NCBI RefSeq assembly: GCF_029207735.1
Contig: NZ_CP104395.1
Location: forward strand, 788,692 to 852,691
Direction: 5' to 3'
Origin: Candidatus Nanohalococcus occultus
GTDB lineage: Archaea; Nanohalarchaeota; Nanosalinia; Nanosalinales; Nanosalinaceae
DNA: 64,000 nt
Shown: piece by piece, positions 1 to 64,000 of the stretch
Layout: every line of letters starts with the position of its first letter
How positions within the stretch are numbered: position 1 is the first letter of the stretch
Program-made: the position numbers and the translations under genes
Notes under the pieces: generated by a model
What the model was told of the DNA's origin: nothing
The model's input: the letters and a program-made list of their open reading frames with translations, nothing else
The model's database searches: none

Positions 1-101
1 GACGCCTAACACGGCCTGTTGAAGTTCACGCTGAAAACTTCTCATCCTCCGCAGAGGAAAAGATTAAAGACGCGGACGGACAAGCCATAACTGAGGAGTA
101 A
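1..101 (+). CDS. rpl15: Ribosomal protein uL15, C-terminal end (partial)
   Basis: Reading from position 3 gives about 32 residues ending EENFSSSAEEKIKDADG-type sequence and a TAA at 99-101. The pattern (VEVHAENFSSSAEEKI, then a short acidic tail) matches the end of archaeal uL15, whose gene normally lies directly before secY. Only 1 base separates its stop from the secY start, so the two are co-transcribed. Identification rests on the short C-terminal match plus the conserved gene order. The rest lies outside the window. Confidence 0.8.
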   Translation, partial: RLTRPVEVHAENFSSSAEEKIKDADGQAITEE

Positions 102-102
102 G

Positions 103-1521
103 ATGTCTTCTACCCTGATGAAGGTAGCAGGTTTTCTACCATCAGTAAGAGAGCCTGAGAAAGAGCAGTCCCTGAAAGAAATGCTTTCATGGACCGGAGT
201 AGTCCTACTGCTTTACTTCATCCTAGGGTCAATCAACATTTACGGAGCTGACAGCCAGGCGGTAGCCCAGGCGTTAACTCAGCTTGAAACTATGCAGACC
301 ATTTTAGGCGCACAGATCGGTACGATTATCACGCTCGGAATATCTCCTATCGTTACATCCTCGATTGTATTACAGATGCTTGTAGGATCTGAGCTACTTA
401 ACTGGAATACAAACACACAGCAAGGAAAACAGAAGTTCCAGGCAGCTCAGAAAGTACTAGCATACTTACTAGCAGTTCTAACCGGTTTCGGTTACGCAAT
501 GGGCGTATTCGGCGTAGGAATGAACACGCCAGGAACACTTGCCGTAGTAGGAAGCCAGATCGCTCTGGGAGGAATGCTGATCATCCTCATGGACGACCTA
601 GTACAGAAATGGGGATTCGGATCAGGAGTAGGAATATTCATCGCAGCCGGAGTATCGAAAGCAGTATACATCACAGCTATCTCCCCTCTAGCACAGGGAG
701 GCTCACCGGCACCGCTTTTCTGGACGGTAGGCGGAACACCTGTAGGACAGATATTCAAGGCAACACAGACCACAAGCCTAGCAGGAATGTTCTCAGAGTT
801 CCTACCAGTAATAATGACAGCAGCAGTGTTCCTAACAGTAGTATATCTACAGGCAATGCGTGTTGAAATACCGTTAACGCTTGGAAACACCAGAGGTTTC
901 GGGCAGAAATGGCCTCTGAAGTTCCTCTACACATCAAACATGCCTGTAATCCTGATCGCAGCCGCAGTTTCAAACATTAGAATACTAGGAACAACGCTGA
1001 CAGCAGCAGGGTCATCATCAATCTTCGGAACCCTGAGTGCCGACGGACAGTTCACATCAGGACTTGTCTCATGGCTCAGCCCTCCGACACAGATAATCGA
1101 CAGCCTGCTGACCGTGGGATTCACAGCGATCACACCGATAGATATCTTCCACGTAATATTTTACACAGCAATCTACGTGGTAGGATCGACAGTGTTCTCG
1201 ATCTTCTGGATGAAGACATCCGGTCAGGATGCTGACTCGGTAGCCCAGCAGATCCACGACACCGGCATGAAGGTCCCAGGATTCCGCAGAGACACCCGTG
1301 TAATCAAGAAAGTCTTGAACCGTTACATCCCAGGACTGACAATTCTATCCGGAGCAGTAGTCGGACTACTGGCGGCAGTAGCCAACATGACCGGAGCAGC
1401 CGGAGGAGGAACAGGAATCTTGCTTACAGTCATGATCCTGTACAGACTGTACGAGCAGCTCGCTCAGAAACACATGGAAGAACTTCACCCAGCTCTCAAG
1501 GACTTCATGGGCGCATCGTAA
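103..1521 (+). CDS. secY: Preprotein translocase subunit SecY
   Basis: The 472-residue multi-spanning membrane protein is the channel subunit of the Sec translocon, which moves unfolded proteins across or into the membrane. It has about ten hydrophobic segments. The plug/TM2 region (IGTIITLGISPIVTSSIVLQ) and the C-terminal RLYEQLAQ motif are typical of archaeal SecY. Length matches the family. It starts with ATG one base after the uL15 stop, at the end of a ribosomal-protein operon. Its partner Sec61beta is encoded about 46 kb away at 47154. A T/A-rich stretch follows the stop. Confidence 0.97.
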   Translation: MSSTLMKVAGFLPSVREPEKEQSLKEMLSWTGVVLLLYFILGSINIYGADSQAVAQALTQLETMQTILGAQIGTIITLGISPIVTSSIVLQMLVGSELLNWNTNTQQGKQKFQAAQKVLAYLLAVLTGFGYAMGVFGVGMNTPGTLAVVGSQIALGGMLIILMDDLVQKWGFGSGVGIFIAAGVSKAVYITAISPLAQGGSPAPLFWTVGGTPVGQIFKATQTTSLAGMFSEFLPVIMTAAVFLTVVYLQAMRVEIPLTLGNTRGFGQKWPLKFLYTSNMPVILIAAAVSNIRILGTTLTAAGSSSIFGTLSADGQFTSGLVSWLSPPTQIIDSLLTVGFTAITPIDIFHVIFYTAIYVVGSTVFSIFWMKTSGQDADSVAQQIHDTGMKVPGFRRDTRVIKKVLNRYIPGLTILSGAVVGLLAAVANMTGAAGGGTGILLTVMILYRLYEQLAQKHMEELHPALKDFMGAS

Positions 1522-1613
1522 AAAACCACATATCAACCCCTACTTCTTGAGCCAGCAGTGACAAAAAAAAGGAGATCAGCGAGTTTAAAAGCATCTATGG
1601 AGGATAACAATAC

Positions 1614-2354
1614 ATGGTCGCGGAACTAGCACCGATACTTACAGCACTTTACAGTTTTTACAACGTGGTCTTTCAGCCACTGCTAGCTCTCGGCCCGTAT
1701 GCGTCACTAGGGTTTTTCTCGGTTTGCCTGGCAGGACTGTTTTCACTAATATACTGGCATTTCCTTGACATAGAGAAAGCAGACAAGCTAAAGGAAAAAA
1801 TGAGCCACCACCAGGATAAGATGAAGGAGGCTCGAAGTAACGATAAAACAGACAAAGCCTCCAAGCACATGCAAAAATCCATGGAGGTAAACCAGGAGCT
1901 GATGAAGGAAAACTTCAAGCCGATGATAGGCACGCTTCTGTTCGTCACACTGATCTTTCCATGGCTGGGCGCAACCTTCGCACCAACAGTCCAGCTAGCA
2001 GAGACCTCTCCAGGAATGTATGAGGGCAACCTTACGTTCGGAGAACAAACATCTCTGATAACAGTGAACAACTCGACAGGAACACCCGTAGTTGAGTACG
2101 ACAGCCAGCAGGCAAAGGTAGGAGAGTACTTCGATGCCTCAGGAGTTACATGGGACGTAAAGAAGGTAGGAGAGAAATCACCGGGTTTACTGTCAAGTTA
2201 CGAGGGCAAGTTCGTGAAAGTCAATGCGATGTTCGTAAAACTGCCTTTCAACATACCGATCCTGGCAGGAAACGAGTTGAACTGGCTTGGATTCTACATC
2301 CTGATCGCGATGCCGCTGACATACGTATTCAGGAAGCTGCTCGGTGTAGCCTGA
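1614..2354 (+). CDS. EMC3/TMCO1-like (DUF106) YidC-superfamily membrane insertase
   Basis: A 246-residue membrane protein with an N-terminal hydrophobic segment, a second at about residues 28-50, a charged cytoplasmic helical hairpin (about 52-105), then membrane segments around 110-125 and 225-240. This is the layout of archaeal DUF106 proteins, relatives of YidC/Oxa1/EMC3 that insert membrane proteins. The family is commonly encoded beside secY. A strong Shine-Dalgarno GGAGG at 1599-1603 supports the ATG at 1614. The adenylate and cytidylate kinase genes often found in this cluster are absent. An extra-cytoplasmic loop of about 90 residues before the last segment is longer than I would expect. 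Confidence 0.85.
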   Translation: MVAELAPILTALYSFYNVVFQPLLALGPYASLGFFSVCLAGLFSLIYWHFLDIEKADKLKEKMSHHQDKMKEARSNDKTDKASKHMQKSMEVNQELMKENFKPMIGTLLFVTLIFPWLGATFAPTVQLAETSPGMYEGNLTFGEQTSLITVNNSTGTPVVEYDSQQAKVGEYFDASGVTWDVKKVGEKSPGLLSSYEGKFVKVNAMFVKLPFNIPILAGNELNWLGFYILIAMPLTYVFRKLLGVA

Positions 2355-2404
2355 AAACCAATTCAGTGTATCGTATGATAAGAGTTAAGGAATCTCAGTA
2401 AACT

Positions 2405-3364
2405 ATGGTCGAATGGTACACACGAGAGGAATCGGAGCCAAGCGAAGAGTTCGGAACAGTACCCTCTCAGAGAAATGTAGAACAGCTACTTGAGAAAAGC
2501 TTCATAGTTATAGACAAGCCCTTCGGCCCTACATCCAACCAGGTATCTTCATGGATCAAAAAAGAGTTGAATCTTCACAAGACCGGGCATTTCGGCACAC
2601 TTGACCCTAACGCAACCGGAGTCCTACCAGTAGGGATAAACGGAGGTACAAGGATCCAGAGAGTTCTAAGCCAGTCAGAAAAAGAATACATTTTCGAAGC
2701 AGAGCTAACACAGGACCGCGCCGAAGAAGACATCGAAGACGTACTAAAACAGTTCCTAGGGGAAAACCAGCAGACCCCTCCGGAAAAATCAGCTGTGAAA
2801 AAAGAAGAGCGCAGCCGGGAAGTCTATGAAATAGAGCTACTGGAAAAAGACGGAAAGAAAATTCTAGGCCGTGTAAGATGCGAATCAGGTTTCTACGTAA
2901 GAGTATTGATCGAACAGATCGGAGACGAACTGGATGTAGCAGCGGATATGAACGAGCTGCGTAGAACCAAACAAGGATTTCTGAGCGAAGAAGATACTTG
3001 TAAGATACAGGACATTGTCGATGCCTACCATTTCTACAAAGGTGATGGAGATGAGGAAAAGATCCGTGAACTCGTACATCCAATAGAGAACGCTGTAAAG
3101 GACATACCTAAAGTCGTTGTCAAAGACTCTGCGGTCAACGCCGTAGCGAACGGATCGAAGCTGGGAACAGCAGGTATCTCGAAGCTACAGGACGGTATCT
3201 CGGAAGGAGATATGATCGCGGTGATGACGTTGAAAGGAGAGTTGATCTGTATCGCAGATGCTTTGATGAGCAGCGAGGAGATGTTCAGCGAAGACGGAGA
3301 TGCGGCCGCACCGGAGACCGTTCACATGAAGCCTGAAGAGTATCCAAAACGCTGGGATCAGTAG
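2405..3364 (+). CDS. truB: Archaeal TruB/Cbf5 tRNA and rRNA pseudouridine synthase
   Basis: This 319-residue protein isomerises uridine to pseudouridine, either as the catalytic subunit of H/ACA RNPs (Cbf5) or alone on tRNA U55. The catalytic loop GHFGTLDPNATGVLPV carries the nucleophile Asp67, and IDKPFGPTSNQV near residue 36 is the TruB N-terminal motif. A PUA-like C-terminal region spans about 240-295. The family is a regular member of the secY-adk-cmk-truB archaeal cluster. ATG 2405 follows a 50-base gap after the EMC3-like gene. The acidic tail after the PUA domain fits a salt-in halophile. Confidence 0.95.
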   Translation: MVEWYTREESEPSEEFGTVPSQRNVEQLLEKSFIVIDKPFGPTSNQVSSWIKKELNLHKTGHFGTLDPNATGVLPVGINGGTRIQRVLSQSEKEYIFEAELTQDRAEEDIEDVLKQFLGENQQTPPEKSAVKKEERSREVYEIELLEKDGKKILGRVRCESGFYVRVLIEQIGDELDVAADMNELRRTKQGFLSEEDTCKIQDIVDAYHFYKGDGDEEKIRELVHPIENAVKDIPKVVVKDSAVNAVANGSKLGTAGISKLQDGISEGDMIAVMTLKGELICIADALMSSEEMFSEDGDAAAPETVHMKPEEYPKRWDQ

Positions 3365-3396
3365 AGGTTTTCAAGTTACTTGTCGAATAATGGTTT

Positions 3397-3981
3397 ATGG
3401 CGACTAAGCTAATAATCCCTCCAGAAAACCCAAAGTTGGATGGAGTGGCAGCAGCATTTGGATATTCAGAGTACCTGAAAAAGCACGATGAAAGCCCGGC
3501 AGCCGCAGCATTCGGCGAACCGGACAAGCAGGCAAAATACCTTCTCGACAACATAGAAGAATCAATTTCAGATGCCTCATACCACCTCTACAGCATGGAG
3601 GAAATCGTAATAGTAGATGCAAGTCACATGAGACAGCTTTCCACCCGGATCAAGCCAGGGGACGTCAAAGAGATAATTAACAACAAGGACGATGAACTAC
3701 AGGAAGACATCTTCACAGAAGCAAGCTTCGAGATCGAAGATGTAGCAGCTACCTCGACAATCATCGCTGAAAAGTTCAAAAACAGCGATACAGAGATCAG
3801 CGAACAGGCAGCGAAGATGCTTTACGGCGCAATCGTATTTGCCACAGACGATCTTGAATCCGAAAACACTACAGATCGAGACCGTGAAATGGCTGAATGG
3901 CTGAAAGGAAAACTCGAGATCGAAGACGACTTCCTGGCCAAGCTAACTGAAGGAGAGATCCCAAAAGACGAGGACGAGTAA
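3397..3981 (+). CDS. DHH-superfamily (family II pyrophosphatase-like) protein with degenerate metal sites
   Basis: The 194-residue protein resembles manganese-dependent inorganic pyrophosphatases and other DHH phosphoesterases in outline. ENPKLDGVAAAFGYSEYL corresponds to the first motif (normally HxNPDxDxxxSA), EIVIVDASHMRQ to the beta-strand with the second metal Asp, and EIINNKDDE sits where the family has IxDHH. A C-terminal segment (AAKMLYGAIVFATDDLESENTTDRDREMAEWL) matches the usual A-LL-AI-DT-TTxxDR region. The first-motif histidine and the DHH signature are replaced, and the DHHA2 substrate domain is missing, so pyrophosphatase activity is doubtful. It lies 32 bases after truB in the same direction, probably in one operon. 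Confidence 0.6.
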   Translation: MATKLIIPPENPKLDGVAAAFGYSEYLKKHDESPAAAAFGEPDKQAKYLLDNIEESISDASYHLYSMEEIVIVDASHMRQLSTRIKPGDVKEIINNKDDELQEDIFTEASFEIEDVAATSTIIAEKFKNSDTEISEQAAKMLYGAIVFATDDLESENTTDRDREMAEWLKGKLEIEDDFLAKLTEGEIPKDEDE

Positions 3982-4090
3982 AGGCCCTCAAGCCACACTT
4001 CCTATCATATTCCTTTTTAACCAGCTAATTTCTATCTGGATTCGAACCGACTCTTAATACCGTTTCCCTTCAATTAAAGGTATACGGCCT
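3982..4090 (+). promoter_or_regulatory. Terminator/promoter region before tRNA-Ser
   Basis: This 109-base gap has a T-rich stretch around 4004-4018 that could end the upstream operon, and an AT-rich block (CTTAATACC near 4050, AATTAAAGG near 4074) that could serve tRNA transcription. It also holds GGATTCGAACC near 4037, which resembles an inverted tRNA T-loop. I could not extend that into a tRNA. Confidence 0.35.
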
Positions 4091-4179
4091 GCCGGGATGA
4101 CAGAGTCTGGCCTATTGTGCCGGTCTTGAGAACCGGTGACCCTTGACGGGTCTCCAGGGTTCAAATCCCTGTCCCGGCG
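4091..4179 (+). tRNA. tRNA-Ser(TGA)
   Basis: The acceptor strands GCCGGGA (4091-4097) and TCCCGGC (4172-4178) pair, followed by discriminator G. The anticodon stem CCGGT/ACCGG encloses CTTGAGA, giving anticodon TGA. A long paired variable arm (ACCCTTGACGGGT) marks a class II serine tRNA. The T-arm is CAGGG-TTCAAAT-CCCTG. No intron. Confidence 0.95.
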
Positions 4180-4209
4180 TATTCCTCAAATATTCAGGAT
4201 TTGATGCGA

Positions 4210-4253
4210 GAAGCACTCTACGACTGCTTCGGGTTCAAATCCCTGTCCCGGCG
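4210..4253 (+). repeat. Hairpin plus exact copy of the tRNA-Ser 3' end
   Basis: A hairpin GAAGCA/TGCTTC (4210-4230) is followed immediately by 23 bases (4231-4253) identical to the T-arm and acceptor end of tRNA-Ser at 4157-4179, offset by 74 bases. There is no room for a second tRNA. The same hairpin-then-3'-copy layout recurs at 10414-10527, 29347-29380 and 35190-35235. Confidence 0.85.
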
Positions 4254-4298
4254 TTTTCTAGCTTAGTATTATAATCGAGTTTTCCTCAAAACTTGTCT

Positions 4299-4712
4299 AT
4301 GAAGACCGCAAGAGAGTTGATGGACGAACCTGACTTCATTGAAGCGGATGCGTCCGTCGAGGAAGTTATGGAGGAGGTCAAGGGAATTGAAAACACTTTA
4401 ATTGTAAGGAAAGAAGGGAAGGTAGTCGGCGAGATACATGAAAACTCGTTGCTTAAGGTGCTTGTACCCGAGGAAAAGGTCGATGAGGAGAAAGTAATTG
4501 GGATCTTAGGTTTCTCGTTTGACAGCAGCTACGTAGCGGAGACCGCAGAGGATTTAATGAGCAAACATAACCTCACGGTAGAGCCTGATGAGGATGTCGG
4601 CGATCTAGCTTTCTTAATGGACAAAGAGGATCTAAGGTCCTTACCTGTGGAAGAAGACGGAGAGATCATAGGCGTCGTCCATGAAAACCACTTGATCGAG
4701 GAGATTGAGTGA
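4299..4712 (+). CDS. CBS-domain pair protein
   Basis: A soluble 137-residue protein made of two CBS motifs (about residues 1-55 and 75-137). The pattern is DLM-x-ADAS/DEDV-V-x(n)-LPV-EEDGEIIGVVHENHL. CBS pairs bind adenine nucleotides or ions and gate attached channels and transporters. The stop overlaps the antiporter ATG (TGATG), implying translational coupling and a regulatory role for that transporter, which is an inference. ATG 4299 is preferred over an in-frame TTG two codons upstream. An AT-rich stretch at 4265-4275 could be its promoter. Confidence 0.85.
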   Translation: MKTARELMDEPDFIEADASVEEVMEEVKGIENTLIVRKEGKVVGEIHENSLLKVLVPEEKVDEEKVIGILGFSFDSSYVAETAEDLMSKHNLTVEPDEDVGDLAFLMDKEDLRSLPVEEDGEIIGVVHENHLIEEIE

Positions 4713-5926
4713 TGGCAGCGGGCTTATCTGTTACAACACTGTTTGCGATTTCAGCTGTTCTAGCGGTTTCGTTCGTGATCGGAGAGTTATTCGAGCGGAT
4801 CGGACTTGAATCGATTATCGGATACATTTTCGCAGGTCTGCTTTTAGGACCCGGATTATCGGAGGCGGCAAAGATATTCTCGTTTGTCGATCCCGGCTGG
4901 GCAATCTCCGCGGAGGCGCTGGCAGGTTTCGGAACAATCGGATCCACGCTGATCCTGTTCCAGGCAGGCTTACGTGAGGAGAATGCCGTTGACATATTCC
5001 GACACCGGAAAGGACTTGACCTAGGACTAGGTGTGTTGATCGGAAGCTTTGCTTTCATTCTCGGAGCCTTGCTGGTTTTCGGAGAGCAGTTCCTGCCTTT
5101 CAGCGGAATCCAGCAGTTCGTCTTCATAGCCCTGGCTTACGCGATGATCGATATCGGCGTCCCATCAAAGATAATGCTTTCACGTGGAATGTTGGACAGA
5201 GAGCTTGGAAAGTACACGATCAAAGCATCTGTTATCAATGTCACCGCCGGATTCGGGCTTTTGACCGTCTTAGTGCTGACAACCGCATCAACAGTTCAAA
5301 GCCTGGCTATCCAGATAGCCGGAATCCTAGGATTCACAGCAGTCTTCTTCGTGCTACACAACTTCATCCACAGGATCGATGATTACATCATAATGTTTGA
5401 AGAAGCTGAAGCACAGTTCGCAATCACATTCGCCTTACTGCTTTCAATGGCCTACGTAACCGAGCTAATCGGTCTATCAAGCGTTGTAGGCGCTTTCTTC
5501 GCAGGAGTAATTGTCTCACGAAGCGAGTTCTCCGAATCAAGGGCTTTCCAGGAAAAGATCAAAGCCATCAGCCTAGGCTTGTTTATCCCGCTGTTTTTCG
5601 CATGGTTCGGCCTCGGGCTTACAATCACCGGGCCTAACGGAATGCTTGCGAACATGGAAGCCGCGCTGTTCCTATTCGGGCTTTCCACAGTCTCAAAGCT
5701 GGCGATCGGATACGTTATACCAAAGATCCACGGGTTCGACAGTCCTTTCACAGTAGCAGGATCGTTGCTAAGTCTGGATATCGAGACACTGGTAGTATTG
5801 CTGATAGGGATCGATATCGGTATTTTCCAAAGCAGCCAGGTGCTTCAGATATTCGCGCCAGCAGTTCTGTTCACTACAATAACTATTGTGGGAATATATG
5901 CCGGCCTGGACAAGTTAAGAGAGTGA
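4712..5926 (+). CDS. CPA2-family monovalent cation/proton antiporter (KefB-like membrane domain)
   Basis: A 404-residue integral membrane protein with about 12 hydrophobic segments. The sequences IGELFERIGLESIIGYIFAGLLLGPGL near the N-terminus, LILFQAGLREE, and the YAMIDIG and GAFFAGVIVSRSEF regions fit the CPA2/Kef fold. It likely exchanges Na+ or K+ for protons, which fits a halophile. There is no TrkA-N or TrkA-C domain; the overlapping upstream CBS gene may supply regulation. ATG 4712 is preferred to GTG 4709. Its last 12 bases overlap the end of the convergent gene at 5915. Confidence 0.88.
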   Translation: MAAGLSVTTLFAISAVLAVSFVIGELFERIGLESIIGYIFAGLLLGPGLSEAAKIFSFVDPGWAISAEALAGFGTIGSTLILFQAGLREENAVDIFRHRKGLDLGLGVLIGSFAFILGALLVFGEQFLPFSGIQQFVFIALAYAMIDIGVPSKIMLSRGMLDRELGKYTIKASVINVTAGFGLLTVLVLTTASTVQSLAIQIAGILGFTAVFFVLHNFIHRIDDYIIMFEEAEAQFAITFALLLSMAYVTELIGLSSVVGAFFAGVIVSRSEFSESRAFQEKIKAISLGLFIPLFFAWFGLGLTITGPNGMLANMEAALFLFGLSTVSKLAIGYVIPKIHGFDSPFTVAGSLLSLDIETLVVLLIGIDIGIFQSSQVLQIFAPAVLFTTITIVGIYAGLDKLRE

Positions 5927-6466
5927 TATCCATCCGTAATCCGGGTTGTCTTCGAACGGCCCGGAGCCACGGAACATTTTCTCCATTCTTTCAAGGACCT
6001 GCTCGTCTTTTTCCTCGATTCTCTCCAGTTCATTCAGCTCCTCGATCCCTTCGGAGTGTTCAGCGCTCTCAAGACTTGAATCAATTTCGTTAAGTTCCTT
6101 TTCCATATAGCTTACAATTTTCTTAGCTAACTGTACGTTATGCCGGGCTTTTTTCTCGAACTCCGGGCCTAAGTCTACATTATTCAAGGCTACGTCCGCT
6201 CTTTGAACGTGTTCTTCGATCTTCTGGACTCCGCTCTGGAAGTAGATCATATTGTCCTTGAATTTCTGTTCAGCCCGATTTACATCGGCCGCAGAACCTT
6301 CGGCTTTGATATTTTCCTCAAGAGATTCAAGCCGTTCATCGCCTTGTTCAACCTTCTGGATCAGTGATTCGATCTCCTTTGCGACCTGATTAAGAGATTT
6401 TCTGATCTTCTGTTCAGGTTTCTCCGGACTGCCTGAACCGCCCAGTATTTTATCGATTAAGCCCAT
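5915..6466 (-). CDS. Hypothetical coiled-coil protein
   Basis: A 183-residue, strongly charged protein predicted to be almost wholly helical, with heptad-like runs of E, K and L and no hydrophobic membrane segment. A glycine-rich patch follows the N-terminus (MGLIDKILGGSGS). The pattern superficially resembles small ESCRT-III-like or PspA-like helical proteins, but I see no diagnostic motif. It converges with the antiporter gene, overlapping by 12 bases, and is divergent from the tRNA-Gln that follows. Function unknown. Confidence 0.75.
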   Translation of the reverse strand: MGLIDKILGGSGSPEKPEQKIRKSLNQVAKEIESLIQKVEQGDERLESLEENIKAEGSAADVNRAEQKFKDNMIYFQSGVQKIEEHVQRADVALNNVDLGPEFEKKARHNVQLAKKIVSYMEKELNEIDSSLESAEHSEGIEELNELERIEEKDEQVLERMEKMFRGSGPFEDNPDYGWISLS

Positions 6467-6559
6467 AACCGTTAGTTTTCACGCAGGAATAAAACTTCGG
6501 CGGCTTTTGATTCATCATAAAAAGACTTGCTTCGGAATTAAGTTTTACCAGGAAGCAAA

Positions 6560-6632
6560 AGCCCCCTGGGGTAGCGGCCAATCCTTCGACCTTCTGGGGG
6601 TCGAGACACAGGTTCGAATCCTGTGGGGGCTA
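6560..6632 (+). tRNA. tRNA-Gln(CTG)
   Basis: Acceptor AGCCCCC (6560-6566) pairs with GGGGGCT (6625-6631), with discriminator A. The anticodon stem CGACC/GGTCG encloses TTCTGGG, giving CTG. The T-arm is ACAGG-TTCGAAT-CCTGT. No intron, unlike the second tRNA-Gln 570 bases downstream. Confidence 0.95.
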
Positions 6633-6734
6633 AAAACACATACTCTTCAATACAGCACATTTTCCACTATTCTAAAGTTCAAACACATTTCACTGTAAGC
6701 ATATCCATTATTAACCGAACTGATCTCTTATTTA

Positions 6735-7058
6735 ATGTCTAGAGAGAACCCTGAATGGATAGAGTCCTTAGAAAGAACAGTTGAAACCATAGACCGTTTT
6801 ATGGAAGCTTTTAAAACAGAAAAAGAGTCCGATATAGGAATAGCCCTATTCCCGAAACATCAAGATACCAAAGGCATGATGGAGATATACATAACAGACA
6901 TGAGCTACGGACCAGCCAACGCAGGCCCTAACTTAAGCACCACCGAAGAGTTTACAGCCTCTTACGAAGAGTTCCGAGATGAAATATATCCGACCTGGAC
7001 CTGTAAAATAGAAGAGACCTACAGAGAAGCAGAAGTCATGTACCCCGACGACATCTGA
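6735..7058 (+). CDS. Hypothetical acidic protein
   Basis: A 107-residue soluble acidic protein with no recognised motif. It has an N-terminal amphipathic helix (residues 6-30) and a mixed region with aromatic residues (YITDMSYGPANAG). ATG 6735 lies just downstream of an AT-rich element (TTATTTA), consistent with a short or absent leader. It stands alone between two tRNA-Gln genes. Function unknown. Confidence 0.7.
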   Translation: MSRENPEWIESLERTVETIDRFMEAFKTEKESDIGIALFPKHQDTKGMMEIYITDMSYGPANAGPNLSTTEEFTASYEEFRDEIYPTWTCKIEETYREAEVMYPDDI

Positions 7059-7133
7059 AAAAGAAAAACCTTTCCGACCCGCTCCCTCTCTTCAGAATTC
7101 CTTTTAAGAGTTCAGTCAACGAGTTATTCTACA

Positions 7134-7262
7134 AGCCCCCTGGTGTAGTGGCCAATCATAGCGGCCTTTGGAACCTTAAGTCATTTTGGACGAGGATTGA
7201 GAAGAGTTCTGCTCTTCGATCGAAGATAGCCGCTGACCCAGGTTCGAATCCTGGGGGGGCTA
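7134..7262 (+). tRNA. tRNA-Gln(TTG) with an intron at position 37/38
   Basis: Acceptor AGCCCCC (7134-7140) pairs with GGGGGCT (7255-7261), discriminator A. The anticodon stem GCGGC (7161-7165) pairs with GCCGC (7229-7233), and the loop reads C-T-TTG-G then A after splicing. The intervening 7172-7227 (56 bases) sits at the canonical archaeal intron site. The intron contains a hairpin GAAGAG/CTCTTC (7201-7217). Exact splice points should be checked against a bulge-helix-bulge model. Confidence 0.9.
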
Positions 7263-7391
7263 TAGATGTTTCTTTAGGTTCGGGGCCAGGACTTGTAATG
7301 CTCCCTCTCCTCTTATTGCTAAATCGGAAATGTGGGAAAATCAGCTAAGCCTTGTAAATCTCGTCTTTGAGAATCTACATTCCTGATTTCA

Positions 7392-8345
7392 CTATGTTGC
7401 TTTCTTAGCTTGCTTTGCTGCGTCTGTTGCTTCTTTAGCAGTTTCCTTGATTCCATCCATCGCCTTCTCAGCGGTATTGCCTGCATTTTTGAGTGTGTCA
7501 AACACTCCGCTCATCTTTTCTTCAAATTCTTCCGAGTCAACAGGAGATCCCTTAACTATTGATTCAACCTCTTTTGCATCATCCAAGAGTTCTTTGACTT
7601 CTTCTTCGGTGTGTTCGGTTTCTTCGCCTAAAGCTTCAACCCTGCTTTCGAATTTCTGAGCTAGGTTTGTTTCTTCTTTAGCCTCTTTAACAGCCATCAT
7701 CTCATCCCTTTCTGTGTGCTGATGTAGCTCCTGATCAAACGCCTCTAATTGCTCGTTACCGCTACTCCTAGCAATCTTGTCTATCTCCTTCTCTTCTTTT
7801 TCTTCCTCTTGCTCGATTTTTTCCAAGTTCTGGATTTCTTGAGCAGTCTTCTCCTCCTCATCAGCGATATGCGTTCCTTCCTGAGTCGTCCCGTATTCTT
7901 CCTGTGCCTCATCAGCTGCTCTCTGAGCCGCATCCATCAGAAGCCTTAATATAGCCATAACCAGTTCCTGAGTCGCTCCCTGATTCTTCAACTGAGATAT
8001 TTCTTGTTCTAACTGCTGTATTTCCTGGTCTTCCTGCTTTTCCTCTTGTCTAATCTTCTTTACTATATCTGTGAACGTTTGAACTTCCTTTTCTTCGCCC
8101 TGGATAGCCTGTTTAAGCTCCTTAGTTGCTTCGTCTTCTTCCTTCACCTCTGATTTCTTTTCCTTCATCAACTCCTTTATTGAATCTCTTGAAAGACTTC
8201 CATTCTCTATTTTCTTGATTAGATTAAAGGTAGAGTCTTCCTTACTCTTTTCATCCCTCTCCAGCTTCTGAATACTTCCTAAAACACCATCTACATCCTT
8301 CATCAACTCCTTTAGACCAGACAGTTCCTCTTTGACAGATTTCAT
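7392..8345 (-). CDS. Hypothetical long coiled-coil protein
   Basis: A 317-residue protein dominated by Glu, Lys and Gln with heptad periodicity from about residue 1 to 290, interrupted near 150 by a short Ala-rich helix (RLLMDAAQRAADEA). The C-terminus turns Ala/Lys-rich (KEATDAAKQAKKAT), reminiscent of LEA-like or histone-H1-like tails. No signal peptide or membrane segment. It may be structural or cytoskeletal. The window holds several unrelated coiled-coil genes of this style. An AT-rich 127-base gap separates it from the next gene. Confidence 0.75.
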   Translation of the reverse strand: MKSVKEELSGLKELMKDVDGVLGSIQKLERDEKSKEDSTFNLIKKIENGSLSRDSIKELMKEKKSEVKEEDEATKELKQAIQGEEKEVQTFTDIVKKIRQEEKQEDQEIQQLEQEISQLKNQGATQELVMAILRLLMDAAQRAADEAQEEYGTTQEGTHIADEEEKTAQEIQNLEKIEQEEEKEEKEIDKIARSSGNEQLEAFDQELHQHTERDEMMAVKEAKEETNLAQKFESRVEALGEETEHTEEEVKELLDDAKEVESIVKGSPVDSEEFEEKMSGVFDTLKNAGNTAEKAMDGIKETAKEATDAAKQAKKAT

Positions 8346-8472
8346 ACCTCAAATTTGCTTCTATTTCATTTAAAAATTAAAGCAGCCCAGGCTACGAACC
8401 ACAAATAATTGTAACTGAAAAATTAGGTTTTAACTCTTCTTTCCTCTCCGCACCCGGAGAAAGCTCGGAAGG

Positions 8473-8883
8473 CTAATTAAGTATGAGTTCTTCTTTCAGC
8501 TCTTTTTTGAGTTCGAAGATATCTGTTGGAAGCTCTGTTGGATCGAAAAATATTATGTCCTCTATTACCGGCCCCATACACTGTGCTTGGAGGTAGCGCC
8601 GGACTTTGCTTTTCTTGCTGGCTGGCGTGAGATTTGTCTCAACCTCGTAGATCATCGCAGTGTCCGCGTCTATTACATCGACGATCCATTCGTTCGGTAT
8701 CTCGACTTCCGTCCTCACTTCATGACTGTTATCAGATAGTATCTCGTAGATCGCACTTTTGACCATGAAATGGCGGTACTGGTCGCCGTGGCGGTTGACA
8801 CCAGATTTTTTGTTCCATTCACGTTGGCCGCCGCATTTTTCGATTATCCCTAGTTTCTGCCTCAAAAGCTCCTTTTTGTTCAT
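8473..8883 (-). CDS. Possible PD-(D/E)XK-like nuclease-fold protein
   Basis: A 136-residue soluble protein. The central pattern (HFMVKSAIYEIL, then EVEIPNEWIVDVIDADTAMIYEVETN, then SKKSKVRRYL) recalls restriction-endonuclease-like folds: a helix, an acidic beta-strand with Asp (WIVDVI), a strand with Glu (YEVET), then a Lys-rich turn. The exact ExK spacing is not clean, so catalysis is uncertain. It is divergent from the histidine phosphatase gene at 8971. Function is inferred only from the pattern. Confidence 0.5.
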   Translation of the reverse strand: MNKKELLRQKLGIIEKCGGQREWNKKSGVNRHGDQYRHFMVKSAIYEILSDNSHEVRTEVEIPNEWIVDVIDADTAMIYEVETNLTPASKKSKVRRYLQAQCMGPVIEDIIFFDPTELPTDIFELKKELKEELILN

Positions 8884-8970
8884 TCCCTTACAACCTATTC
8901 AGACTACTACAGTGAAAACGTTAACATCTCGGTAAAACCTGATTTAACACTGATTCGCCAATCGGATTCT

Positions 8971-9567
8971 ATGTGTGTGGTCCTGATCCGACATGGCGAG
9001 ACCGAACATAATGCTAAAGACTCTATCACAGGCCAGCTAGATGTGAGCCTGAACAAATATGGGGTTGAGCAGGCTGAAAAGGCAGCGAATAGACTTGAAA
9101 AATACAGTTTCGATGCTGCTTACTCCAGCGATCTAGAGAGAACATACGAGACCACCAAGATCATAGCTGAAAGACACGGACTGGAGCCTCAAAGATACAA
9201 AGAGTTCCGGGAAAGAGGTTTCGGAGAGCACGAGGGAAGACCAAAAGACGATTGGCGCAAAGTGGTAAGAGAACATGACGGCGACCGTCACTTCCTGAAA
9301 CCTGATGGAGGGGAAAGTCTGAGAGAGGTCGGAGAGCGGTTCGTTGGAAAGCTAGATGAGCTAAGGGAAAAACACGGCGAGGACGAGACTATCTTGGTAG
9401 GTGGACACAGCGTAGCTCTGAAAGCAACTCTGATGGAAATCCTGAATCTAAGCGGAGAAGGATACAACAAGCTTTCACAGGACAACACAGGTTTGACCGA
9501 AATAAAGCACAGTGAAAAAAGAGGCTGGAAACTAGTTCGAATGAACGATACCGCACACCTAGAATAA
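8971..9567 (+). CDS. Histidine phosphatase family protein (phosphoglycerate mutase-like)
   Basis: A 198-residue protein with the RHGETEHN signature at residues 7-14, where His8 is the phospho-acceptor. It also has the second arginine region (SSDLERTYETTKII) and the downstream VGGHS histidine near residue 150. Members are broad-specificity phosphatases or cofactor-dependent mutases. The subfamily cannot be fixed from sequence alone. ATG 8971 is close to the divergent promoter region shared with the gene on the other strand. Acidic surface residues are abundant. Confidence 0.9.
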   Translation: MCVVLIRHGETEHNAKDSITGQLDVSLNKYGVEQAEKAANRLEKYSFDAAYSSDLERTYETTKIIAERHGLEPQRYKEFRERGFGEHEGRPKDDWRKVVREHDGDRHFLKPDGGESLREVGERFVGKLDELREKHGEDETILVGGHSVALKATLMEILNLSGEGYNKLSQDNTGLTEIKHSEKRGWKLVRMNDTAHLE

Positions 9568-9574
9568 CACGGTT

Positions 9575-10036
9575 TTAGCCAAGCTTTCTCATGAAAACAA
9601 CGAATGCGGTGTGACCAACTTCATCTCTCAACGACTTTTTAGGAGCAACATTCCAGTTTCGCTGAATGTTCTCGACAACGCTCTCCAGTTTGAATTCAAA
9701 GTTCTCAGCTGACTGGACAGCCTCGGATGCCTGTTCTAGCGCCGGCGAGTAAACCATCATGTAGCCGCCAGTATCGTCTGGGCTATTATGGCTCCGGCGT
9801 CTTTTTCAGTTATGACCTGAGCCTTGCGTTTGAACAAGTGTTTTTTCAGGTCGTTTAGATCCGGTTCGAGAACCCGGAAGATCTTGCCTGTGTTGGTCTC
9901 TATACTGTCTCCGAGTTGAGCGTTTTTCCAGCTTCTGCTTTTCTATCATGCCTTCTTTGGTGTGTAGATCGGTTTCAGATGTTGTCAGGTAGTTCTTTTC
10001 ATCGGAAACAAGCAGAATGTAGTTTTCAGGCCTCAT
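9575..10036 (-). pseudogene. trmI: Decayed tRNA (adenine-57/58-N1)-methyltransferase TrmI
   Basis: The minus strand encodes a typical archaeal TrmI N-terminal domain: MRPENYILLVSDEKNYL, then LHTKEGMI, then (after a one-base shift at an A-run, 9923-9927) LGDSIETNTGKIFRVLEPDL and KRKAQVITEKDAGAIIAQ. Next comes GGYMMVYSPALEQ and ENIQRNWNV...GHTAFVVFMRK, which is the family's C-terminal end. The whole SAM-binding Rossmann core (roughly 95 residues, normally between the KDA helix and the GG-VYSP strand) is missing. The N- and C-parts are also in different frames at about 9763. No active enzyme can be made. Confidence 0.8.
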
Positions 10037-10108
10037 AGCCTCGGTTTGTTCTGGAAGGATTAAACCTTGTTGGTAACGGGTTAAAAGATTCTCTTCCAAA
10101 GCAAAACC

Positions 10109-10393
10109 ATGAGCAAGGAAGTACGTGCGTCACATATTCTAGTTGAAAACGAACAGCATGCGACACAAATCAAAAGAGAGATGGAAAAAGACGAAGGAAC
10201 CTTCGAGGAAATGGCCAAGGAACACTCTGACTGTCCTTCAAGCAAGAAAGGCGGCGACCTAGGATTCTTCGGCCGCGGGAAGATGGCCAAGCCTTTCGAG
10301 AAGAAAGCCTTCAGCATGGACGTAGATGAGATCAGCGAGCCTGTGGAAACACAGTTCGGATGGCATCTCATAAAGAAAACCGACGAGAGATAG
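10109..10393 (+). CDS. Parvulin-type peptidyl-prolyl cis-trans isomerase
   Basis: A single-domain 94-residue parvulin with no signal peptide, so cytoplasmic. Recognisable motifs are [13 protein letters not shown] at the start, [28 protein letters not shown] in the middle and [12 protein letters not shown] at the end, close to the full PpiC domain. It catalyses proline isomerisation to assist folding. ATG 10109 is divergent from the trmI remnant. The nine-codon 3' end (LIKKTDER-stop) is repeated twice more downstream with synonymous changes (see 10367-10527). Confidence 0.95.
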
Positions 10394-10527
10394 TCGGTTT
10401 TCTGTTTGAAGCAGAAAATCTCTGATTTTCGATCATTAAGAAGACGGATGAGCGGTAGCTCTCTGTTCTTCTAGTCACCAAGAAGATCTTTGATCTTCGG
10501 CTGATAAAGAAAACCGACGAACGGTAA
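10367..10527 (+). repeat. Three tandem copies of the parvulin 3' end, each later copy preceded by a hairpin
   Basis: Copies at 10367-10393 (the real gene end), 10432-10458 and 10501-10527 all encode [L/I]IKKTDER plus a stop but use different codons (TAG, TAG, TAA ends). Each extra copy is preceded within 1-2 bases by a perfect 17-base hairpin: GAAAATC-TCT-GATTTTC (10414-10430) and GAAGATC-TTT-GATCTTC (10482-10498). The offsets are 65 and 69 bases. The second hairpin recurs identically in the 16S leader at 40622-40638. Confidence 0.9.
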
Positions 10528-10611
10528 AGCTCGGAATAAAAATCAGGGGTGTGAAAACCACCCACACTTATCCACCTTTAAAAGAATTGTCTGGAACTTA
10601 TTGGCTACAGC

Positions 10612-11091
10612 ATGTCAGAAGTCCGTGAAATTGTAAGAATTGCGAGAACCGATATCGATGGAACCAAACCGATAGCTAAAGCTATCCGCTCACTAAGTGG
10701 CGTTGGCGACATGTACGGTAATGCTATCGCTAAAGTACTAGAATTCGATACAGAGACCAAGATCGGATCTCTAAGCGATGAAGAAATCGATCAAATTGAA
10801 GAAACAATCAAGAGTCCGGAAGAAGCTGGAGTTCCAGCATGGGTAAGAAACCGGAGAAAAGATAGAGAAACAGGAGAAGACCGTCATCTAATCGGTTCCG
10901 ACCTCGAGCTACGTAAGGAGTTCGATATCAGACGTTACAAGGAAATCGGTTCCTACGTCGGATGGAGACACGAGATCGGTCTGCCAGTACGCGGACAGAA
11001 GACAAAGTCCTCATTCAGATCCGGAAGCAAGATCGGAGTTTCCCGAGCAAGACTTCAGGAAGAGGCATCGCCTGACGGAGGAGACGAATAA
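10612..11091 (+). CDS. rps13: 30S ribosomal protein uS13
   Basis: The 159-residue protein has the uS13 signature: an N-terminal ALTxIxGVG-like SLSGVGDMYGNAI, a helical body, and the basic C-terminal LPVRGQKTKSSFRSGSKIGVSRA that contacts 16S rRNA and tRNA at the head of the 30S subunit. It opens the archaeal rps13-rps4-rps11-rpo3 operon. Its stop overlaps the start of a 12-codon mini-ORF (TAATG). Confidence 0.97.
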   Translation: MSEVREIVRIARTDIDGTKPIAKAIRSLSGVGDMYGNAIAKVLEFDTETKIGSLSDEEIDQIEETIKSPEEAGVPAWVRNRRKDRETGEDRHLIGSDLELRKEFDIRRYKEIGSYVGWRHEIGLPVRGQKTKSSFRSGSKIGVSRARLQEEASPDGGDE

Positions 11092-11129
11092 TGCGAAGGT
11101 CACAGAAAATCACCGGAGGAGATTTTTGA
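11091..11129 (+). CDS. 12-residue mini-ORF between rps13 and rps4
   Basis: ATG 11091 overlaps the rps13 stop and TGA 11127-11129 is directly followed by the rps4 ATG. The encoded peptide is MRRSQKITGGDF. Its Gly-Gly codons (GGAGGA, 11116-11121) form the Shine-Dalgarno sequence of rps4. It is probably a translational-coupling device if real. A similar ORF ending GGEF-stop precedes rpo10. Confidence 0.4.
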   Translation: MRRSQKITGGDF

Positions 11130-11687
11130 ATGGTAAAGAAACTCAACAAGCAGTACGAGACACCGAACGAAGGATGGAACGAAGAAAGAATCAACAGAGA
11201 GGACTCGTTGAAGGAAGACTACGGTCTTTCCAAGAAACAGGAGATTCACAAGGCACAGAGCCAGGTAAGAGATCTCAGACGGCAGGCACGGAAGCTTGCT
11301 GCTGCTGAAGACGAGAACCGAACGCAGAAGTTCCTGGGAAAGGTTAACAGACTCGGACTGATCAGAGAAGACGATCACCTTGAAGACGTTCTATCTCTGA
11401 AGGTAACAGACATACTAGATAGAAGACTACAGACAGCTGTCAACAGAAGAGGTTTCTCGGATACAGCATCCGAAGCCCGACAGCTTGTTGTCCACGGACA
11501 CGTCTACGTCGATGGACAGCGCGTAACGGTTCCAAGCTACCTTCTTACACAGGAAGAAGAGAAGGAAGTCGAACTCAGAATGCCTGAGCCGGAAGAGGAA
11601 CCAGAGGAAGTTGAAGAAGAGACAGAAGAAGCAGAGGAAGAAGCTTCTGAAGAATCAGAGGAGACAACGGAGGAAGATGAAGAATGA
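11130..11687 (+). CDS. rps4: 30S ribosomal protein uS4
   Basis: A 185-residue small-subunit protein that nucleates 16S assembly. The N-terminal [19 protein letters not shown] and the S4 RNA-binding domain ([33 protein letters not shown], about residues 95-127) are diagnostic of archaeal uS4. A glutamate-rich tail after about residue 150 is a halophile-type extension. A strong SD (GGAGGA) precedes ATG 11130. The end overlaps rps11 by 4 bases (ATGA). Confidence 0.97.
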
Positions 11688-12067
11688 CTCGTAAAGGAAT
11701 TGTAAACATTTACTCAAGTTTCAACAACACAATAATTCACGTAACCGATGCCACAGGAGCTGAGACAATCGCAAGGATCTCAGCAGGAATGGTTACGGAC
11801 AAAGGCCGTATGCAGGGAGAGCCTTTCCCAGCTATGAAGGCCGCAAAGCAAGCCACAGAGGAAGCCAAGGAGAAGGGTATCGAACAGGTCGATATTCAGG
11901 TTCGTGCGCCCGGTGGATCAAAGGCAAAGATGCCTGGTAAAGGCGCACAGCCAGCGATCAGAGCTATCTCCAGAAGCGATCTAGACGTTGGAGACATCGA
12001 AGACGTAACACCTGTACCGCACGATGGCTGTAGAGCCAAGGGCGGAAAACGCGGAAGAAGGGTGTAA
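11684..12067 (+). CDS. rps11: 30S ribosomal protein uS11
   Basis: 127 residues, full length. The sequences [33 protein letters not shown] and the C-terminal [21 protein letters not shown] are near-universal uS11 motifs of the 30S platform. Translation is coupled to rps4 by an ATGA overlap. The next gene, rpo3, starts 4 bases after the stop. Confidence 0.98.
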
Positions 12068-12071
12068 ACCA

Positions 12072-12641
12072 ATGGATGTCAACGTAGAGGAAGACGCAGA
12101 TGTCACAAAGATTACTTTGACAGATGCGAACCCTGCTGTAGCTAACGCTTTGAGACGATCTATTCTAACAAAGGTTCCTACACTTTCCATCAGCCACCTA
12201 GATATCAGTGAGAACCAGTCAGCTATCTTCGATGAGATGCTCGCACACCGAGCAGGACTAGTTCCTTTCACAATCCCGCAAACCGTTGAAGACGGAGACA
12301 CAGTTCACATAGCTGCGATGAAGGAAGGACCTGGAAAGCTCTACGCGAAAGACATCAAGACCGACAACGAGGAGGCAGAGCCGGTCAACCCTGATACGGT
12401 TATTGCGACACTGAAAGAAGGTCAGGCAGTCGAGTTCGAAGGTCAAGCCGAGCTTGGACGCGGAGAGGAACACGCCAAACACCAGGGCGGAACAGTAGGA
12501 TACGAAAAGATTGATGACGGAGAGTTCGTCTTCAGAATCGAATCATCAAGCGGTTACAGTAACGAAGAGCTATTCGAGCAGGCTGTCAAGGAGATCAAAA
12601 AAGAGCTTGATGAGTTCTCCGAAGCACTCGAAGAACTGTAA
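12072..12641 (+). CDS. rpo3: DNA-directed RNA polymerase subunit D (Rpo3)
   Basis: This 189-residue alpha-like subunit starts assembly of archaeal RNA polymerase. NAVANALRRSIL-type sequence (AVANALRRSILTKVPTLSI) is the dimerisation motif shared with bacterial alpha, RPB3 and RpoD. DEMLAHRAGLVPFT is also conserved. The usual archaeal protein is about 250 residues with a cysteine-rich Fe-S or zinc domain in the middle. Here there is no cysteine and that domain is reduced to a short acidic linker (DIKTDNEEAEPVNPDT). ATG 12072 is chosen over an earlier in-frame ATG inside rps11. Confidence 0.93.
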   Translation: MDVNVEEDADVTKITLTDANPAVANALRRSILTKVPTLSISHLDISENQSAIFDEMLAHRAGLVPFTIPQTVEDGDTVHIAAMKEGPGKLYAKDIKTDNEEAEPVNPDTVIATLKEGQAVEFEGQAELGRGEEHAKHQGGTVGYEKIDDGEFVFRIESSSGYSNEELFEQAVKEIKKELDEFSEALEEL

Positions 12642-12680
12642 AACACCACATATTTACTTTTTCACATACATCTTTTTCTC

Positions 12681-13283
12681 GTGTCAGATAGATACACGAA
12701 AATATCTCAGACCTCCAACTTCACAGTTTCCAAGGACTCAGATTTCGAGACCAAGAAGACCAGATCTCTCCGAAACGAACTGCGGGAAGTTGACCTCCTA
12801 CTTGAAGACGTGTTAATATACCGGAGCTGTAGAGAGGGCGCGGAGAACTCAGAAAAAAGCATAGACACGGTAGCCGAGGAATTAATCGCCTCTGAAAACT
12901 GTAGAGAAACCTGGAACCTTACAGATCAGGCAGCCTACAAACTGATGGCCGGTAGCTACAACAACGCAGTAAAGAAGCTAAAAGCGATACCCGAAGCCGA
13001 TATACCGGAAAGAAGAGCCGTTCCTCGAGAAGGCTCCGTAAGCATGTACGACAGAAACGGGCCTTCTATAGATAGACACACTCAGACACGGCAGGAAGCA
13101 AAGACAGAGAAAAAGACCGACAACGAGGAAACCAGCAGACCGGAACACCTGACCAGTTACTACGAAGAACTAACTGAGAACGCAGCTATATTAGGTTACC
13201 ACCTTGAAACATTAGCAAGAGAGCCTTCCGAACCTTTCAACGAAGACGATCTTGAACCACATCCAAAAGACTGGATGTACTAA
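12681..13283 (+). CDS. Hypothetical acidic protein
   Basis: A 200-residue charged protein starting at GTG 12681, directly behind a T/A-rich stretch that may hold its promoter. Residues 1-105 look helical (LRNELREVDLLLEDVLIY, then LTDQAAYKLMAGSYNNAVKKL). A disordered linker (about 110-155) follows and then a short helix. No membrane segment or known domain. It is the only protein gene between the ribosomal operon and tRNA-Leu(TAA). Function unknown. Confidence 0.65.
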   Translation: MSDRYTKISQTSNFTVSKDSDFETKKTRSLRNELREVDLLLEDVLIYRSCREGAENSEKSIDTVAEELIASENCRETWNLTDQAAYKLMAGSYNNAVKKLKAIPEADIPERRAVPREGSVSMYDRNGPSIDRHTQTRQEAKTEKKTDNEETSRPEHLTSYYEELTENAAILGYHLETLAREPSEPFNEDDLEPHPKDWMY

Positions 13284-13293
13284 ACATTACCTA

Positions 13294-13348
13294 GCCGGGG
13301 TAGCCAATAACTCTTGCCAACCCCGTAAAACATACAGGCAGGAAACCA
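13294..13348 (+). repeat. tRNA-Leu(TAA) 5'-end copy and hairpin leader
   Basis: The first 14 bases of the tRNA (GCCGGGGTAGCCAA) occur at 13294-13307, 55 bases before the gene. ACCCCG at 13319-13324 can pair back to CGGGGT, making a tRNA-acceptor-like mini-hairpin. Alternatively TCTTGCC (13312-13318) pairs with GGCAGGA (13337-13343). The TTGCCAACCC and AAAACAT strings are shared with the leader of tRNA-Leu(GAG) at 35018-35074. Confidence 0.75.
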
Positions 13349-13431
<83 letters not shown>

Positions 13432-13887
13432 TCATTCCAAACTCTCTACTACTTCTTTTGATAGCTCATAAGAGTCCTCTAACTCTTCTTCTAAAATCAA
13501 CCCGACCTTTTTACCTCCAATTTGGCCTGCTCCCTTTACCTTAAGATTATCCATCGCTATGTTTTCCAAATCCGCGGAAATTTCTCTCAGCTTCTTTACT
13601 GTTTCATCGTCTAGCACTCCATCTGCCTTCACCGCGATTTCTCTGAATCCGTTAGCCTCCTTATTGATATGTTTCTGATAGCTTCTCCTCACCTTCTTAC
13701 CGTGAAGATCGTCCCAGTGACTGTCCTCATAGAAGAAAACAAATTTCTTGACAGCATCATTTACTGATTGAGCTACTTTCTCCTCCTCCGAACCCTCGTT
13801 GATAAACTCGTATGTTCGTAAATACGTCGATAGAACACTAGCTCCAGCAGAGATTGTAGCAGGATCCATAGGAAGAATATTTAACAA
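13432..13887 (-). CDS. Hypothetical protein
   Basis: A 151-residue, mostly helical soluble protein with a mildly hydrophobic N-terminus (ATISAGASVLSTYL) followed by charged helices. It contains YEDSHWDDLHGKKVRRSY and a C-terminal glycine-lysine stretch (KGAGQIGGKKVGLI). No known domain recognised. An alternative ATG at 13869 gives MDPATIS and is plausible. Its TGA stop abuts the end of tRNA-Leu(TAA), so the two converge with no spacer. Confidence 0.65.
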   Translation of the reverse strand: MLNILPMDPATISAGASVLSTYLRTYEFINEGSEEEKVAQSVNDAVKKFVFFYEDSHWDDLHGKKVRRSYQKHINKEANGFREIAVKADGVLDDETVKKLREISADLENIAMDNLKVKGAGQIGGKKVGLILEEELEDSYELSKEVVESLE

Positions 13888-13907
13888 AAACTTAGATAAT
13901 TTGCGCT

Positions 13908-14258
13908 TCAGTTGTTGAGATCGCTTAGTTCGCTCTGTAGGTTCTGAAGTTCGGAGTGAAGTTCTTCAACCGAGTCATCGATTTCAGGTTCCTGGATGTT
14001 CTGTGTGTTGAGATCAACCTGTTGAGGTACCTCACCTTCGACTTCCGGGACCTCCATTTCGATGTCATCAAGCTTCTCGTTCATACGGTCGATGTTTTCG
14101 TATACGGTATCGATGGTCTTTTCCTTGACCTCTCTGACCTGTCTGAGGACTTCTGCGGCTTCTTCTACGTTCTGAATTATCTGTCGGACTGCCTCGAGAT
14201 CCTGAAGTAGTACTTTGTAGCCATCTACCCTTACGTAAAGTTGATCGTCCTCTGACAT
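13908..14258 (-). CDS. Hypothetical coiled-coil protein
   Basis: A 116-residue protein with two helical coiled-coil segments (about 15-65 and 90-115) separated by an acidic proline-containing linker (EMEVPEVEGEVPQQVDLNTQ). The short N-terminal DQLYVRVDGYKVLLQDLE recalls small archaeal proteins of unknown function. It lies 20 bases upstream of the previous minus-strand gene, so the two are probably co-transcribed. It is divergent from aspS. Confidence 0.7.
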   Translation of the reverse strand: MSEDDQLYVRVDGYKVLLQDLEAVRQIIQNVEEAAEVLRQVREVKEKTIDTVYENIDRMNEKLDDIEMEVPEVEGEVPQQVDLNTQNIQEPEIDDSVEELHSELQNLQSELSDLNN

Positions 14259-14345
14259 CTATCAACGGTTTACCTTACGCTGTTATTAAAACCGTTGGAG
14301 AGCAACAGGAGTTAAAAATCTGAACAGATCGATTTCAACGTGGAA

Positions 14346-15656
14346 ATGCTGAAACGACAATACACACGCGATATTACACCAGACATGGACGGCGAAGAAG
14401 TAGCCGTCGCAGGCTGGGCGCACGAAATAAGAGATCTAGGAGGAATCACCTTCATCCTGTTAAGAGACAGGGAAGGCACAATCCAGGCAGTTTTCAAGGA
14501 AGACGAAAACGAAGAGCTATTCGAGAAAGCACAGGAAGTCGGCCGAGAGGACGTCATAATGATCGAAGGAACAGTCAAAGAATCCGATCAGGCACCAGGT
14601 GACCGCGAGCTAATGCCAACCTCGCTTGAAATCATCGGAGACGCCGAACAACCGCTTCCAATGGAAGTATCGAAGGACATCGACTCGGATAGAGCAACAA
14701 GACTCGACAACCGGTTCATGGACCTCAGAAGACCGGAGATCCACGCAATCTTCTCACTAAGAAGTCATTTAATCGAGTCAATGGAAGAGTACTTCGATAA
14801 AAACGATTACATCAACATCCAGACACCTAACATCGCAAAGATGGGTGCTGAAGGCGGAGCAGAGCTTTTCCCAGTAGTCTACTACGGAGAAGAAGCATTC
14901 CTAAGCCAATCACCTCAGCTATACAAGCAGATGCTGATGGCAGCAGGCTTCGATAAAGTATACGAGACAGGAACCGCATTCCGCGCAGAAAACTCGAATA
15001 CTTCCAGACACGTCTCCGAGATCTCCATGTTCGACGTCGAGCTAGCGTTCATCGAAGACCAAGACGACGTCATGGACGTACTGGAAAACTCGCTGCGTTA
15101 CACACTAGAAGAGACAGCGAAAAAATCCGCTGACGATCTAGAAGAACTCGGCGTAGAGCTGACAGTGCCGGAAGAAGACTTCCCACGGATCAGCTTCGAG
15201 GAAGCCCGCAGAATCCTCAAAGAAGAGTATGACTACGAACCAGCAGAAGAAGACGATCTAGACACGAAAGGAGAGAAACTGCTTGGAGAACACTTCGAAG
15301 AACAAGGACATCCAGCCTTCTTCGTAATCGGTTACCCTGGCGAGAAGTTCTACTACATGGAAGCCCGTGAAGGAGACAAGTATGGATCCCGACGTTTCGA
15401 TCTTATCTACAAGGGACTTGAACTGGCATCCGGCGGACAGCGAGAGCATGACATGGACAAGCTCATGGCAGCGATCGAAGAGGAAGGAATCGACCCTGAG
15501 GACATAAGCTTCTACCTAGAATCGTTCAAGTTCGGAATGCCACCTCACGGAGGCTACGGACTAGGCCTCGACAGACTGGTCAGACAGGTCGCCGAACTGG
15601 ACAACGTCAAGGAAGGAATCCTGTTCCCAAGAGATCCGGACCGACTAACACCGTAA
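14346..15656 (+). CDS. aspS: Aspartyl-tRNA synthetase, probably non-discriminating
   Basis: A 436-residue class IIb synthetase charging tRNA-Asp. It has an N-terminal OB anticodon-binding domain (GWAHEIRDLGGITFILLRDREG), motif 2 (TGTAFRAENSNTSRHVSEI) and motif 3 (GGYGLGLDRLV...GILFPRDPDRLTP). In archaeal AspRS, Trp26 and Lys85 restrict recognition to tRNA-Asp; here the equivalents look like His26 and Pro84/Gly85, the non-discriminating pattern. The enzyme would then also make Asp-tRNA-Asn for the amidotransferase route. ATG 14346 is preferred to GTG 14340. Confidence 0.95.
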   Translation: MLKRQYTRDITPDMDGEEVAVAGWAHEIRDLGGITFILLRDREGTIQAVFKEDENEELFEKAQEVGREDVIMIEGTVKESDQAPGDRELMPTSLEIIGDAEQPLPMEVSKDIDSDRATRLDNRFMDLRRPEIHAIFSLRSHLIESMEEYFDKNDYINIQTPNIAKMGAEGGAELFPVVYYGEEAFLSQSPQLYKQMLMAAGFDKVYETGTAFRAENSNTSRHVSEISMFDVELAFIEDQDDVMDVLENSLRYTLEETAKKSADDLEELGVELTVPEEDFPRISFEEARRILKEEYDYEPAEEDDLDTKGEKLLGEHFEEQGHPAFFVIGYPGEKFYYMEAREGDKYGSRRFDLIYKGLELASGGQREHDMDKLMAAIEEEGIDPEDISFYLESFKFGMPPHGGYGLGLDRLVRQVAELDNVKEGILFPRDPDRLTP

Positions 15657-15666
15657 AATTTCAAGT

Positions 15667-15693
15667 CCCGGCGGTTGCCGGGCATCATTTTTA
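15667..15693 (+). terminator. Hairpin with T-run after aspS
   Basis: A perfect GC stem CCCGGC/GCCGGG (15667-15682) with a GGTT loop is followed by CATCATTTTT. It resembles an intrinsic terminator and lies 11 bases after the aspS stop and before the smc promoter region. Confidence 0.55.
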
Positions 15694-15734
15694 CCTTGTC
15701 TTTTTATGGCGCTCCGCCTAAAATTTTCTATACT

Positions 15735-18272
15735 ATGGCCGAGGCACAAGCAGTCGAGCAACAGGAGGAGAAGGAATACAGTCCTGGCGATACCAAGATC
15801 AAGAAGGTTACATCGAAAGGTTTCAAGTCTTTTCAGCAGAAAACCGCTGTCCCGTTTTACGAAGGACTTACAGCCATCGTCGGAGAGAACGGGAACGGCA
15901 AATCCAACGTTATCGATGCTATAAGCTTTGTGTTCGGCCGACGAAGCTCCAAACTGAGAGCCGAAAAACTCGAACAGCTAATCTTCAACGGCGGAGACTC
16001 CCGTAAACCCGCAGACTACGCGCTTGTAACTATCACACTGGATAACTCCTCTGGTATTTTCGATGAGTTCCTGGAAGACGAGGAGGAAACCGATGAGATC
16101 AAGGTAGGCCGCAAGGTCACCAGAGCCGGTTCTTCCATGTATAAGTTCATGGGAACTAACTGTAAACGCTCTAAGATCGATGAGATCGCACGTAAAGCAA
16201 ATATTGATCCGGAAGGATACCACTTTGTCCGGCAGGGAAAGGTAACAGAGATTGTAGAGCAGTCAAACGTTGCTCGCCGGCAGGTAATCGATGAGCTTTC
16301 CGGAGTCGCCGAGTTCGATAGAAAAAAAGAGGCAGCACTCGAGGAACTGGAGGAAGTCGAATCAAAATTACAGGAACAGGAGCTTTTGCTGGAGGAAAAG
16401 GAAAGCAGGCTCGAAAAGTTAAAGGAGGAAAAGGAGCTGGCGTTAAAGTACCGCGAGCTCGAAAAACGGAAGGAAAAGCTGGAGGCCTCGACCTTGGAAG
16501 TGCGGAAGCGCGCGCTTTCCAACCAGCTAGCAAACCTGAATACAGATGTATCCGATAAAAGAGAACGGCTAGAAGAGGTAAGCCAGAAGCTCGAGGAGAT
16601 CGATGCCGAAATAGAAAATAAGCAGGATCGGATCGAGGAAATTGAGGACAAACAGACTGAAGGCAACGACATTGCGCATCTTGAAAACAAGATAGAGAAA
16701 AAGAAAGGAGAGATATCGAACAAACGTGACAAACTCGAGGACCTAGAGGAGACAATCGAGGAGCTTGAGAAAATGCAGAGCCGGTCGAATACAGGCTCGA
16801 AAGCGGTCAACGCAGTACTACAGCTTGACGATGACCGCGTTATCGGTGCGGTACAGGATCTGGTTAGCGTACAGGATAAGTTCGCGGTCGCTATTGAGAC
16901 GGCGGCAGGCTCACGTATGAACAACGTTGTCGTTGAGAACTCGAGTGCGGCAACGGATGCGATCAATTACCTGAAACGTCAGAACATCGGCCGGGCGACA
17001 ATGCTGCCGATGGATAAGATCAACCAGAAATCCAAAAGCGCCAAATCGAAGATGGCGAAGAAAAAGAAAGGCGTGATTGATTATGCGTCTAACTTGATTA
17101 ACTACAACAACGACTACCAGAAAGCAATCGATTACGTTTTCTCCGATACATTGGTGGCCGAAGACCTTGATTCAGTTAAAAACATCGATGGCGTCCGCGT
17201 TGTAACCCTGGACGGCGATATTATGTCCCGTGGCGGAGCGATGACCGGAGGTAAGAAGAAAAAGAAACGCGGGAACTCGAAGAAGCTCTCAAGCTCTCTT
17301 GACCCTGAGGAAAAGAAAAAGGAAAAGAAGAAAGTCAAGGAAAAGATCGAGGACCTTCAGAAAGACGTCGCCGAACTCAAACGGATGAAGAAAAACCGGG
17401 AGAGCAAACAGGAAACCGATCAAGAGCTTAAAGAAGAGCGTAAACAGCTGCGGGAAGCCCTGAAAGATATCCGAGGTGAACGCCAAGAGCTTTACAGCGA
17501 AAAACAGCGTTTGAAGACCAAGATCGACAACGAGAAAGGCAAGAAACCTAAGCTGAAAGCAGAGCTATCGAACATAAAGGAAGACATGGAAGAGTTTGAT
17601 TTTGATACCGATGAGTTGAAAACTGATAGCTCTCCGGAGGATCTGAAAAAGAAGAAAAAACAGCTCTTGCGCAAGCAGAACTCGATGGGGCCGGTCAACA
17701 TGCGTGCGATCGACGAATACAAGAAAAAAAGCGAGGAGTTCGAATCATTCAAGCAGACGGTCTCGGAGATTCGGCAGGAAAAACTGGAGATCGAGGACAT
17801 GATAGATGAGATAGACCAGCGGAAGCGAAGCAGGTTTATGGACACACTGACTCAGATACAGGATTCTTTCAGCGAGATATTCACTCAGCTGTTCGAAGGA
17901 GGTAACGGAGAGCTAGTCTTGGAAGATGACGACATTGAGAAAGGTTTGAAGATCCGAGCGCAGCCACCAGGCAAGGAACCGCACATCATCGATGCTTTAA
18001 GCGGAGGAGAAAAGACTATGACCGCGATCGCATTCGTCTTCGCAATCCTTGAGTACGAGGAATCTCCTTTCTACCTGATGGATGAGATCGATGCCGCACT
18101 GGATAAAACCAACTCGAAGCTTCTCTCGGAGCTGCTAAAAGACTATGCTGCCGAAAACCAGTTCATCGTTATCAGCCACAACGACATCACAGTAAGGCAC
18201 GCAGAACGAGCTTACGGAATCTCGATGAGAGACGGAGTCTCGAAGGTTAGAAGCATCGAACTGGATGCATAA
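15735..18272 (+). CDS. smc: Chromosome segregation ATPase SMC (short-armed)
   Basis: An 845-residue SMC that with ScpA/ScpB forms the condensin-like complex compacting and segregating DNA. Walker A is GENGNGKS at 50-57; the signature ALSGGEKTM and Walker B FYLMDEIDAALD lie near the C-terminus. The hinge (GAVQDLV...FAVAIETAAGSRMNNVVVENS...RATMLPMDKI) is near residues 365-510. Typical SMCs have about 1150-1200 residues. Here both coiled-coil arms are only about 170-200 residues, so the arms are little more than half the usual length. ATG 15735 (MAEAQA) is preferred to a start 20 codons upstream. Confidence 0.94.
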   Translation: MAEAQAVEQQEEKEYSPGDTKIKKVTSKGFKSFQQKTAVPFYEGLTAIVGENGNGKSNVIDAISFVFGRRSSKLRAEKLEQLIFNGGDSRKPADYALVTITLDNSSGIFDEFLEDEEETDEIKVGRKVTRAGSSMYKFMGTNCKRSKIDEIARKANIDPEGYHFVRQGKVTEIVEQSNVARRQVIDELSGVAEFDRKKEAALEELEEVESKLQEQELLLEEKESRLEKLKEEKELALKYRELEKRKEKLEASTLEVRKRALSNQLANLNTDVSDKRERLEEVSQKLEEIDAEIENKQDRIEEIEDKQTEGNDIAHLENKIEKKKGEISNKRDKLEDLEETIEELEKMQSRSNTGSKAVNAVLQLDDDRVIGAVQDLVSVQDKFAVAIETAAGSRMNNVVVENSSAATDAINYLKRQNIGRATMLPMDKINQKSKSAKSKMAKKKKGVIDYASNLINYNNDYQKAIDYVFSDTLVAEDLDSVKNIDGVRVVTLDGDIMSRGGAMTGGKKKKKRGNSKKLSSSLDPEEKKKEKKKVKEKIEDLQKDVAELKRMKKNRESKQETDQELKEERKQLREALKDIRGERQELYSEKQRLKTKIDNEKGKKPKLKAELSNIKEDMEEFDFDTDELKTDSSPEDLKKKKKQLLRKQNSMGPVNMRAIDEYKKKSEEFESFKQTVSEIRQEKLEIEDMIDEIDQRKRSRFMDTLTQIQDSFSEIFTQLFEGGNGELVLEDDDIEKGLKIRAQPPGKEPHIIDALSGGEKTMTAIAFVFAILEYEESPFYLMDEIDAALDKTNSKLLSELLKDYAAENQFIVISHNDITVRHAERAYGISMRDGVSKVRSIELDA

Positions 18273-18277
18273 ACCAT

Positions 18278-18327
18278 GACCCAGGAGATTTGAACCCGGA
18301 TAACGAAGTTCTGCCCTGCTGAATTAA
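18278..18327 (-). pseudogene. tRNA remnant lacking the anticodon arm
   Basis: On the minus strand, TTAATTCAGCAGGGCAGAAC (D-arm-like), ten bases (TTCGTTATCC), then GGGTTCAAATCTCC and TGGGTCA follow each other. This is a tRNA D-arm joined almost directly to a T-arm and acceptor end. Compare tRNA-Ala at 43419-43492, which has TTCAGCCTGGCAGAAC and GGGTTCAAATCCC with a full anticodon arm between. No matching 5' acceptor strand is seen. It lies 6 bases after the smc stop. Confidence 0.6.
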
Positions 18328-18384
18328 AAACCGCGGAAGACAAGTTCTACACTAGGGGAAGCGGAAGTTTAGGCAGGATCGACA

Positions 18385-19092
18385 ATGGAAAATTATAACG
18401 CAGAAACGATAAAGGAACAGCACTGGGAAGAGACCATTGACTTCCTCACGAAAGACATGCCCGCCGATGAGATAGATATCAAGGTTCTAGCCCAGCGGTA
18501 CCGCGAATACATAGATACTTTGAAGGAAAACGACCTGGCGGTTTCAGCAAAAGCCATACGCGTTTGCTCGGCGCTATTGAACCTGAAAGCAGCTATTACG
18601 CTGGATTACGAGGACGAGATACCTGAACAGGAACAAGAGCCAGAACCTATGGACTTCGAGGAAGAACCCGGAGAGGAAGAGGAACTCGATCTCGAGGAAC
18701 CACCCAAGCTACGTATGCCTCCGAAGCCGAAACCTCGCCGCCGGATGCACAAAGCCGAGCTGAAAGACGCCTTAAGAGATGCGATGGAGGTAAAAGAGCG
18801 GAGAGAGGAAAGACGCGAGGAACGTGAAGAGATGGACCACCAGTTCGAATTCGAGGAGGAAACAATACGTGACCGGATCGACTCTCTTTACTCGAAGGTC
18901 ACCGATTTGATTTCAAGTTCCTCGGAGAAAGTCAGGTTCAGCCAGCTGCTTGATGAAAAGACTAGCGAAGAGCAGATCGATAAGTTCATGCAGGTCCTGA
19001 CCCTGGAAAACGATCGGAAGGTTACCTGCCATCAGGAAGAGTTTCTTGGAGAGTTACACGTTGAACCGGAGGACGACGAGGTTGCGAACTAG
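18385..19092 (+). CDS. scpA: Segregation and condensation protein ScpA (kleisin)
   Basis: A 235-residue kleisin that bridges the SMC heads. The N-terminal helical domain (IKVLAQRYREYIDTLKENDLAVSAKAIRVCSALLNLKAA) binds the SMC neck. A long acidic, proline-rich linker (about 75-125) follows. The C-terminal winged-helix (VRFSQLLDEKTSEEQIDKFMQVLTLENDRKVTCHQEEFLGELHV) binds the SMC cap. The order smc-scpA-scpB is conserved in archaea and bacteria. A 112-base gap containing a tRNA remnant separates it from smc. Confidence 0.9.
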   Translation: MENYNAETIKEQHWEETIDFLTKDMPADEIDIKVLAQRYREYIDTLKENDLAVSAKAIRVCSALLNLKAAITLDYEDEIPEQEQEPEPMDFEEEPGEEEELDLEEPPKLRMPPKPKPRRRMHKAELKDALRDAMEVKERREERREEREEMDHQFEFEEETIRDRIDSLYSKVTDLISSSSEKVRFSQLLDEKTSEEQIDKFMQVLTLENDRKVTCHQEEFLGELHVEPEDDEVAN

Positions 19093-19138
19093 AAAATCAC
19101 TGCTAAGTTTTTCAACTACGGCGGTATAAACTCTAAGT

Positions 19139-19672
19139 ATGGACGAGAAAAAAGCAAGACTTGAGGCAGCATTCTTCCTCGCGGACAAACCTGTCGATAG
19201 AGAGGAGATCGCAGATATTCTTGATCTCGGATCAATGGGTTACGTAGAGACGCTCGTAAACGACGTGCGGGAAGACCTAGAGGAAGAACACCGCGGGCTT
19301 GAACTTGTCGAGACACCGGAAGGATACGAATTGAAGGTGAAAAAAGGCCACATACAGCACGTTTCACATCTAGCACCGCATCAAGACCTCAACCAGGGAG
19401 AGCTACGTACACTTGCCTTGATTGCTTATAATGCTCCTGTCGAGCAGACCGATATCGTTGAGATCCGTGGAAACCGCGCCTACCAGCATGTAAAGGAGCT
19501 TGTGAAACGAGGATTCTTATCGAAGGAAAAAGACGGGCGTACAGCGATACTCGATGTCACAGACCAGTTTTTGGAGTACTTTGACTTTGATTCAGTCGAT
19601 CAGTTCAAACAGGAGTATGAGAACGAAGAGCAGGGACGGGACGCAGATCAGCAAGGCGTTGAGATGTTCTAA
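19139..19672 (+). CDS. scpB: Segregation and condensation protein ScpB
   Basis: A 177-residue protein of two winged-helix domains (about 1-75 and 85-155) that dimerises and binds ScpA. LEAAFFLADKPVDREEIADIL at the start and RTLALIAYNAPVEQTDIVEIRGNRAYQHVKELVKRGFL in the second domain are characteristic. It follows scpA by 46 bases, completing the SMC-ScpAB set. The final 25 residues are an acidic tail. Confidence 0.93.
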   Translation: MDEKKARLEAAFFLADKPVDREEIADILDLGSMGYVETLVNDVREDLEEEHRGLELVETPEGYELKVKKGHIQHVSHLAPHQDLNQGELRTLALIAYNAPVEQTDIVEIRGNRAYQHVKELVKRGFLSKEKDGRTAILDVTDQFLEYFDFDSVDQFKQEYENEEQGRDADQQGVEMF

Positions 19673-19724
19673 CAGGCGACTGGCTGACAAGGTAATACGT
19701 TTATCCAAAGCACAGAGTGATAAC

Positions 19725-20141
19725 GTGAACAAAAATCAAATTCTCGTTACGATATTCTCGGCCTTAACAGGATTCGTCCTTGTATTTCTGGTGATAGCTT
19801 ACCCTCTTTCAGAAGAGGTAAACAAGTTTACAAGAGCCGATGTATCTAAACACGTCACTAATATTTCATGCGGCATCGGAAACCAATGTTATGGAAGCTT
19901 GAGCTGCCATCAAGGTCTTAACTGGAACTATAGAGATGGAAACATAACCGGATTCGACACCGACAGAGTAAACGGAAATATTACAGAGCCTCGATGCGTT
20001 AAAGAACCCTATCTTGAGGACTATTGTGGTCTTTTTGAAACCCGCGCCACCCTACAGTCTTGGCCGCCTTCAGCCTCTGAATGCCGCGAATACGACTCGT
20101 TAAAACGTAAATTCGCCGCATTTCTAAATGAGTACCTATGA
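19725..20141 (+). CDS. Membrane-anchored cysteine-rich exported protein
   Basis: Starting at GTG 19725, the 138-residue protein has one N-terminal transmembrane helix (ILVTIFSALTGFVLVFLVIAY) and then an exposed domain with six cysteines (ISC, QCY, SCH, PRC, DYC, SEC) and three N-glycosylation sequons (NIS, NIT, NIT). This looks like a small surface domain held by up to three disulfides. There is no database-level identification. It sits between scpB and rqc2 in the same direction. The GTG is the best start because upstream codons overlap scpB. Confidence 0.6.
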   Translation: MNKNQILVTIFSALTGFVLVFLVIAYPLSEEVNKFTRADVSKHVTNISCGIGNQCYGSLSCHQGLNWNYRDGNITGFDTDRVNGNITEPRCVKEPYLEDYCGLFETRATLQSWPPSASECREYDSLKRKFAAFLNEYL

Positions 20142-20212
20142 ACCGCACGGCTATCCAGGAAAGCTCTCTAGAGATCAGTTACTTTTTGTAGCTCATCCAC
20201 ACCAACGTTCAC

Positions 20213-22111
20213 ATGGAAATTACAAGCCTCGATCTACATATCCTCATGGAAGAGCTAAACGAACTGGAGGAAGGATTCGTCCAGAAAGTTTACCAGCGAG
20301 GCGAAGAACTTACTATAGAAGTATACGTGTCCGGAGAAGGAAAAAGACGTTTAATTGTAGGCACCAGCTACTGTTTTCTCTCCAAATACAAGCGGGATAA
20401 CCCGGAGAGACCGCCAGGATTCTGTATGGAGCTTAGAAAACACATGGGCCGAATAGATTCGATCGAACAGCGCGGTTTCGACCGCATACTTGAGATAAAG
20501 AGCGGAGAAAAGACCTTGATATGCGAGATGTTCGGTAAAGGAAACATCGTCTTGCTTGATGGAGACAAGGTCATCGGTGCGATCCGACAGATCGAGTTCA
20601 AGGACCGTAAAATCGTTGTAGGCGAAGAATACGAGTACCCAGAACCGGCAACCGATCCTCGCGAATTAAACGATATCTTCGATGCGATGGACGGAGAGCT
20701 AGTGCGTTCGCTGGCCGCAGACCTCTCGCTAGGAGGAACGTACGCAGAAGAGATCTGCTCACGGCTTGGAATCGAAAAAGACAGGAAAATAGAAGAGTTA
20801 AGCGACGAAGAAAAGAGCAAGGTACGCGAGGAGTTCAACAAGTTAATTGAAGCATCGGAAAACACTGAACCAGTTATCTACAAGGACGACCGCGAGCTTA
20901 TCCGGGCCGCACCTTTCAAACTAGAGACCTACAATAATTACGAGATAGAGGAGTTCGAGAGCTTCTCCGAGTCACTGGATGAGTTTTTCTACCGACGCGA
21001 GCAACGTGCCGAGGAACGGAAGAAACGGGAAAAGTACGAGGAAAAACGTAACGGGCTGGAACGCCAGCTCGAACAGCAGGAACGGAAGATTGAAGGACTT
21101 CAAAAATCCTCCGAGCAGAACCGTAAGATCGCCGAGCTGATATACGAAAACTACGGAGACCTACTTGAGATCAAAGAAGCCATAGAGAAAGGCTTGGAAA
21201 ACCACACATGGGACGAGGTCGAAAAACGTTTCAACGAAGCTGAATCAGAGCTATCGGATCGCATCAAGGATTTCAACGAACAAAACCGTTTTATAGTGGT
21301 AGAAGTCGAGGATGAAACCGTAAAGGTTACGCCGGGCGAGGATCTGAAGGCCACTGCCTCAGGATACTACGATAAGGCAAAGGCCAGCGAAGCCAAGATG
21401 GAGAAAGCCAAGGAAGCGAAGAAGAACACGGAAAAGCAGATTGAAGAACTTGGCGAGGAGGACATCGAAGTTGAAGACGTCATGGAGGATAAGACCGAGA
21501 AGAGAAGCAAAAAATGGTTTGAAAAGTACCGCTGGTTCAAGACGAGCGAAGGATTCCTTGTCTGCGCCGGAAGAGACTCTCAGACCAACGAGATGCTTGT
21601 CAAACGCCACATGGACGGCAACGATCTTTACTTCCACGCCGACTTCGATGGCGCACCGAGCGTAGTCCTGAAAGACGGGAAAGACGCCGGAGAAAAATCG
21701 ATCGAGCAGGCCGCAAAGGCCGCAGTCACCTTCGCAAAGACCTGGAAGGCAGGTATTGGCGCAGACACTGTTTACTACGTCGAACCGGATCAGGTAACGA
21801 AGAACCCGGAGAGCGGAGAGTATCTGCCGAAGGGCGCTTTCGTGATCAGAGGCGACCGAGAGTACATCAGGAACGTGAAGGTCGATGCGGCGATTGGACC
21901 AGCTAAGCTAGATGAATTCTACGTGCCGATGTGCGGACCTCGGGAAGCTATAGAGGAAAACTGCGAGATATCTGTAGGATTGAAACCTGGCCGGACCAAA
22001 AAATCGGATATCGCTAAAACCTTGAACCGGAAGTTCGCGGATTCAGGCTGTGAAGTCGATCTAGACTACATCATCCGGGCGTTGCCTCCAGGAGAATCGG
22101 AGATAGAATAA
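20213..22111 (+). CDS. Rqc2/NEMF/RqcH-family ribosome quality control protein
   Basis: A 632-residue NFACT protein that binds 60S/50S-nascent chain complexes and, in characterised relatives, directs C-terminal tailing of stalled peptides. It has NFACT-N (MEITSLDLHILMEELNELEEGFVQKVYQ...), a central coiled coil (about 255-320 and 380-420) and the NFACT-R/DUF814 domain (KWFEKYRWFKTSEGFLVCAGRDSQTNEMLVKRHMDGNDLYFHAD). Full length for archaea. Its TAA overlaps the ATG of the next gene (TAATG), suggesting coupling. Confidence 0.92.
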   Translation: MEITSLDLHILMEELNELEEGFVQKVYQRGEELTIEVYVSGEGKRRLIVGTSYCFLSKYKRDNPERPPGFCMELRKHMGRIDSIEQRGFDRILEIKSGEKTLICEMFGKGNIVLLDGDKVIGAIRQIEFKDRKIVVGEEYEYPEPATDPRELNDIFDAMDGELVRSLAADLSLGGTYAEEICSRLGIEKDRKIEELSDEEKSKVREEFNKLIEASENTEPVIYKDDRELIRAAPFKLETYNNYEIEEFESFSESLDEFFYRREQRAEERKKREKYEEKRNGLERQLEQQERKIEGLQKSSEQNRKIAELIYENYGDLLEIKEAIEKGLENHTWDEVEKRFNEAESELSDRIKDFNEQNRFIVVEVEDETVKVTPGEDLKATASGYYDKAKASEAKMEKAKEAKKNTEKQIEELGEEDIEVEDVMEDKTEKRSKKWFEKYRWFKTSEGFLVCAGRDSQTNEMLVKRHMDGNDLYFHADFDGAPSVVLKDGKDAGEKSIEQAAKAAVTFAKTWKAGIGADTVYYVEPDQVTKNPESGEYLPKGAFVIRGDREYIRNVKVDAAIGPAKLDEFYVPMCGPREAIEENCEISVGLKPGRTKKSDIAKTLNRKFADSGCEVDLDYIIRALPPGESEIE

Positions 22112-22524
22112 TGGAGAGCTACGAACACGCAATTATTTCGGCGATCGCAGCGCCGATAGCAGTCTGGCAACTGTTCGGTTTCGGCCAGTATTTCATCCCA
22201 CTGAGTTTGTTCGGTTTCTTTCTAGGAGTTTTCATCGATCTAGATCATTTTCTGGTTCAAAGACTGCGGGATGGAAACTGGAATCACTTGAAATCTGCTT
22301 TCAGCGACGTTAGGACGATAACTACGGACAACGGAGCCGCGCTTGAAGATCGGATTCCGAACTGGAGTCGGTACCTCTCGCACTTTGCGATCCTAGCTAC
22401 AGTCCCCGTCTTGTTCGCAGCCATTAGTTTGAGACTGGCGGGTTTGAGCTACGCGATGCTTGGCTCACATATTTTCTGTGATATTGTCCGGTCATGGCAG
22501 GACGATGCGCTGGGTTTCGACTAG
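22111..22524 (+). CDS. Small integral membrane protein, DUF457/YdjM-like
   Basis: A 137-residue protein with about four hydrophobic segments. The motifs GFFLGVFIDLDHFLVQR and LGSHIFCDIVRSW (Asp-Leu-Asp-His and Ser-His-x-x-x-Asp) echo the DUF457 'membrane-bound metal-dependent hydrolase' family, with HFAIL supplying a further histidine. Metal binding is inferred from these residues. Its start overlaps the rqc2 stop, but a functional link is not established. Confidence 0.6.
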   Translation: MESYEHAIISAIAAPIAVWQLFGFGQYFIPLSLFGFFLGVFIDLDHFLVQRLRDGNWNHLKSAFSDVRTITTDNGAALEDRIPNWSRYLSHFAILATVPVLFAAISLRLAGLSYAMLGSHIFCDIVRSWQDDALGFD

Positions 22525-22558
22525 GCGTTTTAAGCTTGAGCCTACAATTCGTTTTTGA

Positions 22559-22677
22559 GCCGGGGTAGCCAAGTCAGGCCAATCTCTGTAAACTAGTGTT
22601 TAGTTCAGAGGGTCATAGGCGATGGACTCAAGATCCATTCCCGCAGGGGTTCGAGAGTTCAAATCTCTCCCCCGGCA
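22559..22677 (+). tRNA. tRNA-Leu(CAA) with an insertion/intron in the D-loop
   Basis: Acceptor GCCGGGG (22559-22565) pairs with CCCCGGC (22670-22676), discriminator A. The anticodon stem ATGGA/TCCAT encloses CTCAAGA, giving CAA. The variable arm CCCGCAGGGG and T-arm GAGAG-TTCAAAT-CTCTC are normal. The D-loop is about 34 bases too long. The extra part, roughly 22577-22610, folds as CTCTG-x-AAAC/GTTT-CAGAG. Removing it leaves a normal class II D-arm (GCC...GGC). It is most likely a non-canonical tRNA intron, with exact borders uncertain. Confidence 0.85.
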
Positions 22678-22737
22678 TCTCATGGTCTTCGATAAACCAC
22701 GAAAAGATTATTATATTGTGACCATACAATAGTAAAT

Positions 22738-23307
22738 ATGCCTATCAACTCAGGCCAGTTCCGTACACACAAAGGAATCAAATTCTTACGAGGCATAAGT
22801 TTAGACAGCAGTTCTAAAGACGGATACTCGCTAAAAATACCTAGTCCGGACATACCTTCCGTAGAACAGTTACACAGAGAGTTCTCCGCAAACTACAACC
22901 ATGGAACTGATTTCGAGGCCGCTGAAAAACTATCCTATTTCATAGCTGAAGAGTTCGAATACGAAGATATCTCGGACAACAAAAACGAAATCTGGCTTAC
23001 AAAAGGTCTACAAGAGAGAAAAGGAGTTTGTAAAGAACAAGCAGCGACCTACCAGGTTCTCGCACAGAGAATCGGTCTGGACTCAGAATATCTTAAGGGA
23101 ACCCTGCCTATGGGCGGAAAAAGGTACAGACATGCCTGGAACAAAGTAGAAACTAAAGAAGGGACGATGCTAGCTGACCCAACAAACAACAGATTCGGAG
23201 AGTACTCTCAGGTGAAACAGGATAATAACTACATAGAGGGCGAGCAGCTGGTCAGTATCAGACCAGATCAAAACATGTCGGACGTCAGAGATTTCCTAGA
23301 ACAGTAG
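22738..23307 (+). CDS. Transglutaminase-like (cysteine protease fold) protein
   Basis: A 189-residue protein with a transglutaminase-like core. The catalytic triad is visible as Cys98 (ERKGVCKEQA), His132 (KRYRHAWNKV) and Asp147 (MLADPTNNRFGEY). No signal peptide, so cytoplasmic. Such domains act as proteases, amidases or peptide-crosslinkers; the substrate is unknown. A TATA-like ATTATATTG lies about 27 bases upstream of ATG 22738, suggesting a near-leaderless transcript. It follows tRNA-Leu(CAA). Confidence 0.8.
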   Translation: MPINSGQFRTHKGIKFLRGISLDSSSKDGYSLKIPSPDIPSVEQLHREFSANYNHGTDFEAAEKLSYFIAEEFEYEDISDNKNEIWLTKGLQERKGVCKEQAATYQVLAQRIGLDSEYLKGTLPMGGKRYRHAWNKVETKEGTMLADPTNNRFGEYSQVKQDNNYIEGEQLVSIRPDQNMSDVRDFLEQ

Positions 23308-23407
23308 CAGTTAATTCAAGACCCGGGCGGATAAGCCAGTTTATAAAATTTCGTTCGAATTTATGATCTACCAGCAGTGACCTAGTAGCGTCGCGAGGTG
23401 GAAACTA

Positions 23408-23758
23408 ATGAGTAAAAAAGCAGATCCAACGAATCCAGTGCTTTTAGAGACGATCGAGCTTCTTAACAGACAGGAGGCTCCGATCTGGAACGATATAGCA
23501 GAAAATCTAGAGAAAGTTAACCGCAGACGACCTGAAGTCAACGTAAGCGATATTGAACGCGTTGCCGAGGAAGGCGAGACAGTTGTTGTCCCAGGGAAGG
23601 TCTTGGGAAGCGGAAGACTGACAAAAGAAGTAAACGTAGCAGCTTTCAAGGCTTCTTCAGGCGCCCGTCAGAAGATCGAAGAGGACGGACAGTTCATGTT
23701 CATCCGAGATCTTGTAGAAGAGAACCCTGAAGGATCAGATGTGAAGGTGGTCAAATAA
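23408..23758 (+). CDS. rpl18e: 50S ribosomal protein eL18
   Basis: The 116-residue protein has the archaeal/eukaryotic eL18 pattern: KADPTNPVLLETIELLNRQEAPIWNDIAENLEKVNRRRPEVNVSDIER, then VVVPGKVLGSGRLTKEVNVAAFKAS. It opens the conserved rpl18e-rpl13-rps9-rpo10 operon. An SD GAGGTGG precedes ATG 23408. The stop overlaps the uL13 start (TAATG). Confidence 0.96.
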   Translation: MSKKADPTNPVLLETIELLNRQEAPIWNDIAENLEKVNRRRPEVNVSDIERVAEEGETVVVPGKVLGSGRLTKEVNVAAFKASSGARQKIEEDGQFMFIRDLVEENPEGSDVKVVK

Positions 23759-24189
23759 TGAGTCTAACAATTGATGCTGAAGGAAAAATCCTCGGCCGGC
23801 TCGCGACAAAGATCGCGAGAGAAGCCAAGGACGGCAAGGAAGTAAACATTGTCAACGCAGACAAAGTAGTTATCTCAGGAAGCAAGGAGGAAGTAATCGC
23901 TAACTACAGACAGAAATACGAGAGAGGTACACGCCACGACGGTCCTTACTACCCGAAGGCACCTCACAAGATTCTGAAGAGAACCGTTAGAAACATGCTT
24001 CCTTACAAGTCCAAGGAAGGACGTGAAGCATTCTCAAGAGTCAAGGCTTACCTAGGAGTTCCTCACGACATGGAAGAAATTACAGAAGTCGATGTGAAGG
24101 AAGGAGACGATCTCCGGTACCGGAACTATGTAAAGCTTGGCGAAGTCTCTAAATCTATTGGATGGACTCCAAGAGGCGATCTTAAATGA
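23758..24189 (+). CDS. rpl13: 50S ribosomal protein uL13
   Basis: A 143-residue archaeal uL13. IDAEGKILGRLATKIAREAKDGKEVNIVNADKVVISG and the MLPYKSKEGREAFSRVKAYLGVP segment are family signatures. It binds 23S rRNA domains early in assembly. It overlaps both neighbours (TAATG with rpl18e, ATGA with rps9), so the three are translationally coupled. Confidence 0.97.
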   Translation: MSLTIDAEGKILGRLATKIAREAKDGKEVNIVNADKVVISGSKEEVIANYRQKYERGTRHDGPYYPKAPHKILKRTVRNMLPYKSKEGREAFSRVKAYLGVPHDMEEITEVDVKEGDDLRYRNYVKLGEVSKSIGWTPRGDLK

Positions 24190-24590
24190 GTGAATCAGTA
24201 CAGGCAACCGGAAAACGTAAGACAGCGAAGGCAAGAGCCACAGTAAAGGAAGGAGACGGAACAATCAGAGTTAACTCCCGTCCTCTACACACAATGACAG
24301 AGATGGCTCAGAACCGGATCAAAGAACCTCTTACGATCGCCGGAGATATCACGGAAGAAGTTGAAATCCGAGTCACCGCCAACGGAGGCGGAAAGCAGGG
24401 ACAGGCAGAGGCAATCCGAATGGCTGTTGCCCGAGGACTCGTAGACTACACAGGCGATGAAGACCTGAAACATGACTTTTTGGACTACGACAGAAACATG
24501 CTTGTCGAAGATCCAAGACGTACAGAGACCAGAAAACCTTCCCAGTCGAGCAAGGGCGCCCGACACAAACAGCAGAAATCCTACCGTTAA
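24186..24590 (+). CDS. rps9: 30S ribosomal protein uS9
   Basis: 134 residues, full length. QATGKRKTAKARATVKEGDGTIRVNSRPL at the N-terminus, GGGKQGQAEAIRMAVARGLV in the middle and the basic C-terminal tail ending YR, which reaches the P-site tRNA, identify uS9. It is coupled to rpl13 by a 4-base overlap. Confidence 0.98.
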   Translation: MSESVQATGKRKTAKARATVKEGDGTIRVNSRPLHTMTEMAQNRIKEPLTIAGDITEEVEIRVTANGGGKQGQAEAIRMAVARGLVDYTGDEDLKHDFLDYDRNMLVEDPRRTETRKPSQSSKGARHKQQKSYR

Positions 24591-24603
24591 AAGGTGTTTT
24601 ACA

Positions 24604-24654
24604 GTGGATTCTGAAAGAAAACACTTCGCAAAAACTCACGGAGGTGAGTTTTAA
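24604..24654 (+). CDS. 16-residue mini-ORF before rpo10
   Basis: GTG 24604 to TAA 24652-24654 encodes MDSERKHFAKTHGGEF. It has its own SD-like AAGGTG at 24592-24597. Its Gly-Gly codons (GGAGGT) serve as the SD of rpo10, whose GTG follows the stop directly. The arrangement and the GG-acidic-F ending parallel the mini-ORF before rps4. Confidence 0.4.
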   Translation: MDSERKHFAKTHGGEF

Positions 24655-24855
24655 GTGGAAATTCCAGTCAGATGCCTTTCATGTGGTAAGGTTATCGGCG
24701 ACAAGTGGGAAGAGTTCAAGGAACGAACTGAAGAAGACGGCGAGCATCCAAAGGAAGTTATGGATGACCTAGGCCTGGAGCGTTACTGCTGCAGAACAAT
24801 CTTCATGACTCACGTTGATACGGTCGAAGAAGTCGCAGAGCATAAGATTACGTAA
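24655..24855 (+). CDS. rpo10: DNA-directed RNA polymerase subunit N (Rpo10)
   Basis: A 66-residue zinc protein with the CxxC...CC motif (VRCLSCGKVIGDKWEEF, then LGLERYCCRTIF), equivalent to eukaryotic RPB10. It joins Rpo3 and Rpo11 in the polymerase assembly platform. GTG 24655 gives the standard N-terminus. It closes the rpl18e operon and is followed by a T-rich terminator. Confidence 0.97.
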   Translation: MEIPVRCLSCGKVIGDKWEEFKERTEEDGEHPKEVMDDLGLERYCCRTIFMTHVDTVEEVAEHKIT

Positions 24856-24867
24856 GCTCGCGGCCAC

Positions 24868-24898
24868 ATTTTTTCTCTTTAATTTTTTACTTTCTACA
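24868..24898 (+). terminator. T-rich archaeal terminator after rpo10
   Basis: Two T-runs (ATTTTTTCTC and AATTTTTTACTTTC) lie in the 58-base gap between convergent genes. Oligo-T tracts are the known archaeal termination signal. Confidence 0.55.
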
Positions 24899-24913
24899 CT
24901 GTACAAGATACTC

Positions 24914-25759
24914 TCAAGGCGTTCCTACTACGGAGATGAAATCAAGTAACTCCATGAACTGTGCCTGACCTACGAGGAAAAACGGCACCATAAACACAAA
25001 GCCAGCTAAACCTCCGATCAGGAAATTACGACCCCAAGCACATTCTACGGCCTGCTCTCTAGACTCTTCTACGAACTCAGTTGCTACCAAATAAAGCATT
25101 GCTCCGGCCGCGAAACCGAATCCTGGTGCGAGAATCCACTGGGCCTGTTCTACGAAGAAGTATGCGATAACCGCGCCAATAGGCTGTGGAAGACTTGAGA
25201 AAATTGTTCCTCCAAGCATCTTCCAGTTGCTGATCTTCATGGACTTGAAAGGAATCGAGATGGCTATTCCCTCCGGAATGTTGTGGATTGAGATAGCGAT
25301 AGTCATTGTTATCGCAAGCATTGGCACCGCTAGGCCGAACATTGGTATTCCTCCTTCAAGACCCATTTCTGCGAATGAAACCCCGATTGCGATCCCTTCC
25401 GGGAAGCTGTGAACAGTTAAGACACCTAGAATTACAATCAACCGTTTGAGATCCGCTTCCTTGAAATGTTTCGGTTCCAGCTCGACATCTCCCACAAGTT
25501 TTCTCGCGCCAATAACAAGTCCGAAACCAAGTGCCATCCCCGCTCCGACCTCAAGAACAGTGCCGGCAGCTAAACCTTCAGGTATCAAACCGAGTACGGA
25601 TGCCGAACTCATTATACCGGCAGCCAGCCCCCAGAGTGCTACCAGAAGCCGGTCACTCATCTCGTCCACAAAGAAAAACGGTATGGCGCCTATTCCTGTC
25701 GCTAAATCAGTTATGAAGCCGGCTACAAATACAAGTACTAACGACTCTATCAGAGCCAT
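24914..25759 (-). CDS. ZIP-family divalent metal transporter
   Basis: A 281-residue membrane protein with eight predicted segments that carries zinc, iron or related metals. The paired metal-site helices are clear: HSFPEGIAIGVSFAE (fourth segment) and HNIPEGIAISIPF (fifth). The variable loop between segments 3 and 4 is short and lacks a His-rich run. It converges on rpo10 and lies 40 bases after the HIT gene on the same strand. Confidence 0.93.
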   Translation of the reverse strand: MALIESLVLVFVAGFITDLATGIGAIPFFFVDEMSDRLLVALWGLAAGIMSSASVLGLIPEGLAAGTVLEVGAGMALGFGLVIGARKLVGDVELEPKHFKEADLKRLIVILGVLTVHSFPEGIAIGVSFAEMGLEGGIPMFGLAVPMLAITMTIAISIHNIPEGIAISIPFKSMKISNWKMLGGTIFSSLPQPIGAVIAYFFVEQAQWILAPGFGFAAGAMLYLVATEFVEESREQAVECAWGRNFLIGGLAGFVFMVPFFLVGQAQFMELLDFISVVGTP

Positions 25760-25799
25760 AGGCCACCTCCGGGACGGAAAGATAAAAAACTGTGCCGTC

Positions 25800-26204
25800 T
25801 CAGGCTGTTTTCGACCTGATCTGCTCTGCTACCTCATCTGCGTTTTCCGGTTCCGAGCGATTGTAGCTTATATCGATCTCAGATCCGTCGTAACGCGGAG
25901 TCAGGTGGAAATGTAGGTGATCTACTTCCTGTCCGGCAAGAGAACCATTGTTCTGGTTGATGTTCATGTCTTCAACGTCGAAGGCTTCTCTGATGGCGTT
26001 CGCAACCTTCACAATAGGCTTCCACATGTACTCCATGCTCTCTGCGTCGAACACTGTATCGACGTGCGCCTTTGGAACAACCAACGTGTGACCCTTCGAG
26101 ACCGGGTTCGCATCCAGGAAAGCAACCACGTTTTCATCCTCGTATACTTTATTCGAAGGGATTTGTCCTTCTATAATCTTACAGAATACACAGTCTTCGC
26201 TCAT
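25800..26204 (-). CDS. HIT-family nucleotide hydrolase/transferase
   Basis: A 134-residue HINT-like protein. CVFCKIIEGQIPSNKVYEDENVVAFLD at the start (with a CxxC pair) and the histidine triad DHLHFHLTPRY near residue 105 are diagnostic. These enzymes hydrolyse AMP-lysine, AMP-NH2 or dinucleotide polyphosphates. It is divergent from the coiled-coil gene at 26286 and probably co-transcribed with the ZIP gene. Confidence 0.94.
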   Translation of the reverse strand: MSEDCVFCKIIEGQIPSNKVYEDENVVAFLDANPVSKGHTLVVPKAHVDTVFDAESMEYMWKPIVKVANAIREAFDVEDMNINQNNGSLAGQEVDHLHFHLTPRYDGSEIDISYNRSEPENADEVAEQIRSKTA

Positions 26205-26285
26205 AGCCCTGGTTTGTGTTTTGAAGCTTAAACCGGTTTTACTGATGCTTTATATTCCAGTCTGACGGATATTCAACACGAGAGC

Positions 26286-29192
26286 ATGGGGCTACTATCC
26301 AAGTTCACGGACGACAAAAAAGGCCAGAACAAGATCGATGGCGAGGAAAAAGCAGAGGCAATGAAACAGGTAGACGAAGCTCTCGAAAAATCCCTCGAGG
26401 AAAACGAGGAAAAATGGAAAGACGCCTACAACAGCTACCGGAAGCAGGAAAGAGAAAACTTTCTGGAGACTGTCCGTAAAATACAGGAAGATGTTGTAAA
26501 AAGCCTTTCAGATGAGCTAACAAGCGTTACCGAAGAAGAAGTCCGTAGACTTGCCGATCGTATCGAAAGACAGTTCAACGAGATCCAAGAAGAAAACAAC
26601 GAGTTCAAAGACGATGTCGACTCGAAGATACAGGATTTCAAAAAACAGATAAAGCAGAAAACAGATAATAAGGACTTCACCCAGCTGAAAAAAGAGGTTA
26701 AGACTGCTGGAAAGAACCTTAACGCTCAGGAAACCAAACTTGAGAGCTTAAAGCAGAACAAAGCCGGTCAAGCCGAGGTTGAAAGCCTTACCGGCGACGT
26801 AAAGGAACTGAGATCCCAGATCGAGAATGACTTAGATCCAAGACTCAGCAAAACGGAAGATCAGATCAGCTCGAAAGCAGAAAAACAGAGCCTGATAGAG
26901 CTAAAGGAGAAACTGGATAGCTCACAGACCGACATGGTCGAGTTCGAAGAAGACATAGAAAGCAGTATCGAGGAACTAGAGACCAAGGTAGACGAAGCCG
27001 CGAGTAAAAGAGAGCTAAACCGCCTAGACCTGGATATAGAGGAAATCCGGCAAAAACTGGATGAACAAGCCAGTATCGAAGACATAGAAAGCATAAGATC
27101 GGACACTCAAGACGAACTTGGAGAGCTACGTGAAGAAGTTCAAAGCCGCGCCCAGAACTCCAGAGTCCAGAAACTTGAGGACAAGCTAAAACAGGTACGA
27201 GAGGACTCTTTCAACAAGCGAGAGGAGCTACAGAACTCGATCCAGAAAGCTAGAGACGACCTGGAAACCGTTATAGAAGAAAAGACAGGCACCAAAGACG
27301 AAAAGGTAGAAAAACTAAGAGAACAGATAGCTGAGACCGAAAACGATCTGGAAGAACGGATAGAAAACAAGACAGACGTTGAAACCCTGGAAAAAACTAG
27401 AGAAGAGCTAGAAGAACAGATAACGGAAGAACTGGGCTTCGAGGAAACCAAACTTAACAGCATCACCAGCGAGCTAAGAGAAGAACTCGAGGAGCTGGAA
27501 GAACAGCTTGGAAACCGCACAGAAGCCAACGCAGAGACTGTTGAAACCTTAGAATCCTCTCTGGATTCAACAGAATCGGAGCTGGAGAGTTTGAAATCCG
27601 GTTTGCGTGAACACGAAAATATCTCCGAGGAGCGAAGAGCCGAGCTACAGGCACAGCTAGATGATTTAGCAGAGACCGCCTCCAAACTAGAAGACGGTAA
27701 AGCATCAAGCCAGCAGCTGGAAAACCTCAGAGAAGAAGCCACAGCGAACCACGAGGAACTACAAGAAAAACTAGAGGAACTCGGTCAGCGATCCGAAAGC
27801 CGGATAGAGGACGTGAAAGGCGAAGTCGAAAACAGTCTTGAAAACGTCAAGAAAGACCTCTCTGAAGACCTGGAAAACAGAGTGACGGAAACAAAGTTCG
27901 ACTCAAGGCTATCAGAGATCGAATCAGAAATCGAACAGGAGAAAGATCTAGAAGCGCAGCTGGAAGAACGTATCGAGAAAAAAGCCTCAGAAGACAGGCT
28001 CGCCGAAGAAAAACAAGAGCTTAAACAGCAAATAGAAAGTTTAAAACAGAGCTTAAACTCCGAGACCACACAGCTGGAGAGCAGACTCGAGACAGAGACA
28101 GCTAAAAACATAGAAAGCATACAGAGACTGGATGAGAGCCTTGAGAAAAGCACAGAAAGCTTGGAGAGAGACGTTCAGACAAACCGTCAAGAAATAACCG
28201 GCGTCTACCGATCGCTCAGCGAAGAACTTAGTTCAAATACTGAAAGACTTAGATCTGATATAAAGAAGGTTCGAACAGAGGCCGGAAAACACAGAGAAAA
28301 ACTGGAGAAAAAGATCGGTGAGAAGGTCGGCAAAGAGAGCTTCAAAGCTGAAAGGGAAAAGCTAAGAGAAGAACTAGATAGTTCAACCTCCAAATCTCAG
28401 GAAATGATCGAAGAGGTCGAAAAAGAGCTGAGAGAAAGTATCGATCAGAAAGCAGGTCAAAAAAAGCTTGAAGACGAGATAGAAAGCCTGGAAGGCAAGA
28501 TCACCGAGTCTCGGAACCAGTCCCAAGAGATGATCGAGAAGACTGAATCAGAGCTGGCTGCGATGATAGACGAGAAAGCCGGCGAAGATGAACTTGAAGG
28601 CAGGATCGGCGACTTAGAGGAAGTCCTGGATACGAAGACGGATGCTGAAAGGTTCGACTCGGAGATCGAAGAGCTTGAGGAGAAAGTACTGGAAACCCGA
28701 TCCGATCTGAAATCTGAGATCGAAGACCGGACGGAGAACAAAGCCTCAAAAGAACAGGTAGAGAGCGCAGTCGGCAAGATTGAGAAGCTTAAGAAGGAAA
28801 AATCCGAGTTAAAACAGGAGCTGGAAACAGTTAAAGACAGGGTCGAAGAGCTAGGTCAGCTTGAAAACGAAGTGGAGAACGTCAACCTCCGGCTTGACGA
28901 TCAGAAACAGCATCTCAGCGGAGTCAGGAACGACGTCGATGAGCTGATGGATCGAGGCTCACAGAACAACGTAGATGTGCTACACGCAGATGAAGTAACT
29001 AGATCGATGGATAGAGCCACCGTTGAGGGCGAGCTATCGTTCAGAAAGGATTTCGAGGACGGCTACCTCTATACTCTTGAAAGCGGGCAGGAAGTGATCT
29101 TTGTATACAGTGAGAGCCGTATAACTGAGGGTCGGACGCAGGTATCCGGACAGGTCAAGACCTTGGAAGACCGGATATATCTCCGAACATAA
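26286..29192 (+). CDS. 968-residue coiled-coil protein with a C-terminal beta (OB-like) domain
   Basis: Residues about 10-880 are almost continuous charged coiled coil, rich in E, K, S, L and Q. It is broken into loosely repeated segments of roughly 40-50 residues by Asn/Lys/Ala turns such as NKTDVETL, NKASKEQV and QKAGQKKL. The last 75 residues (HADEVTRSMDRATVEGELSF...YLYTLESGQEVIFVYSESR...VSGQVKTLEDRIYL) alternate strand-like segments that resemble an OB fold. No signal peptide or membrane segment, so an intracellular filament or DNA/RNA-associated scaffold is possible. It is unlike SMC because no ATPase motifs are present. Confidence 0.85.
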   Translation: MGLLSKFTDDKKGQNKIDGEEKAEAMKQVDEALEKSLEENEEKWKDAYNSYRKQERENFLETVRKIQEDVVKSLSDELTSVTEEEVRRLADRIERQFNEIQEENNEFKDDVDSKIQDFKKQIKQKTDNKDFTQLKKEVKTAGKNLNAQETKLESLKQNKAGQAEVESLTGDVKELRSQIENDLDPRLSKTEDQISSKAEKQSLIELKEKLDSSQTDMVEFEEDIESSIEELETKVDEAASKRELNRLDLDIEEIRQKLDEQASIEDIESIRSDTQDELGELREEVQSRAQNSRVQKLEDKLKQVREDSFNKREELQNSIQKARDDLETVIEEKTGTKDEKVEKLREQIAETENDLEERIENKTDVETLEKTREELEEQITEELGFEETKLNSITSELREELEELEEQLGNRTEANAETVETLESSLDSTESELESLKSGLREHENISEERRAELQAQLDDLAETASKLEDGKASSQQLENLREEATANHEELQEKLEELGQRSESRIEDVKGEVENSLENVKKDLSEDLENRVTETKFDSRLSEIESEIEQEKDLEAQLEERIEKKASEDRLAEEKQELKQQIESLKQSLNSETTQLESRLETETAKNIESIQRLDESLEKSTESLERDVQTNRQEITGVYRSLSEELSSNTERLRSDIKKVRTEAGKHREKLEKKIGEKVGKESFKAEREKLREELDSSTSKSQEMIEEVEKELRESIDQKAGQKKLEDEIESLEGKITESRNQSQEMIEKTESELAAMIDEKAGEDELEGRIGDLEEVLDTKTDAERFDSEIEELEEKVLETRSDLKSEIEDRTENKASKEQVESAVGKIEKLKKEKSELKQELETVKDRVEELGQLENEVENVNLRLDDQKQHLSGVRNDVDELMDRGSQNNVDVLHADEVTRSMDRATVEGELSFRKDFEDGYLYTLESGQEVIFVYSESRITEGRTQVSGQVKTLEDRIYLRT

Positions 29193-29235
29193 TACCTCTC
29201 CTTTAAAAGAGTTCAATCGATTTTCTAGTATTACA

Positions 29236-29310
29236 GCGGCTGTGGTGTAGTCCGGTCAATCATTTCGGCCTTTCGAGCCGACCACCCGGGTTCAAATCCC
29301 GGCAGCCGCA
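29236..29310 (+). tRNA. tRNA-Glu(TTC)
   Basis: Acceptor GCGGCTG (29236-29242) pairs with CAGCCGC (29303-29309), discriminator A. The anticodon stem TCGGC/GCCGA encloses CTTTCGA, giving TTC. The T-arm is CCGGG-TTCAAAT-CCCGG. No intron. Confidence 0.95.
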
Positions 29311-29346
29311 AACTCCTACTTATTTGCTGAAGCCGGAGGTTCTCAA

Positions 29347-29380
29347 GAAAACTTGTTTTCGAAAATCCTCGGCAGCTACA
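29347..29380 (+). repeat. Hairpin plus degenerate copy of the tRNA-Glu 3' end
   Basis: The perfect hairpin GAAAAC-TT-GTTTTC (29347-29360) is directly followed by GAAAATCCTCGGCAGCTACA (29361-29380). That segment resembles the tRNA-Glu end AAATCCCGGCAGCCGCA, offset by 70 bases. Matching is imperfect. The layout repeats what is seen after tRNA-Ser and tRNA-Leu(GAG). Confidence 0.55.
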
Positions 29381-29429
29381 TGATTTTTCACGGATTTATC
29401 TTAAATTAGACGAACTGTAAACGTAGCGT

Positions 29430-29855
29430 ATGAACAAAGAATTCGACTGGCTTACATTGGACAGCGATGAAGAGGTTATATGGCACGGCAACCCTAAAAT
29501 CCAGCGTTTAATCGGCTTCACTTTCACGGACTACGTTGTGACAAATCAGGCGCTTTACAGGAAATCCGGGATCTTCAGCCGGAACGTACAGAAAATCGGG
29601 CTGGACAAAGTTCAAAATATCTCATTTAGCCAGGGGCTGCTGGGCAAAAACTTTGGATACGGAAACGTCGATATCAGCACAGCAGGTGGCAGCGGAGTTG
29701 AGATGAGGTTCCTTGGAATCCAGGAACCGAAAACCGTACAGGAGACGATCAACCGGCAGACAAAGACCGATAAGAAAGGATCGGAAAAGACAGAAAAAGA
29801 TCTGTTGAAAGCTATTCTCGGCGAACTACAGGAGCTAAACGAGAATCTAAGCTAG
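29430..29855 (+). CDS. Bacterial-type PH (bPH2/YdbT-like) domain protein
   Basis: A 141-residue protein with a PH-like core at about 10-105: EEVIWHGNPKIQ, then FTDYVVTNQALYRKSGIFSRNVQKIGLDKVQNISFSQGLLGKNFGYGNVDISTAGG. Most bPH2 proteins carry adjacent membrane helices; this one has none and ends in a charged helix (EKDLLKAILGELQELNENL). Molecular role unknown. Its end overlaps the convergent lyase gene by 4 bases. Confidence 0.85.
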   Translation: MNKEFDWLTLDSDEEVIWHGNPKIQRLIGFTFTDYVVTNQALYRKSGIFSRNVQKIGLDKVQNISFSQGLLGKNFGYGNVDISTAGGSGVEMRFLGIQEPKTVQETINRQTKTDKKGSEKTEKDLLKAILGELQELNENLS

Positions 29856-30550
29856 CCGAGGTACTCTCCGTCTTCCCTACGGAAGTCCTCTTCATCCATT
29901 TCCTCATGTACATGCGCTACGAGACCTGGTGTTCGCGCGATTATGAATATTCCTTTTCCAAGCCTGTGATCCCAGCCGAGATCGCTCATGATACCTGCGA
30001 TCGCTCCGTCAACGTTTAACACCAATTCGACCTTTCTCTCGGAAAACTCATCTCTGATCTCACAAATTTTCTCGGTGAACTCTCCGCGTATCCCTAGCTC
30101 CTCTGCTTTCTCCAGCATTTTACTGGCTCTAGGATCCTCGTCTTTGTAGATCTTGTGGCCGATTCCTGGAATGGTCTCGCCTTTCTCGAGTTTTTCCTCT
30201 ACTATCTCTTCAGCGGATTTCTCGCTCTGGATCATTTTCATACAGTCTTCGATAGCTCCGCCGTGTTTGTCACCTAAAGCAAGTATTCCGGCCGCAACAG
30301 AAGTGTTCATGCCGTTGCCTCCGCTCTGTACGGTTCGGGCCGAGACGGTTGAAGGATTTCCTACGCCGTGATCGATAGAGCTTGAGAGAATAGTTTTGAA
30401 CATCTCCGATTCGTTCTCCGAAGGTTTCTCTCCTTTAAGCACGAGCCAGATAGCATCGGAAAACTCCATCTCCATTACCTCCTCGAGCTTTTCTCCACGT
30501 ACCTCTGGGTCCTCACCTGACTTCGATATGTTTGTTTTCCAGTCAGTCAT
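29852..30550 (-). CDS. Citryl-CoA lyase-like protein (citrate synthase fold)
   Basis: A 232-residue protein of the citrate synthase superfamily, short like citryl-CoA lyases and the C-terminal domain of ATP-citrate lyase. Motifs are SSSIDHGVGNPSTVSARTVQSGG (first catalytic His region), LGDKHGGAIEDCM and PGIGHKIYKDEDPRASKML (second His, then DPR). The large N-terminal domain of true citrate synthases is missing. It lies at the end of a four-gene operon with SucC- and SucD-like subunits (4-base overlaps), which suggests citryl-CoA cleavage to acetyl-CoA and oxaloacetate. Confidence 0.75.
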   Translation of the reverse strand: MTDWKTNISKSGEDPEVRGEKLEEVMEMEFSDAIWLVLKGEKPSENESEMFKTILSSSIDHGVGNPSTVSARTVQSGGNGMNTSVAAGILALGDKHGGAIEDCMKMIQSEKSAEEIVEEKLEKGETIPGIGHKIYKDEDPRASKMLEKAEELGIRGEFTEKICEIRDEFSERKVELVLNVDGAIAGIMSDLGWDHRLGKGIFIIARTPGLVAHVHEEMDEEDFRREDGEYLG

Positions 30551-30882
30551 GCGGTACCCTCTCTGCCGCTTATTGTCTCTATGATATCATTCCAGGGCTT
30601 GGCCCCCGAGTTATCATGTAACTCATTTTCCGGACTGAAAGACATTCTGACGATCGAATGACCGGTCGGAGTAACCTTCACACTGTACTCCAAATTCCCA
30701 TTAACCACAGTGGTTTTAGGACAACCATCTTCCTCTTCGTTTACAAACTCGTATCCGTTGCGGACCGCATGTTCCTGTAGCTCGTAGTTTTCGATTATAG
30801 GCTCTCCATCTACGGCACTATAAGTATTTCTCAGCTCAACCCTGTTTTCCTCTTCGTAAGTATCTCGGAACGGCTCACTCAC
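30547..30882 (-). CDS. Hypothetical protein inside the citrate-cleavage operon
   Basis: A 111-residue acidic soluble protein with probable strand-rich core (GNLEYSVKVTPTGHSIVRMSFSPE) and no motif I recognise. It overlaps the SucD-like gene upstream and the lyase gene downstream by 4 bases each, so it is translated with them. A small extra subunit or adaptor of the enzyme complex is a reasonable guess. Confidence 0.65.
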   Translation of the reverse strand: MSEPFRDTYEEENRVELRNTYSAVDGEPIIENYELQEHAVRNGYEFVNEEEDGCPKTTVVNGNLEYSVKVTPTGHSIVRMSFSPENELHDNSGAKPWNDIIETISGREGTA

Positions 30883-31769
30883 AGCAGATCACCCAGTTTA
30901 CCCTGTATCTCATGGTGTTTATCGACCACATATGCGCCTGCGTCTCTCAGCTTTTTCTTTTTAACCGATGGCTTACCCGAATCTCCACGTATGATCGCTC
31001 CAGCATGACCATAGTTACGGGACGGAAGGTTCTCCGTAAACTCTCCTGCGATGAACGCAACCAAGGGCTTGGTGAAATTCCCGTTCTCAATTAGCTCTGC
31101 GGCCTCCTGTTCGTATGTTCCGCCTAGCTCTCCATACATTACAACGACCTCTGTTTCCTCATCTTCTTCGAACTCTTTAAGCGCATCGGCGAAAGTTGTG
31201 CCGGCCAAGATGTCACCTCCGATTGCTACTGCGGTCGATACCCCATATCCTGCCTGTTTGATCGTCCAAGCCGTCTCAGTTGTCATCCCTCCGGACTTCG
31301 AGATAATACCTACCTTTCCTTTATCGTAAGCTTTCCCAGGCTGGTTTCCGCCGATTGGACCTAGCTTACATTCCTCTGGCGTCATGATACCTACAGAGGT
31401 CGGGCCTACAACGGTCACGTTGTTTTTCTCGGCTTTTCGAAGTATCTTCCAAGTGTCTTTGACCGGTATGCGCTCGGTGATAATATTAAGCAACTCTATG
31501 TCGTTTTCAATCGCCTCAAAGGCTGCGTCTTTCGCCGCAAACGGCGGGACGTAAATTAGAGACGTGTTTATACCTGGATTTTCATCCATTGCCTGTGCAA
31601 CCGAATCGTATACTGGCACGCCCGCAACTTCTTTCCCTCCTTTGCCCGGAGTTACTCCGGCAAGGACTTCTGTTCCATACTCTAGCATCTCCGGGACTTT
31701 CTCCGATGCCTCTCTGCCCGTTATTCCCTGGACAAGGACTTTCGTGTCTTTGTCTACGAATATACTCAT
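30879..31769 (-). CDS. SucD-like acyl-CoA synthetase alpha subunit (citryl-CoA synthetase/ACL type)
   Basis: A 296-residue protein with an N-terminal CoA-binding Rossmann domain (VLVQGITGREASEKVPEMLEYG) and a ligase domain. IGGDILAGTTFADAL and MYGELGGTYEQEAAELI are the typical phosphate-site segments. The phospho-histidine is in YGHAGAII. Length equals SucD. Its partner here is an ATP-citrate-lyase-like beta subunit, so the substrate may be citrate rather than succinate. It overlaps both neighbours by 4 bases. Confidence 0.88.
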   Translation of the reverse strand: MSIFVDKDTKVLVQGITGREASEKVPEMLEYGTEVLAGVTPGKGGKEVAGVPVYDSVAQAMDENPGINTSLIYVPPFAAKDAAFEAIENDIELLNIITERIPVKDTWKILRKAEKNNVTVVGPTSVGIMTPEECKLGPIGGNQPGKAYDKGKVGIISKSGGMTTETAWTIKQAGYGVSTAVAIGGDILAGTTFADALKEFEEDEETEVVVMYGELGGTYEQEAAELIENGNFTKPLVAFIAGEFTENLPSRNYGHAGAIIRGDSGKPSVKKKKLRDAGAYVVDKHHEIQGKLGDLL

Positions 31770-32908
31770 TTTTCGTCCTCCTTGAATGCTTCGACCATCT
31801 CCATCAGGGTTTCAGCTGTCTCTGTCATCGGCGTGTCGTTTCTAAACAGTTTCATGTTCAGATCGAGTTCTTCTTTTTTCTCGCGGAGTAGTTCGAAGGC
31901 TTCATCGGCGTTCGGCCCGTCTCTCCGTATCACAATAGGATAATCAGGTTTTTCCTCTTCGAGAGCCTGAACGAAGCCTTTCATCGTTCGGAGAACGTCG
32001 GTGTTGTTTGCGGTGCCTCCGACGTGCCAGAGGCCGTTTAGCTCTTTCGACATTATGACTTTCGAGAGCTTGTAGACTTTCTCGGTCGGCGGGTTTCCGC
32101 CGTACTCGGTGTAGTTCGCCGGCTTTCCTCCGCATGCGATCAGCGCATCCATGTTGGTCAGTGATGCGCCTCCGCCGGCAAGCATCATTCCTATGTCTCC
32201 TTCCAGCTCGGTGTATTTGCCTGCGACTCCGCGATGGTCGTTTTCATCTATCTTTTTCGCTCTGATCTCTCTGCTGGTTTTTTCCCGATCAAAGGCCGAA
32301 CGTTCCGGATAATCCCAGCTGTGCCGATAACTAGCGTCGTCGTCAAGATCCATCATAGCATCCAGGATAACATAGCCATCGTCTGTCTTCGCTAGAGGAT
32401 TTATCTCGAGCAAACGCCCGTCGGCTTCCAAGAAGGCTTCGAACAGTTTCTGTAGCTCCATGCCGAGCTTGATTATTTCCTTGCCTTCGAACCCGTTTTC
32501 CGCCAGGAACTGTCTGAAACGGAACTGCGAAGTGTCTTCGAGCGGCAGTTTTGAGACTTCTCTGTTTTCTATGCCTGTTCCGCCTTCTTTCGAGAAGATT
32601 AATGCCGGTTTACGGGTTTCGGTGTCGTAGGTAAAAGATACGTAGTATTCTTCCTGGAAATCTATTTTTTCTTCGATTAAAACGTCTTGAATATCCTGGC
32701 CTTCGAGCTGGGTGCCTTTAATCTCTTTTTCAAGCGCCTTGGCCTGTTTTTCTCCTTTAGCGAACTTAATGCCGCCGTTTTCCTTTCTATGGTTGGCCAG
32801 AACTTGAGCCTTAACAACGTATTCTTTGTCTCCGTCAAGACCTCGCTGCGGCACTGTCAGACCGTGTTCTTTCAGCAGTTTTTTGGCTTCATTTTCCTGT
32901 AGCTTCAC
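31766..32908 (-). CDS. SucC-like subunit resembling ATP-citrate lyase/citryl-CoA synthetase large subunit
   Basis: About 380 residues with an N-terminal ATP-grasp (KLQENEAKKLLKEHGLTVP) and a C-terminal flavodoxin-like ligase domain. The latter reads MMLAGGGASLTNMDALI, then ANYTEYGGNPPTEKVYKLSKVIMS and GGTANNTDVLRTMKGFVQAL. These match ATP-citrate lyase (AGGGAS, ANYGEYSG, GGxIANFT) better than succinyl-CoA synthetase (NGAGLAM, NIFGGI). GTG 32908 gives the normal family N-terminus; an ATG at 32950 would add 14 residues. First gene of the four-gene operon. Confidence 0.85.
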   Translation of the reverse strand: MKLQENEAKKLLKEHGLTVPQRGLDGDKEYVVKAQVLANHRKENGGIKFAKGEKQAKALEKEIKGTQLEGQDIQDVLIEEKIDFQEEYYVSFTYDTETRKPALIFSKEGGTGIENREVSKLPLEDTSQFRFRQFLAENGFEGKEIIKLGMELQKLFEAFLEADGRLLEINPLAKTDDGYVILDAMMDLDDDASYRHSWDYPERSAFDREKTSREIRAKKIDENDHRGVAGKYTELEGDIGMMLAGGGASLTNMDALIACGGKPANYTEYGGNPPTEKVYKLSKVIMSKELNGLWHVGGTANNTDVLRTMKGFVQALEEEKPDYPIVIRRDGPNADEAFELLREKKEELDLNMKLFRNDTPMTETAETLMEMVEAFKEDEK

Positions 32909-32995
32909 GTCGAAACTTGGTCTTTGAAAACTTAAACAGCTGTGCGGCATGGAACGCCAGCTCCCAGGGAAAAGAATATTTCAGATAAGCGCGGT

Positions 32996-33277
32996 TTATC
33001 TCCAGTCTCTTTCCAGTGCGTAGTGCTTACAGTCCTTGTTCCCTGTCTTGAAGCCGCCGTATACGAGTCTGTGTTCAGCGCCAAGACTTTCAGAAATCGC
33101 CTCTTCTATATCCGGTTTCTTCCCATGATCTCCATTCTTAGGCGCAGGTTCCAGATAGACCTTCTGATTTTCCACATCGACATCCATATCGACATCCTCA
33201 CCCATTATACGTGAGAAAGTATCCTCTAGCGGCTCGGCGTTTTCCTCTACTTGTTTGTATATATCTTCTTCAGGCAT
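32996..33277 (-). CDS. Hypothetical acidic protein
   Basis: A 93-residue protein from ATG 33277 (another ATG two codons upstream). It is acidic, with a probable helix (EEDIYKQVEENAEPLEDTFSRIM), a strand pair (DMDVDVENQKVYLEPAP) and a C-terminal HRLVYGGFKTGNKDCKHYAL. No recognised domain. It precedes the citrate-cleavage operon on the same strand at a distance of about 90 bases and is divergent from the adenosyltransferase gene. An AT-rich promoter zone lies at 33290-33312. Confidence 0.6.
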   Translation of the reverse strand: MPEEDIYKQVEENAEPLEDTFSRIMGEDVDMDVDVENQKVYLEPAPKNGDHGKKPDIEEAISESLGAEHRLVYGGFKTGNKDCKHYALERDWR

Positions 33278-33347
33278 AATCACTACTTAACAATAACAAT
33301 TATTATATTTGGTTAACGGGTTAAAGCTCGGACGACAATTTGAGAAC

Positions 33348-33866
33348 ATGGTCTATACAGGCAACGGGGACAGAGGACGGACAGATCTTTCTTCAGGTGA
33401 GAGAGTTTCCAAATCAAGCGAGCGAATCCAGGCGTTCGGCACCGTCGATGAACTGAACTCACTGACAGGTGTCTGTGCGAGCTTCACCGAGGGGAAAAAA
33501 GACGAACTCGAGACGATCCAAAACGAGTTACACATACTACAAGCAGAACTCGCGAACAGAGAGCCAGATACCAAGATAACTCAGGAAAACATCGACAGAC
33601 TCGAAGATCTATGCGACCACTACCAAGACGAATGCCCACCACTGCGCGATTTCGTGCTTGCCGGAGGCTGTAAATCCGCCGCCCAGCTACACAATGCCCG
33701 GAGCGTCAACCGTAGAGCTGAGAGAAAGATCGTTCAACTGGATCAAAACGAAGAAATACGGGAAGAAGTCCTGGCCTACATCAACCGGTTAAGCGACCTG
33801 TTCTTCCTGATGGCCCGACATGAAAACCACTTGAACAATGTGGAAGAGAAGAATCCGGTTTACTGA
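33348..33866 (+). CDS. PduO-type ATP:cob(I)alamin adenosyltransferase
   Basis: 172 residues from ATG 33348 (MVYTGNGDRGRTDL). The N-terminal TGxGDxGxT motif binds ATP. VDELNSLTGVC and the C-terminal RSVNRRAERKIVQL motif are also diagnostic of PduO enzymes that make adenosylcobalamin. An upstream in-frame start would add 13 untypical residues. Its TGA overlaps the lipoate ligase ATG. A user of adenosylcobalamin is not visible in this window. Confidence 0.92.
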   Translation: MVYTGNGDRGRTDLSSGERVSKSSERIQAFGTVDELNSLTGVCASFTEGKKDELETIQNELHILQAELANREPDTKITQENIDRLEDLCDHYQDECPPLRDFVLAGGCKSAAQLHNARSVNRRAERKIVQLDQNEEIREEVLAYINRLSDLFFLMARHENHLNNVEEKNPVY

Positions 33867-34606
33867 TGAACTGGCGATTCCTCAAGTTCGAAAGATACGA
33901 TCCGTTTTTCAAGACAGGATTGAACGATGCCTTGAGTGAATCAGTTAGAGAAACCGGCATACCTGTTGTTTTTCTGGCCGGCTGGAGTAAGAAAACGGTT
34001 AACGTCGGCAGAAGCCAGAGTATCGAGGAAAGAGTCAGTTTGGGAAAATGTGAAGACGATGACATAACCGTTGTTCGACGCCAGGGAGGTGGAGGAACGA
34101 CTTTCCTGACACCTGAAGGAGAGATCACTTGGGGCTTAGTGGCTCCGGACGAGTACTTTCCCGATGATGTAAACCAGATCTACCGGGAAAAATGCGGGTT
34201 GATAGCGGATGCTGTCGAGAAACTAGGTATAGATGCCAGACACGAACCTGTAAACGACGTTGTAACGGAAAACGGGAAGATTTCAGGTTCGACTATCCGG
34301 CGGAAGGACGGCGTTACATACTTCGGAGGAACCTTGCTGTACAAATCAAATCCCAAGGAAATGTTTAGATACATTAAGCCAGGTGACGATAAGAAAAAAG
34401 GCAAACACATCGAAAATTTCAAAGAACGGGTTAGTTCGGTAAGTAAAGAATCAGAGGCCTCATTTGAGGAATCTCAAGAGGCTTTAAGATCCAAGCTCCT
34501 GGAGGGCAAAAACTGGGAGATCTCAGAGCTTACAGAGGGAGAAATCGGCAGAGCCAGGTCTCTTGGAAATAAATACCGTGGCCGTGAATGGTTGTACAGA
34601 GAATGA
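33866..34606 (+). CDS. lplA: Lipoate-protein ligase A family protein
   Basis: A 246-residue biotin/lipoate ligase-fold protein that activates lipoate with ATP and attaches it to a target lysine. TVNVGRSQSIEE, VVRRQGGGGTTFLTPEGEITWGL and NDVVTENGKISGSTIRR (with the catalytic Lys) are the three conserved blocks. The length suggests the large domain only; archaeal enzymes often need a separate small C-terminal protein. The following 120-residue gene overlaps by 4 bases but does not clearly match that small domain. Confidence 0.85.
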   Translation: MNWRFLKFERYDPFFKTGLNDALSESVRETGIPVVFLAGWSKKTVNVGRSQSIEERVSLGKCEDDDITVVRRQGGGGTTFLTPEGEITWGLVAPDEYFPDDVNQIYREKCGLIADAVEKLGIDARHEPVNDVVTENGKISGSTIRRKDGVTYFGGTLLYKSNPKEMFRYIKPGDDKKKGKHIENFKERVSSVSKESEASFEESQEALRSKLLEGKNWEISELTEGEIGRARSLGNKYRGREWLYRE

Positions 34607-34965
34607 CCGATCAGTTATACAGAGAGAAACTTGACTCCAAAGAAGAGGTTCAAGACTGGATGGAGGCCGCTCTGGGAGGAGAGCTGGATGAAGGGATCTA
34701 CGAGCTAGATGTCAAAAACGTAGAAGAGGATATGTCCTACCCCGAAGACAGAGTTACACCAGGATTTACCGCGCCCCATTCTATTTCGGATCTTCAGTGT
34801 GTAGCAAGAGTTTCCAAGGACAGTATTAAGGAAAATAGATCGGAGCTAGAAAGTTTTCTCGCAGAATCTTATTCCAGCGAACAGTTCCTTGGAACAGGAT
34901 TTTACGGAGCGACCTCCAAAAGAGGTAGCGAAATGACTGTAAGCCGGGCCTGTTACTTCGAATAA
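34603..34965 (+). CDS. Hypothetical protein coupled to lipoate ligase
   Basis: 120 residues from ATG 34603, overlapping the lplA stop (ATGA). Mixed alpha/beta: an N-terminal helix (SKEEVQDWMEAALGG), then YELDVKNVEEDM, and a C-terminal ATSKRGSEMTVSRACYF. It might be a divergent stand-in for the small LplB domain of bipartite lipoate ligases, suggested by position only. No catalytic motif seen. Confidence 0.6.
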   Translation: MTDQLYREKLDSKEEVQDWMEAALGGELDEGIYELDVKNVEEDMSYPEDRVTPGFTAPHSISDLQCVARVSKDSIKENRSELESFLAESYSSEQFLGTGFYGATSKRGSEMTVSRACYFE

Positions 34966-35017
34966 GTTCAGGTTCAAAAGAGTTTAGCTCGGTTCACTGT
35001 TTAAGAAGACCTGCTTA

Positions 35018-35074
35018 TCACGCGAGAGTAGCCAAGGAGCTATTGCCAACCCTCCAAAAAACATGGCAAATCAC
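35018..35074 (+). repeat. tRNA-Leu(GAG) 5'-end copy and hairpin leader
   Basis: ATCACGCGAGAGTAGCCAAG (35018-35037) copies the flank and first bases of the tRNA at 35071-35090 with small changes, offset 53 bases. TTGCCA (35043-35048) pairs with TGGCAA (35064-35069). ACCCTC in the loop can pair with GAGGGT of the tRNA 5' end. The TTGCCAACCC and AAAACAT strings match the tRNA-Leu(TAA) leader at 13294-13348. Confidence 0.75.
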
Positions 35075-35157
<83 letters not shown>

Positions 35158-35189
35158 AACACCTATAATTTAAGCAGAGATGTAATAGA

Positions 35190-35235
35190 GAAGCTCCGAG
35201 GTTGGGAGCTTCGAGTTCAAATCTCTGCCCCCGCA
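35190..35235 (+). repeat. Hairpin plus copy of the tRNA-Leu(GAG) 3' end
   Basis: A perfect 8-bp hairpin GAAGCTCC/GGAGCTTC (35190-35212) directly precedes a 23-base copy (35213-35235) of the tRNA T-arm and acceptor end at 35135-35157. There is one mismatch (CCCTCGCA versus CCCCCGCA) and the offset is 78 bases. With the 5' copy upstream, this tRNA is flanked on both sides by partial copies of itself. Confidence 0.85.
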
Positions 35236-35243
35236 TAACCGTT

Positions 35244-35702
35244 CTAGTCCCGAACTATGTGATCGTAAGGATAGACTGCCTTAAGCTCAGTTTTCACCAC
35301 AACTTTTCCTCCAATCGCTTCTTCGAACTCATCCAGGGTTGCTTCTTCCTGCAGGTCAAGTTCTTCGTTCAAAGCATATAGTTTGAAGACTACTTCGTGT
35401 TCTCCATCCGGCGGGTTCGGGCCGTTGTAACCTGTTTTCTTGAAATCAGTTGTTCCCTCGATTCCCGGGGACTCATCGCTTTCAATTCTCCCTGTGTCGG
35501 CCGGGATGTTCCATACAAGCCAGTGAAGCCAGGTTTTCCCTGCCATCTCCTGGGCATCAGGGTCTTCAAAAACCAGTGCGAGAGCATTCGCTTTCTCCGG
35601 TACGTCTTCGATCTGTAGGGCTGGGTTGACGTTTTCTCCCATGTATCCGTGTTTTTCCTTCAGTTCGTTTTCATCTCCAAGTTCAGGAGCATTCAGTTTC
35701 AT
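35244..35702 (-). CDS. PEBP-family protein (YbhB/YbcL type)
   Basis: A 152-residue cytoplasmic protein with the phosphatidylethanolamine-binding fold. ALALVFEDPDA, then WLHWLVWNIPADTGRI and GYNGPNPPDGEHEVVFKLYAL carry the DPDxP-like and GPxPP-H ligand-site residues. Members are kinase-inhibitor-like or of unknown role in prokaryotes. Its end lies 8 bases from the tRNA 3'-copy at 35213-35235. A long hairpin AGTTCTTTTCA/TGAAAAGAACT lies just upstream of its start. Confidence 0.92.
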   Translation of the reverse strand: MKLNAPELGDENELKEKHGYMGENVNPALQIEDVPEKANALALVFEDPDAQEMAGKTWLHWLVWNIPADTGRIESDESPGIEGTTDFKKTGYNGPNPPDGEHEVVFKLYALNEELDLQEEATLDEFEEAIGGKVVVKTELKAVYPYDHIVRD

Positions 35703-35767
35703 AACAGTACAATAGCCCGAAGTTCTTTTCAGACAGGTTGAAAAGAACTCCGTTCGACTTTAATTTT

Positions 35768-35832
35768 AGATGATGAGGACTGAACACCTCTGAGTGCGTA
35801 AGGCATGATGATGAGGTGAACACCCACTGAAC
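35768..35832 (+). ncRNA. C/D box sRNA (2'-O-methylation guide)
   Basis: Box C ATGATGA (35770-35776), box D' CTGA (35790-35793), box C' TGATGA (35809-35814) and box D CTGA (35827-35830) occur in the right order and spacing for an archaeal C/D sRNA of about 60 bases. The guide before box D (GGTGAACACCC) is exactly complementary over 11 bases to GGGTGTTCACC in the 23S rRNA gene at 46528-46538. That predicts methylation of the U at 46531. The D' guide target was not found. Confidence 0.8.
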
Positions 35833-35924
35833 GTAGTTAAAAACTTCAGTGTTTACTTGTCTCTTAGAAGTTCCTGCTGAAAGCCATGCCAATGGCTTGA
35901 CGTGATCGAACTTCGTGAAGTTCG

Positions 35925-35998
35925 GTGGAGGTAGGTTAGCTGGTCTATACTACGACCCTGTGGCGGTCGTGACGCGGGTTCGAATCCCGCCCTCCGCC
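35925..35998 (+). tRNA. tRNA-His(GTG)
   Basis: The anticodon stem CGACC/GGTCG encloses CTGTGGC, giving GTG. Acceptor GTGGAGG pairs with CCTCCGC (one G-U). An extra G at 35925 opposes C at 35998, the G-1:C73 pair that marks histidine tRNAs and is encoded here. A perfect hairpin GAACTTC-GT-GAAGTTC (35909-35924) abuts its 5' end. A truncated integrase gene lies 59 bases downstream. Confidence 0.94.
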
Positions 35999-36056
35999 CT
36001 CCCGATTCTCTGAATCAATTCGGCCACAATAAAAAGTGGGTGGAGTTGTATGCCTT

Positions 36057-36266
36057 ATGTCAATCGGCGATATCCACAAGAGCCAATCGAAACTCGACAA
36101 CTGTTTAGACGACCTTGAAACCCTAGAAACCGTTTCCGAACACAATAGAGAACTTATATTCGACTTCTATAATTACCTTCAAGCCGAAGCATTGTCTGCT
36201 GGAAGGATTAGAAGAATCCTTTACAGTAGGAGATGTAAGATACCAGGTAAACGACCTCTCACTTAG
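36057..36266 (+). pseudogene. N-terminal remnant of a tyrosine recombinase (integrase)
   Basis: The first about 50 residues (MSIGDIHKSQSKLDNCLDDL, then SEHNRELIFDFYNYLQAEALSAGRIRRI) match the SAM-like core-binding domain that opens XerC/phage-integrase-type proteins in archaea. The reading frame then runs into unrelated sequence and stops at 36266. The catalytic domain (R-H-R-Y) is absent. At about 36211 the DNA switches into the frame of a DUF4352-like remnant. It is probably what is left of an element integrated at the adjacent tRNA-His. Confidence 0.65.
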
Positions 36267-36605
36267 GGACAGACAACAGCAGGAACATTCATGGGCGCAG
36301 AAGCAAACGGACAGTTCCTGATAGTGGATATGTCAGTAATGAACGACGCAGATGAGTCAATCCGTATGAGGACTTCCAGCGTCAATCTCATGGTTGGAGA
36401 CGCAGAATACAGTCCGAACACAGAAGCATCAGTCTACATGGACAACAGCTTCTCATTCGAACAGCTTAACCCAGGAGTACAGGTAGATGGACAAATAGCC
36501 TACGATGTACCACAATCCACAAGTGCAGACACAGTAGAACTCAAGGTTAATCCTGTAGGACTGTTCTCAACCGCAGAGCCTCACTATGTAAACTTAGGAG
36601 AATAG
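36211..36605 (+). pseudogene. DUF4352-like (immunoglobulin-type) domain remnant with a frameshift
   Basis: One frame from 36211 reads EESFTVGDVRYQVNDLSLRD. After a shift near 36265-36275 the next frame reads TAGTFMGAEANGQFLIVDMS and continues to YVNLGE with a stop at 36603-36605. Together these form the usual DUF4352 pattern (F-VGD-V--T, then A-G-FLVVD-SV-N). The N-terminal signal/lipobox is missing because it is joined to the integrase remnant. The last 104 codons (from ATG 36291) remain open and might still be translated. Confidence 0.55.
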
Positions 36606-36676
36606 AGGTAAAGCCCCCTTCTTCCTTTTATTTTATCAAAAAAGAACACAAATAGAAAAATAAGAAAAAGGTAATA

Positions 36677-37870
36677 ATGATGAAAAAGGTAATTTTAGCG
36701 TTTCTATTTCTAACTATGGCGAGTATTTCCGCTGGTGGTGTCGTCCCTTATGACAACATGGAATTAGAATATAAATCAGTATATGAGTTCAGAAATCAAC
36801 AGTATCCAGGAACAAATTATCGGGATGTAGAAAACCTAAATCTAGCTTATAATGACGGAGAAATTACAGAAAAGAAAGGTCGCTTTGACTTTATTGGAGA
36901 TTATTTCATTAACAAAAGTCTAGAAGAAGATAATAGCACCGCATTATGGCTGAAAGGAGACATATCAACTCAGGATAAAGTAAGAATAGGTGGTAGGGAA
37001 TACACTATAACCTCCAAGTCAACAAATGTGGAATTAGAGAAATTTGGCAATACTAGAACTATTGAGGCTCGTTATGAATATTATTCTCCAAGTGAAAGAA
37101 TAGGAGATACTACATTCAGTGATTATTCAAGAACAGTTAGGAGATTCTATCATCCTAAAAGTCGCATACTCGTAGGTTACATAGAAGAAATAAGCTATAA
37201 TGATTATGCAAGAGGTTCTGGAGTTATGGAGAAATCGGATATAATCAGAATTAACATAATAGACAACGAGAATGACGTGGATGGAGACGGACTCACAGAC
37301 TTGGAAGAACTCATTAAACATAACACAGACCCTATACAAACAGATACTGATGCAGATAACTTGACAGATGAAAATGAAGTAAGTATAGGCACAAATCCAC
37401 AGAAAAGTGATACTGATGGCGATGGAATAAACGACGGAAGGGAACAAGAACTGGGAACAGAACCAACGGAATCTGATAGTGATGAAGACAGTTTAGAAGA
37501 CCAGAAAGAGATAAATATTGGAACAAACCCTACAGAAGCAGATACCGATAGTGATGGGCTGGACGATGGCAGAGAACGAAGGTTAGGAACATCTCCTACT
37601 GAAGCTGACAGCGATAGCGACGGTTTAGATGATGCTAGAGAGGTAGAAATTGGCTCAGACCCTAATGAAGCAGACTCTGACCAAGATGGTCTGAAAGATG
37701 GTAGAGAAGTAGATATAGGAACTTCTCCAACAGAATCTGACACAGATGGTGATTCCTTGAATGATCAAACAGACCCAATGCCTACAACTCCAATCTTACC
37801 TAATGGCGTAATAGCACTAGGAATAGCAGCTATAGGAGGAATAGCTTACAGAAGGAAGAGAATAGAATAA
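36677..37870 (+). CDS. Secreted/anchored surface protein with eight thrombospondin type 3-like calcium repeats
   Basis: A 397-residue exported protein: N-terminal signal peptide (KKVILAFLFLTMASISAG), a unique domain of about 170 residues, then eight acidic repeats of about 22 residues (D-x-D-x-D-G-x-x-D with REVxIGTxPTEA linkers) from roughly 195 to 370. A C-terminal membrane helix and RRKR stop-transfer end follow. The repeats should bind calcium and form a rigid rod, suggesting an adhesin or surface stalk. Base composition is clearly more AT-rich than the neighbours, and it follows two mobile-element remnants, consistent with acquisition by transfer. Confidence 0.88.
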   Translation: MMKKVILAFLFLTMASISAGGVVPYDNMELEYKSVYEFRNQQYPGTNYRDVENLNLAYNDGEITEKKGRFDFIGDYFINKSLEEDNSTALWLKGDISTQDKVRIGGREYTITSKSTNVELEKFGNTRTIEARYEYYSPSERIGDTTFSDYSRTVRRFYHPKSRILVGYIEEISYNDYARGSGVMEKSDIIRINIIDNENDVDGDGLTDLEELIKHNTDPIQTDTDADNLTDENEVSIGTNPQKSDTDGDGINDGREQELGTEPTESDSDEDSLEDQKEINIGTNPTEADTDSDGLDDGRERRLGTSPTEADSDSDGLDDAREVEIGSDPNEADSDQDGLKDGREVDIGTSPTESDTDGDSLNDQTDPMPTTPILPNGVIALGIAAIGGIAYRRKRIE

Positions 37871-38046
37871 CCGGTGAGAACATTTAAGTTAGTCTAAGTT
37901 AACCAATCAACATAAGCTAATCCGAACAGTTTCTTTGGAGGTCTGCCCTTTCAGTTTCCTGACTCAACTATACTGAAAAACAGTTTTTTGAAGTTCACGG
38001 CGCGTATGCGATAATTTTTAATACAGAGAGTGGGAAACACACGTCT

Positions 38047-38499
38047 ATGGGACTTGGAGATAGACTCAGAGGAATTATATCTAAAGAAGAGGAAGTTGAA
38101 AAGCAGGAAGCAGGTTTGGAACATGAAATGGAGAATTCGGAAGATCATACGAAGGCAGCAGCTCAGAAGATGACTGACGCACTCGGCTCCATGAAGAAGA
38201 ACAATCCTAGCTCAGATAAGGAAGGTTTCGCCAACATGGCTATGGCGCTGGCACACCTACACATCTCGGAACTTGAACTGAAAGATGAGACTGAGAAAGC
38301 CTCAGGGGTAGGGAAAGAGGTAAGACAGATACTAAATGAGGAGGAGTCAATCGAGCAAGCAGCTGAGAGAATAGCTCAGAAGCACGGCTGGAATCCAGAA
38401 AACCTTGAGAAAGCAGCTGAAGACTTGAGAAATAACAGGAGTGTGCCATCTCCCTCACATGAGCAGCTAGAACAGCTGAACAGAAAGTACAATAGCTAA
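38047..38499 (+). CDS. Hypothetical helical protein
   Basis: A 150-residue charged, helical soluble protein: coiled N-terminus (SKEEEVEKQEAGLEHEMENSEDH), a methionine/alanine-rich central helix (FANMAMALAHLHISELEL) and a C-terminal IAQKHGWNPENLEKAAEDL segment that looks like a small helical module. No recognised family. ATG 38047 lies about 25 bases downstream of the AT-rich ATAATTTTTAAT, a likely TATA region for a short-leader transcript. It converges with the next gene. Confidence 0.7.
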   Translation: MGLGDRLRGIISKEEEVEKQEAGLEHEMENSEDHTKAAAQKMTDALGSMKKNNPSSDKEGFANMAMALAHLHISELELKDETEKASGVGKEVRQILNEEESIEQAAERIAQKHGWNPENLEKAAEDLRNNRSVPSPSHEQLEQLNRKYNS

Positions 38500-38518
38500 A
38501 AAGAGAAAATGAGCGGGC

Positions 38519-39361
38519 TTAGCGGAAGAATCCGCCAAGCATTCTCTGAACGAATCCAGGCCTTCTTTCCTGGGCGTTTTCATTTCCAGGCGTCTCATTT
38601 GAGCTTTCTTCTTGTTCTTGGGATGATTCTTCTGCCTCGATCTCTGTCTGACCGTCTTCCCGTTCGACCTCTACTTCTCTGTCGCCGTCTTCGGCTTCTA
38701 GCTCGGTCTCGTTGCCGTCTCTCTCAACTTCGATTTCTCTGTCGGCGTCCTCATCGCTTTCTCTTTCCGGAATCCTTGTTCCGTTTCTGAGAGCTTCGAT
38801 CTCTTCTCTAAGCTCTTCAATTCGCTCCTGGTACCGGGAGATTTGATCCTGCTTTGCTTCGATACGTGCTTCAATTGCGCGCTGGTTCGCTCTTTCTTCC
38901 GGTTCGGTCTCATTGTCGGCTTCGTTGTCTTCCTCGGATTCGATCTCTTCTTCAAGTCTGAGAATCTCTCCTGAAGAGCCGTCTACCCTGACTTCTGCTT
39001 CAGCATCCATTCCTGAGATAACGAACTCGAACTCGTAGCGGCCATCTTCCCGACTTGTCTCTTCAAGCGTCCAGTTGTTGTCTGAAAGGGCGTTGACTGC
39101 TGTTTCTCGAGCTTCTCGTTCGGTGATTGTAAGCTCCGTGGAGTTGTCGGCGTCGTCAGTCTCCAAGTCTTCTTGTTCTGTTTCTTCCTCTTCGGTCTCC
39201 TCGGTATCGTCGTCATCTGTCTCCTCATCGTCTTCTATATCTGAGTCGTCTTCCGGCGTGTCATCTGTATCTGTAACGTTTTGTTCTTGAGCCATCACCG
39301 GTGTGGCTGCGAACATAAGCACTGCGAGCAGCGCTAACACTTTTGTTGTGGTTACTTTCAT
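38519..39361 (-). CDS. Secreted acidic protein with a PepSY-like domain and coiled coil
   Basis: A 280-residue exported protein. A signal peptide (MKVTTTKVLALLAVLMFAATPVMA) is followed by an extremely acidic D/E/T linker (about 25-75). A PepSY-like domain follows (about 78-140: ITEREARETAVNAL...YEFEFVISGMDAEAEVRVDGSSGEIL). A coiled coil (about 155-190), an acidic repeat (REVEVEREDGQTEIEAE) and a basic amphipathic end (RPGFVQRMLGGFFR) come after. PepSY domains are thought to inhibit proteases or mediate contacts. The domain order is unusual; the role is unknown. Confidence 0.8.
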   Translation of the reverse strand: MKVTTTKVLALLAVLMFAATPVMAQEQNVTDTDDTPEDDSDIEDDEETDDDDTEETEEEETEQEDLETDDADNSTELTITEREARETAVNALSDNNWTLEETSREDGRYEFEFVISGMDAEAEVRVDGSSGEILRLEEEIESEEDNEADNETEPEERANQRAIEARIEAKQDQISRYQERIEELREEIEALRNGTRIPERESDEDADREIEVERDGNETELEAEDGDREVEVEREDGQTEIEAEESSQEQEESSNETPGNENAQERRPGFVQRMLGGFFR

Positions 39362-39408
39362 AGTAAGAATAGTTTGGAGTTTACGGTTAATGAAACCGCA
39401 TTATAGCT

Positions 39409-39771
39409 CTACCGGGATTTCTGGAAAATCGCAAGAGCTAGAAACACAAGTCCAAGATCTCTGATTGCTATGGCGTAAAGCCCTAACTGAGTTACCTGTA
39501 ACGTGATCGCTGTAAGCCACAAGACCGCAACCAGCGAAGCAAATGTCTTTCTTACACCCGTAAGTATCCATATTCCGAGAGCTGCTTCAAGCAAACCTGT
39601 TATTCCTAGCAAAGTGCCGGCCGATACCGGAGACAAAGCTAGAACGAACTCCGGTTCGTAACCCGTCCAGAACTGAGGGACGGCAAGTTTTGATAGACCA
39701 GCAAGCAAAAAGACCAGGCTCAATCCTACAGTGGTAACATCCAGTTGCTCAAGTTTCGCGGGCAGCTCCAT
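39409..39771 (-). CDS. DoxX-like small membrane protein
   Basis: From ATG 39771 the protein has 120 residues with four hydrophobic segments. GLSLVFLLAGLSKLAVPQFWTGYEP and GITGLLEAALGIWILTGVRKTFASLVA match the DoxX-like layout (N-terminal G-G--K then G--E---G--L). The function of stand-alone DoxX-like proteins is not settled. An upstream start at 39876 would overlap the divergent cupredoxin gene and adds a polar, unlikely N-terminus. Confidence 0.7.
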   Translation of the reverse strand: MELPAKLEQLDVTTVGLSLVFLLAGLSKLAVPQFWTGYEPEFVLALSPVSAGTLLGITGLLEAALGIWILTGVRKTFASLVAVLWLTAITLQVTQLGLYAIAIRDLGLVFLALAIFQKSR

Positions 39772-39821
39772 GATCAAAACTTCGAGTTCCTCTCTTAAAC
39801 CTCCATTCCTGTAAAAACTAT

Positions 39822-40286
39822 ATGAACTGGAAAATTTTGTTTTTGGCCGCGGTCGTAGTAGTCTCGGGATGTACAACTTTTACAGGACCTAAAGAAGAAT
39901 CCGGTACCTCGAGGGAAAATCCGGACGCAGCGACCTCTGGAGCTTCAAACATACAGCCCAGCGAGCTACCTGAGAATACAACCACCGTCTACTTTACTGA
40001 CAGCGGTTTCCAGCCAGCCTCGATAACAGTAGAGGAAGGTACCACAGTTACCTGGATTAACAACGCCTCGAAGACGATGTGGGTTGGCTCGGACAGACAC
40101 CCTACTCACAGACAGTATGCGGGCAACAGTTTGGCCGAACACTGTGAGGCCGGCGACCAGAACATAGCTGCGTTCGACCAGTGTACAACCGGAGACCGTT
40201 TTAGCTTCACTTTTGAGAAAACAGGTACATGGGGATACCACAACCACCAGCCTTTCGAGAGAGGCGGAACAGTCACAGTAGAATAA
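39822..40286 (+). CDS. Cupredoxin-like lipoprotein
   Basis: A 154-residue lipoprotein: signal peptide with lipobox VVVSGC (Cys17), a Ser/Glu-rich linker (20-52), then a blue-copper fold (about 53-154). Candidate ligands are His93/His96 (SDRHPTH), Cys121 (DQCTTGD) and the YHNH pair near 140-142. The C-terminal pattern GTWGYHNHQPFERGGTVTV replaces the usual C-x-H-x-M, so the copper site is not that of plastocyanin. It may carry electrons or bind copper outside the cell. It is divergent from the DoxX-like gene. Confidence 0.85.
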   Translation: MNWKILFLAAVVVVSGCTTFTGPKEESGTSRENPDAATSGASNIQPSELPENTTTVYFTDSGFQPASITVEEGTTVTWINNASKTMWVGSDRHPTHRQYAGNSLAEHCEAGDQNIAAFDQCTTGDRFSFTFEKTGTWGYHNHQPFERGGTVTVE

Positions 40287-40370
40287 TCACCAGAACCGAC
40301 GACACCACAGCGCGAAAACAGAAACTTTTATTATAGGTTTCCGGAAGGCTCAATCTGGAAATTCCTTCCC

Positions 40371-40379
40371 TTTATAAGG
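40371..40379 (+). promoter_or_regulatory. TATA box of the 16S rRNA transcription unit
   Basis: TTTATAAGG at 40371-40379, preceded by a purine/CCC element, resembles an archaeal TATA box. It would start transcription near 40400, giving a leader of about 290 bases before mature 16S. Confidence 0.5.
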
Positions 40380-40399
40380 TTTTATTCTGATTGTTAGCT

Positions 40400-40687
40400 T
40401 GCCGAGTGTGTGAACACAGGCGAATAGCCGAGAGGCCAGAATGAGCGCTTATTTTTGTTTTAGCGTGATGTAGGAAGACGGACCCAAGTACATCATTGTA
40501 CTTTATCATGTAGCACATTTTTTTGTGCGGTCGACAGTTATGGATACTGTCGTTTGAGAGAATCTCTCTGAGATTTTCGAATACACTTCCGAAAATCCTG
40601 TTGGGATTTTCTGGAGTTCGAGAAGATCTTTGATCTTCGAACCCGTCCAACCCAACTATATTCCTGCTACAGGAATGATTGTTGGCA
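40400..40687 (+). other. Pre-16S leader with several hairpins
   Basis: There is no protein gene here. The leader holds CGACAGT/ACTGTCG, GAAAATCC/GGATTTTC (40591-40611) and GAAGATC-TTT-GATCTTC (40622-40638). The last is identical over 19 bases (with flanks) to a hairpin after the parvulin gene. GAAAATCC at 40591-40598 could instead pair with GGATTTTC at 42254-42261 downstream of 16S as a processing stem. A tRNA D-arm-like string (ATAGCCGAGAGGCCA) occurs near 40424. Confidence 0.5.
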
Positions 40688-42163
<1,476 letters not shown>

Positions 42164-42331
42164 AACAACGCAAGGCTCCCGGTCAAACCCGAGGAGCCTT
42201 AGACATTCCGTCTTCCACTACATCAACTCATTTTCATTTTCAAACAATTCCAAGGATTTTCTACCCAATGGAGAAAAACATACACTCTTCCATAGCCACG
42301 TATCATAAAGAAAAAGCACGCTGCTGTACCT

Positions 42332-42637
42332 ATGCCCTATCAGTACGAACCAAAAGAACCCGGACAGTCCAAAAAGAATCTTAAAACAATCCACGGATTC
42401 GTGAAAGAAATAGAGAAAGAAATAGATATTAAAGACGACGGAGCTAATCTTGCTATAGAGCTAAAGCTGGAGGATCACGACGACCATGTTAAGATTAGCT
42501 ATCACGCCTCAAATCCGCGAGGCAACCATTTCTCAAGAAGCACGATTCTAGAGAAGGATATAGACGGACTTGAAGAGTACGAAGCTCAGACACTGAACAC
42601 TTTTCAATCAGCTTACAGCGAGGCAAATATAGTATAG
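42332..42637 (+). CDS. Hypothetical protein between the rRNA genes
   Basis: A 101-residue acidic soluble protein with a helical N-terminal part (KKNLKTIHGFVKEIEKEIDI) and a strand-rich centre (NLAIELKLEDHDDHVKISYHA). No recognised domain. ATG 42332 lies 25-30 bases after the AT-rich TATCATAAAGAAAAA, which may be a promoter. Its position between 16S and 23S is unusual. Confidence 0.65.
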   Translation: MPYQYEPKEPGQSKKNLKTIHGFVKEIEKEIDIKDDGANLAIELKLEDHDDHVKISYHASNPRGNHFSRSTILEKDIDGLEEYEAQTLNTFQSAYSEANIV

Positions 42638-42741
42638 GAGATACGGACTCCTGTAGCCTTAAGAAAGTAGGGCTGTCTGTATACACGGAAAAATACAGTA
42701 ATAGATATCTAAACTCTCTGACATTCCTTAAGTGAACCTCA

Positions 42742-43086
42742 ATGAGAAAGAAACTCACTCTAGCAGCAGCCTTGTTTATCTCCGTGACTCTGGCAGCAGG
42801 CCAGATGGGTGAACCGAACGCCTCTGAAGGCACTGAAGAGGCTTTAACACTGAACCAGTGGGCTGAACAGCACCGCTCAAGCCACATGACACAGGTCGAG
42901 GAACTACAGCGCCCTATACTCGGCCCTAGCAACAGACAGCTTCAGCAGCACGAACAAGCCCATCAACAAGACATGGATAAGCTGTACGCCATGCTAGGAC
43001 TGGAAGAAGAGAACACAGACGAACAAAACACCACACAGGATTCGGAGAACCCCGAGGAGCAGACGAACACAGAGACCGCCGAATAA
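42742..43086 (+). CDS. Small secreted acidic protein
   Basis: A 114-residue protein with a signal peptide (MRKKLTLAAALFISVTLAAG) and a mature part rich in Q, E, N and T. That includes a helical LNQWAEQHRSSHMTQVEELQ segment, a His/Gln-rich stretch (RQLQQHEQAHQQDMDKL) and an acidic, threonine-rich tail. No cysteine and no known domain. The His cluster might bind metal, but that is a guess. It lies between 16S and 23S. Confidence 0.65.
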   Translation: MRKKLTLAAALFISVTLAAGQMGEPNASEGTEEALTLNQWAEQHRSSHMTQVEELQRPILGPSNRQLQQHEQAHQQDMDKLYAMLGLEEENTDEQNTTQDSENPEEQTNTETAE

Positions 43087-43107
43087 AACAACCACCAACC
43101 CTTTCCC

Positions 43108-43287
43108 TCACTTATTTCCAATTCCAAGAACGTTAACAGAGTCAAGCACATACGTAAAGAAAGACTCTACGAAGCCGGCGATAAGAACCCCCGGGAGCGT
43201 TCTGACAGCGCTCAAAGCCCGCTGAAACACAGCAGAGAGGCATACCACAGCACTCAGACCAGCGCAATCGGCAAACATAGAGAACAT
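43108..43287 (-). CDS. Small 59-residue hydrophobic membrane protein
   Basis: The minus strand from ATG 43287 to TGA 43108-43110 encodes 59 residues with two hydrophobic segments (CAGLSAVVCLSAVF and GVLIAGFVESFFTYVLDSV) joined by a basic loop (QRALSAVRT). An AT-rich TTATGTATAG about 45-55 bases upstream could be its promoter. The opposite strand is also open in this stretch but lacks a start codon, which favours the minus-strand gene. Family unknown. Confidence 0.5.
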   Translation of the reverse strand: MFSMFADCAGLSAVVCLSAVFQRALSAVRTLPGVLIAGFVESFFTYVLDSVNVLGIGNK

Positions 43288-43418
43288 CCCTCCATAGGAA
43301 ACCGCTAGTTCAGAGCCTTATTTCCGCCTTAACCTATACATAATCAGTCAACCGATACCTCACAAATAGTATTCGCTCTGAAAGATCAGCCAGAGAGAAC
43401 TGTGAACACTGTTAGAAG
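43288..43418 (+). other. Intergenic stretch between the small membrane gene and tRNA-Ala
   Basis: No gene or RNA recognised. It holds a weak inverted pair (TTCGCTCTGAAAGA near 43373, then TCAGCCAGAGAGAA) and the probable promoter of the minus-strand small gene at about 43330-43340. Confidence 0.4.
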
Positions 43419-43492
43419 TGGACCCTCAGGGATTTGAACCCTGGGCCTTCCGCTTGCAAAGCGGACGTTCTGCCAGGCTGAACTAAGGGCCC
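43419..43492 (-). tRNA. tRNA-Ala(TGC), antisense to the rRNA genes
   Basis: On the minus strand the acceptor GGGCCCT pairs with AGGGTCC and includes the G3:U70 alanine identity pair; discriminator A. The anticodon stem TCCGC/GCGGA encloses TTTGCAA, giving TGC. The T-arm is CAGGG-TTCAAAT-CCCTG. In most archaea tRNA-Ala(TGC) lies in the 16S-23S spacer on the same strand; here it is inverted. TTTAAAAG at 43525-43532 (minus strand CTTTTAAA) could be its promoter. Confidence 0.95.
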
Positions 43493-43566
43493 TTAACTGT
43501 AACAACTGTTTCGAGGAGGAATCTTTTAAACACAGTTCCGGTTTTTAATTTCAGAAATTGTACACC

Positions 43567-43575
43567 TATATAAAA
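43567..43575 (+). promoter_or_regulatory. TATA box of the 23S rRNA transcription unit
   Basis: TATATAAAA, preceded by CACC, is a strong archaeal TATA box. It lies downstream of the inverted tRNA-Ala and implies a 23S transcript starting near 43593, separate from 16S. Confidence 0.65.
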
Positions 43576-43596
43576 CTTAACTGGGTTTTTCTGGGT

Positions 43597-43760
43597 ACGG
43601 GCAAGGAAGTAAGGATGAGCATGTTTTCTCAGGCCTTCAGCCCGGTTGAGTCATCTACGATCTAACCGTCGTTAGTGACTATATCCATAAGGGCGCCGAG
43701 TTAGGTGTCCTCAGCATGAACACGCCTCTTGATTTGATGATGGAGGTAAGTAATGCCCGT
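43597..43760 (+). ncRNA. Structured leader region upstream of 23S (candidate RNA)
   Basis: ACGGGCA (43597-43603) pairs with TGCCCGT (43754-43760), closing a domain of about 164 bases. Inside are CTAAC-CGTC-GTTAG and GGGCGCC/GGTGTCC (two G-U) hairpins. It begins close to the predicted 23S start site, so it is either the pre-23S leader or a separate stable RNA. I do not see the conserved motifs of RNase P, SRP or 5S RNA. Confidence 0.4.
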
Positions 43761-43884
43761 CGCGTTCGTTGTGATGGAAGCAGGTTCAGTCAGAACCGTT
43801 TAATCGGACCACAATTTACATTTACGATTAACAACTAGTTCCAGATTTTTCTGGAAACTGATTTCAGACAATTTAGTTTGTCTG

Positions 43885-43907
43885 TTGTCGAAGCAATTCA
43901 AGCTGAG
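43885..43907 (+). other. Pre-23S processing stem, 5' half
   Basis: TTGTCGA (43885-43891) and CAAGCTGAG (43899-43907) pair with TCGACAA and CTCAGCTTG at 46882-46904 across the 23S gene. They are separated by a 7-base internal loop on each side, where a bulge-helix-bulge cut site would be expected. Confidence 0.7.
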
Positions 43908-43921
43908 TTTATTTACTCGAA

Positions 43922-46868
<2,947 letters not shown>

Positions 46869-46881
46869 GACGAGACAATAG

Positions 46882-46904
46882 CTCAGCTTGAGCTTAATCG
46901 ACAA
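46882..46904 (+). other. Pre-23S processing stem, 3' half
   Basis: CTCAGCTTG and TCGACAA pair with 43885-43907 (see that entry). The same strand also has a local hairpin AGCTCA/TTGAGCT at 46880-46893. Confidence 0.65.
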
Positions 46905-47153
46905 AAATTGTTGATCGTCGTGGTCTGATTAGACGGAACGCACTAATTCCAAAACGTGATCTGACTGAACCTGACCAATTATGGATAACACATATTCTCT
47001 CTTTCATATTTTCTAGATTTGATTAACACGTTTCCTTTTCGTTTTACAGCAGAGTGTTCGACTTTACCGCACAGTGAGAGGGTCTGTGGAATCCCATGTA
47101 GTTGAGTTCTTTTTGCCGATTCCTTTTTGAAATCTCTCCCCGTAAGTTGGATT
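46905..47153 (+). other. Gap between 23S and Sec61beta gene
   Basis: No 5S rRNA or protein gene is seen. Pyrimidine/T-rich runs at 46993-47012 and 47028-47044 probably terminate the 23S transcript. The stretch before 47154 is likely the promoter of the Sec61beta gene. Confidence 0.45.
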
Positions 47154-47315
47154 ATGGCCAAGCAGGAACAGTCAACACTACCTTCCGGACAGGGAGGATT
47201 AGTACAGTACTTTGACTCCGATACAGGTTTCGACCTGAATCCCAAGACAGTTGTAGGGATCTGCGGAGCAGTAGCTGTGATCGAACTAGCACTACACACA
47301 GGGCTATTCGCGTAA
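47154..47315 (+). CDS. Preprotein translocase Sec61beta/SecG-type subunit
   Basis: A 53-residue tail-anchored protein from ATG 47154. MAKQEQSTLPSGQGGLVQYFDSDTG then LNPKTVVGICGAVAVIELALHTGLF matches the archaeal Sec61beta pattern (LPSGxGGLxxYF, then one membrane helix). It is the accessory subunit of the SecYE channel, whose secY is at 103. An in-frame ATG nine codons upstream is less likely. Confidence 0.92.
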   Translation: MAKQEQSTLPSGQGGLVQYFDSDTGFDLNPKTVVGICGAVAVIELALHTGLFA

Positions 47316-47331
47316 ACGGCTTCGTCATCAA

Positions 47332-47499
47332 GAGTCCGTAGCTCAGCCCGGACAGAGCGATCGGCTTCTAGCGATCGAAGTGTGATCTGACTTGAAGGTC
47401 TGTGGACTTCAGCAAAGCTGAAGTGGACCGCAGGCAATAGGTCGGAGCGCACCGTCATAAGATACCGATCGGCCGAGGGTTCAAATCCCTCCGGACTCG
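47332..47499 (+). tRNA. tRNA-Arg(TCT) with a 93-base intron
   Basis: Acceptor GAGTCCG (47332-47338) pairs with CGGACTC (47492-47498), discriminator G. The anticodon stem ATCGG (47360-47364) pairs with CCGAT (47465-47469), and the loop reads C-T-TCT-A then A after splicing. The intron 47371-47463 sits at the canonical 37/38 site and contains a perfect hairpin CTTCAGC-AAA-GCTGAAG. Confidence 0.9.
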
Positions 47500-47526
47500 T
47501 ACCAACCTTTTCCCAAAATCTGACTC

Positions 47527-48297
47527 ATGAAAGTTAACTCTCCAGAAGACGCAGAACTTATAGTACAGAAACTCCCGTGTGACCTCGGTATACACCGGAA
47601 CCCGCGGAAAGGGACGTTAAACGCGCCAGATAAACTGACCGCGGATCTAGACACGGGGAGAGAAATTTTAGTTGACGAGGTTTTCCCTAACGAATTCAAC
47701 TTGGAGGAAACCCATAGACGAATCGAGGAAAACACGGAGACACTGGCAAATTACGGGAACTCCTTGATTTCAGTCGGCGGAGACCACTCAGTTTCTTTCC
47801 CCACAGTCAAGTCTTTGAAACAGGAAAATCCAGATCTGAAGCTTGTCTGGCTTGATTCCCATCTGGATCTGAAGGAGAAGGTCGATGGACATGTATCCCA
47901 CGATGTTGTGGTACGGGAGCTGCTGGAAAACGGTTTCTCGGAGGACGAGATTGTGTTTGTTGGAATAACTCGTATAGATGAGGACGAACAGAAGTTCCTT
48001 GATGAGCATGATCTAAGAGTGTACATGGCCGATGAACGGGATGAGTTCCTGAGAGAGTTTGCCTTCGGCGAACAGCCATGTTATCTTTCCATAGATATTG
48101 ACGTACTTGATCAGTCCCTGGCACCAGGCACAGGTTACCCTGACGGAGAGCTTACAATAGGACAGGTAAGGCAGGTCATAGAGCGAGTTCAACCAGTCCA
48201 CGGAGACCTGGTGGAGGCCGCTCCATGTCTTGACGAGAAAGGAAAGACTGTGGGAAATGGCAGAGAAGTTTTACAGAATCTGATTGAGATAGTTTGA
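47527..48297 (+). CDS. Arginase/agmatinase-family ureohydrolase
   Basis: A 256-residue binuclear manganese enzyme. Metal-site motifs are GGDHS (His87), WLDSHLD (Asp110, His112, Asp114) and SIDIDVLDQSLAPGTGYPDGEL. It would hydrolyse agmatine, arginine or a related guanidino substrate; the exact substrate is not settled by these motifs. The second motif has DSH where DAH is usual. It lies between tRNA-Arg(TCT) and argS, an arginine-themed group that may be coincidental. Confidence 0.88.
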   Translation: MKVNSPEDAELIVQKLPCDLGIHRNPRKGTLNAPDKLTADLDTGREILVDEVFPNEFNLEETHRRIEENTETLANYGNSLISVGGDHSVSFPTVKSLKQENPDLKLVWLDSHLDLKEKVDGHVSHDVVVRELLENGFSEDEIVFVGITRIDEDEQKFLDEHDLRVYMADERDEFLREFAFGEQPCYLSIDIDVLDQSLAPGTGYPDGELTIGQVRQVIERVQPVHGDLVEAAPCLDEKGKTVGNGREVLQNLIEIV

Positions 48298-48357
48298 GAA
48301 CTAGACGCTGTCAGTCCTTCGGGCAATTGTTTTCAAGCTTCGCAGGAATGAATAGTT

Positions 48358-49995
48358 ATGAAGAAAGTAAAGCAGAATCTGGCAGATGAACTCGAGGAAG
48401 CGCTCGGAGCAGAGGTAAACTTAAACGATATTGAAGTACCGGACGGCGAGCATGGAGACTTTGCCTATCCGGCGATGAAAGCGGCCTCGGAGCTTGGAGA
48501 CTCACCTCGAAACATAGCGGAGAAGGCAAAGGATACTCTTGAAGAGCTTGATTTCGTTGAGAAAATCGAGATCGCAGGCCCTGGCTACGTCAACTTCTTC
48601 CTAGACAAGAAGTTTTACGCGGAGAAAGTCTTCGAGACCGTTGACTCGGAGGATATGGGAGTGGAGCAGAAAGACGGCAACGCCTTAGTTGAGTTCTCAT
48701 CTCCGAACCTTGCTAAGCCTATGCACGTCGGCCATCTACGGAACAACGTGCTGGGAGATTCTATTCAGCGCATGATGCGTTTTGCGGGCTACGATGTTAC
48801 CTCGGAAAACTACATCGGCGACTGGGGAACCAAACACGGCCAGGTAATCTACGGTTACAAGCTCTGGGGCGATGAACAGAAGTTCCATGAGGCGCCTATG
48901 GATCACATGTACGAGCTTTACGTCAAGCTCAACCAGGAAGCTGACGAGGAGATGCAGGAAACCGCCCGCGAATGGTCGAAAAAGATCGAGGACGGAGACA
49001 ACGAGGCAGTAGAACTCTGGGAGCGTTTCCGTAAAGCGACCATCGAGTACAACGAAGTTGACTACGAACGCATGAATATTCATTTCGACCGTGTTACCGG
49101 AGAGTCCGTTGTGGCCGAACACGCCGAGGAACTGATCGAAGAAGGTTTAGAGAAAGGCATATTTGAAAAGGACGATGATGGAAGTGTCTACGTCGAGTTC
49201 GAAGACGAGGATCTTCCCTCAACAATTATCAAACGCAGCGATGGATCCACACTTTACCTGACACGGGATCTAGCGAACATCATCAAACGTGAAAACGAAG
49301 GATTTGATTACAACTTCTATGTCGTCGCTACGGAACAGAACCTTCATTTCAAACAGCTTTTCGCAGTCGCAAAGCAGTTCGGCGTCGAAGATATCGTAAG
49401 CGAACATATCTCATATGGACTTTTACACTTGGAAGACGGCTCAATCTCTTCGAGCAAGGGAAATATTATCACGCTGCGAGATGTTCTTGACGAAGCCAAG
49501 GAGAAGGCAGAAGAAGTTGATGAACGTGAAATCGGCAATGCGGAGGCTGTAGGCCAAGGAGCTTTGAAGTACGCGAACTTATCGGTTTCACGTCCGAAAG
49601 ACATCGAGTTCTCGTGGGATCGCGCACTTTCCTTTGAAGGAGATTCCGGTCCTTACCTCCAGTACTCGAACGTTCGAGCTAAATCCATTCTACGTAAAAC
49701 AGATGCAGACGGAGAGCTAGCCGGAGAGTTCAACGAGGAAGAATACCGACTGGTCAAGAAGCTCGGGGAGTTCCCAGAGAAAGTTGATAACGCAGTAGAA
49801 GCCAGAGATCCTGCGAAGATAGCAAACTATCTGAGCGGGCTATCAGAGGTTTTCAACAGCTTCTATCACTCCCAGCCTGTGATCGACTCTGAAGAAGAGG
49901 ATCGGAAACGAAGAGTTGCTCTGATTGAGAATTTCATCTCGGTAACTGACAAAGGCCTTGATCTACTGGGAATAGAGGCCTTGGAAGAGATGTAG
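48358..49995 (+). CDS. argS: Arginyl-tRNA synthetase
   Basis: A 545-residue class I synthetase. The N-terminal Add1 domain (about 1-80) contains the tRNA D-loop contact. The HIGH motif is SSPNLAKPMHVGHLRNNVLG, and the KMSKS equivalent is SISSSKGN. The C-terminal DALR anticodon domain has ALKYANLSVSRPKDIEFSWDRALSFEGDSGPYLQYSNVRA. Length is normal. It follows the arginase-family gene by 60 bases. Confidence 0.97.
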   Translation: MKKVKQNLADELEEALGAEVNLNDIEVPDGEHGDFAYPAMKAASELGDSPRNIAEKAKDTLEELDFVEKIEIAGPGYVNFFLDKKFYAEKVFETVDSEDMGVEQKDGNALVEFSSPNLAKPMHVGHLRNNVLGDSIQRMMRFAGYDVTSENYIGDWGTKHGQVIYGYKLWGDEQKFHEAPMDHMYELYVKLNQEADEEMQETAREWSKKIEDGDNEAVELWERFRKATIEYNEVDYERMNIHFDRVTGESVVAEHAEELIEEGLEKGIFEKDDDGSVYVEFEDEDLPSTIIKRSDGSTLYLTRDLANIIKRENEGFDYNFYVVATEQNLHFKQLFAVAKQFGVEDIVSEHISYGLLHLEDGSISSSKGNIITLRDVLDEAKEKAEEVDEREIGNAEAVGQGALKYANLSVSRPKDIEFSWDRALSFEGDSGPYLQYSNVRAKSILRKTDADGELAGEFNEEEYRLVKKLGEFPEKVDNAVEARDPAKIANYLSGLSEVFNSFYHSQPVIDSEEEDRKRRVALIENFISVTDKGLDLLGIEALEEM

Positions 49996-50035
49996 CTAGG
50001 AGTTATTAACCAGCGCAGACATGAATTAAAATGAG

Positions 50036-51955
50036 ATGTCGCTTCTCGGAAACCTGAAAGACAAGCTAGGTTCGAACAGTACAAAGAAGGCTTCAGACTA
50101 TGACATGGAAGACCTAGACTTCGACATCTCGACGGAAAAAGACGTTAAGATAACTCAGAAAGCCGAGAAACTGGCAGACATCGATGTAAAGTATCCGTTA
50201 ATCAAACCGTTTGCCTACGCACATATTCAGTGGGATGCCGAGGAAAAAGAGGTCGTATACAACTTAGAGGAGCCTAACCTAGATGAAGAAGACCAGGAAG
50301 CGTTTAACCTGATCAAGGAGAACCTATCGGAGAAACTGGATGTCTCTCTGAGCGCGATGAAAGACCGTGAGAAGGTTATCGGCTACCTTGAGAAAAAGAT
50401 CGATGAGCTGCTGACAGAGCTAGGAATGCATCTGGACGAAAAACAGCACAAGAAGATCATGTACTACATTTACAGAGACTTTGTAGGGCTTGGGAAGATC
50501 GAGCCATTCATGCACGATCCCTACATTGAAGACCTTGGATGCGATGGAACCGGAATACCTATATTCGCAGTTCACAGCGAGTTCGGATCCGTTAAATCCG
50601 ATGTTAAATACGAACAAGAGCAGAAACTCAAAAATCTTGTAATTAAACTGGCCGAGAGAGCTGGAAAATACGTTTCATACGCCAACCCGTTGCTTGACGG
50701 GGCTTTACCGGACGGTTCCCGTGTGAACGCTTCTCTAACCGAAGACGTTACGGCCCATGGACCAACGTTTTCCATACGTAAGTTCAAAGAGACTCCTTTC
50801 AGCGCCATCAACATGGTGGATCTTGGAACCGCCAACGCAGAGGTAATGGCCTACATGTGGATCGCAGAACAGTACCAGCAAAGCTATCTTATCTGCGGAG
50901 GAACCGCAACAGGTAAGACCTCCTTCCTGAACTCGATTGTATCATTCATTCCGCCAGAGGACAAGATCGTATCGATCGAGGACACACGTGAGCTAAGATT
51001 ACCTCACGAAAACTGGATTCCGTCTATCACCCGTTCGATGTTTGGATCTGACTCCGGAAGCGATGTCGACATGGACAAGCTGTTGAAAGAGTCTTTCCGT
51101 GAGAACCCGGATTATGTGATCGTCGGAGAGGTCCGTGGAGAGGAAGCATCCGTGCTTTTCCAGGGAATGTCTTCCGGCCACCCTTCGATCGGGACAATGC
51201 ACGCATCCGGACCGAACGACGTTGTCAAACGCCTTGTTACGCCACCTATCTCTCTTTCACCCGCTCTAGTTGAATCACTGGACATCATCATCGCGATGAC
51301 CCACGCAAAGGGCGTGGAAAACTCGGCAAGAAGAGTTAGAGACATTCACGAAGTACAGAAAGTTCTTGGCAACTCACAGAGTGCGAGAACTAACGTAGTT
51401 TTCTCCTGGACTGCCAGAAATGACTCTCATAGACGCAGAGGCGAACCTTACGTATTTGATCAGATCAGTGAAGACTACGGAGTTTCTAAGGACAAGCTTA
51501 TGGAGGAACTGGAACAAAGAACGAAAGTTCTACAGTGGCTGAAAGATAAAGGCGTAACAGAGTTCAGCGAAGTCTCAGAGATCATCTCAGAATACTACAA
51601 GGACAAAGAATCCATTATGAAGATGGTTAACGCTGAAAACAGCGAGTACAGTCTGGAAGACGTTATTGACGCGGAAAGTCGTATCAATCTTTCAAGATCA
51701 AACAGCGGCCTAGACGAGGATGTGGAACCAACCGGTTCGAACGATCTAGAGGCAGCGATGGATGTAAACGGCGATACACCTATCGATCAGAAAAAACAGG
51801 TGGAGGAAAACCCTGTCAGCGATCTGGAAAAGAAGCTTAGACAGGAACGGAAGAAAGTTGAAAACATCCAGGAACGTACTGAAGAGCAGAGAGATGGGGA
51901 CGAAAGCCCGTTCAAAACCGATGAGAAAGTTGAGGAGAATCCGTTCGAGGCATGA
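50036..51955 (+). CDS. Type IV pilus/TadA-family secretion ATPase
   Basis: A 639-residue hexameric motor ATPase. An N-terminal domain (about 1-250) is followed by Walker A GGTATGKT at 288-295, the Asp box around IVSIEDTRELRLP, and Walker B/His box IVGEVRGEEASVLFQGMSSGHPSIGTMHASG. A charged tail of about 120 residues (from 520) is probably disordered. It overlaps the next gene by 4 bases and heads an operon with two membrane platform genes and two pilin-like genes, so it powers a surface filament. Confidence 0.93.
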   Translation: MSLLGNLKDKLGSNSTKKASDYDMEDLDFDISTEKDVKITQKAEKLADIDVKYPLIKPFAYAHIQWDAEEKEVVYNLEEPNLDEEDQEAFNLIKENLSEKLDVSLSAMKDREKVIGYLEKKIDELLTELGMHLDEKQHKKIMYYIYRDFVGLGKIEPFMHDPYIEDLGCDGTGIPIFAVHSEFGSVKSDVKYEQEQKLKNLVIKLAERAGKYVSYANPLLDGALPDGSRVNASLTEDVTAHGPTFSIRKFKETPFSAINMVDLGTANAEVMAYMWIAEQYQQSYLICGGTATGKTSFLNSIVSFIPPEDKIVSIEDTRELRLPHENWIPSITRSMFGSDSGSDVDMDKLLKESFRENPDYVIVGEVRGEEASVLFQGMSSGHPSIGTMHASGPNDVVKRLVTPPISLSPALVESLDIIIAMTHAKGVENSARRVRDIHEVQKVLGNSQSARTNVVFSWTARNDSHRRRGEPYVFDQISEDYGVSKDKLMEELEQRTKVLQWLKDKGVTEFSEVSEIISEYYKDKESIMKMVNAENSEYSLEDVIDAESRINLSRSNSGLDEDVEPTGSNDLEAAMDVNGDTPIDQKKQVEENPVSDLEKKLRQERKKVENIQERTEEQRDGDESPFKTDEKVEENPFEA

Positions 51956-52596
51956 GTTTGGAAAGAGTTGACTCCGGTATCAAGAACTTCGATAGACTCC
52001 TTGGAGGCGGCATACCGAAAGGAATGACCGTTCTCGTTGAAGGAGAGCCAGGATCAGGTAAATCAAATCTTGGACTGGAATATCTATACCGCGGCGCACT
52101 GAAAGGAGAGAACGGTCTTTACATCTCCTTCCAGGATACGGAAAACGAGGTATTACGTACCACAACCTTCGACTGGAAGTTCAAGGATAAAGTGGAGAAC
52201 GGAGAGATCAACATAGAGAAGTTCGATCCGTACCGGTACGAAAAACTCGCGAACATGCTTAGAAACGCGTTGATGGAAAACAATGCGGAGAGAGTAGTCT
52301 TGGATCCGGTTACAGACTTGGATCTGTACATAGATACACGGAAAGATCAAAGAAAAAACCTCCTGGAGATAAAAAACGAGTTAAAGGAGCTTGGCTGTAC
52401 CACACTTCTTTTAGCCGAACAAGAAGAGTCAACAGAGCTTGAAGAGGAGATCGCAGACGGCATCATACAGATGTCTTTGACGAGAGATGAGGAAGGTATG
52501 AAAAGACAGATCTACGTCAAAAAGTTGAAGGGAACTGATTTCAACCACTCTGTACACCGCTACATCTTCAAGAACGACGGTCTGAAGATAAAATGA
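51952..52596 (+). CDS. KaiC/FlaH-like RecA-superfamily ATPase
   Basis: A 214-residue protein: VDSGIKNFDRLLGGGIPKGMTVLVEGEPGSGKSNL contains Walker A (31-38), and ERVVLDPVTDLDL is the Walker B. One RecA-like domain only. In archaellum systems the equivalent FlaH sits beside the FlaI motor. Here the gene overlaps the TadA-like ATPase and the platform gene by 4 bases each, suggesting a regulator or second ring of this filament machine. Confidence 0.87.
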   Translation: MSLERVDSGIKNFDRLLGGGIPKGMTVLVEGEPGSGKSNLGLEYLYRGALKGENGLYISFQDTENEVLRTTTFDWKFKDKVENGEINIEKFDPYRYEKLANMLRNALMENNAERVVLDPVTDLDLYIDTRKDQRKNLLEIKNELKELGCTTLLLAEQEESTELEEEIADGIIQMSLTRDEEGMKRQIYVKKLKGTDFNHSVHRYIFKNDGLKIK

Positions 52597-53516
52597 GTTC
52601 AAATCCCTTTGAAACCGATAAGGCCTCACGAGTACGGCAGGCTTTCCAGGCGGAAAGTATAGGCGCTGCCTCGAACGCGTTGTTCGGGCCTTGGATCGAT
52701 AAAAACGGGAAGTACTTCGATGACCTGAAAGAAGACCTGAACCACGCGGACATGGATGTACTTTTCAGAACCTACATCTCAAAGATGCTTTTCTACAGCT
52801 TCGGCGGTTTTATAGCCGGTTTCTTGGGAAGCCTTACCTACGTCTTGAGCATGGACACCGGTCTATTCGAGTCTCTACGTTACTTGTTCGGAATACCGTT
52901 CGCGGTATCTTTGATGATCTTCGGGATGCTTTATCTTTATCCCTCTCAAAGGGCGCGTAAGAGGCAGAAAAGTATAGAGGAGAACCTGCCTTTCGCGTTA
53001 AACCATCTTGCTGCGATCGCTACTTCCGGTATACCTCCAAGTTCAATGTTTGAGCTGCTTTCAAACTTCGATGAGTACGGAGGGATATCCGAGGAAGCAG
53101 AAAAAATAACCCGAAGAGTTAACACGTTCGGAGAGGACCTGACCACCGCTTTACGGGAGGTAGCGGACAGATCGCCTAACGATGACTGGAGCGATGTTCT
53201 TTACGGCATACTTTCTACGGTTCAGACCGGAGGAAGCATGGAAGAGTTCCTCGATCAGAAGGCAGAGGAAGCGCTTTTCGATTACAAGATGCAGAGAGAA
53301 AAGGAGATTGAACGCCTGTCAACTTACGCGTCTTTTTACACAGCTATTTTGATCGCAGCACCCGTCTTCCTAGTCACAATTCTTTCCGTCATGAACCTGC
53401 TTGGAGGTCAGGTCATGGGTTTTGCGATCAGAGATCTGATGTGGATGGGAGTCCACGTACTTATTCCGGGCTTAAACATTGTATTCATACTCTTCCTCGG
53501 GTTGAAGGTGAACTAG
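52593..53516 (+). CDS. Type II secretion/TadC-like membrane platform protein (first)
   Basis: A 307-residue protein with an N-terminal cytoplasmic part, two membrane segments around 65-125, the T2SSF cytoplasmic domain (ENLPFALNHLAAIATSGIPPSSMFELL, then LREVADRSPNDDWSDVLYGILSTVQTGGSMEEFL) and two to three C-terminal segments. It anchors the motor and pilus base. It is coupled to the KaiC-like gene upstream and followed by a second platform gene 1 base after the stop. Confidence 0.9.
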   Translation: MSSNPFETDKASRVRQAFQAESIGAASNALFGPWIDKNGKYFDDLKEDLNHADMDVLFRTYISKMLFYSFGGFIAGFLGSLTYVLSMDTGLFESLRYLFGIPFAVSLMIFGMLYLYPSQRARKRQKSIEENLPFALNHLAAIATSGIPPSSMFELLSNFDEYGGISEEAEKITRRVNTFGEDLTTALREVADRSPNDDWSDVLYGILSTVQTGGSMEEFLDQKAEEALFDYKMQREKEIERLSTYASFYTAILIAAPVFLVTILSVMNLLGGQVMGFAIRDLMWMGVHVLIPGLNIVFILFLGLKVN

Positions 53517-53517
53517 A

Positions 53518-54735
53518 ATGGATAGGGAAACAGGCTACAGTCTCAAGCTAAGGAACTTCTGGAGAGAGCAGAGAGATCTCGTGACAATGATCGCAGCCGC
53601 AGCAGTCCTTGGAAGCCTGATAGCCGGTTTCAATATTTTGAACCATCAGAATGCTATCCACAAGTACTCGCTGGACGAAGATAGACGTATATCCGGAGAT
53701 AACGCAACAAGTTTCAGCTTCGAGCTTGATAACCCGCAGTTAGCCGCTGAGACAACAATCGATTTGGTTTTCAGTAGAGGTGTAGGCTCTTCCAATCCTT
53801 TGGTTGTAAGCGTTAACGGACAGGAAGCATCAACTATACAGGGAGAGACTACGACAGTTAGCCTAGACTCTGGCATACTCGCAGAATCGAACAATGTAAC
53901 AATCAAACGACGAAACTTTGCTTTCAGCGATGTGACTTTGACAGACGCCTCGGTGACTTCTCTTACGAACATGCAGCGCCTGGCTTTCGTAGCTTTGAAC
54001 TTCTCAGCGATTTTACTCATATTCACTCCGATAGGTTACGTCAAGTACCGCCAGTACCAGAGAAGGCAGAGAATGGAACAGGAGTTCCCCGAGTTCCTAC
54101 GGGAGATCGTTGAGGGAACCCGTGCCGGAATGTCCCTGCCCCAGGCTATACAGAATACAGAATCAGAAGGCTACAACGGCCTGGAAGAGCATATTGAAAA
54201 GATGAACAACCAGATGGAGTGGGGAGTACCGTTCGACAAAGTACTTTCACAGTTCGGAGAGAAAACAGGCTCTCCAGTAGTCAGAAGATCGGTTGATACA
54301 ATTATACAGGCTTACAGCTCCGGAGGTAATATCCAAGACGTTCTCGAGAGCGTAGGAGACAACATTCGATCTGTTAAGAAGCTTAAGGAGGAAAGACAGT
54401 CCCAGCTGTACGGAGAGATGATGACAGGATACATCGTCTACTTCATCTTCATAGGCATTCTTATCGCACTGACTAACTACCTGCTTCCGAATCTTGCTCA
54501 GGCCTCAGGTTCGTTCGGCGGATCGGTCTCACTTTTCGGAAGCGGAGGCAGCGGCGGAAGCCTACAGGAAAACATTAGCTCGTACAAAAACTGGTTTTCA
54601 ACCCTGGTATACCTTCAATCGGTTTTCTCAGGTCTAATAATTGGGAAGCTAGCCGAGGGAGAGCTAAGAGCAGGTTTGAAACACACCGCCATTCTTTTCG
54701 CTGTCGGATATCTTTCAGTCACATTCTTCCTATAA
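53518..54735 (+). CDS. TadC-like membrane platform protein (second) with an extracytoplasmic insert
   Basis: 405 residues. After a first membrane helix (about 22-42) there is an exported-looking beta-rich domain (about 43-155: FELDNPQLAAETTIDLVFSRG, then NNVTIKRRNFAFSDVTLTD). A second helix, the T2SSF domain (EFPEFLREIVEGTRAGMSLPQAIQ) and C-terminal helices with a Gly/Ser-rich loop follow. Two unequal platform genes are common in archaeal pilus operons. The extracytoplasmic insert is a distinguishing feature. Confidence 0.87.
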   Translation: MDRETGYSLKLRNFWREQRDLVTMIAAAAVLGSLIAGFNILNHQNAIHKYSLDEDRRISGDNATSFSFELDNPQLAAETTIDLVFSRGVGSSNPLVVSVNGQEASTIQGETTTVSLDSGILAESNNVTIKRRNFAFSDVTLTDASVTSLTNMQRLAFVALNFSAILLIFTPIGYVKYRQYQRRQRMEQEFPEFLREIVEGTRAGMSLPQAIQNTESEGYNGLEEHIEKMNNQMEWGVPFDKVLSQFGEKTGSPVVRRSVDTIIQAYSSGGNIQDVLESVGDNIRSVKKLKEERQSQLYGEMMTGYIVYFIFIGILIALTNYLLPNLAQASGSFGGSVSLFGSGGSGGSLQENISSYKNWFSTLVYLQSVFSGLIIGKLAEGELRAGLKHTAILFAVGYLSVTFFL

Positions 54736-54766
54736 TTTAATAGGGACTATACCAAACAGTTTAGGT

Positions 54767-55177
54767 ATGAAAGGAATTTCTTCAATCGTCAGCTCGGTAA
54801 TGGTGCTGGCAGTAGCAATCACAATGGTAGGGATATTTTCAGGATGGGCGCCAAACGTACTAAACGACGTCCTAGACAGCACAGAAGGACAGACAACAAA
54901 TCAGACGACGTGTAACCAGGCAAGTCTGGATATTATCTCAGCTAGCTACTACTCTGGAGGTCAGACCGCAGTAGTGGTTGAAAACACCAGTAACGTAGAC
55001 ATAGGAACTGTCAGAGTTTCCGCATGGAAAAATGGAGTCCCTATGAGCAACACTGAAGAGCTACTTGATGAAGGACTGGAGACTATCAACGTCTCAACTT
55101 CAAGCAGGCCAGCCTACGTTCGAGCATCATCGCTGAACTGTAACAGTGTGTCAACCGAGTTCTCGGACATCCAATGA
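54767..55177 (+). CDS. Archaeal type IV pilin-like protein
   Basis: A 136-residue protein with a class III-type start: short basic MKG, then a hydrophobic helix (ISSIVSSVMVLAVAITMVGIFSGWAP) expected to be exposed after prepilin peptidase cleavage near KG|IS. The rest is a Ser/Asn/Thr-rich beta domain with two cysteines (TTCNQ, SLNC). It lies directly after the second platform gene and overlaps the next pilin-like gene by 4 bases. No prepilin peptidase gene is in the window. Confidence 0.82.
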   Translation: MKGISSIVSSVMVLAVAITMVGIFSGWAPNVLNDVLDSTEGQTTNQTTCNQASLDIISASYYSGGQTAVVVENTSNVDIGTVRVSAWKNGVPMSNTEELLDEGLETINVSTSSRPAYVRASSLNCNSVSTEFSDIQ

Positions 55178-55605
55178 AGGGAGTTTCAACCGTAATAACA
55201 TCGGTTCTCCTAGTAAGCGTCTCGGTAGCCCTAGCCTCGATGTATGCAGGCTGGGCGCCGGACCTTGCCGAAGATCTTACAGACAACGTCGCAGATAATT
55301 CAGAGCAGACCACAAAATGTAACAACGCAGCGATATCTATTCAGAACCCTTACTACGATCAAAACAGCCAGACCACGTTTTTCATACTGAAAAACACGGG
55401 TACAATCCGTTTTAACAAAGCACTGGAAGTCATGGCTCTTAACAAGACTCGTTTGAACAGCACAGAGGTCTACGGGCTTTCTCCCGGAGAAAGCAAGAGC
55501 GGGTCTTTTGAGACCTCGATCAGACCTTCCCGTATAATCGTTCGGTCGGCAGAGGAATGTCCGGATCTCAGAGCGCGGAACAGCCGGATCGGAGTCAGGA
55601 ACTGA
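55174..55605 (+). CDS. Archaeal type IV pilin-like protein (second)
   Basis: 143 residues, paralogous in layout to the gene before it: MKGVSTVITSVLLVSVSVALASMYAGWAPDL, a class III-type leader and helix, then a beta domain with two cysteines (TKCNN, EECPD). The shared WAP motif after the helix suggests the two are major and minor subunits of one filament. ATGA overlap with the first pilin-like gene. Confidence 0.82.
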   Translation: MKGVSTVITSVLLVSVSVALASMYAGWAPDLAEDLTDNVADNSEQTTKCNNAAISIQNPYYDQNSQTTFFILKNTGTIRFNKALEVMALNKTRLNSTEVYGLSPGESKSGSFETSIRPSRIIVRSAEECPDLRARNSRIGVRN

Positions 55606-55633
55606 TAAACACCGTCCCCGATAAACTGGTAAT

Positions 55634-56164
55634 GTGAGGAAAACACTCGCAGCTCTAATCCTGATCTGTATGATCAGTCCTGGAATAAGCCAGGAACCGG
55701 ATAACATCACCGTGGAGCTGGAGTTCAGCCCTTCCAACGCATATATGGAAGGACAGAGCTATGAGAACACCCAAGTGCTGACAGCTCCTTCTTTCGGCTA
55801 TGTTTCCAGTAGCCAGCCACTGGGGCTTGTAAGCTACAACGAAGATCCTTTACGCATAGGATTTATCGACAGCGAAAGATACTACATAACACAGAAGACA
55901 GGGGAGTTCCTGATACCTTTCACGAGGAACGGCGCCGGAGCGATTGAAGACCGTAGAGAGCTGATTGAGTCCGGAGAGCTGTTGACGCGTTTGAATCCGT
56001 CGATCGGCTTTCCGCTCGGAGCCGAAAGAGTAATTAGAGTCTCTTACCATTTTACGTACAAGGTCTCGGAGATTGTAGGCCCAAAGACAGGTATTGAAGA
56101 AATCCTGGTCCGAAACAGTATACACGCCGGAAATCAAACAGAATTAACACTGAGAACAAGCTAA
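55634..56164 (+). CDS. Secreted protein of the pilus operon
   Basis: From GTG 55634: signal peptide (MRKTLAALILICMISPGISQ) and about 155 residues of beta-rich exported sequence with no cysteine and no recognised family. It comes 28 bases after the second pilin-like gene and overlaps the following small gene (TAATG), so it is probably a pilus accessory or tip/assembly factor. That role is inferred from position. Confidence 0.65.
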   Translation: MRKTLAALILICMISPGISQEPDNITVELEFSPSNAYMEGQSYENTQVLTAPSFGYVSSSQPLGLVSYNEDPLRIGFIDSERYYITQKTGEFLIPFTRNGAGAIEDRRELIESGELLTRLNPSIGFPLGAERVIRVSYHFTYKVSEIVGPKTGIEEILVRNSIHAGNQTELTLRTS

Positions 56165-56358
56165 TGACAAATTACTGGATAATCGAAGTTTACAGCGACG
56201 AAAAGGCAAACATCTCAATAACCTCGAAAGAAGAGATAGACGCTCTGAAAAACATGGGAGAGATCGAAGAATGGCAGTACGCTTCCACGGACGAAGCCAC
56301 GGAAGACGAGATGATTGAAAGAGCAGAAGACCAGGGTCTCGAACACGACCCATGGTAA
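56164..56358 (+). CDS. Hypothetical small acidic protein
   Basis: 64 residues: NYWIIEVYSDEKANISITSKEEIDALKNMG, then EEWQYASTDEATEDEMIERAEDQGLEHDPW. A strand pair then helix pattern suggests a compact alpha/beta module. It is coupled to the preceding secreted-protein gene by overlap and has no signal peptide, so it would be cytoplasmic. Function unknown. Confidence 0.65.
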   Translation: MTNYWIIEVYSDEKANISITSKEEIDALKNMGEIEEWQYASTDEATEDEMIERAEDQGLEHDPW

Positions 56359-56361
56359 ACT

Positions 56362-56670
56362 CTACTCTATCTTACTCGGCAAAGTACCGTAATCGACATC
56401 CTCCAGGAATTCATCGACAGTTTCGGTTTCAGCTTCAAGGTAGGTGCTTACACCGCCGGAATCAACCTCTATCACCGTATCTTGTTCTACAGGATTCACA
56501 CGGAATATGTTCCAGATCTCCTGTGGCGGATCTGCCTCGTATAAGTTAACACTATCCGAGCCGTATTTGAAGCTGCGGAAAGGCTCGTCGCGGCTGTGTT
56601 TTTCAGCGTGCGGTGTGCTTACAACACGAAAATCGTAAGAATCTAAGAGTTTGTTGACAAGTTCACGCAT
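56362..56670 (-). CDS. Hypothetical small protein
   Basis: A 102-residue acidic soluble protein with a helical start (MRELVNKLLDSYDFRVV), a strand-rich middle (SVNLYEADPPQEIWNIFRVNP) and a helix near the end (ETVDEFLEDV). No recognised family. It converges with the 64-residue gene (gap 3 bases) and lies between that and tRNA-Phe on the same strand as the tRNA. Confidence 0.65.
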   Translation of the reverse strand: MRELVNKLLDSYDFRVVSTPHAEKHSRDEPFRSFKYGSDSVNLYEADPPQEIWNIFRVNPVEQDTVIEVDSGGVSTYLEAETETVDEFLEDVDYGTLPSKIE

Positions 56671-56724
56671 CTTGATCGAACCTCAGGATTCGAAGCCTAT
56701 CAAATCCAAGTTATATGATCTGTT

Positions 56725-56798
56725 TGGCCGATCCCGGATTTGAACCGGGGACAACTCCATCTTCAGTGAAGCGCTCTCCCAGGCTGAGCTAATCGGCC
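56725..56798 (-). tRNA. tRNA-Phe(GAA)
   Basis: On the minus strand GGCCGAT pairs with ATCGGCC, discriminator A. The anticodon stem CTTCA/TGGAG encloses CTGAAGA, giving GAA. The D-arm is GCTC...GAGC and the T-arm is CCCGG-TTCAAAT-CCGGG. No intron. Confidence 0.95.
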
Positions 56799-56849
56799 TT
56801 CGTAAAACTGTATTAGCAAGGTGAGCTTTAAGAAGTGTTGCGAAATCCG

Positions 56850-57269
56850 TTAGATCAAAGCCAGTACAGTGTTGGATAGAACAAGGACTAGAATCGATAT
56901 AAACACCGCAAGCCCTTCCGCTATCATAACCGCGTAAATATAGTTCGTTTCAAACACTTCTTTGACATACCATATTTTGAAAGGTTCGACAAGCAGAGTT
57001 GAGACTCCGGCTATAGCGTAAAATACCAGTCCTGATCCGAACGTCACTTCTTGACCCATAACATGGGCTAAGGCGATAAGTGAGGTCGGCACTACAGCCG
57101 TCAGGAATGCGAACTCCGTTGACAGTGAAAGAGACTTCGACCTCGAGGCACCTTTATACAGCACAATATTCGCCATCGAGTGGATCGCGATAAAGTTGAA
57201 AACCAGAGAACCCATGAATATCGCTGAAAAGTAAATCATCAGGGTTATCGCAGGCGAAGCCATAGTCAT
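56850..57269 (-). CDS. Hypothetical membrane protein with four helices
   Basis: A 139-residue integral membrane protein. Four hydrophobic segments are visible (about 5-30, 48-68, 78-98, 112-137) with few charges between (KGASRSKSLSLS; KIWYVKEVFETN). No catalytic or metal motif seen. It is divergent from the deoxyhypusine synthase gene with a promoter region between them. The N-terminus could be ATG 57269 or the ATG two codons later. Confidence 0.65.
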   Translation of the reverse strand: MTMASPAITLMIYFSAIFMGSLVFNFIAIHSMANIVLYKGASRSKSLSLSTEFAFLTAVVPTSLIALAHVMGQEVTFGSGLVFYAIAGVSTLLVEPFKIWYVKEVFETNYIYAVMIAEGLAVFISILVLVLSNTVLALI

Positions 57270-57348
57270 TGAATTGATATCCCGGATTTAAAACCCTACG
57301 ATTTGCGGACTCTACAGTCTCATAAAACTTCAAGAACTCATCCAGAGT

Positions 57349-58374
57349 ATGACTGAGGAAAACGGTAGCTCGGAGACAAGAGACCACGTAATACCCGGAA
57401 CCAAGAAAAGCCATAAAGGCAAAAAAGTGGAAGGATACGACTTCCGCGGCGAGTTCAGCCTCGAGGACATGCTGGATGCCTACGAGACCACCGGCTTCCA
57501 AGCAACCCATATGAAAGAAGCCATCGAGCTGGTCAAGGAGATGCGGGAAAACGACGCGAAAATATTCCTGACCTTCACATCCAATATAATAAGCTCTGGG
57601 CTGCGTGAAGCGGTTGCTTACCTCGCAAAGGAAGATTTCGTGGACGTAATAATTACTTCAAGCGGCTCACACACCGAAGACGTTATCAAAACAGCCAAGG
57701 AGTTCAAGATGGGTTCATGGGATGCGGATGAAGCTGCTTTACGTGAACAAGGCATCAACAGGCTTGGAAACATCTACGTTGAATCAGATAACTACGTCTG
57801 GCTCGAACAGTGGCTGAATTCGGAGGTTTTCCCCGAGTTCTTCGAAGAAAAGAAGATGCGGACACCTACAGAAGTAGCTAAAGCACTTGGCGAGGCAGTT
57901 GGAGAAGACGAAGAGCTAGAACAGAAAGATTCGTTCCTTTACCACGCCAGCGAAAACGAGATACCTGTTTTCTGCCCGGCACTGATCGATGCCGAAATCG
58001 GAGACTACATGTTTTACTACAGACAAGAGCAAGACGAGGATATCGGAATCGAGATCCTGGACGACTGGGACAAGCTTATCCACGAAGCCGTAGAGGCAGA
58101 GACCACCGGCATCATCTCGGTTGGAGACGGCGTCCCGAAGCACCAGGCCATCATGTCTAACCTTTTCCGTGGCGGAACCGATTACGCGGTGTATATCTCG
58201 ACCGGAATGGAGGGCGACGGATCACTAAGTGGTGCGCCTCCTAAGGAAGCGGTTTCCTGGGGAAAAATTAAGGAAAAAACAAGAAACTACACCCAGGTCG
58301 AAGCAGAGGCCACGCTGGTCTTCCCACTGTTAGTCGCATCTAGCTTCAAGAACTTCGAACCATCGGATTCTTGA
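57349..58374 (+). CDS. dys: Deoxyhypusine synthase
   Basis: A 341-residue NAD-dependent enzyme that transfers the aminobutyl group of spermidine to a lysine of aIF5A. TFTSNIISSGLREAVAYLAKE, IITSSGSHTEDVIK, SVGDGVPKHQ and the active-site EAVSWGKI (catalytic Lys306) are conserved. Length is normal. It is a firm archaeal marker. It lies just ahead of an aldo/keto reductase gene, with the start of that gene near its stop. Confidence 0.95.
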   Translation: MTEENGSSETRDHVIPGTKKSHKGKKVEGYDFRGEFSLEDMLDAYETTGFQATHMKEAIELVKEMRENDAKIFLTFTSNIISSGLREAVAYLAKEDFVDVIITSSGSHTEDVIKTAKEFKMGSWDADEAALREQGINRLGNIYVESDNYVWLEQWLNSEVFPEFFEEKKMRTPTEVAKALGEAVGEDEELEQKDSFLYHASENEIPVFCPALIDAEIGDYMFYYRQEQDEDIGIEILDDWDKLIHEAVEAETTGIISVGDGVPKHQAIMSNLFRGGTDYAVYISTGMEGDGSLSGAPPKEAVSWGKIKEKTRNYTQVEAEATLVFPLLVASSFKNFEPSDS

Positions 58375-58403
58375 GTGCTGTCTATCCGTTAAACTCTGTG
58401 AAA

Positions 58404-59222
58404 ATGGAGTACGTCAAAGTAAACGATACAGAAGTTCCGGCACTAGGGTTCGGGACATGGCAGCTTAAAGGAGAAGAATGCGTAGAAGGCGTTAAAACCG
58501 CATTAGACTTAGGATACAGGCACATTGATACCGCTCAAGCCTACGAAAACGAGGATAAAGTTGGAAAAGGAATAGCACAGAGCGATGTCAACCGAGAAGA
58601 TATCTTTCTAACAACAAAGGTCTGGAGAGACAGATTGAACGAAAAAGATCTCAAAGACTCGGTTGAAGAAAGTCTCGAGAAGCTTCAGACAGATTATGTC
58701 GATCTTCTTTTAATTCACTGGCCTTTCGAGGAGATGGATCTCGAAGCAGTTCTAGATGAGATGAATGAACTCGTAGACGAAGGTAATGTCAGGAATATCG
58801 GTGTAAGTAACTTCACAACCGATCAGATCGAAGAAGCACAGGAACTATCTGAGGCTCATCTGATGACCGATCAGGTTGAGTACCATCCTTTCCTCGACCA
58901 ATCAGCAGTTCACGGAAAATGTGTGGAAAACGAGATGATGCTTACGGCTTACTCGCCTCTGGCACGTGGAAACGTCATTGGAAACGAGACCCTGAAGGAG
59001 ATCGGAGACGCACACGGCAAATCCGAGGTTCAGGTAGCGCTTCGTTGGCTGATCCAGCAGGAAAACATCGCAGCGATTCCTAAGGCGACATCCGAGGAAC
59101 ATATTGAGGCAAATCTCGACGTCTTTGACTTCGAGCTAACGGATGAAGAGATGGGGAAAATTAACGAGTTGAAAGGCCGCGATCGGAAGGTCGATCCTGA
59201 CTTCGCACCGAACTGGGACTGA
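58404..59222 (+). CDS. Aldo/keto reductase
   Basis: About 272 residues from ATG 58404 (MEYVKVNDTEVPALGFGTWQ). The catalytic tetrad is Asp42, Tyr47, Lys72 and His105 (IDTAQAYENE, TTKVWRD, LLLIHWP). The NADPH site is at the end (AIPKATSEEHIEANL). It is a (beta/alpha)8 barrel reducing sugar or keto-aldehydes. A start 11 codons upstream is possible but untypical. Confidence 0.94.
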   Translation: MEYVKVNDTEVPALGFGTWQLKGEECVEGVKTALDLGYRHIDTAQAYENEDKVGKGIAQSDVNREDIFLTTKVWRDRLNEKDLKDSVEESLEKLQTDYVDLLLIHWPFEEMDLEAVLDEMNELVDEGNVRNIGVSNFTTDQIEEAQELSEAHLMTDQVEYHPFLDQSAVHGKCVENEMMLTAYSPLARGNVIGNETLKEIGDAHGKSEVQVALRWLIQQENIAAIPKATSEEHIEANLDVFDFELTDEEMGKINELKGRDRKVDPDFAPNWD

Positions 59223-59295
59223 CTTTTTCTCTCCCAGTTCTTTCCTTTCTAGTTTTTCCCGAGAAATTTAACTTCCGAACCCCCGATAGTCTAAC

Positions 59296-60114
59296 ATGGC
59301 ATCGGGGGAGGAAAACGAGAAGTCAGGTAAAGAACATCTTAAAGAGAGCGGTAAACACCTAGGGAAAGGCGCACAGAAAGCTATAGACGATGCCGTTGAC
59401 GAGGAACGTATCGAAGAGCTAAGCGAGACCTTTGATCGGAAGATGAAATATTATGATCAGCGTAAATCCCAGCTTCTCGGGAAAGCAAGTTATGCGATAG
59501 GTGCTTCCAAGGCCCCGGCCGCATCCGGACTGATTGTTCTGCTACCTCTTTTCACAGTTTATCTCGTCATAGAATGGCTGTTCGGAAAGATCAACCAGAT
59601 ACCGGGAATCGAGAACATAACCGTGAACGGATTCCTCGGCCTGGAGTTCAGTGCCACGGTAACATACTATGCTAGTCAAAGCTACAGACTGGCAGTTTTA
59701 CTTATACTAGGAGCGGTAACCGTCACAGCAGCAGGCAAAGCAGTAAACACGAAGAAAGGTTTCAAAGCTGAGAGAATTATCGATCACGTATTCGAGAAAA
59801 TACCTTTCATTGGCTCAGTCTACAGCATCACAAAAGTTACAACCGAGACAGTTCTAGGAAGCGCCGAAGACTTTTCTAAACCAGTGAAGATCGAACACAA
59901 CGGCTTCCGGTTCTCCGGGTTCAAAACAGGCAATAAAGCCGAGGACGGACGGGAGATAGTCTTCGTGCCGACCGCACCCAATATCACCTCGGGCGCGGTA
60001 GTCGAAATTGAGGAAGAAAAACTGGTTGAAAGCGATGAAGACGCAGAACAAGCACTTACAAGAGTTTTGAGCGCAGGTTTCGGTCAGAGCAACAAAGATC
60101 GAGAAGAAAAATAA
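59296..60114 (+). CDS. DUF502-family membrane protein
   Basis: A 272-residue protein with a charged N-terminal coiled segment (about 1-65) and two membrane helices (about 75-98 and 128-150). The conserved DUF502 domain follows (GLIVLLPLFTVYLVIEW, then ERIIDHVFEKIPFIGSVYSITKVTTETVL and FVPTAPNITSGAVVEIEEEKLVE). Known members are uncharacterised; plant relatives include LCV/COV proteins. ATG 59296 is preceded by AT-rich DNA. Confidence 0.87.
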   Translation: MASGEENEKSGKEHLKESGKHLGKGAQKAIDDAVDEERIEELSETFDRKMKYYDQRKSQLLGKASYAIGASKAPAASGLIVLLPLFTVYLVIEWLFGKINQIPGIENITVNGFLGLEFSATVTYYASQSYRLAVLLILGAVTVTAAGKAVNTKKGFKAERIIDHVFEKIPFIGSVYSITKVTTETVLGSAEDFSKPVKIEHNGFRFSGFKTGNKAEDGREIVFVPTAPNITSGAVVEIEEEKLVESDEDAEQALTRVLSAGFGQSNKDREEK

Positions 60115-60166
60115 CGTAAAAACACCAGGCCGAATTAATTAAGGCATTGAGTCCAATCATGTCTTT

Positions 60167-60862
60167 GTGGGAATAATCGAACTGGAAAACGTCAGGAAGA
60201 TTTACCAGCTAGGAGAGACAGAAGTCGAGGCACTAAGAGGTTCGGACGTGGAAATCGAACAAGGAGAGTTCGTAGCAGTTATGGGACCCTCAGGCTCAGG
60301 TAAATCAACGCTGATGAATATGATTGGCGCATTAGACATCCCTACCTCTGGCAAGGTGAGTATCGGCGACGAAGACATAGGCGAAATGAAACAAGACGAG
60401 CTGGCGCTTTTACGAAGTCGGAAAATAGGTTTTATCTTCCAAGAGTTCAATCTGATCAACTCTATGAACGCGTGGCAGAACGTAGCGCTCCCAATGGTTT
60501 TCAGAGACGTGAAAAAATCAGAGCGGAAGAAAAGAGCAGTCAGCCTGCTCGAACAGGTAGGACTTGAAGAACGCACATCTCACCGGCCTTCAGAGCTTTC
60601 AGGAGGGCAGCGACAACGTGTTTCAATCGCGAGATCGCTGGCAAACAACCCCGAGATAATCCTGGCCGATGAGCCTACAGGCAACCTGGATACAAAGACA
60701 GGTGCGAAGATCATGGATCTTCTAACAGAGCTAAACAACGATGGAAAGACGATTATAATGGTCACACACGATCCTAACGACGCAGAGTATGCCGACAGAA
60801 CCATAACCATAATTGACGGGAAGACAAACCCCGAAGACGAGAGGACAGACAATGAAAACTGA
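60167..60862 (+). CDS. MacB/LolD-type ABC transporter ATP-binding protein
   Basis: A 231-residue ATPase from GTG 60167. Walker A GPSGSGKST (40-48), the Q-loop FQEFNL, signature LSGGQRQRVSIARSL and Walker B IILADEPTGNLD are intact. The family drives mechanotransmission-type permeases (MacB/FtsX) rather than ordinary channels. It heads an operon with a CARDB/S-layer-type surface protein and two MacB-like permeases. Confidence 0.95.
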   Translation: MGIIELENVRKIYQLGETEVEALRGSDVEIEQGEFVAVMGPSGSGKSTLMNMIGALDIPTSGKVSIGDEDIGEMKQDELALLRSRKIGFIFQEFNLINSMNAWQNVALPMVFRDVKKSERKKRAVSLLEQVGLEERTSHRPSELSGGQRQRVSIARSLANNPEIILADEPTGNLDTKTGAKIMDLLTELNNDGKTIIMVTHDPNDAEYADRTITIIDGKTNPEDERTDNEN

Positions 60863-62060
60863 TACTATGAACAAACTTAGTTTAATCACTTTCACAACAC
60901 TTATACTTGTTTCAATGGCGGGCGCACAGCCCAGTACAAGTATAGATATAGAACTGAAAAGCACTGAACCTACACCGCTCCAAACATCGGAGTATGCCGA
61001 CATCTGGCTCGAAGTAGAAAATGAAGGAACTGTAGCCGCAGATAACGTAGACATAACATTCCAGGAGAACTATCCGTTTTCCATTGACCGCGGCGACCGT
61101 GTAAACTGGAGTATAGACGAGATAGTGCCAGGAGAGACATATCAGCTCCATCTACAGACGAAGGTTGATGAGAACGCGGTACAGGGAGAAAACACCTTAG
61201 ATTTCACAGTAGAGACCTCTAGCACCAGGATTGAGGAGAAGGTGCCTGTTGAGGTACGTTCGGACAGGAACGTTCTTTCAGTTGAAAACGTCGAGTTCCC
61301 TGGCAAGGTTGCTCCGGGAACGGAAAACGAGATGAGACTCGTGGTTGGAAACCTTGCGGATTCACAGCTGAAAAACATCCAAGTCAAACTCGATGTGTCC
61401 TCCGAGAACCTGCCTTTTGCGACCGCAGAATCCTCGACGAAAAACATTGAGAAAATCGAGGCCGGGGACTCAACATCTTTCAATTACTCCGTAGCAATCG
61501 ATGAAAATGCGGAAAACGGAGTCTACAAGCTTCCTGTAAGCATGACGTTTGAAAACGAGGCCGGTACCGAGTTCGAACAGTCAACTTTCACAGGCATCAA
61601 CATCGGAGGGACACCGGAGATAGATGCCGGATTAGATCTGGACGAACCTCTCGAGGACGGACGCCAGGAAGTTACGTTGAGACTTGTAAACAAGGGACAT
61701 GGCTCAGCGGATTTCGTAACCGTCGAACTCAATGAGACAGATCAGCTCGAAGTCATAGGCAGCAAAGAGGTTTACATAGGCTCTATGGACTCGGATGATT
61801 TCCAGACAGCAAGCTTCGATATCTACGTGGACACTGAACAGGAAAGTGTCGACGCACCGCTGGAAATACCCGTACAAGTCTCCTACAGCGATCAGAATGG
61901 AGATGTATCGAACAGTCAGACAGTTCAAGCCGAAGTTTACAGCCAGGCAGAGCTACAGAGATACGGTTCCGGCTCCGGAAACAGGCTTTTACCCGCAGCT
62001 GTTGTCGGAATCATCGTCCTAGGAGCAGGAATCTATTACTGGAGAAAGAAACGATCATAG
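60852..62060 (+). CDS. Exported membrane-anchored protein with CARDB/NEW3-like domains
   Basis: A 402-residue protein from ATG 60852, overlapping the ATPase stop by 11 bases. Signal peptide (NKLSLITFTTLILVSMAGA), three or more beta-sandwich domains of the COG1361/CARDB style (YADIWLEVENEGTVAADNVDITF, then NEMRLVVGNLADSQLKNIQVKL and VTLRLVNKGHGSADFVTVEL) and a C-terminal helix with a KKRS end. It is likely the extracellular periplasm-like adaptor of the adjacent MacB-type exporter. Confidence 0.85.
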   Translation: MKTDTMNKLSLITFTTLILVSMAGAQPSTSIDIELKSTEPTPLQTSEYADIWLEVENEGTVAADNVDITFQENYPFSIDRGDRVNWSIDEIVPGETYQLHLQTKVDENAVQGENTLDFTVETSSTRIEEKVPVEVRSDRNVLSVENVEFPGKVAPGTENEMRLVVGNLADSQLKNIQVKLDVSSENLPFATAESSTKNIEKIEAGDSTSFNYSVAIDENAENGVYKLPVSMTFENEAGTEFEQSTFTGINIGGTPEIDAGLDLDEPLEDGRQEVTLRLVNKGHGSADFVTVELNETDQLEVIGSKEVYIGSMDSDDFQTASFDIYVDTEQESVDAPLEIPVQVSYSDQNGDVSNSQTVQAEVYSQAELQRYGSGSGNRLLPAAVVGIIVLGAGIYYWRKKRS

Positions 62061-62061
62061 G

Positions 62062-63267
62062 ATGATCCTAGACTTTTTCCGGCTATCCGTCAACAGTCTG
62101 AGGCATCGGAAGAGACGCTCTTGGCTCACCATAATAGGAACTCTGATAGGAATAATGGCCGTTGTATCACTTGTCTCGATCGGTCAAGGCCTGGAATCAT
62201 CTATTTCCTCGGAGCTAGAGGAGCTGGGCGGTCGGAACGTATTCATCTCTAGCGGCGGAGGTATCGGCGGAAGATTCTCCGATACTACTTTCGAACTCAC
62301 AGAGAATGATATACAAGCCATTGATCGCGTACCGGAGATTGAAAACAGCATAGGAACTATTTCAGGCAGCGTGGCCGCAGACTACCGGCGAGAAACTGAG
62401 TATATCTCTGTAACCGGCGTTCCAACCGGACAAAAAGCAGATCTAGTTCGAGAAATATCAGGACTGGAGATAAAAGAAGGCCGTTACATCAGACAGGCAG
62501 ATGAAAGCGCAGTAATTGTAGAAACCGATCTAGCAGAAGATGCCTTCGAAGAAGAGCTGTTTTTACGTTCAAAAATAGATATAGATCAAGATTACAGCAT
62601 AGTAGGGACCTACACTGTATCAGGCGGCTTTCAAGGCATAAACGGATTTGTGATGCCAATTGATCAGGCAAGAAAAGTATTAGATAAGGAAAACGAGTAC
62701 GACCTCATAATAGCCCAGACACAAGACGGCGTTAGACCGGAGGAAGCTGCTGACGAAATTAGAGAGGCGTTAAGAAACGAAAGAGATGTTGAAGAAGGCT
62801 CGGAGGATTTCCAAGTCAGAACAGCAGAAGACATACTGAGATCTTTCAGAAACCAGCTAAACATCGTACGCGGAGTTTTGCTAGGTATAGGAAGCATATC
62901 GCTCCTGGTAGGCGGAATCGGAATAATGAATACCATGTACACCGCCGTCACCGAGCGGACGCGTGAAATCGGAGTTATGAAAGCTATAGGAGCCACACAG
63001 CGACAGATACTAGCGTTGTTTATGATAGAATCCGGCATAGTCGGTATGATAGGAGGCATTGCCGGAGCCACAGTCGGAATCGGTATAAGCTATATAGCAG
63101 GCATACTGATCGAACAGAGTGTGTCTATACCGTTTTCACCCTATGTTTCAGTTGAGCTAGTAGTTGGATCCGTCGGATTCTCCTTTATTATCGGCGTCAT
63201 CTCAGGAGTTCTGCCGGCACGGAAAGCATCGAAGAAAGAACCTGTGGAGGCGCTGCGTTTCGAATGA
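62062..63267 (+). CDS. MacB-like ABC transporter permease (first)
   Basis: 401 residues with the MacB/FtsX layout: one N-terminal helix after LRHRKRRSWLTIIGTLIGIMAVV, a large extracellular MacB_PCD domain (about 45-265), then three C-terminal helices (IVRGVLLGIGSISLLVGGIGIMNTM; GVMKAIGATQRQI; the ending ARKASKKEPVEALRFE). It begins 1 base after the adaptor gene and ends in an ATGA overlap with a second permease. Confidence 0.93.
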   Translation: MILDFFRLSVNSLRHRKRRSWLTIIGTLIGIMAVVSLVSIGQGLESSISSELEELGGRNVFISSGGGIGGRFSDTTFELTENDIQAIDRVPEIENSIGTISGSVAADYRRETEYISVTGVPTGQKADLVREISGLEIKEGRYIRQADESAVIVETDLAEDAFEEELFLRSKIDIDQDYSIVGTYTVSGGFQGINGFVMPIDQARKVLDKENEYDLIIAQTQDGVRPEEAADEIREALRNERDVEEGSEDFQVRTAEDILRSFRNQLNIVRGVLLGIGSISLLVGGIGIMNTMYTAVTERTREIGVMKAIGATQRQILALFMIESGIVGMIGGIAGATVGIGISYIAGILIEQSVSIPFSPYVSVELVVGSVGFSFIIGVISGVLPARKASKKEPVEALRFE

Positions 63268-64000
63268 TAGGAGACCTATTCGGCATCGCATTCCGGAATA
63301 TAAGCCACAGGAAACGCAGATCATGGCTGACAGTAGTAGGCGTGTTCATAGGTATAGCCGCAGTCGTAGGGCTGGTTTCACTCGGCCAAGGACTCCAGAA
63401 CTCCGTTGAATCCGAGTTCGAGCAGATAGGAAGCGACAAACTGTTCATAAACCCCGCAGGAAGTGCGACCTCGTACTCAGGAAGAAAGCTTAATGAAGAC
63501 GATTTAGCTGCCGTAGACTCCTCTAAAACTGTTGAAACAGCAACAGGGCTTATATTCGCGACAACGACCGGCGAATACAACGATCGGCAGGAGTTCGTAA
63601 CGGTTCTAGGCGTACCTGGAGATATAGAAAAACAGAAGCTGGTGAAAGAAAGCTGGGCGCTTGAAATAGACTCCGGGAGAGACATAGAATCTACTGATAG
63701 CGCGAACATAGTTCTTGGCAGCAGCGTAGCTCAGAGACATTTCGGCTCGGAAATCGGCTTGAGGGAAAACATAGAGGTGAATGGCAAAGATTTCCGAGTT
63801 GTTGGAACCTACAAGCCTTCGGGAGATCCAAGCATAGACCAGTCAGTTACACTTCCTTTCAACGCAGCCGCAGAGCTTATAGATCGGGAAGACGGCCAGT
63901 ACGACTGGATTCTTGTCCGGATACAGGACGGGACGACCCCGGAAGAAGCCAAGGTGGACGTTGAAAGAGCATTAAGAAGAGAACGTGGACTTGAGGAAGG
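63264..64000 (+). CDS. MacB-like ABC transporter permease (second, truncated by window end)
   Basis: ATG 63264 overlaps the first permease stop. The visible 245 residues (MIGDLFGIAFRNISHRKRRSWLTVVGVFIG..., then a MacB_PCD-like domain) parallel the first permease. Two different permeases would form a heterodimer with the shared ATPase. The three C-terminal helices lie beyond the window. Confidence 0.9.
   Translation, partial: MIGDLFGIAFRNISHRKRRSWLTVVGVFIGIAAVVGLVSLGQGLQNSVESEFEQIGSDKLFINPAGSATSYSGRKLNEDDLAAVDSSKTVETATGLIFATTTGEYNDRQEFVTVLGVPGDIEKQKLVKESWALEIDSGRDIESTDSANIVLGSSVAQRHFGSEIGLRENIEVNGKDFRVVGTYKPSGDPSIDQSVTLPFNAAAELIDREDGQYDWILVRIQDGTTPEEAKVDVERALRRERGLEE

Follow-up and report, generated by a model that had tools for sequence, protein, structure and literature searches.

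Two tRNA-Leu genes of Candidatus Nanohalococcus occultus SVXNc are preceded by a structured leader that repeats the 5′ end of the very tRNA that follows it. This raises the question of whether such a leader is a regulatory RNA, the relic of a tRNA gene or the trace of an insertion. The window analysed here is the whole 64,000-nucleotide stretch of DNA at positions 788692-852691 of the single-contig, 948,351-base genome. Within it, both tRNA-Leu(UAA) and tRNA-Leu(GAG) are real tRNA genes.

Architecture and pairing of the tRNA-Leu leaders

Upstream of both genes, the same parts occur in the same order: U, a copy of tRNA nucleotides 1 to 14-15; then M, an antisense arm ([C]TTGCCAACCC..); and then a P2 partner (GGCAR) (Table 1). 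In the UAA leader, M (CTTGCCAACCCCG) is the reverse complement of U except for A.A and C.C mismatches, and the GAG leader follows the same plan with acceptor letters of its own. The 3′ acceptor strand of tRNA-Leu(GAG) is fitted by the tRNA copy and not by U. Among all triads of the form 'copy, antisense, copy' in the 64 kb window, only three have an exact 14/14 direct copy; all three lie at tRNA genes, the UAA leader among them. The original prediction had described a structured leader common to both genes with two mutually exclusive hairpins, and both the copy and the exclusive hairpins were confirmed, as was the lack of a leader at the third tRNA-Leu (CAA, 22559). The AAAACAT strings that it had also noted are present in both leaders, but they are not conserved in relatives.

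Searches of Rfam at gathering and permissive thresholds matched only tRNA and rRNA, and gave no match to RtT or another known RNA family. A viral origin of the Leu leader was rejected, as the single IMG/VR match lies in coding DNA without a tRNA and is a chance match. The tRNA-Leu(CAA) gene itself (22559-22677) has an apparent D-loop intron, missed by ARAGORN, directly after GCCAAGT (just past nucleotide 15/16); its position is the point where U stops in the other genes.

Table 1. Coordinates of the gene-end copies, antisense arms, hairpins and adjoining genes in the window.
Feature	Position	Strand	Basis or remark
tRNA-Ser(TGA)	4091-4179	+	Gene ahead of the Ser 3′ element
M3 of tRNA-Ser(TGA) 3′ element	4195-4204	+	Sequence
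Hairpin of tRNA-Ser(TGA) 3′ element	4210-4230	+	Sequence
U3, exact copy of tRNA-Ser(TGA) 3′ end	4231-4253	+	18/18 at +56
Parvulin-type peptidyl-prolyl isomerase CDS ending LIKKTDER*	10109-10393	+	Name inferred from sequence
M arm GTCGGTTTTCT, antisense to inner CDS end	10393-10403	+	11-bp stem spanning stop codon
Hairpin A-GAAAATC..GATTTTC-G at parvulin gene	10414-10430	+	Sequence
Second copy of parvulin CDS end, IKKTDER*	10435-10458	+	8/8 aa, 18/24 nt; synonymous changes
Outermost copy of parvulin CDS end, IKKTDER*	10504-10527	+	8/8 aa, 20/24 nt
U GCCGGGGTAGCCAA, outward copy of tRNA-Leu(UAA) nt 1-14	13294-13307	+	14/14 identity to 13349-13362
M CTTGCCAACCCCG, antisense arm, UAA leader	13313-13325	+	P1 pairs 10/13; A.A and C.C mismatches kept in relatives
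P2 partner GGCAGG, UAA leader	13337-13342	+	Pairs with CTTGCC; equivalent in about 8/12 leaders
tRNA-Leu(UAA), inner intact 5′ end	13349-13431	+	tRNA call
U GCGAGAGTAGCCAAG of tRNA-Leu(GAG)	35022-35036	+	One acceptor change: GCGAGAG vs GCGAGGG
M ATTGCCAACCCTC of tRNA-Leu(GAG)	35042-35054	+	M:tRNA -11.5 vs M:U -4.6 kcal/mol
P2 partner GGCAA, GAG leader	35065-35069	+	Sequence
tRNA-Leu(GAG)	35075-35157	+	tRNA call
M3 GCAGAGAT, antisense arm of tRNA-Leu(GAG) mirror-image 3′ element	35174-35181	+	Pairs with ATCTCTGC of 3′ copy
Hairpin A-GAAGCTCC..GGAGCTTC-G of tRNA-Leu(GAG) 3′ element	35190-35212	+	Sequence
U3, outward copy of tRNA-Leu(GAG) 3′ end	35213-35235	+	17/18 identity at +60

M has three possible partners, namely U (forming P1), the P2 partner and the tRNA 5′ strand. 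The earlier claim that the pairing changes with the tRNA was borne out by permutation: each M with its own U gave 101 pairs against a permuted mean of 94.9, a value reached in a fraction of 0.001, and M with its own tRNA 5′ strand (105 pairs) did at least as well. In P1, 90% of cells are paired, compared with 24-57% in slid registers. Its two acceptor-specific columns carry 7 two-sided changes against 2.9 in shuffles, and 3 of 500 shuffles were as high. P2 was found in about 8 of 12 leaders and is absent in about 4, and two leaders carry compensated letters (TTGTC:GACAA and CTTGCCGA:TCGGCAAG). With the covariation of P1 and the recurrence of P2, the leaders contain the conserved, covarying alternative helices looked for in a tRNA-leader riboswitch.

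Predicted folds of the leader together with its tRNA alternate between U:M and M:D, and in them U is able to pair with the 3′ acceptor strand, competing for it. The folding energies do not decide between the alternative folds because U differs so little from the tRNA 5′ end. Across leaders, U and M are conserved and the loop and spacer are not; the U-M loop ranges from 4 to about 14 nt, which rules out a recombinase core site with fixed spacing. Before tRNA-Leu, the letters CTTGCCAA of M and its mismatches are conserved across families, which points to maintenance of the arm there by selection or by copying between genes, neither of which passive insertion needs.

Occurrence at other gene ends in Nanohaloarchaeota

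A search of 28 phylum genomes with the pattern TAGCCAAN{2,14}TTGCCAA gave 9 matches, spread over six genera, and 9/9 lie 40-85 nt upstream of a tRNA-Leu of type UAA, UAG, GAG, CAA or CAG. A stricter pattern gave 9 matches across 84,980 genomes, of which 5 are in Nanohaloarchaeota, all before tRNA-Leu, and 4 are chance matches elsewhere. The Leu-leader motif is confined to Nanohaloarchaeota, but patchy. Recurrence before tRNA-Leu across the phylum, on which the original prediction was staked, was thus found in part: the leader pattern recurs in six genera, but U is present in only 13 of 76 tRNA-Leu genes, so the leader is not retained across orthologous genes as a tRNA-leader riboswitch might be. 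Its presence varies within one genus (found in G008, none in G015), and in G007 the Leu leaders are nearly identical at distant loci.

The same layout is found at other tRNAs. All detected tRNAs of five Nanohaloarchaeota genomes (154 genes, gathered by family search and genome stretches) were scored by the best match of their first 16 nt to the upstream 200 nt, and of their last 18 nt to the downstream 200 nt. The copy scores were bimodal: an upstream copy of the 5′ end matched at least 14/16 in 12 tRNAs and at least 12/16 in 14, and a downstream copy of the 3′ end matched at least 16/18 in 19. With swapped flanks, looser thresholds were passed by 1.0% upstream and 1.3% downstream, and 30 outgroup archaeal tRNAs had 0 copies apart from one full neighbouring tRNA. 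Copy and antisense arm occurred jointly 11 times upstream against 0.5 expected, and 12 times downstream against 0.4 expected. Upstream bearers are Leu, Tyr, Cys, Pro and Lys tRNAs; downstream bearers are Ser, Leu, Lys, Glu, Tyr, Phe and other tRNAs.

The two sides are mirror-symmetric, with the copy outermost, the antisense arm beside the gene (usually between copy and gene) and a short hairpin in between. Downstream hairpins are mostly A-GAA..TTC-G (22 vs 4 C/T), and upstream hairpins are more often the reverse complement, C-GAA..TTC-T, although this is a small bias (C/T 7 vs A/G 5). The short Leu leaders are without the CGAA..TTCT hairpin found before Tyr and Lys. Units also occur in tandem, as 3.3 x 74 nt after tRNA-Leu(CAA) in L062 (G020) and as 2.5 x 61 nt before tRNA-Leu(CAA) in L073. 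In the window, tRNA-Leu(GAG) has units on both sides and tRNA-Ser(TGA) has one, downstream. The 74-nt unit behind tRNA-Ser(TGA) (4180-4253) is identical to one behind tRNA-Ser(CGA), about 475 kb apart (G000:C1:317915-317988).

Some related features were seen alongside these units. The L062 array (1563-1804) has a CRISPR-like look, the 21-nt tRNA 3′ end being repeated between structured spacers of ~53 nt, and its unit 1 equals unit 3 in sequence. In G007 (NHA25), 3′ of Ser tRNAs (for example, in the L192-L195 region), a two-hairpin insert, TCGAAA..TTTCGA, interrupts some outer 3′ copies at the T-loop position. Upstream of the 16S rRNA (window 40480-40680) lies a cluster of GAA..TTC hairpins like those of the gene-end units, without a recognised copy. 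Between 16S and 23S rRNA, tRNA-Ala(TGC) (window 43418-43492) is on the strand opposite to the rRNAs. RNase P RNA was detected by the Rfam archaeal model in 14 of 28 phylum genomes and not in G000, to which the window belongs, and 13 others, in which it is probably divergent rather than absent.

Protein genes can carry the same units, although rarely (3 cases in 864 kb). At 10360-10530 of the window, the nine 3′-terminal codons of a parvulin gene recur two more times downstream, in synonymous rather than identical form; between the copies lie an arm antisense to whichever copy precedes it and a hairpin of the A-GAA..TTC-G type. Parvulin 3′ units are present in four genomes (G000, G002, G008 and G014, with two in G014) and in none of the other genomes examined; another CDS in G008 (L309) also has a copy, an antisense arm and a hairpin. 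When the parvulin gene of G008 is compared with the native end in its sister genome G015, the outer copy matches 20/24, including a 17-nt run, and the inner copy 17/24; the antisense arm of G008 matches the inner copy.

Promoter spacing bears on which copy is the older. Of the 140 genes without a copy, 56 have a TATA-like box 30-50 nt ahead of the tRNA (background 4%). Among U-bearing genes, 6/14 have such a box at this distance from U, and 0/14 have one at this distance from the tRNA. The outer copy therefore probably marks the original tRNA start, the leader having been inserted between promoter and tRNA, and this spacing also suggests that the leader is probably transcribed. G008 and G015 have the TATA/promoter block of Leu(GAG) in common; G008 carries two extra units between this block and the tRNA, which G015 lacks. 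We infer that the inner end is new and the outer end old in every case, a polarity that for the tRNAs, whose inner and outer copies are often identical, draws on promoter spacing and on the modest difference at the one protein gene.

A proposed gene-end-replacing insertion and its rivals

On the reading favoured here, with moderate confidence, the leader is what a small gene-end-replacing insertion (about 50-75 bp) looks like at the 5′ end of a tRNA. Such an insert would bring a substitute for the gene's last 15-24 nt together with an arm antisense to it and, in most cases, a short hairpin. It would land exactly at the gene end and push the old end outward as a copy (U or U3), an echo, so that the gene would be left intact with a new inner end. 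The unit may move, or be regenerated, by recombination or fold-back replication. In the pre-tRNA, U and M would close into the P1 hairpin during transcription, and thus neither would disturb the acceptor stem; P2 and the M:tRNA pairing would be competing folds that could, but need not, serve control. Direct support for the gene-end unit comes from its architecture, enrichment, tandem units, promoter spacing from U, the empty site in a sister genome and the synonymous protein-gene copies.

As at att repeats, a direct repeat of the gene end flanks the insert and the gene is restored. The inserts (about 40-80 nt, without coding room) do not encode, or derive from, an element with an integrase, and no recombinase or source copy for the units was identified. 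Cas1 is present in only 2 of 28 genomes (G000 and G002), with units occurring in its absence in G001, G007, G008, G014, G020 and G023, and the Y1 transposase of IS200/IS605 or REP elements is present in 0/28; neither therefore accounts for the distribution of the units.

The RNase P-site switch specific to tRNA-Leu, as originally proposed, was not supported as the primary explanation: besides its scarcity at tRNA-Leu, the layout stands at Tyr, Cys, Pro and Lys 5′ ends, occurs in mirror image downstream of Ser, Lys, Glu, Phe and other tRNAs and recurs behind a protein gene, and the copy has the properties of an original gene end that was pushed outward. In such a switch, P1 would leave the tRNA free for RNase P, and P2 with the M:tRNA pairing would hide the acceptor strand, controlling tRNA-Leu output. 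The covariation of P1, the way M follows its tRNA, the compensatory changes in P2, the swing of predicted folds and the transcription implied by the TATA spacing would all suit it. Its patchiness, even within a genus, the leaders without P2, the presence of the layout at tRNA 3′ ends and a protein gene end, and the fact that no ligand or sensor domain was seen all speak against it. We retain control by RNA as an unlikely reading, because M has alternative partners, U can compete for the acceptor and the mismatches of M are conserved. The alternative idea of a shrunken tRNA remnant survives to the extent that U is one; the rest of a tRNA, however, has left no trace in between, and the antisense arm and hairpin have to be explained in some other way.

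Other routes to a repeated gene end fare no better. Local template switching during replication, or tandem duplication, could produce sense-antisense-sense runs, which gene conversion would carry from one tRNA gene to another with no need for a dedicated element. The ordered alternation of sense and antisense, the identical units that follow Ser(CGA) and Ser(TGA), the near-identical G007 Leu leaders and the arrays of period 61 and 74 are consistent with this. The imperfections of M that are conserved across families, protein-gene copies that are recoded rather than fresh duplicates and a strong preference for exact gene ends make it quite unlikely. Scars of ordinary tRNA-targeting integrative elements, with attL/attR as the direct repeats and the element body deleted, have a precedent in known integrases, whose insertion restores the end of the tRNA while a partial copy stays behind (PMC3293823, PMC9897764). 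Deletions that arose independently would not have spared the same 40-55 nt, however, and the short, similarly organised spacers at many loci, the tandem units, the regular antisense arm and the involvement of 5′, 3′ and CDS ends alike render this origin distinctly improbable. Hardly credible is that U is a real 5′ exon, in an alternative exon arrangement or with the stretch through inner tRNA nucleotide 15 spliced out as a bulge-helix-bulge intron. In its favour, predicted folds allow U to pair with the 3′ acceptor strand, and the phylum has many tRNA introns. Splicing is disfavoured because, at each difference between U and the inner copy (G000 GAG, G014 UAA and G003 UAG), it is the inner copy that suits the acceptor. 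No bulge-helix-bulge was found at matched cut sites in 20 leaders (best 8/12), a weak test, as real introns and shuffles could not be told apart in the free-scan control.

Beyond the leader itself, we raise more tentatively, and at somewhat below even confidence, the possibility that Nanohaloarchaea hold a new class of minimal mobile DNA. These would be non-coding end-replacing units of 50-75 bp that insert at gene termini (mainly tRNA 5′/3′ ends), carry a matched substitute end and an antisense arm, build up tandem arrays and turn the displaced end into an echo. Should the units move, they would be among the smallest mobile elements known; each would supply a replacement end and so could enter an essential gene without destroying it, and such units may also help archaeal tRNA genes to acquire fragments, leaders, trailers and perhaps introns. 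If the units act as RNA controls instead, they would be a tRNA-processing switch made from the tRNA's own sequence.

Comparison with known systems

T-box type tRNA-sensing leaders likewise have two exclusive hairpins upstream of an expressed RNA and sequence matched to a tRNA, but no specifier or antiterminator features were identified here, and the downstream gene is the tRNA itself. In Caldiarchaeum, work by Sugahara in 2012 reportedly described a tRNA gene disruption in which a 5′ tRNA fragment lies upstream of a full tRNA, explained by integration; this resembles the arrangement of U, but the insertion there is said to be 1.8 kb, to carry a recombinase gene and to occupy a single locus. 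Nearest in appearance are the E. coli tyrT tandem repeats that give RtT RNA, 178-bp units downstream of a tRNA at one locus, each with the tRNA 3′ end. The units described here differ in lying at many tRNAs, at both ends and with antisense arms, and in having no Rfam match.

Casposons, which use Cas1 family integrases, insert at the 3′ ends of tRNA-Leu or tRNA-Pro, duplicating a short stretch of the target (PMC6977970). This is a likeness in target, but the 14-bp casposon duplication overlaps just the last 4 bp of tRNA-Leu, and Cas1 is lacking in most of the element-bearing genomes. The nearest precedent in logic is provided by SSV- and pNOB8-type integrases, which use 5′ or 3′ tRNA ends; the element-borne end restores the target tRNA and the displaced end stays as a partial direct copy (PMC3293823, PMC9897764). 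The units differ from these in being about 50-75 bp, non-coding and tandem, with an antisense arm and hairpin, and in using CDS 3′ ends too. No description of such units in Nanohaloarchaeota was found in open-licence papers; Ca. Nanohalococcus itself, whose strain SVXNc is maintained in laboratory co-culture, is treated in PMC10266531, where a transcriptome is reported. Since neither integrases nor tyrT repeats show non-coding units of 50-75 bp that carry antisense arms, stand at either side of many tRNAs and also follow protein genes, the units would, as far as found and judged from sequence, represent a new kind of element.

Follow-up and report, generated by a model that had tools for sequence, protein, structure and literature searches.

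The closest described systems are the citryl-CoA synthetase (CCS) and citryl-CoA lyase (CCL) of Hydrogenobacter and Aquifex (6hxq and 6hxp), also known from Nitrospirae, in which CcsA, CcsB and CCL are separate chains and the citrate site is of the GGTANNT type. ATP-citrate lyase (ACL), represented by the enzymes of Chlorobium (6hxj) and Methanothrix (6hxi) and by human ACLY, carries its SucD-like and citrate-synthase-fold parts in one chain. Succinyl-CoA synthetase (SucCD) has the fold and the phosphohistidine loop of CcsAB, but lacks the citrate-site motifs. In Nanohaloarchaea, the CCS/CCL pair was already hypothesised by Vavourakis et al. 2016 (PMC4766312); the passage that makes this proposal draws on annotation and one BLAST identity, and gives no gene order, family-wide distribution, active-site or neighbourhood data.

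Here we describe a locus of the very small, halophilic symbiotic archaeon Candidatus Nanohalococcus occultus, contained in a stretch of 64,000 nucleotides that was analysed as a whole (the window), which shares with the bacterial systems the split CcsA, CcsB and CCL and the GGTANNT-type citrate site. With a probability of roughly 85%, the operon is a stand-alone two-step citrate-cleaving system, working in the cleaving direction in a fermentative, host-dependent cell; the enzymes are assigned from sequence, and we infer their role and direction. What is new beyond the 2016 proposal is the family-wide conservation of the set, the anatomy of the operon and the mosaic of ACL and CCS motifs.

Organisation of the locus

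Four ORFs on the minus strand, in the order CcsA-like, CcsB-like, 111-aa ORF and CCL-like, are joined by three 4-base overlaps (ATGA, GTGA and ATGA). An earlier note on this DNA had placed the same four ORFs and overlaps where we find them, including the GTG start of the ccsA-like gene at 32908. The open frame of this gene reaches back to an ATG at 32950, and homology begins at the GTG (MKLQENEAKK). The features are as follows.

31766..32908, minus strand: ccsA-like gene (citryl-CoA synthetase large subunit; citrate-binding and ATP-grasp), from Pfam, PDB 6hxq_B and motifs
31766-31769, minus strand: ATGA overlap of ccsA and ccsB, from the sequence
30879..31769, minus strand: ccsB-like gene (citryl-CoA synthetase small subunit; CoA-binding and phosphohistidine), from Pfam, PDB and motifs
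30879-30882, minus strand: GTGA overlap of ccsB and the 111-aa ORF, from the sequence
30547..30882, minus strand: 111-aa ORF in a variable slot between ccsB and ccl, from the coding score and a weak likeness to relatives' slot proteins
30547-30550, minus strand: ATGA overlap of the 111-aa ORF and ccl, from the sequence
29852..30550, minus strand: ccl-like gene (citryl-CoA lyase, short citrate-synthase fold), from NCBIfam NF004869, PDB 6hxp_A and the tree
33866..34606, plus strand: lipoate-protein ligase gene, context outside the operon (Pfam LplA-B_cat, 4.1e-36)

Homology of the operon enzymes, with E values from 1e-25 to 1e-80, is far past chance. The lipoate-protein ligase, whose client would be the E2 subunit of pyruvate dehydrogenase (PDH), is also encoded near the cluster in a relative (L036:1203-1952, 1.2e-46).

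Identity of the enzymes

The CcsA-like protein contains the Pfam domains ATP-grasp_2 and Citrate_bind (the latter at 1.9e-25), and its best match among solved structures is the large subunit of Hydrogenobacter citryl-CoA synthetase (6hxq_B, 6.6e-63, against 4.5e-36 for SucC). The citrate-site motifs GGTANNT and RRDGP are invariant in 18/18 family members aligned, whereas this stretch differs in all 11 of the succinyl-CoA synthetases aligned. The motifs that had been pointed out earlier in this SucC-like subunit (AGGGAS, ANYTEYGG and GGTANNT) match letter for letter. Where the window CcsA has the ACL-like AGGGAS and ANYTEY, bacterial CCS has FGGGGS and AN[FL]TDI instead, and mean identity to the CCS of Hydrogenobacter, Aquifex and Nitrospirae is about 38%. 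The Citrate_bind domain, AGGGAS, ANYxEY and RR.GP are held in common with ACL, at 27-31% identity, and the same overall reaction would be expected of the window enzymes.

The CcsB-like protein, with the Pfam domains CoA_binding and Ligase_CoA, is the product of the one Ligase_CoA gene in this genome. It carries the CCS-type motifs SKSGGMTTE, GPTSVG and KLGPIGG, and its phosphohistidine loop GHAGA is invariant in all family members aligned. In the ranking of solved structures a SucD comes first (2yv2, 4.3e-80) and 6hxq_A second (2.5e-74).

The CCL-like protein scores 248 bits with the NCBIfam citryl-CoA lyase model NF004869, exceeding the cut-off of 212, and matches Hydrogenobacter citryl-CoA lyase (6hxp_A) at 3.4e-63 versus 2e-24 for the best citrate synthase. 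At 232 aa it is within the range of the short citrate-synthase fold, which spans about 230-270 aa and uses two His and one Asp in catalysis, and the catalytic residues HGGA, GHK and NVD are kept in all family members aligned. The gene order of the window is that of Nitrospirae and several bacterial CCS/CCL clusters. The structure matches, NF004869 and the motifs agree with the earlier reading of a split citryl-CoA synthetase with a citryl-CoA lyase, and this enzyme identity is well supported at the level of sequence. ACL was rejected as a class on its fused chain, the SucD-like and citrate-synthase-fold genes being separate in the window and in all relatives read.

Metabolic setting and direction

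Searches of this genome found no aconitase, no malate dehydrogenase of either type or fold and only one citrate-synthase-fold gene; the genomes searched from the same family likewise yielded no aconitase. This search for other TCA genes, which the earlier note had proposed as a check, goes against its term of a reductive-TCA-type module: the window genome lacks the reductive TCA cycle that surrounds bacterial CCS/CCL, and the operon is outside any such cycle. As the citric acid cycle is otherwise missing, the role of the operon is probably in fermentation rather than in carbon fixation, and the module would stand alone because aconitase and malate dehydrogenase were not found. The genes for PDH, for a fused ADP-forming acetyl-CoA synthetase and for malic enzyme lie together at G000:C1:55-63 kb. 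Malic enzyme occurs in 17/19 family genomes versus 2/9 in the rest of the order (Fisher p 0.0009, uncorrected for shared ancestry), and its co-occurrence with the operon is confounded by that ancestry. In a search without a positive control, no HAD phosphatase was found elsewhere in this genome. A TctA-family protein, proposed as a citrate importer, was dropped as evidence for citrate import because it is found in most archaeal relatives (48/60), many of them without the operon.

In the proposed mechanism, CcsA and CcsB would form citryl-CoA synthetase, in which ATP would phosphorylate the loop histidine (GHAGA) of CcsB; from there the phosphate would move to citrate held in CcsA, and CoA would displace it to yield citryl-CoA. 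The short citrate-synthase-fold enzyme would then split citryl-CoA into acetyl-CoA and oxaloacetate. Acetyl-CoA would most likely pass to the ADP-forming acetyl-CoA synthetase, by which ATP would be regained, and oxaloacetate through malic enzyme to pyruvate and PDH, or to aspartate.

The same enzymes might instead run in reverse, joining acetyl-CoA from PDH with oxaloacetate to form citryl-CoA, from which the synthetase would make ATP and release citrate for export. The overall reaction is known to be near equilibrium in principle, PDH is encoded in the genome and no specific citrate importer is evident; moreover, no citrate-using enzyme besides the module was found, which would leave citrate as a possible end product. 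However, the fused ADP-forming acetyl-CoA synthetase already yields ATP from acetyl-CoA while sparing oxaloacetate, and no dedicated oxaloacetate-forming route was identified in a search that covered malate dehydrogenases. We regard this direction as unlikely.

A variable slot between ccsB and ccl

The third ORF is probably coding: its own frame has a positive codon score of 0.19, whereas every other frame is close to zero or below; the enzymes reach about 0.4. The 111-aa protein has no match in Pfam, NCBIfam or PDB, and a search of solved structures returned no credible match. Structures predicted for it and for one relative's slot gene have low confidence (mean pLDDT 58 and 55); in both, a helix followed by four strands is predicted, with no match in PDB at E 1e-3. 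A PADLOC scan of slot genes gave weak Cas4-like matches, limited to the nuclease-like ones, and none for the 111-aa protein.

The earlier note had taken this ORF for an extra subunit, and the overlaps for a sign of fixed stoichiometry. Consistent with a genuine fourth member of the complex, or with a protein that regulates it, the ORF is probably coding and overlaps each neighbour by 4 bases, and in most relatives some gene fills the slot. However, nothing or next to nothing lies in the slot of L044 (-4), L046 (22 bases) and L045 (38 bases), and elsewhere it holds other fast-evolving genes, of about 56 to 693 aa and with little or no similarity. Inserted genes also break the overlaps in relatives. 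The likeness of the 111-aa protein to these occupants is marginal, at 9.6 bits where the top score among 450 shuffles was 8.3. The ORF is thus no conserved subunit, and a role as a fourth subunit of the complex, or as its regulator, is quite improbable. More probably this variable slot holds a passenger or a regulatory gene with no catalytic part. The protein may be a truncated representative of a nanohaloarchaeal family that evolves fast.

Substrate and phylogeny

Another carboxylate, such as citramalate, methylcitrate or malate (the last in the manner of malate thiokinase), could in theory be activated and cleaved, as the ligase fold is common to malate-CoA ligase and related systems and the genome encodes malic enzyme. 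We consider this very unlikely, with the malate-CoA ligase model at 129 bits against a cut-off of 604, the stretches that correspond to the site motifs of ACL and CCS retained and the lyase grouping with citryl-CoA lyases.

Trees of the three enzymes, as the earlier note had called for, place the lyase clearly and the synthetase less fully with respect to SucCD. In a tree with three citrate synthases as outgroup and ACL domains left out, the lyase clusters with characterised CCL, apart from citrate synthase (100/99). CcsB falls on the CCS side of a split (99/96) between the family, bacterial CCS, Blastocatellia and Micrarchaeota, and SucD with Woesearchaeota. The tree of CcsA, which has long branches, does not part the family cleanly from SucC, and AU tests reject neither a grouping of the family with SucC (p 0.191) nor all CCS-type sequences as one clade (p 0.168).

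An ordinary succinyl-CoA synthetase beside an unrelated citrate-synthase-like gene is scarcely credible: the AU result is compatible with it, SucC and SucD models are the top NCBIfam matches of the two subunits and a SucD is the top structure match of CcsB, but both subunits score under the curated cut-offs (190.6 against 370 and 310.8 against 336), the large one has a Citrate_bind domain, GGTANNT/RRDGP and SKSGGMTTE/GPTSVG are of CCS/ACL type and the gene order matches bacterial CCS/CCL clusters. SucCD was rejected as a class on these missed cut-offs and on the absence of its site motifs.

Distribution and implications

The large subunit is present in 18/18 same-family nanohaloarchaeal genomes searched, and ccsA, ccsB and ccl are colinear at all 17 loci read. 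Such a module had been called unexpected in a small symbiotic archaeon, a view at odds with this distribution and with the 2016 proposal. Related clusters occur in Micrarchaeota (L069, L076), Woesearchaeota (L075, L078) and several bacteria; the viral contigs searched held no relative of the operon. The two archaeal groups share the ccsA-ccsB-ccl order of the window, and their CcsA is 48-51% (Micrarchaeota) and 41-43% (Woesearchaeota) identical to that of the window. Their CCL, at about 32-39%, is less similar than the bacterial CCLs (43-46%).

A tentative and rather doubtful extension is that the DPANN and Blastocatellia enzymes form a separate old branch, split like bacterial CCS and with ACL-type site motifs, close to the form of ACL before fusion. 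In nanohaloarchaea they would then be the sole citrate enzyme outside a TCA cycle, tying the energy of the symbiont to citrate from the host or the brine. As sequences with motifs intermediate between ACL and bacterial CCS, they bear on the evolution of ATP-citrate lyase and citrate synthase. In every family member searched, a reduced symbiont lineage has retained a set of enzymes for the ATP-dependent cleavage of citrate. With aconitase not found in the family genomes searched and malate dehydrogenase not found in this one, this points to a metabolic link, open to testing, between nanohaloarchaea and the haloarchaea that host them.

Identity of the predicted citrate-cleavage enzymes

The operon consists of four open reading frames on the minus strand, which were found at the positions proposed in the earlier note and whose 4-base overlaps (ATGA, GTGA and ATGA) were confirmed from the sequence.

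31766-32908, minus strand, ccsA-like: citryl-CoA synthetase (CCS), large subunit; GTG start at 32908, placed by homology
30879-31769, minus strand, ccsB-like: CCS, small subunit
30547-30882, minus strand: 111-aa ORF
29852-30550, minus strand, ccl-like: citryl-CoA lyase (CCL)

The genome is a single contig of 948,351 bases, of which the window covers 788692-852691. Downstream of the operon, window positions 26286-29192 encode a protein of 968 aa that is composed almost entirely of charged coiled coil.

The lyase scores 248 against a cut-off of 212 on the NCBIfam citryl-CoA lyase model, matches the solved structure 6hxp at 3.4e-63, retains HGGA, GHK and NVD, and groups with CCLs at 100/99 in a tree with three citrate synthases as outgroup. 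In two early metagenome assemblies (J07AB43 and J07AB56; L038:4930-5630 and L045:5242-5938) ccl is frameshifted, probably through sequencing errors.

CcsA carries ATP-grasp and Citrate_bind domains. Among solved structures it is closest to citryl-CoA synthetase of Hydrogenobacter (6hxq_B, 6.6e-63), followed by ATP-citrate lyase (ACL; 4.6e-38) and SucC (4.5e-36). All 18 aligned family members share the motifs GGTANNT and RRDGP without change; their counterparts are GGTA[NS]NT and RR[SN]GP in bacterial CCS and G[AS]IANFT and RRGGP in ACL. Neither motif occurs in any of the 11 aligned succinyl-CoA synthetases. These positions align with the loop around Phe347 of human ACLY, which contacts citrate and whose conformation with citryl-CoA differs from that with products. 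Judged by its motifs, CcsA of archaea and Blastocatellia is a mix of ACL and CCS, with ANYTEY resembling the former and GGNPP and the D[HY]RG.AG stretch the latter; nanohaloarchaeal CcsA also has AGGGAS, as in ACL. For CcsB, the solved-structure match to SucD (4.3e-80) is slightly ahead of that to CCS (2.5e-74). However, SKSGGMTTE and GPTSVG are of CCS type (SRSGTLTYE and GPN[TC]PG in SucD), and an insertion after KLGPIGG is common to CcsB and CCS. The GHAGA loop is invariant; in enzymes of this family it is the site of the phosphohistidine, which is His760 in human ACLY.

Phylogeny, the check proposed in the earlier note, separates CcsB of the family, bacterial CCS, Blastocatellia and Micrarchaeota from SucD and Woesearchaeota (99/96). 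CcsA of the family is monophyletic (100/100) among sequences of Woesearchaeota, Micrarchaeota and Blastocatellia, and together these stand between ACL and a long-branched cluster of bacterial CCS and SucC. AU tests reject neither a single clade of all CCS-type sequences (p 0.168) nor a union of the family with SucC (p 0.191), so the assignment of the enzymes rests on motifs, domain content and gene order more than on the trees.

Distribution and variable gene content

CcsA was found in 18 of 18 same-family genomes searched (59-78% identity), and weaker matches occur in only two of nine other genomes of the order. The order ccsA, ccsB, ccl is constant in all 17 loci examined and recurs in clusters of Micrarchaeota, Woesearchaeota, Nitrospirae and other bacteria. 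Blastocatellia/Chloracidobacterium loci (L072, L073, L074) also have this type of ccsA and ccsB; citryl-CoA lyase was not found in the stretches around them. Vavourakis et al. 2016 (PMC4766312) already hypothesised the CCS/CCL pair in Nanohaloarchaea, and PMC8091004 describes a few hydrothermal DPANN genomes with ACL, CCS and CCL. Within the open-licence literature, the module is unmentioned in the available metabolic sections of the SVXNc paper (PMC10266531).

In 13 of 17 relatives (L032-L034, L036, L037, L039-L045 and L047) ccsA and ccsB are separated by one or two genes for HAD-type phosphatases, most of them bearing the motif FDIGDT; these may have a metabolite-repair or regulatory role. 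The window has none at this position, and a genome search, run without a positive control, found no homologue.

The interval between ccsB and ccl is likewise variable, from -4 to 2379 bases (38 in L045), and its occupants differ. Three relatives have a PD-(D/E)XK nuclease-like gene followed by a larger gene of unknown family, and L046 carries a comparable pair downstream of ccl. Such cargo is unusual next to metabolic genes. The nuclease genes, weakly Cas4-like, are:

L033:5011-5850
L035:2828-3712
L039:5410-6309
L046:3656-4480

Similarity of the 111-aa ORF to these occupants is marginal: 7.5e-05, in a small database, to the gene in L034, and 9.6 bits to the larger genes (best of 450 shuffles, 8.3). 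Low-confidence predicted structures of the ORF and an interval gene are alike (a helix and four strands). The ORF, previously proposed as an extra subunit, is most plausibly a rapidly evolving passenger gene and not a subunit.

Metabolic role

The operon had also been regarded as a reductive-TCA-type module. Aconitase was not found in this or any same-family genome searched, nor were malate dehydrogenase of either fold, a second citrate-synthase-fold gene or a second Ligase_CoA gene in this genome, which excludes a reductive TCA cycle within the reach of the searches.

The candidate for citrate import is a TctA-family protein encoded near secDF:

G000:C1:913697-914794 (the genome contig; L136:3623-4807)

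PMC10266531 suggests that the TctA-like protein is a citrate(isocitrate) transporter. Of 60 archaeal relatives, however, 48 have this protein, many of them without CCS. It is therefore no proof of citrate uptake, and its citrate annotation is weak.

Near 55-63 kb, away from the operon, lies a gene cluster for pyruvate dehydrogenase (PDH), malic enzyme and a fused acetyl-CoA synthetase of the ADP-forming type. The order of these genes, like that of the TctA-like gene near secDF, matches the locus tags listed in PMC10266531 for Ca. Nanohalococcus occultus SVXNc, which is probably the same organism. Plus-strand genes just past the operon (window positions 33309-34606) encode cobalamin adenosyltransferase and lipoate-protein ligase. 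The latter also adjoins the operon in a relative, and its position is consistent with PDH-linked metabolism. Operation in reverse, by which the module would make ATP and release citrate, is a less likely possibility. In the direction of citrate cleavage, the first acetate would be formed through acetyl-CoA synthetase with no net gain or loss of ATP. NAD-malic enzymes are known to decarboxylate oxaloacetate as a side reaction; this step and PDH would supply another acetyl-CoA and bring the net yield to one ATP.
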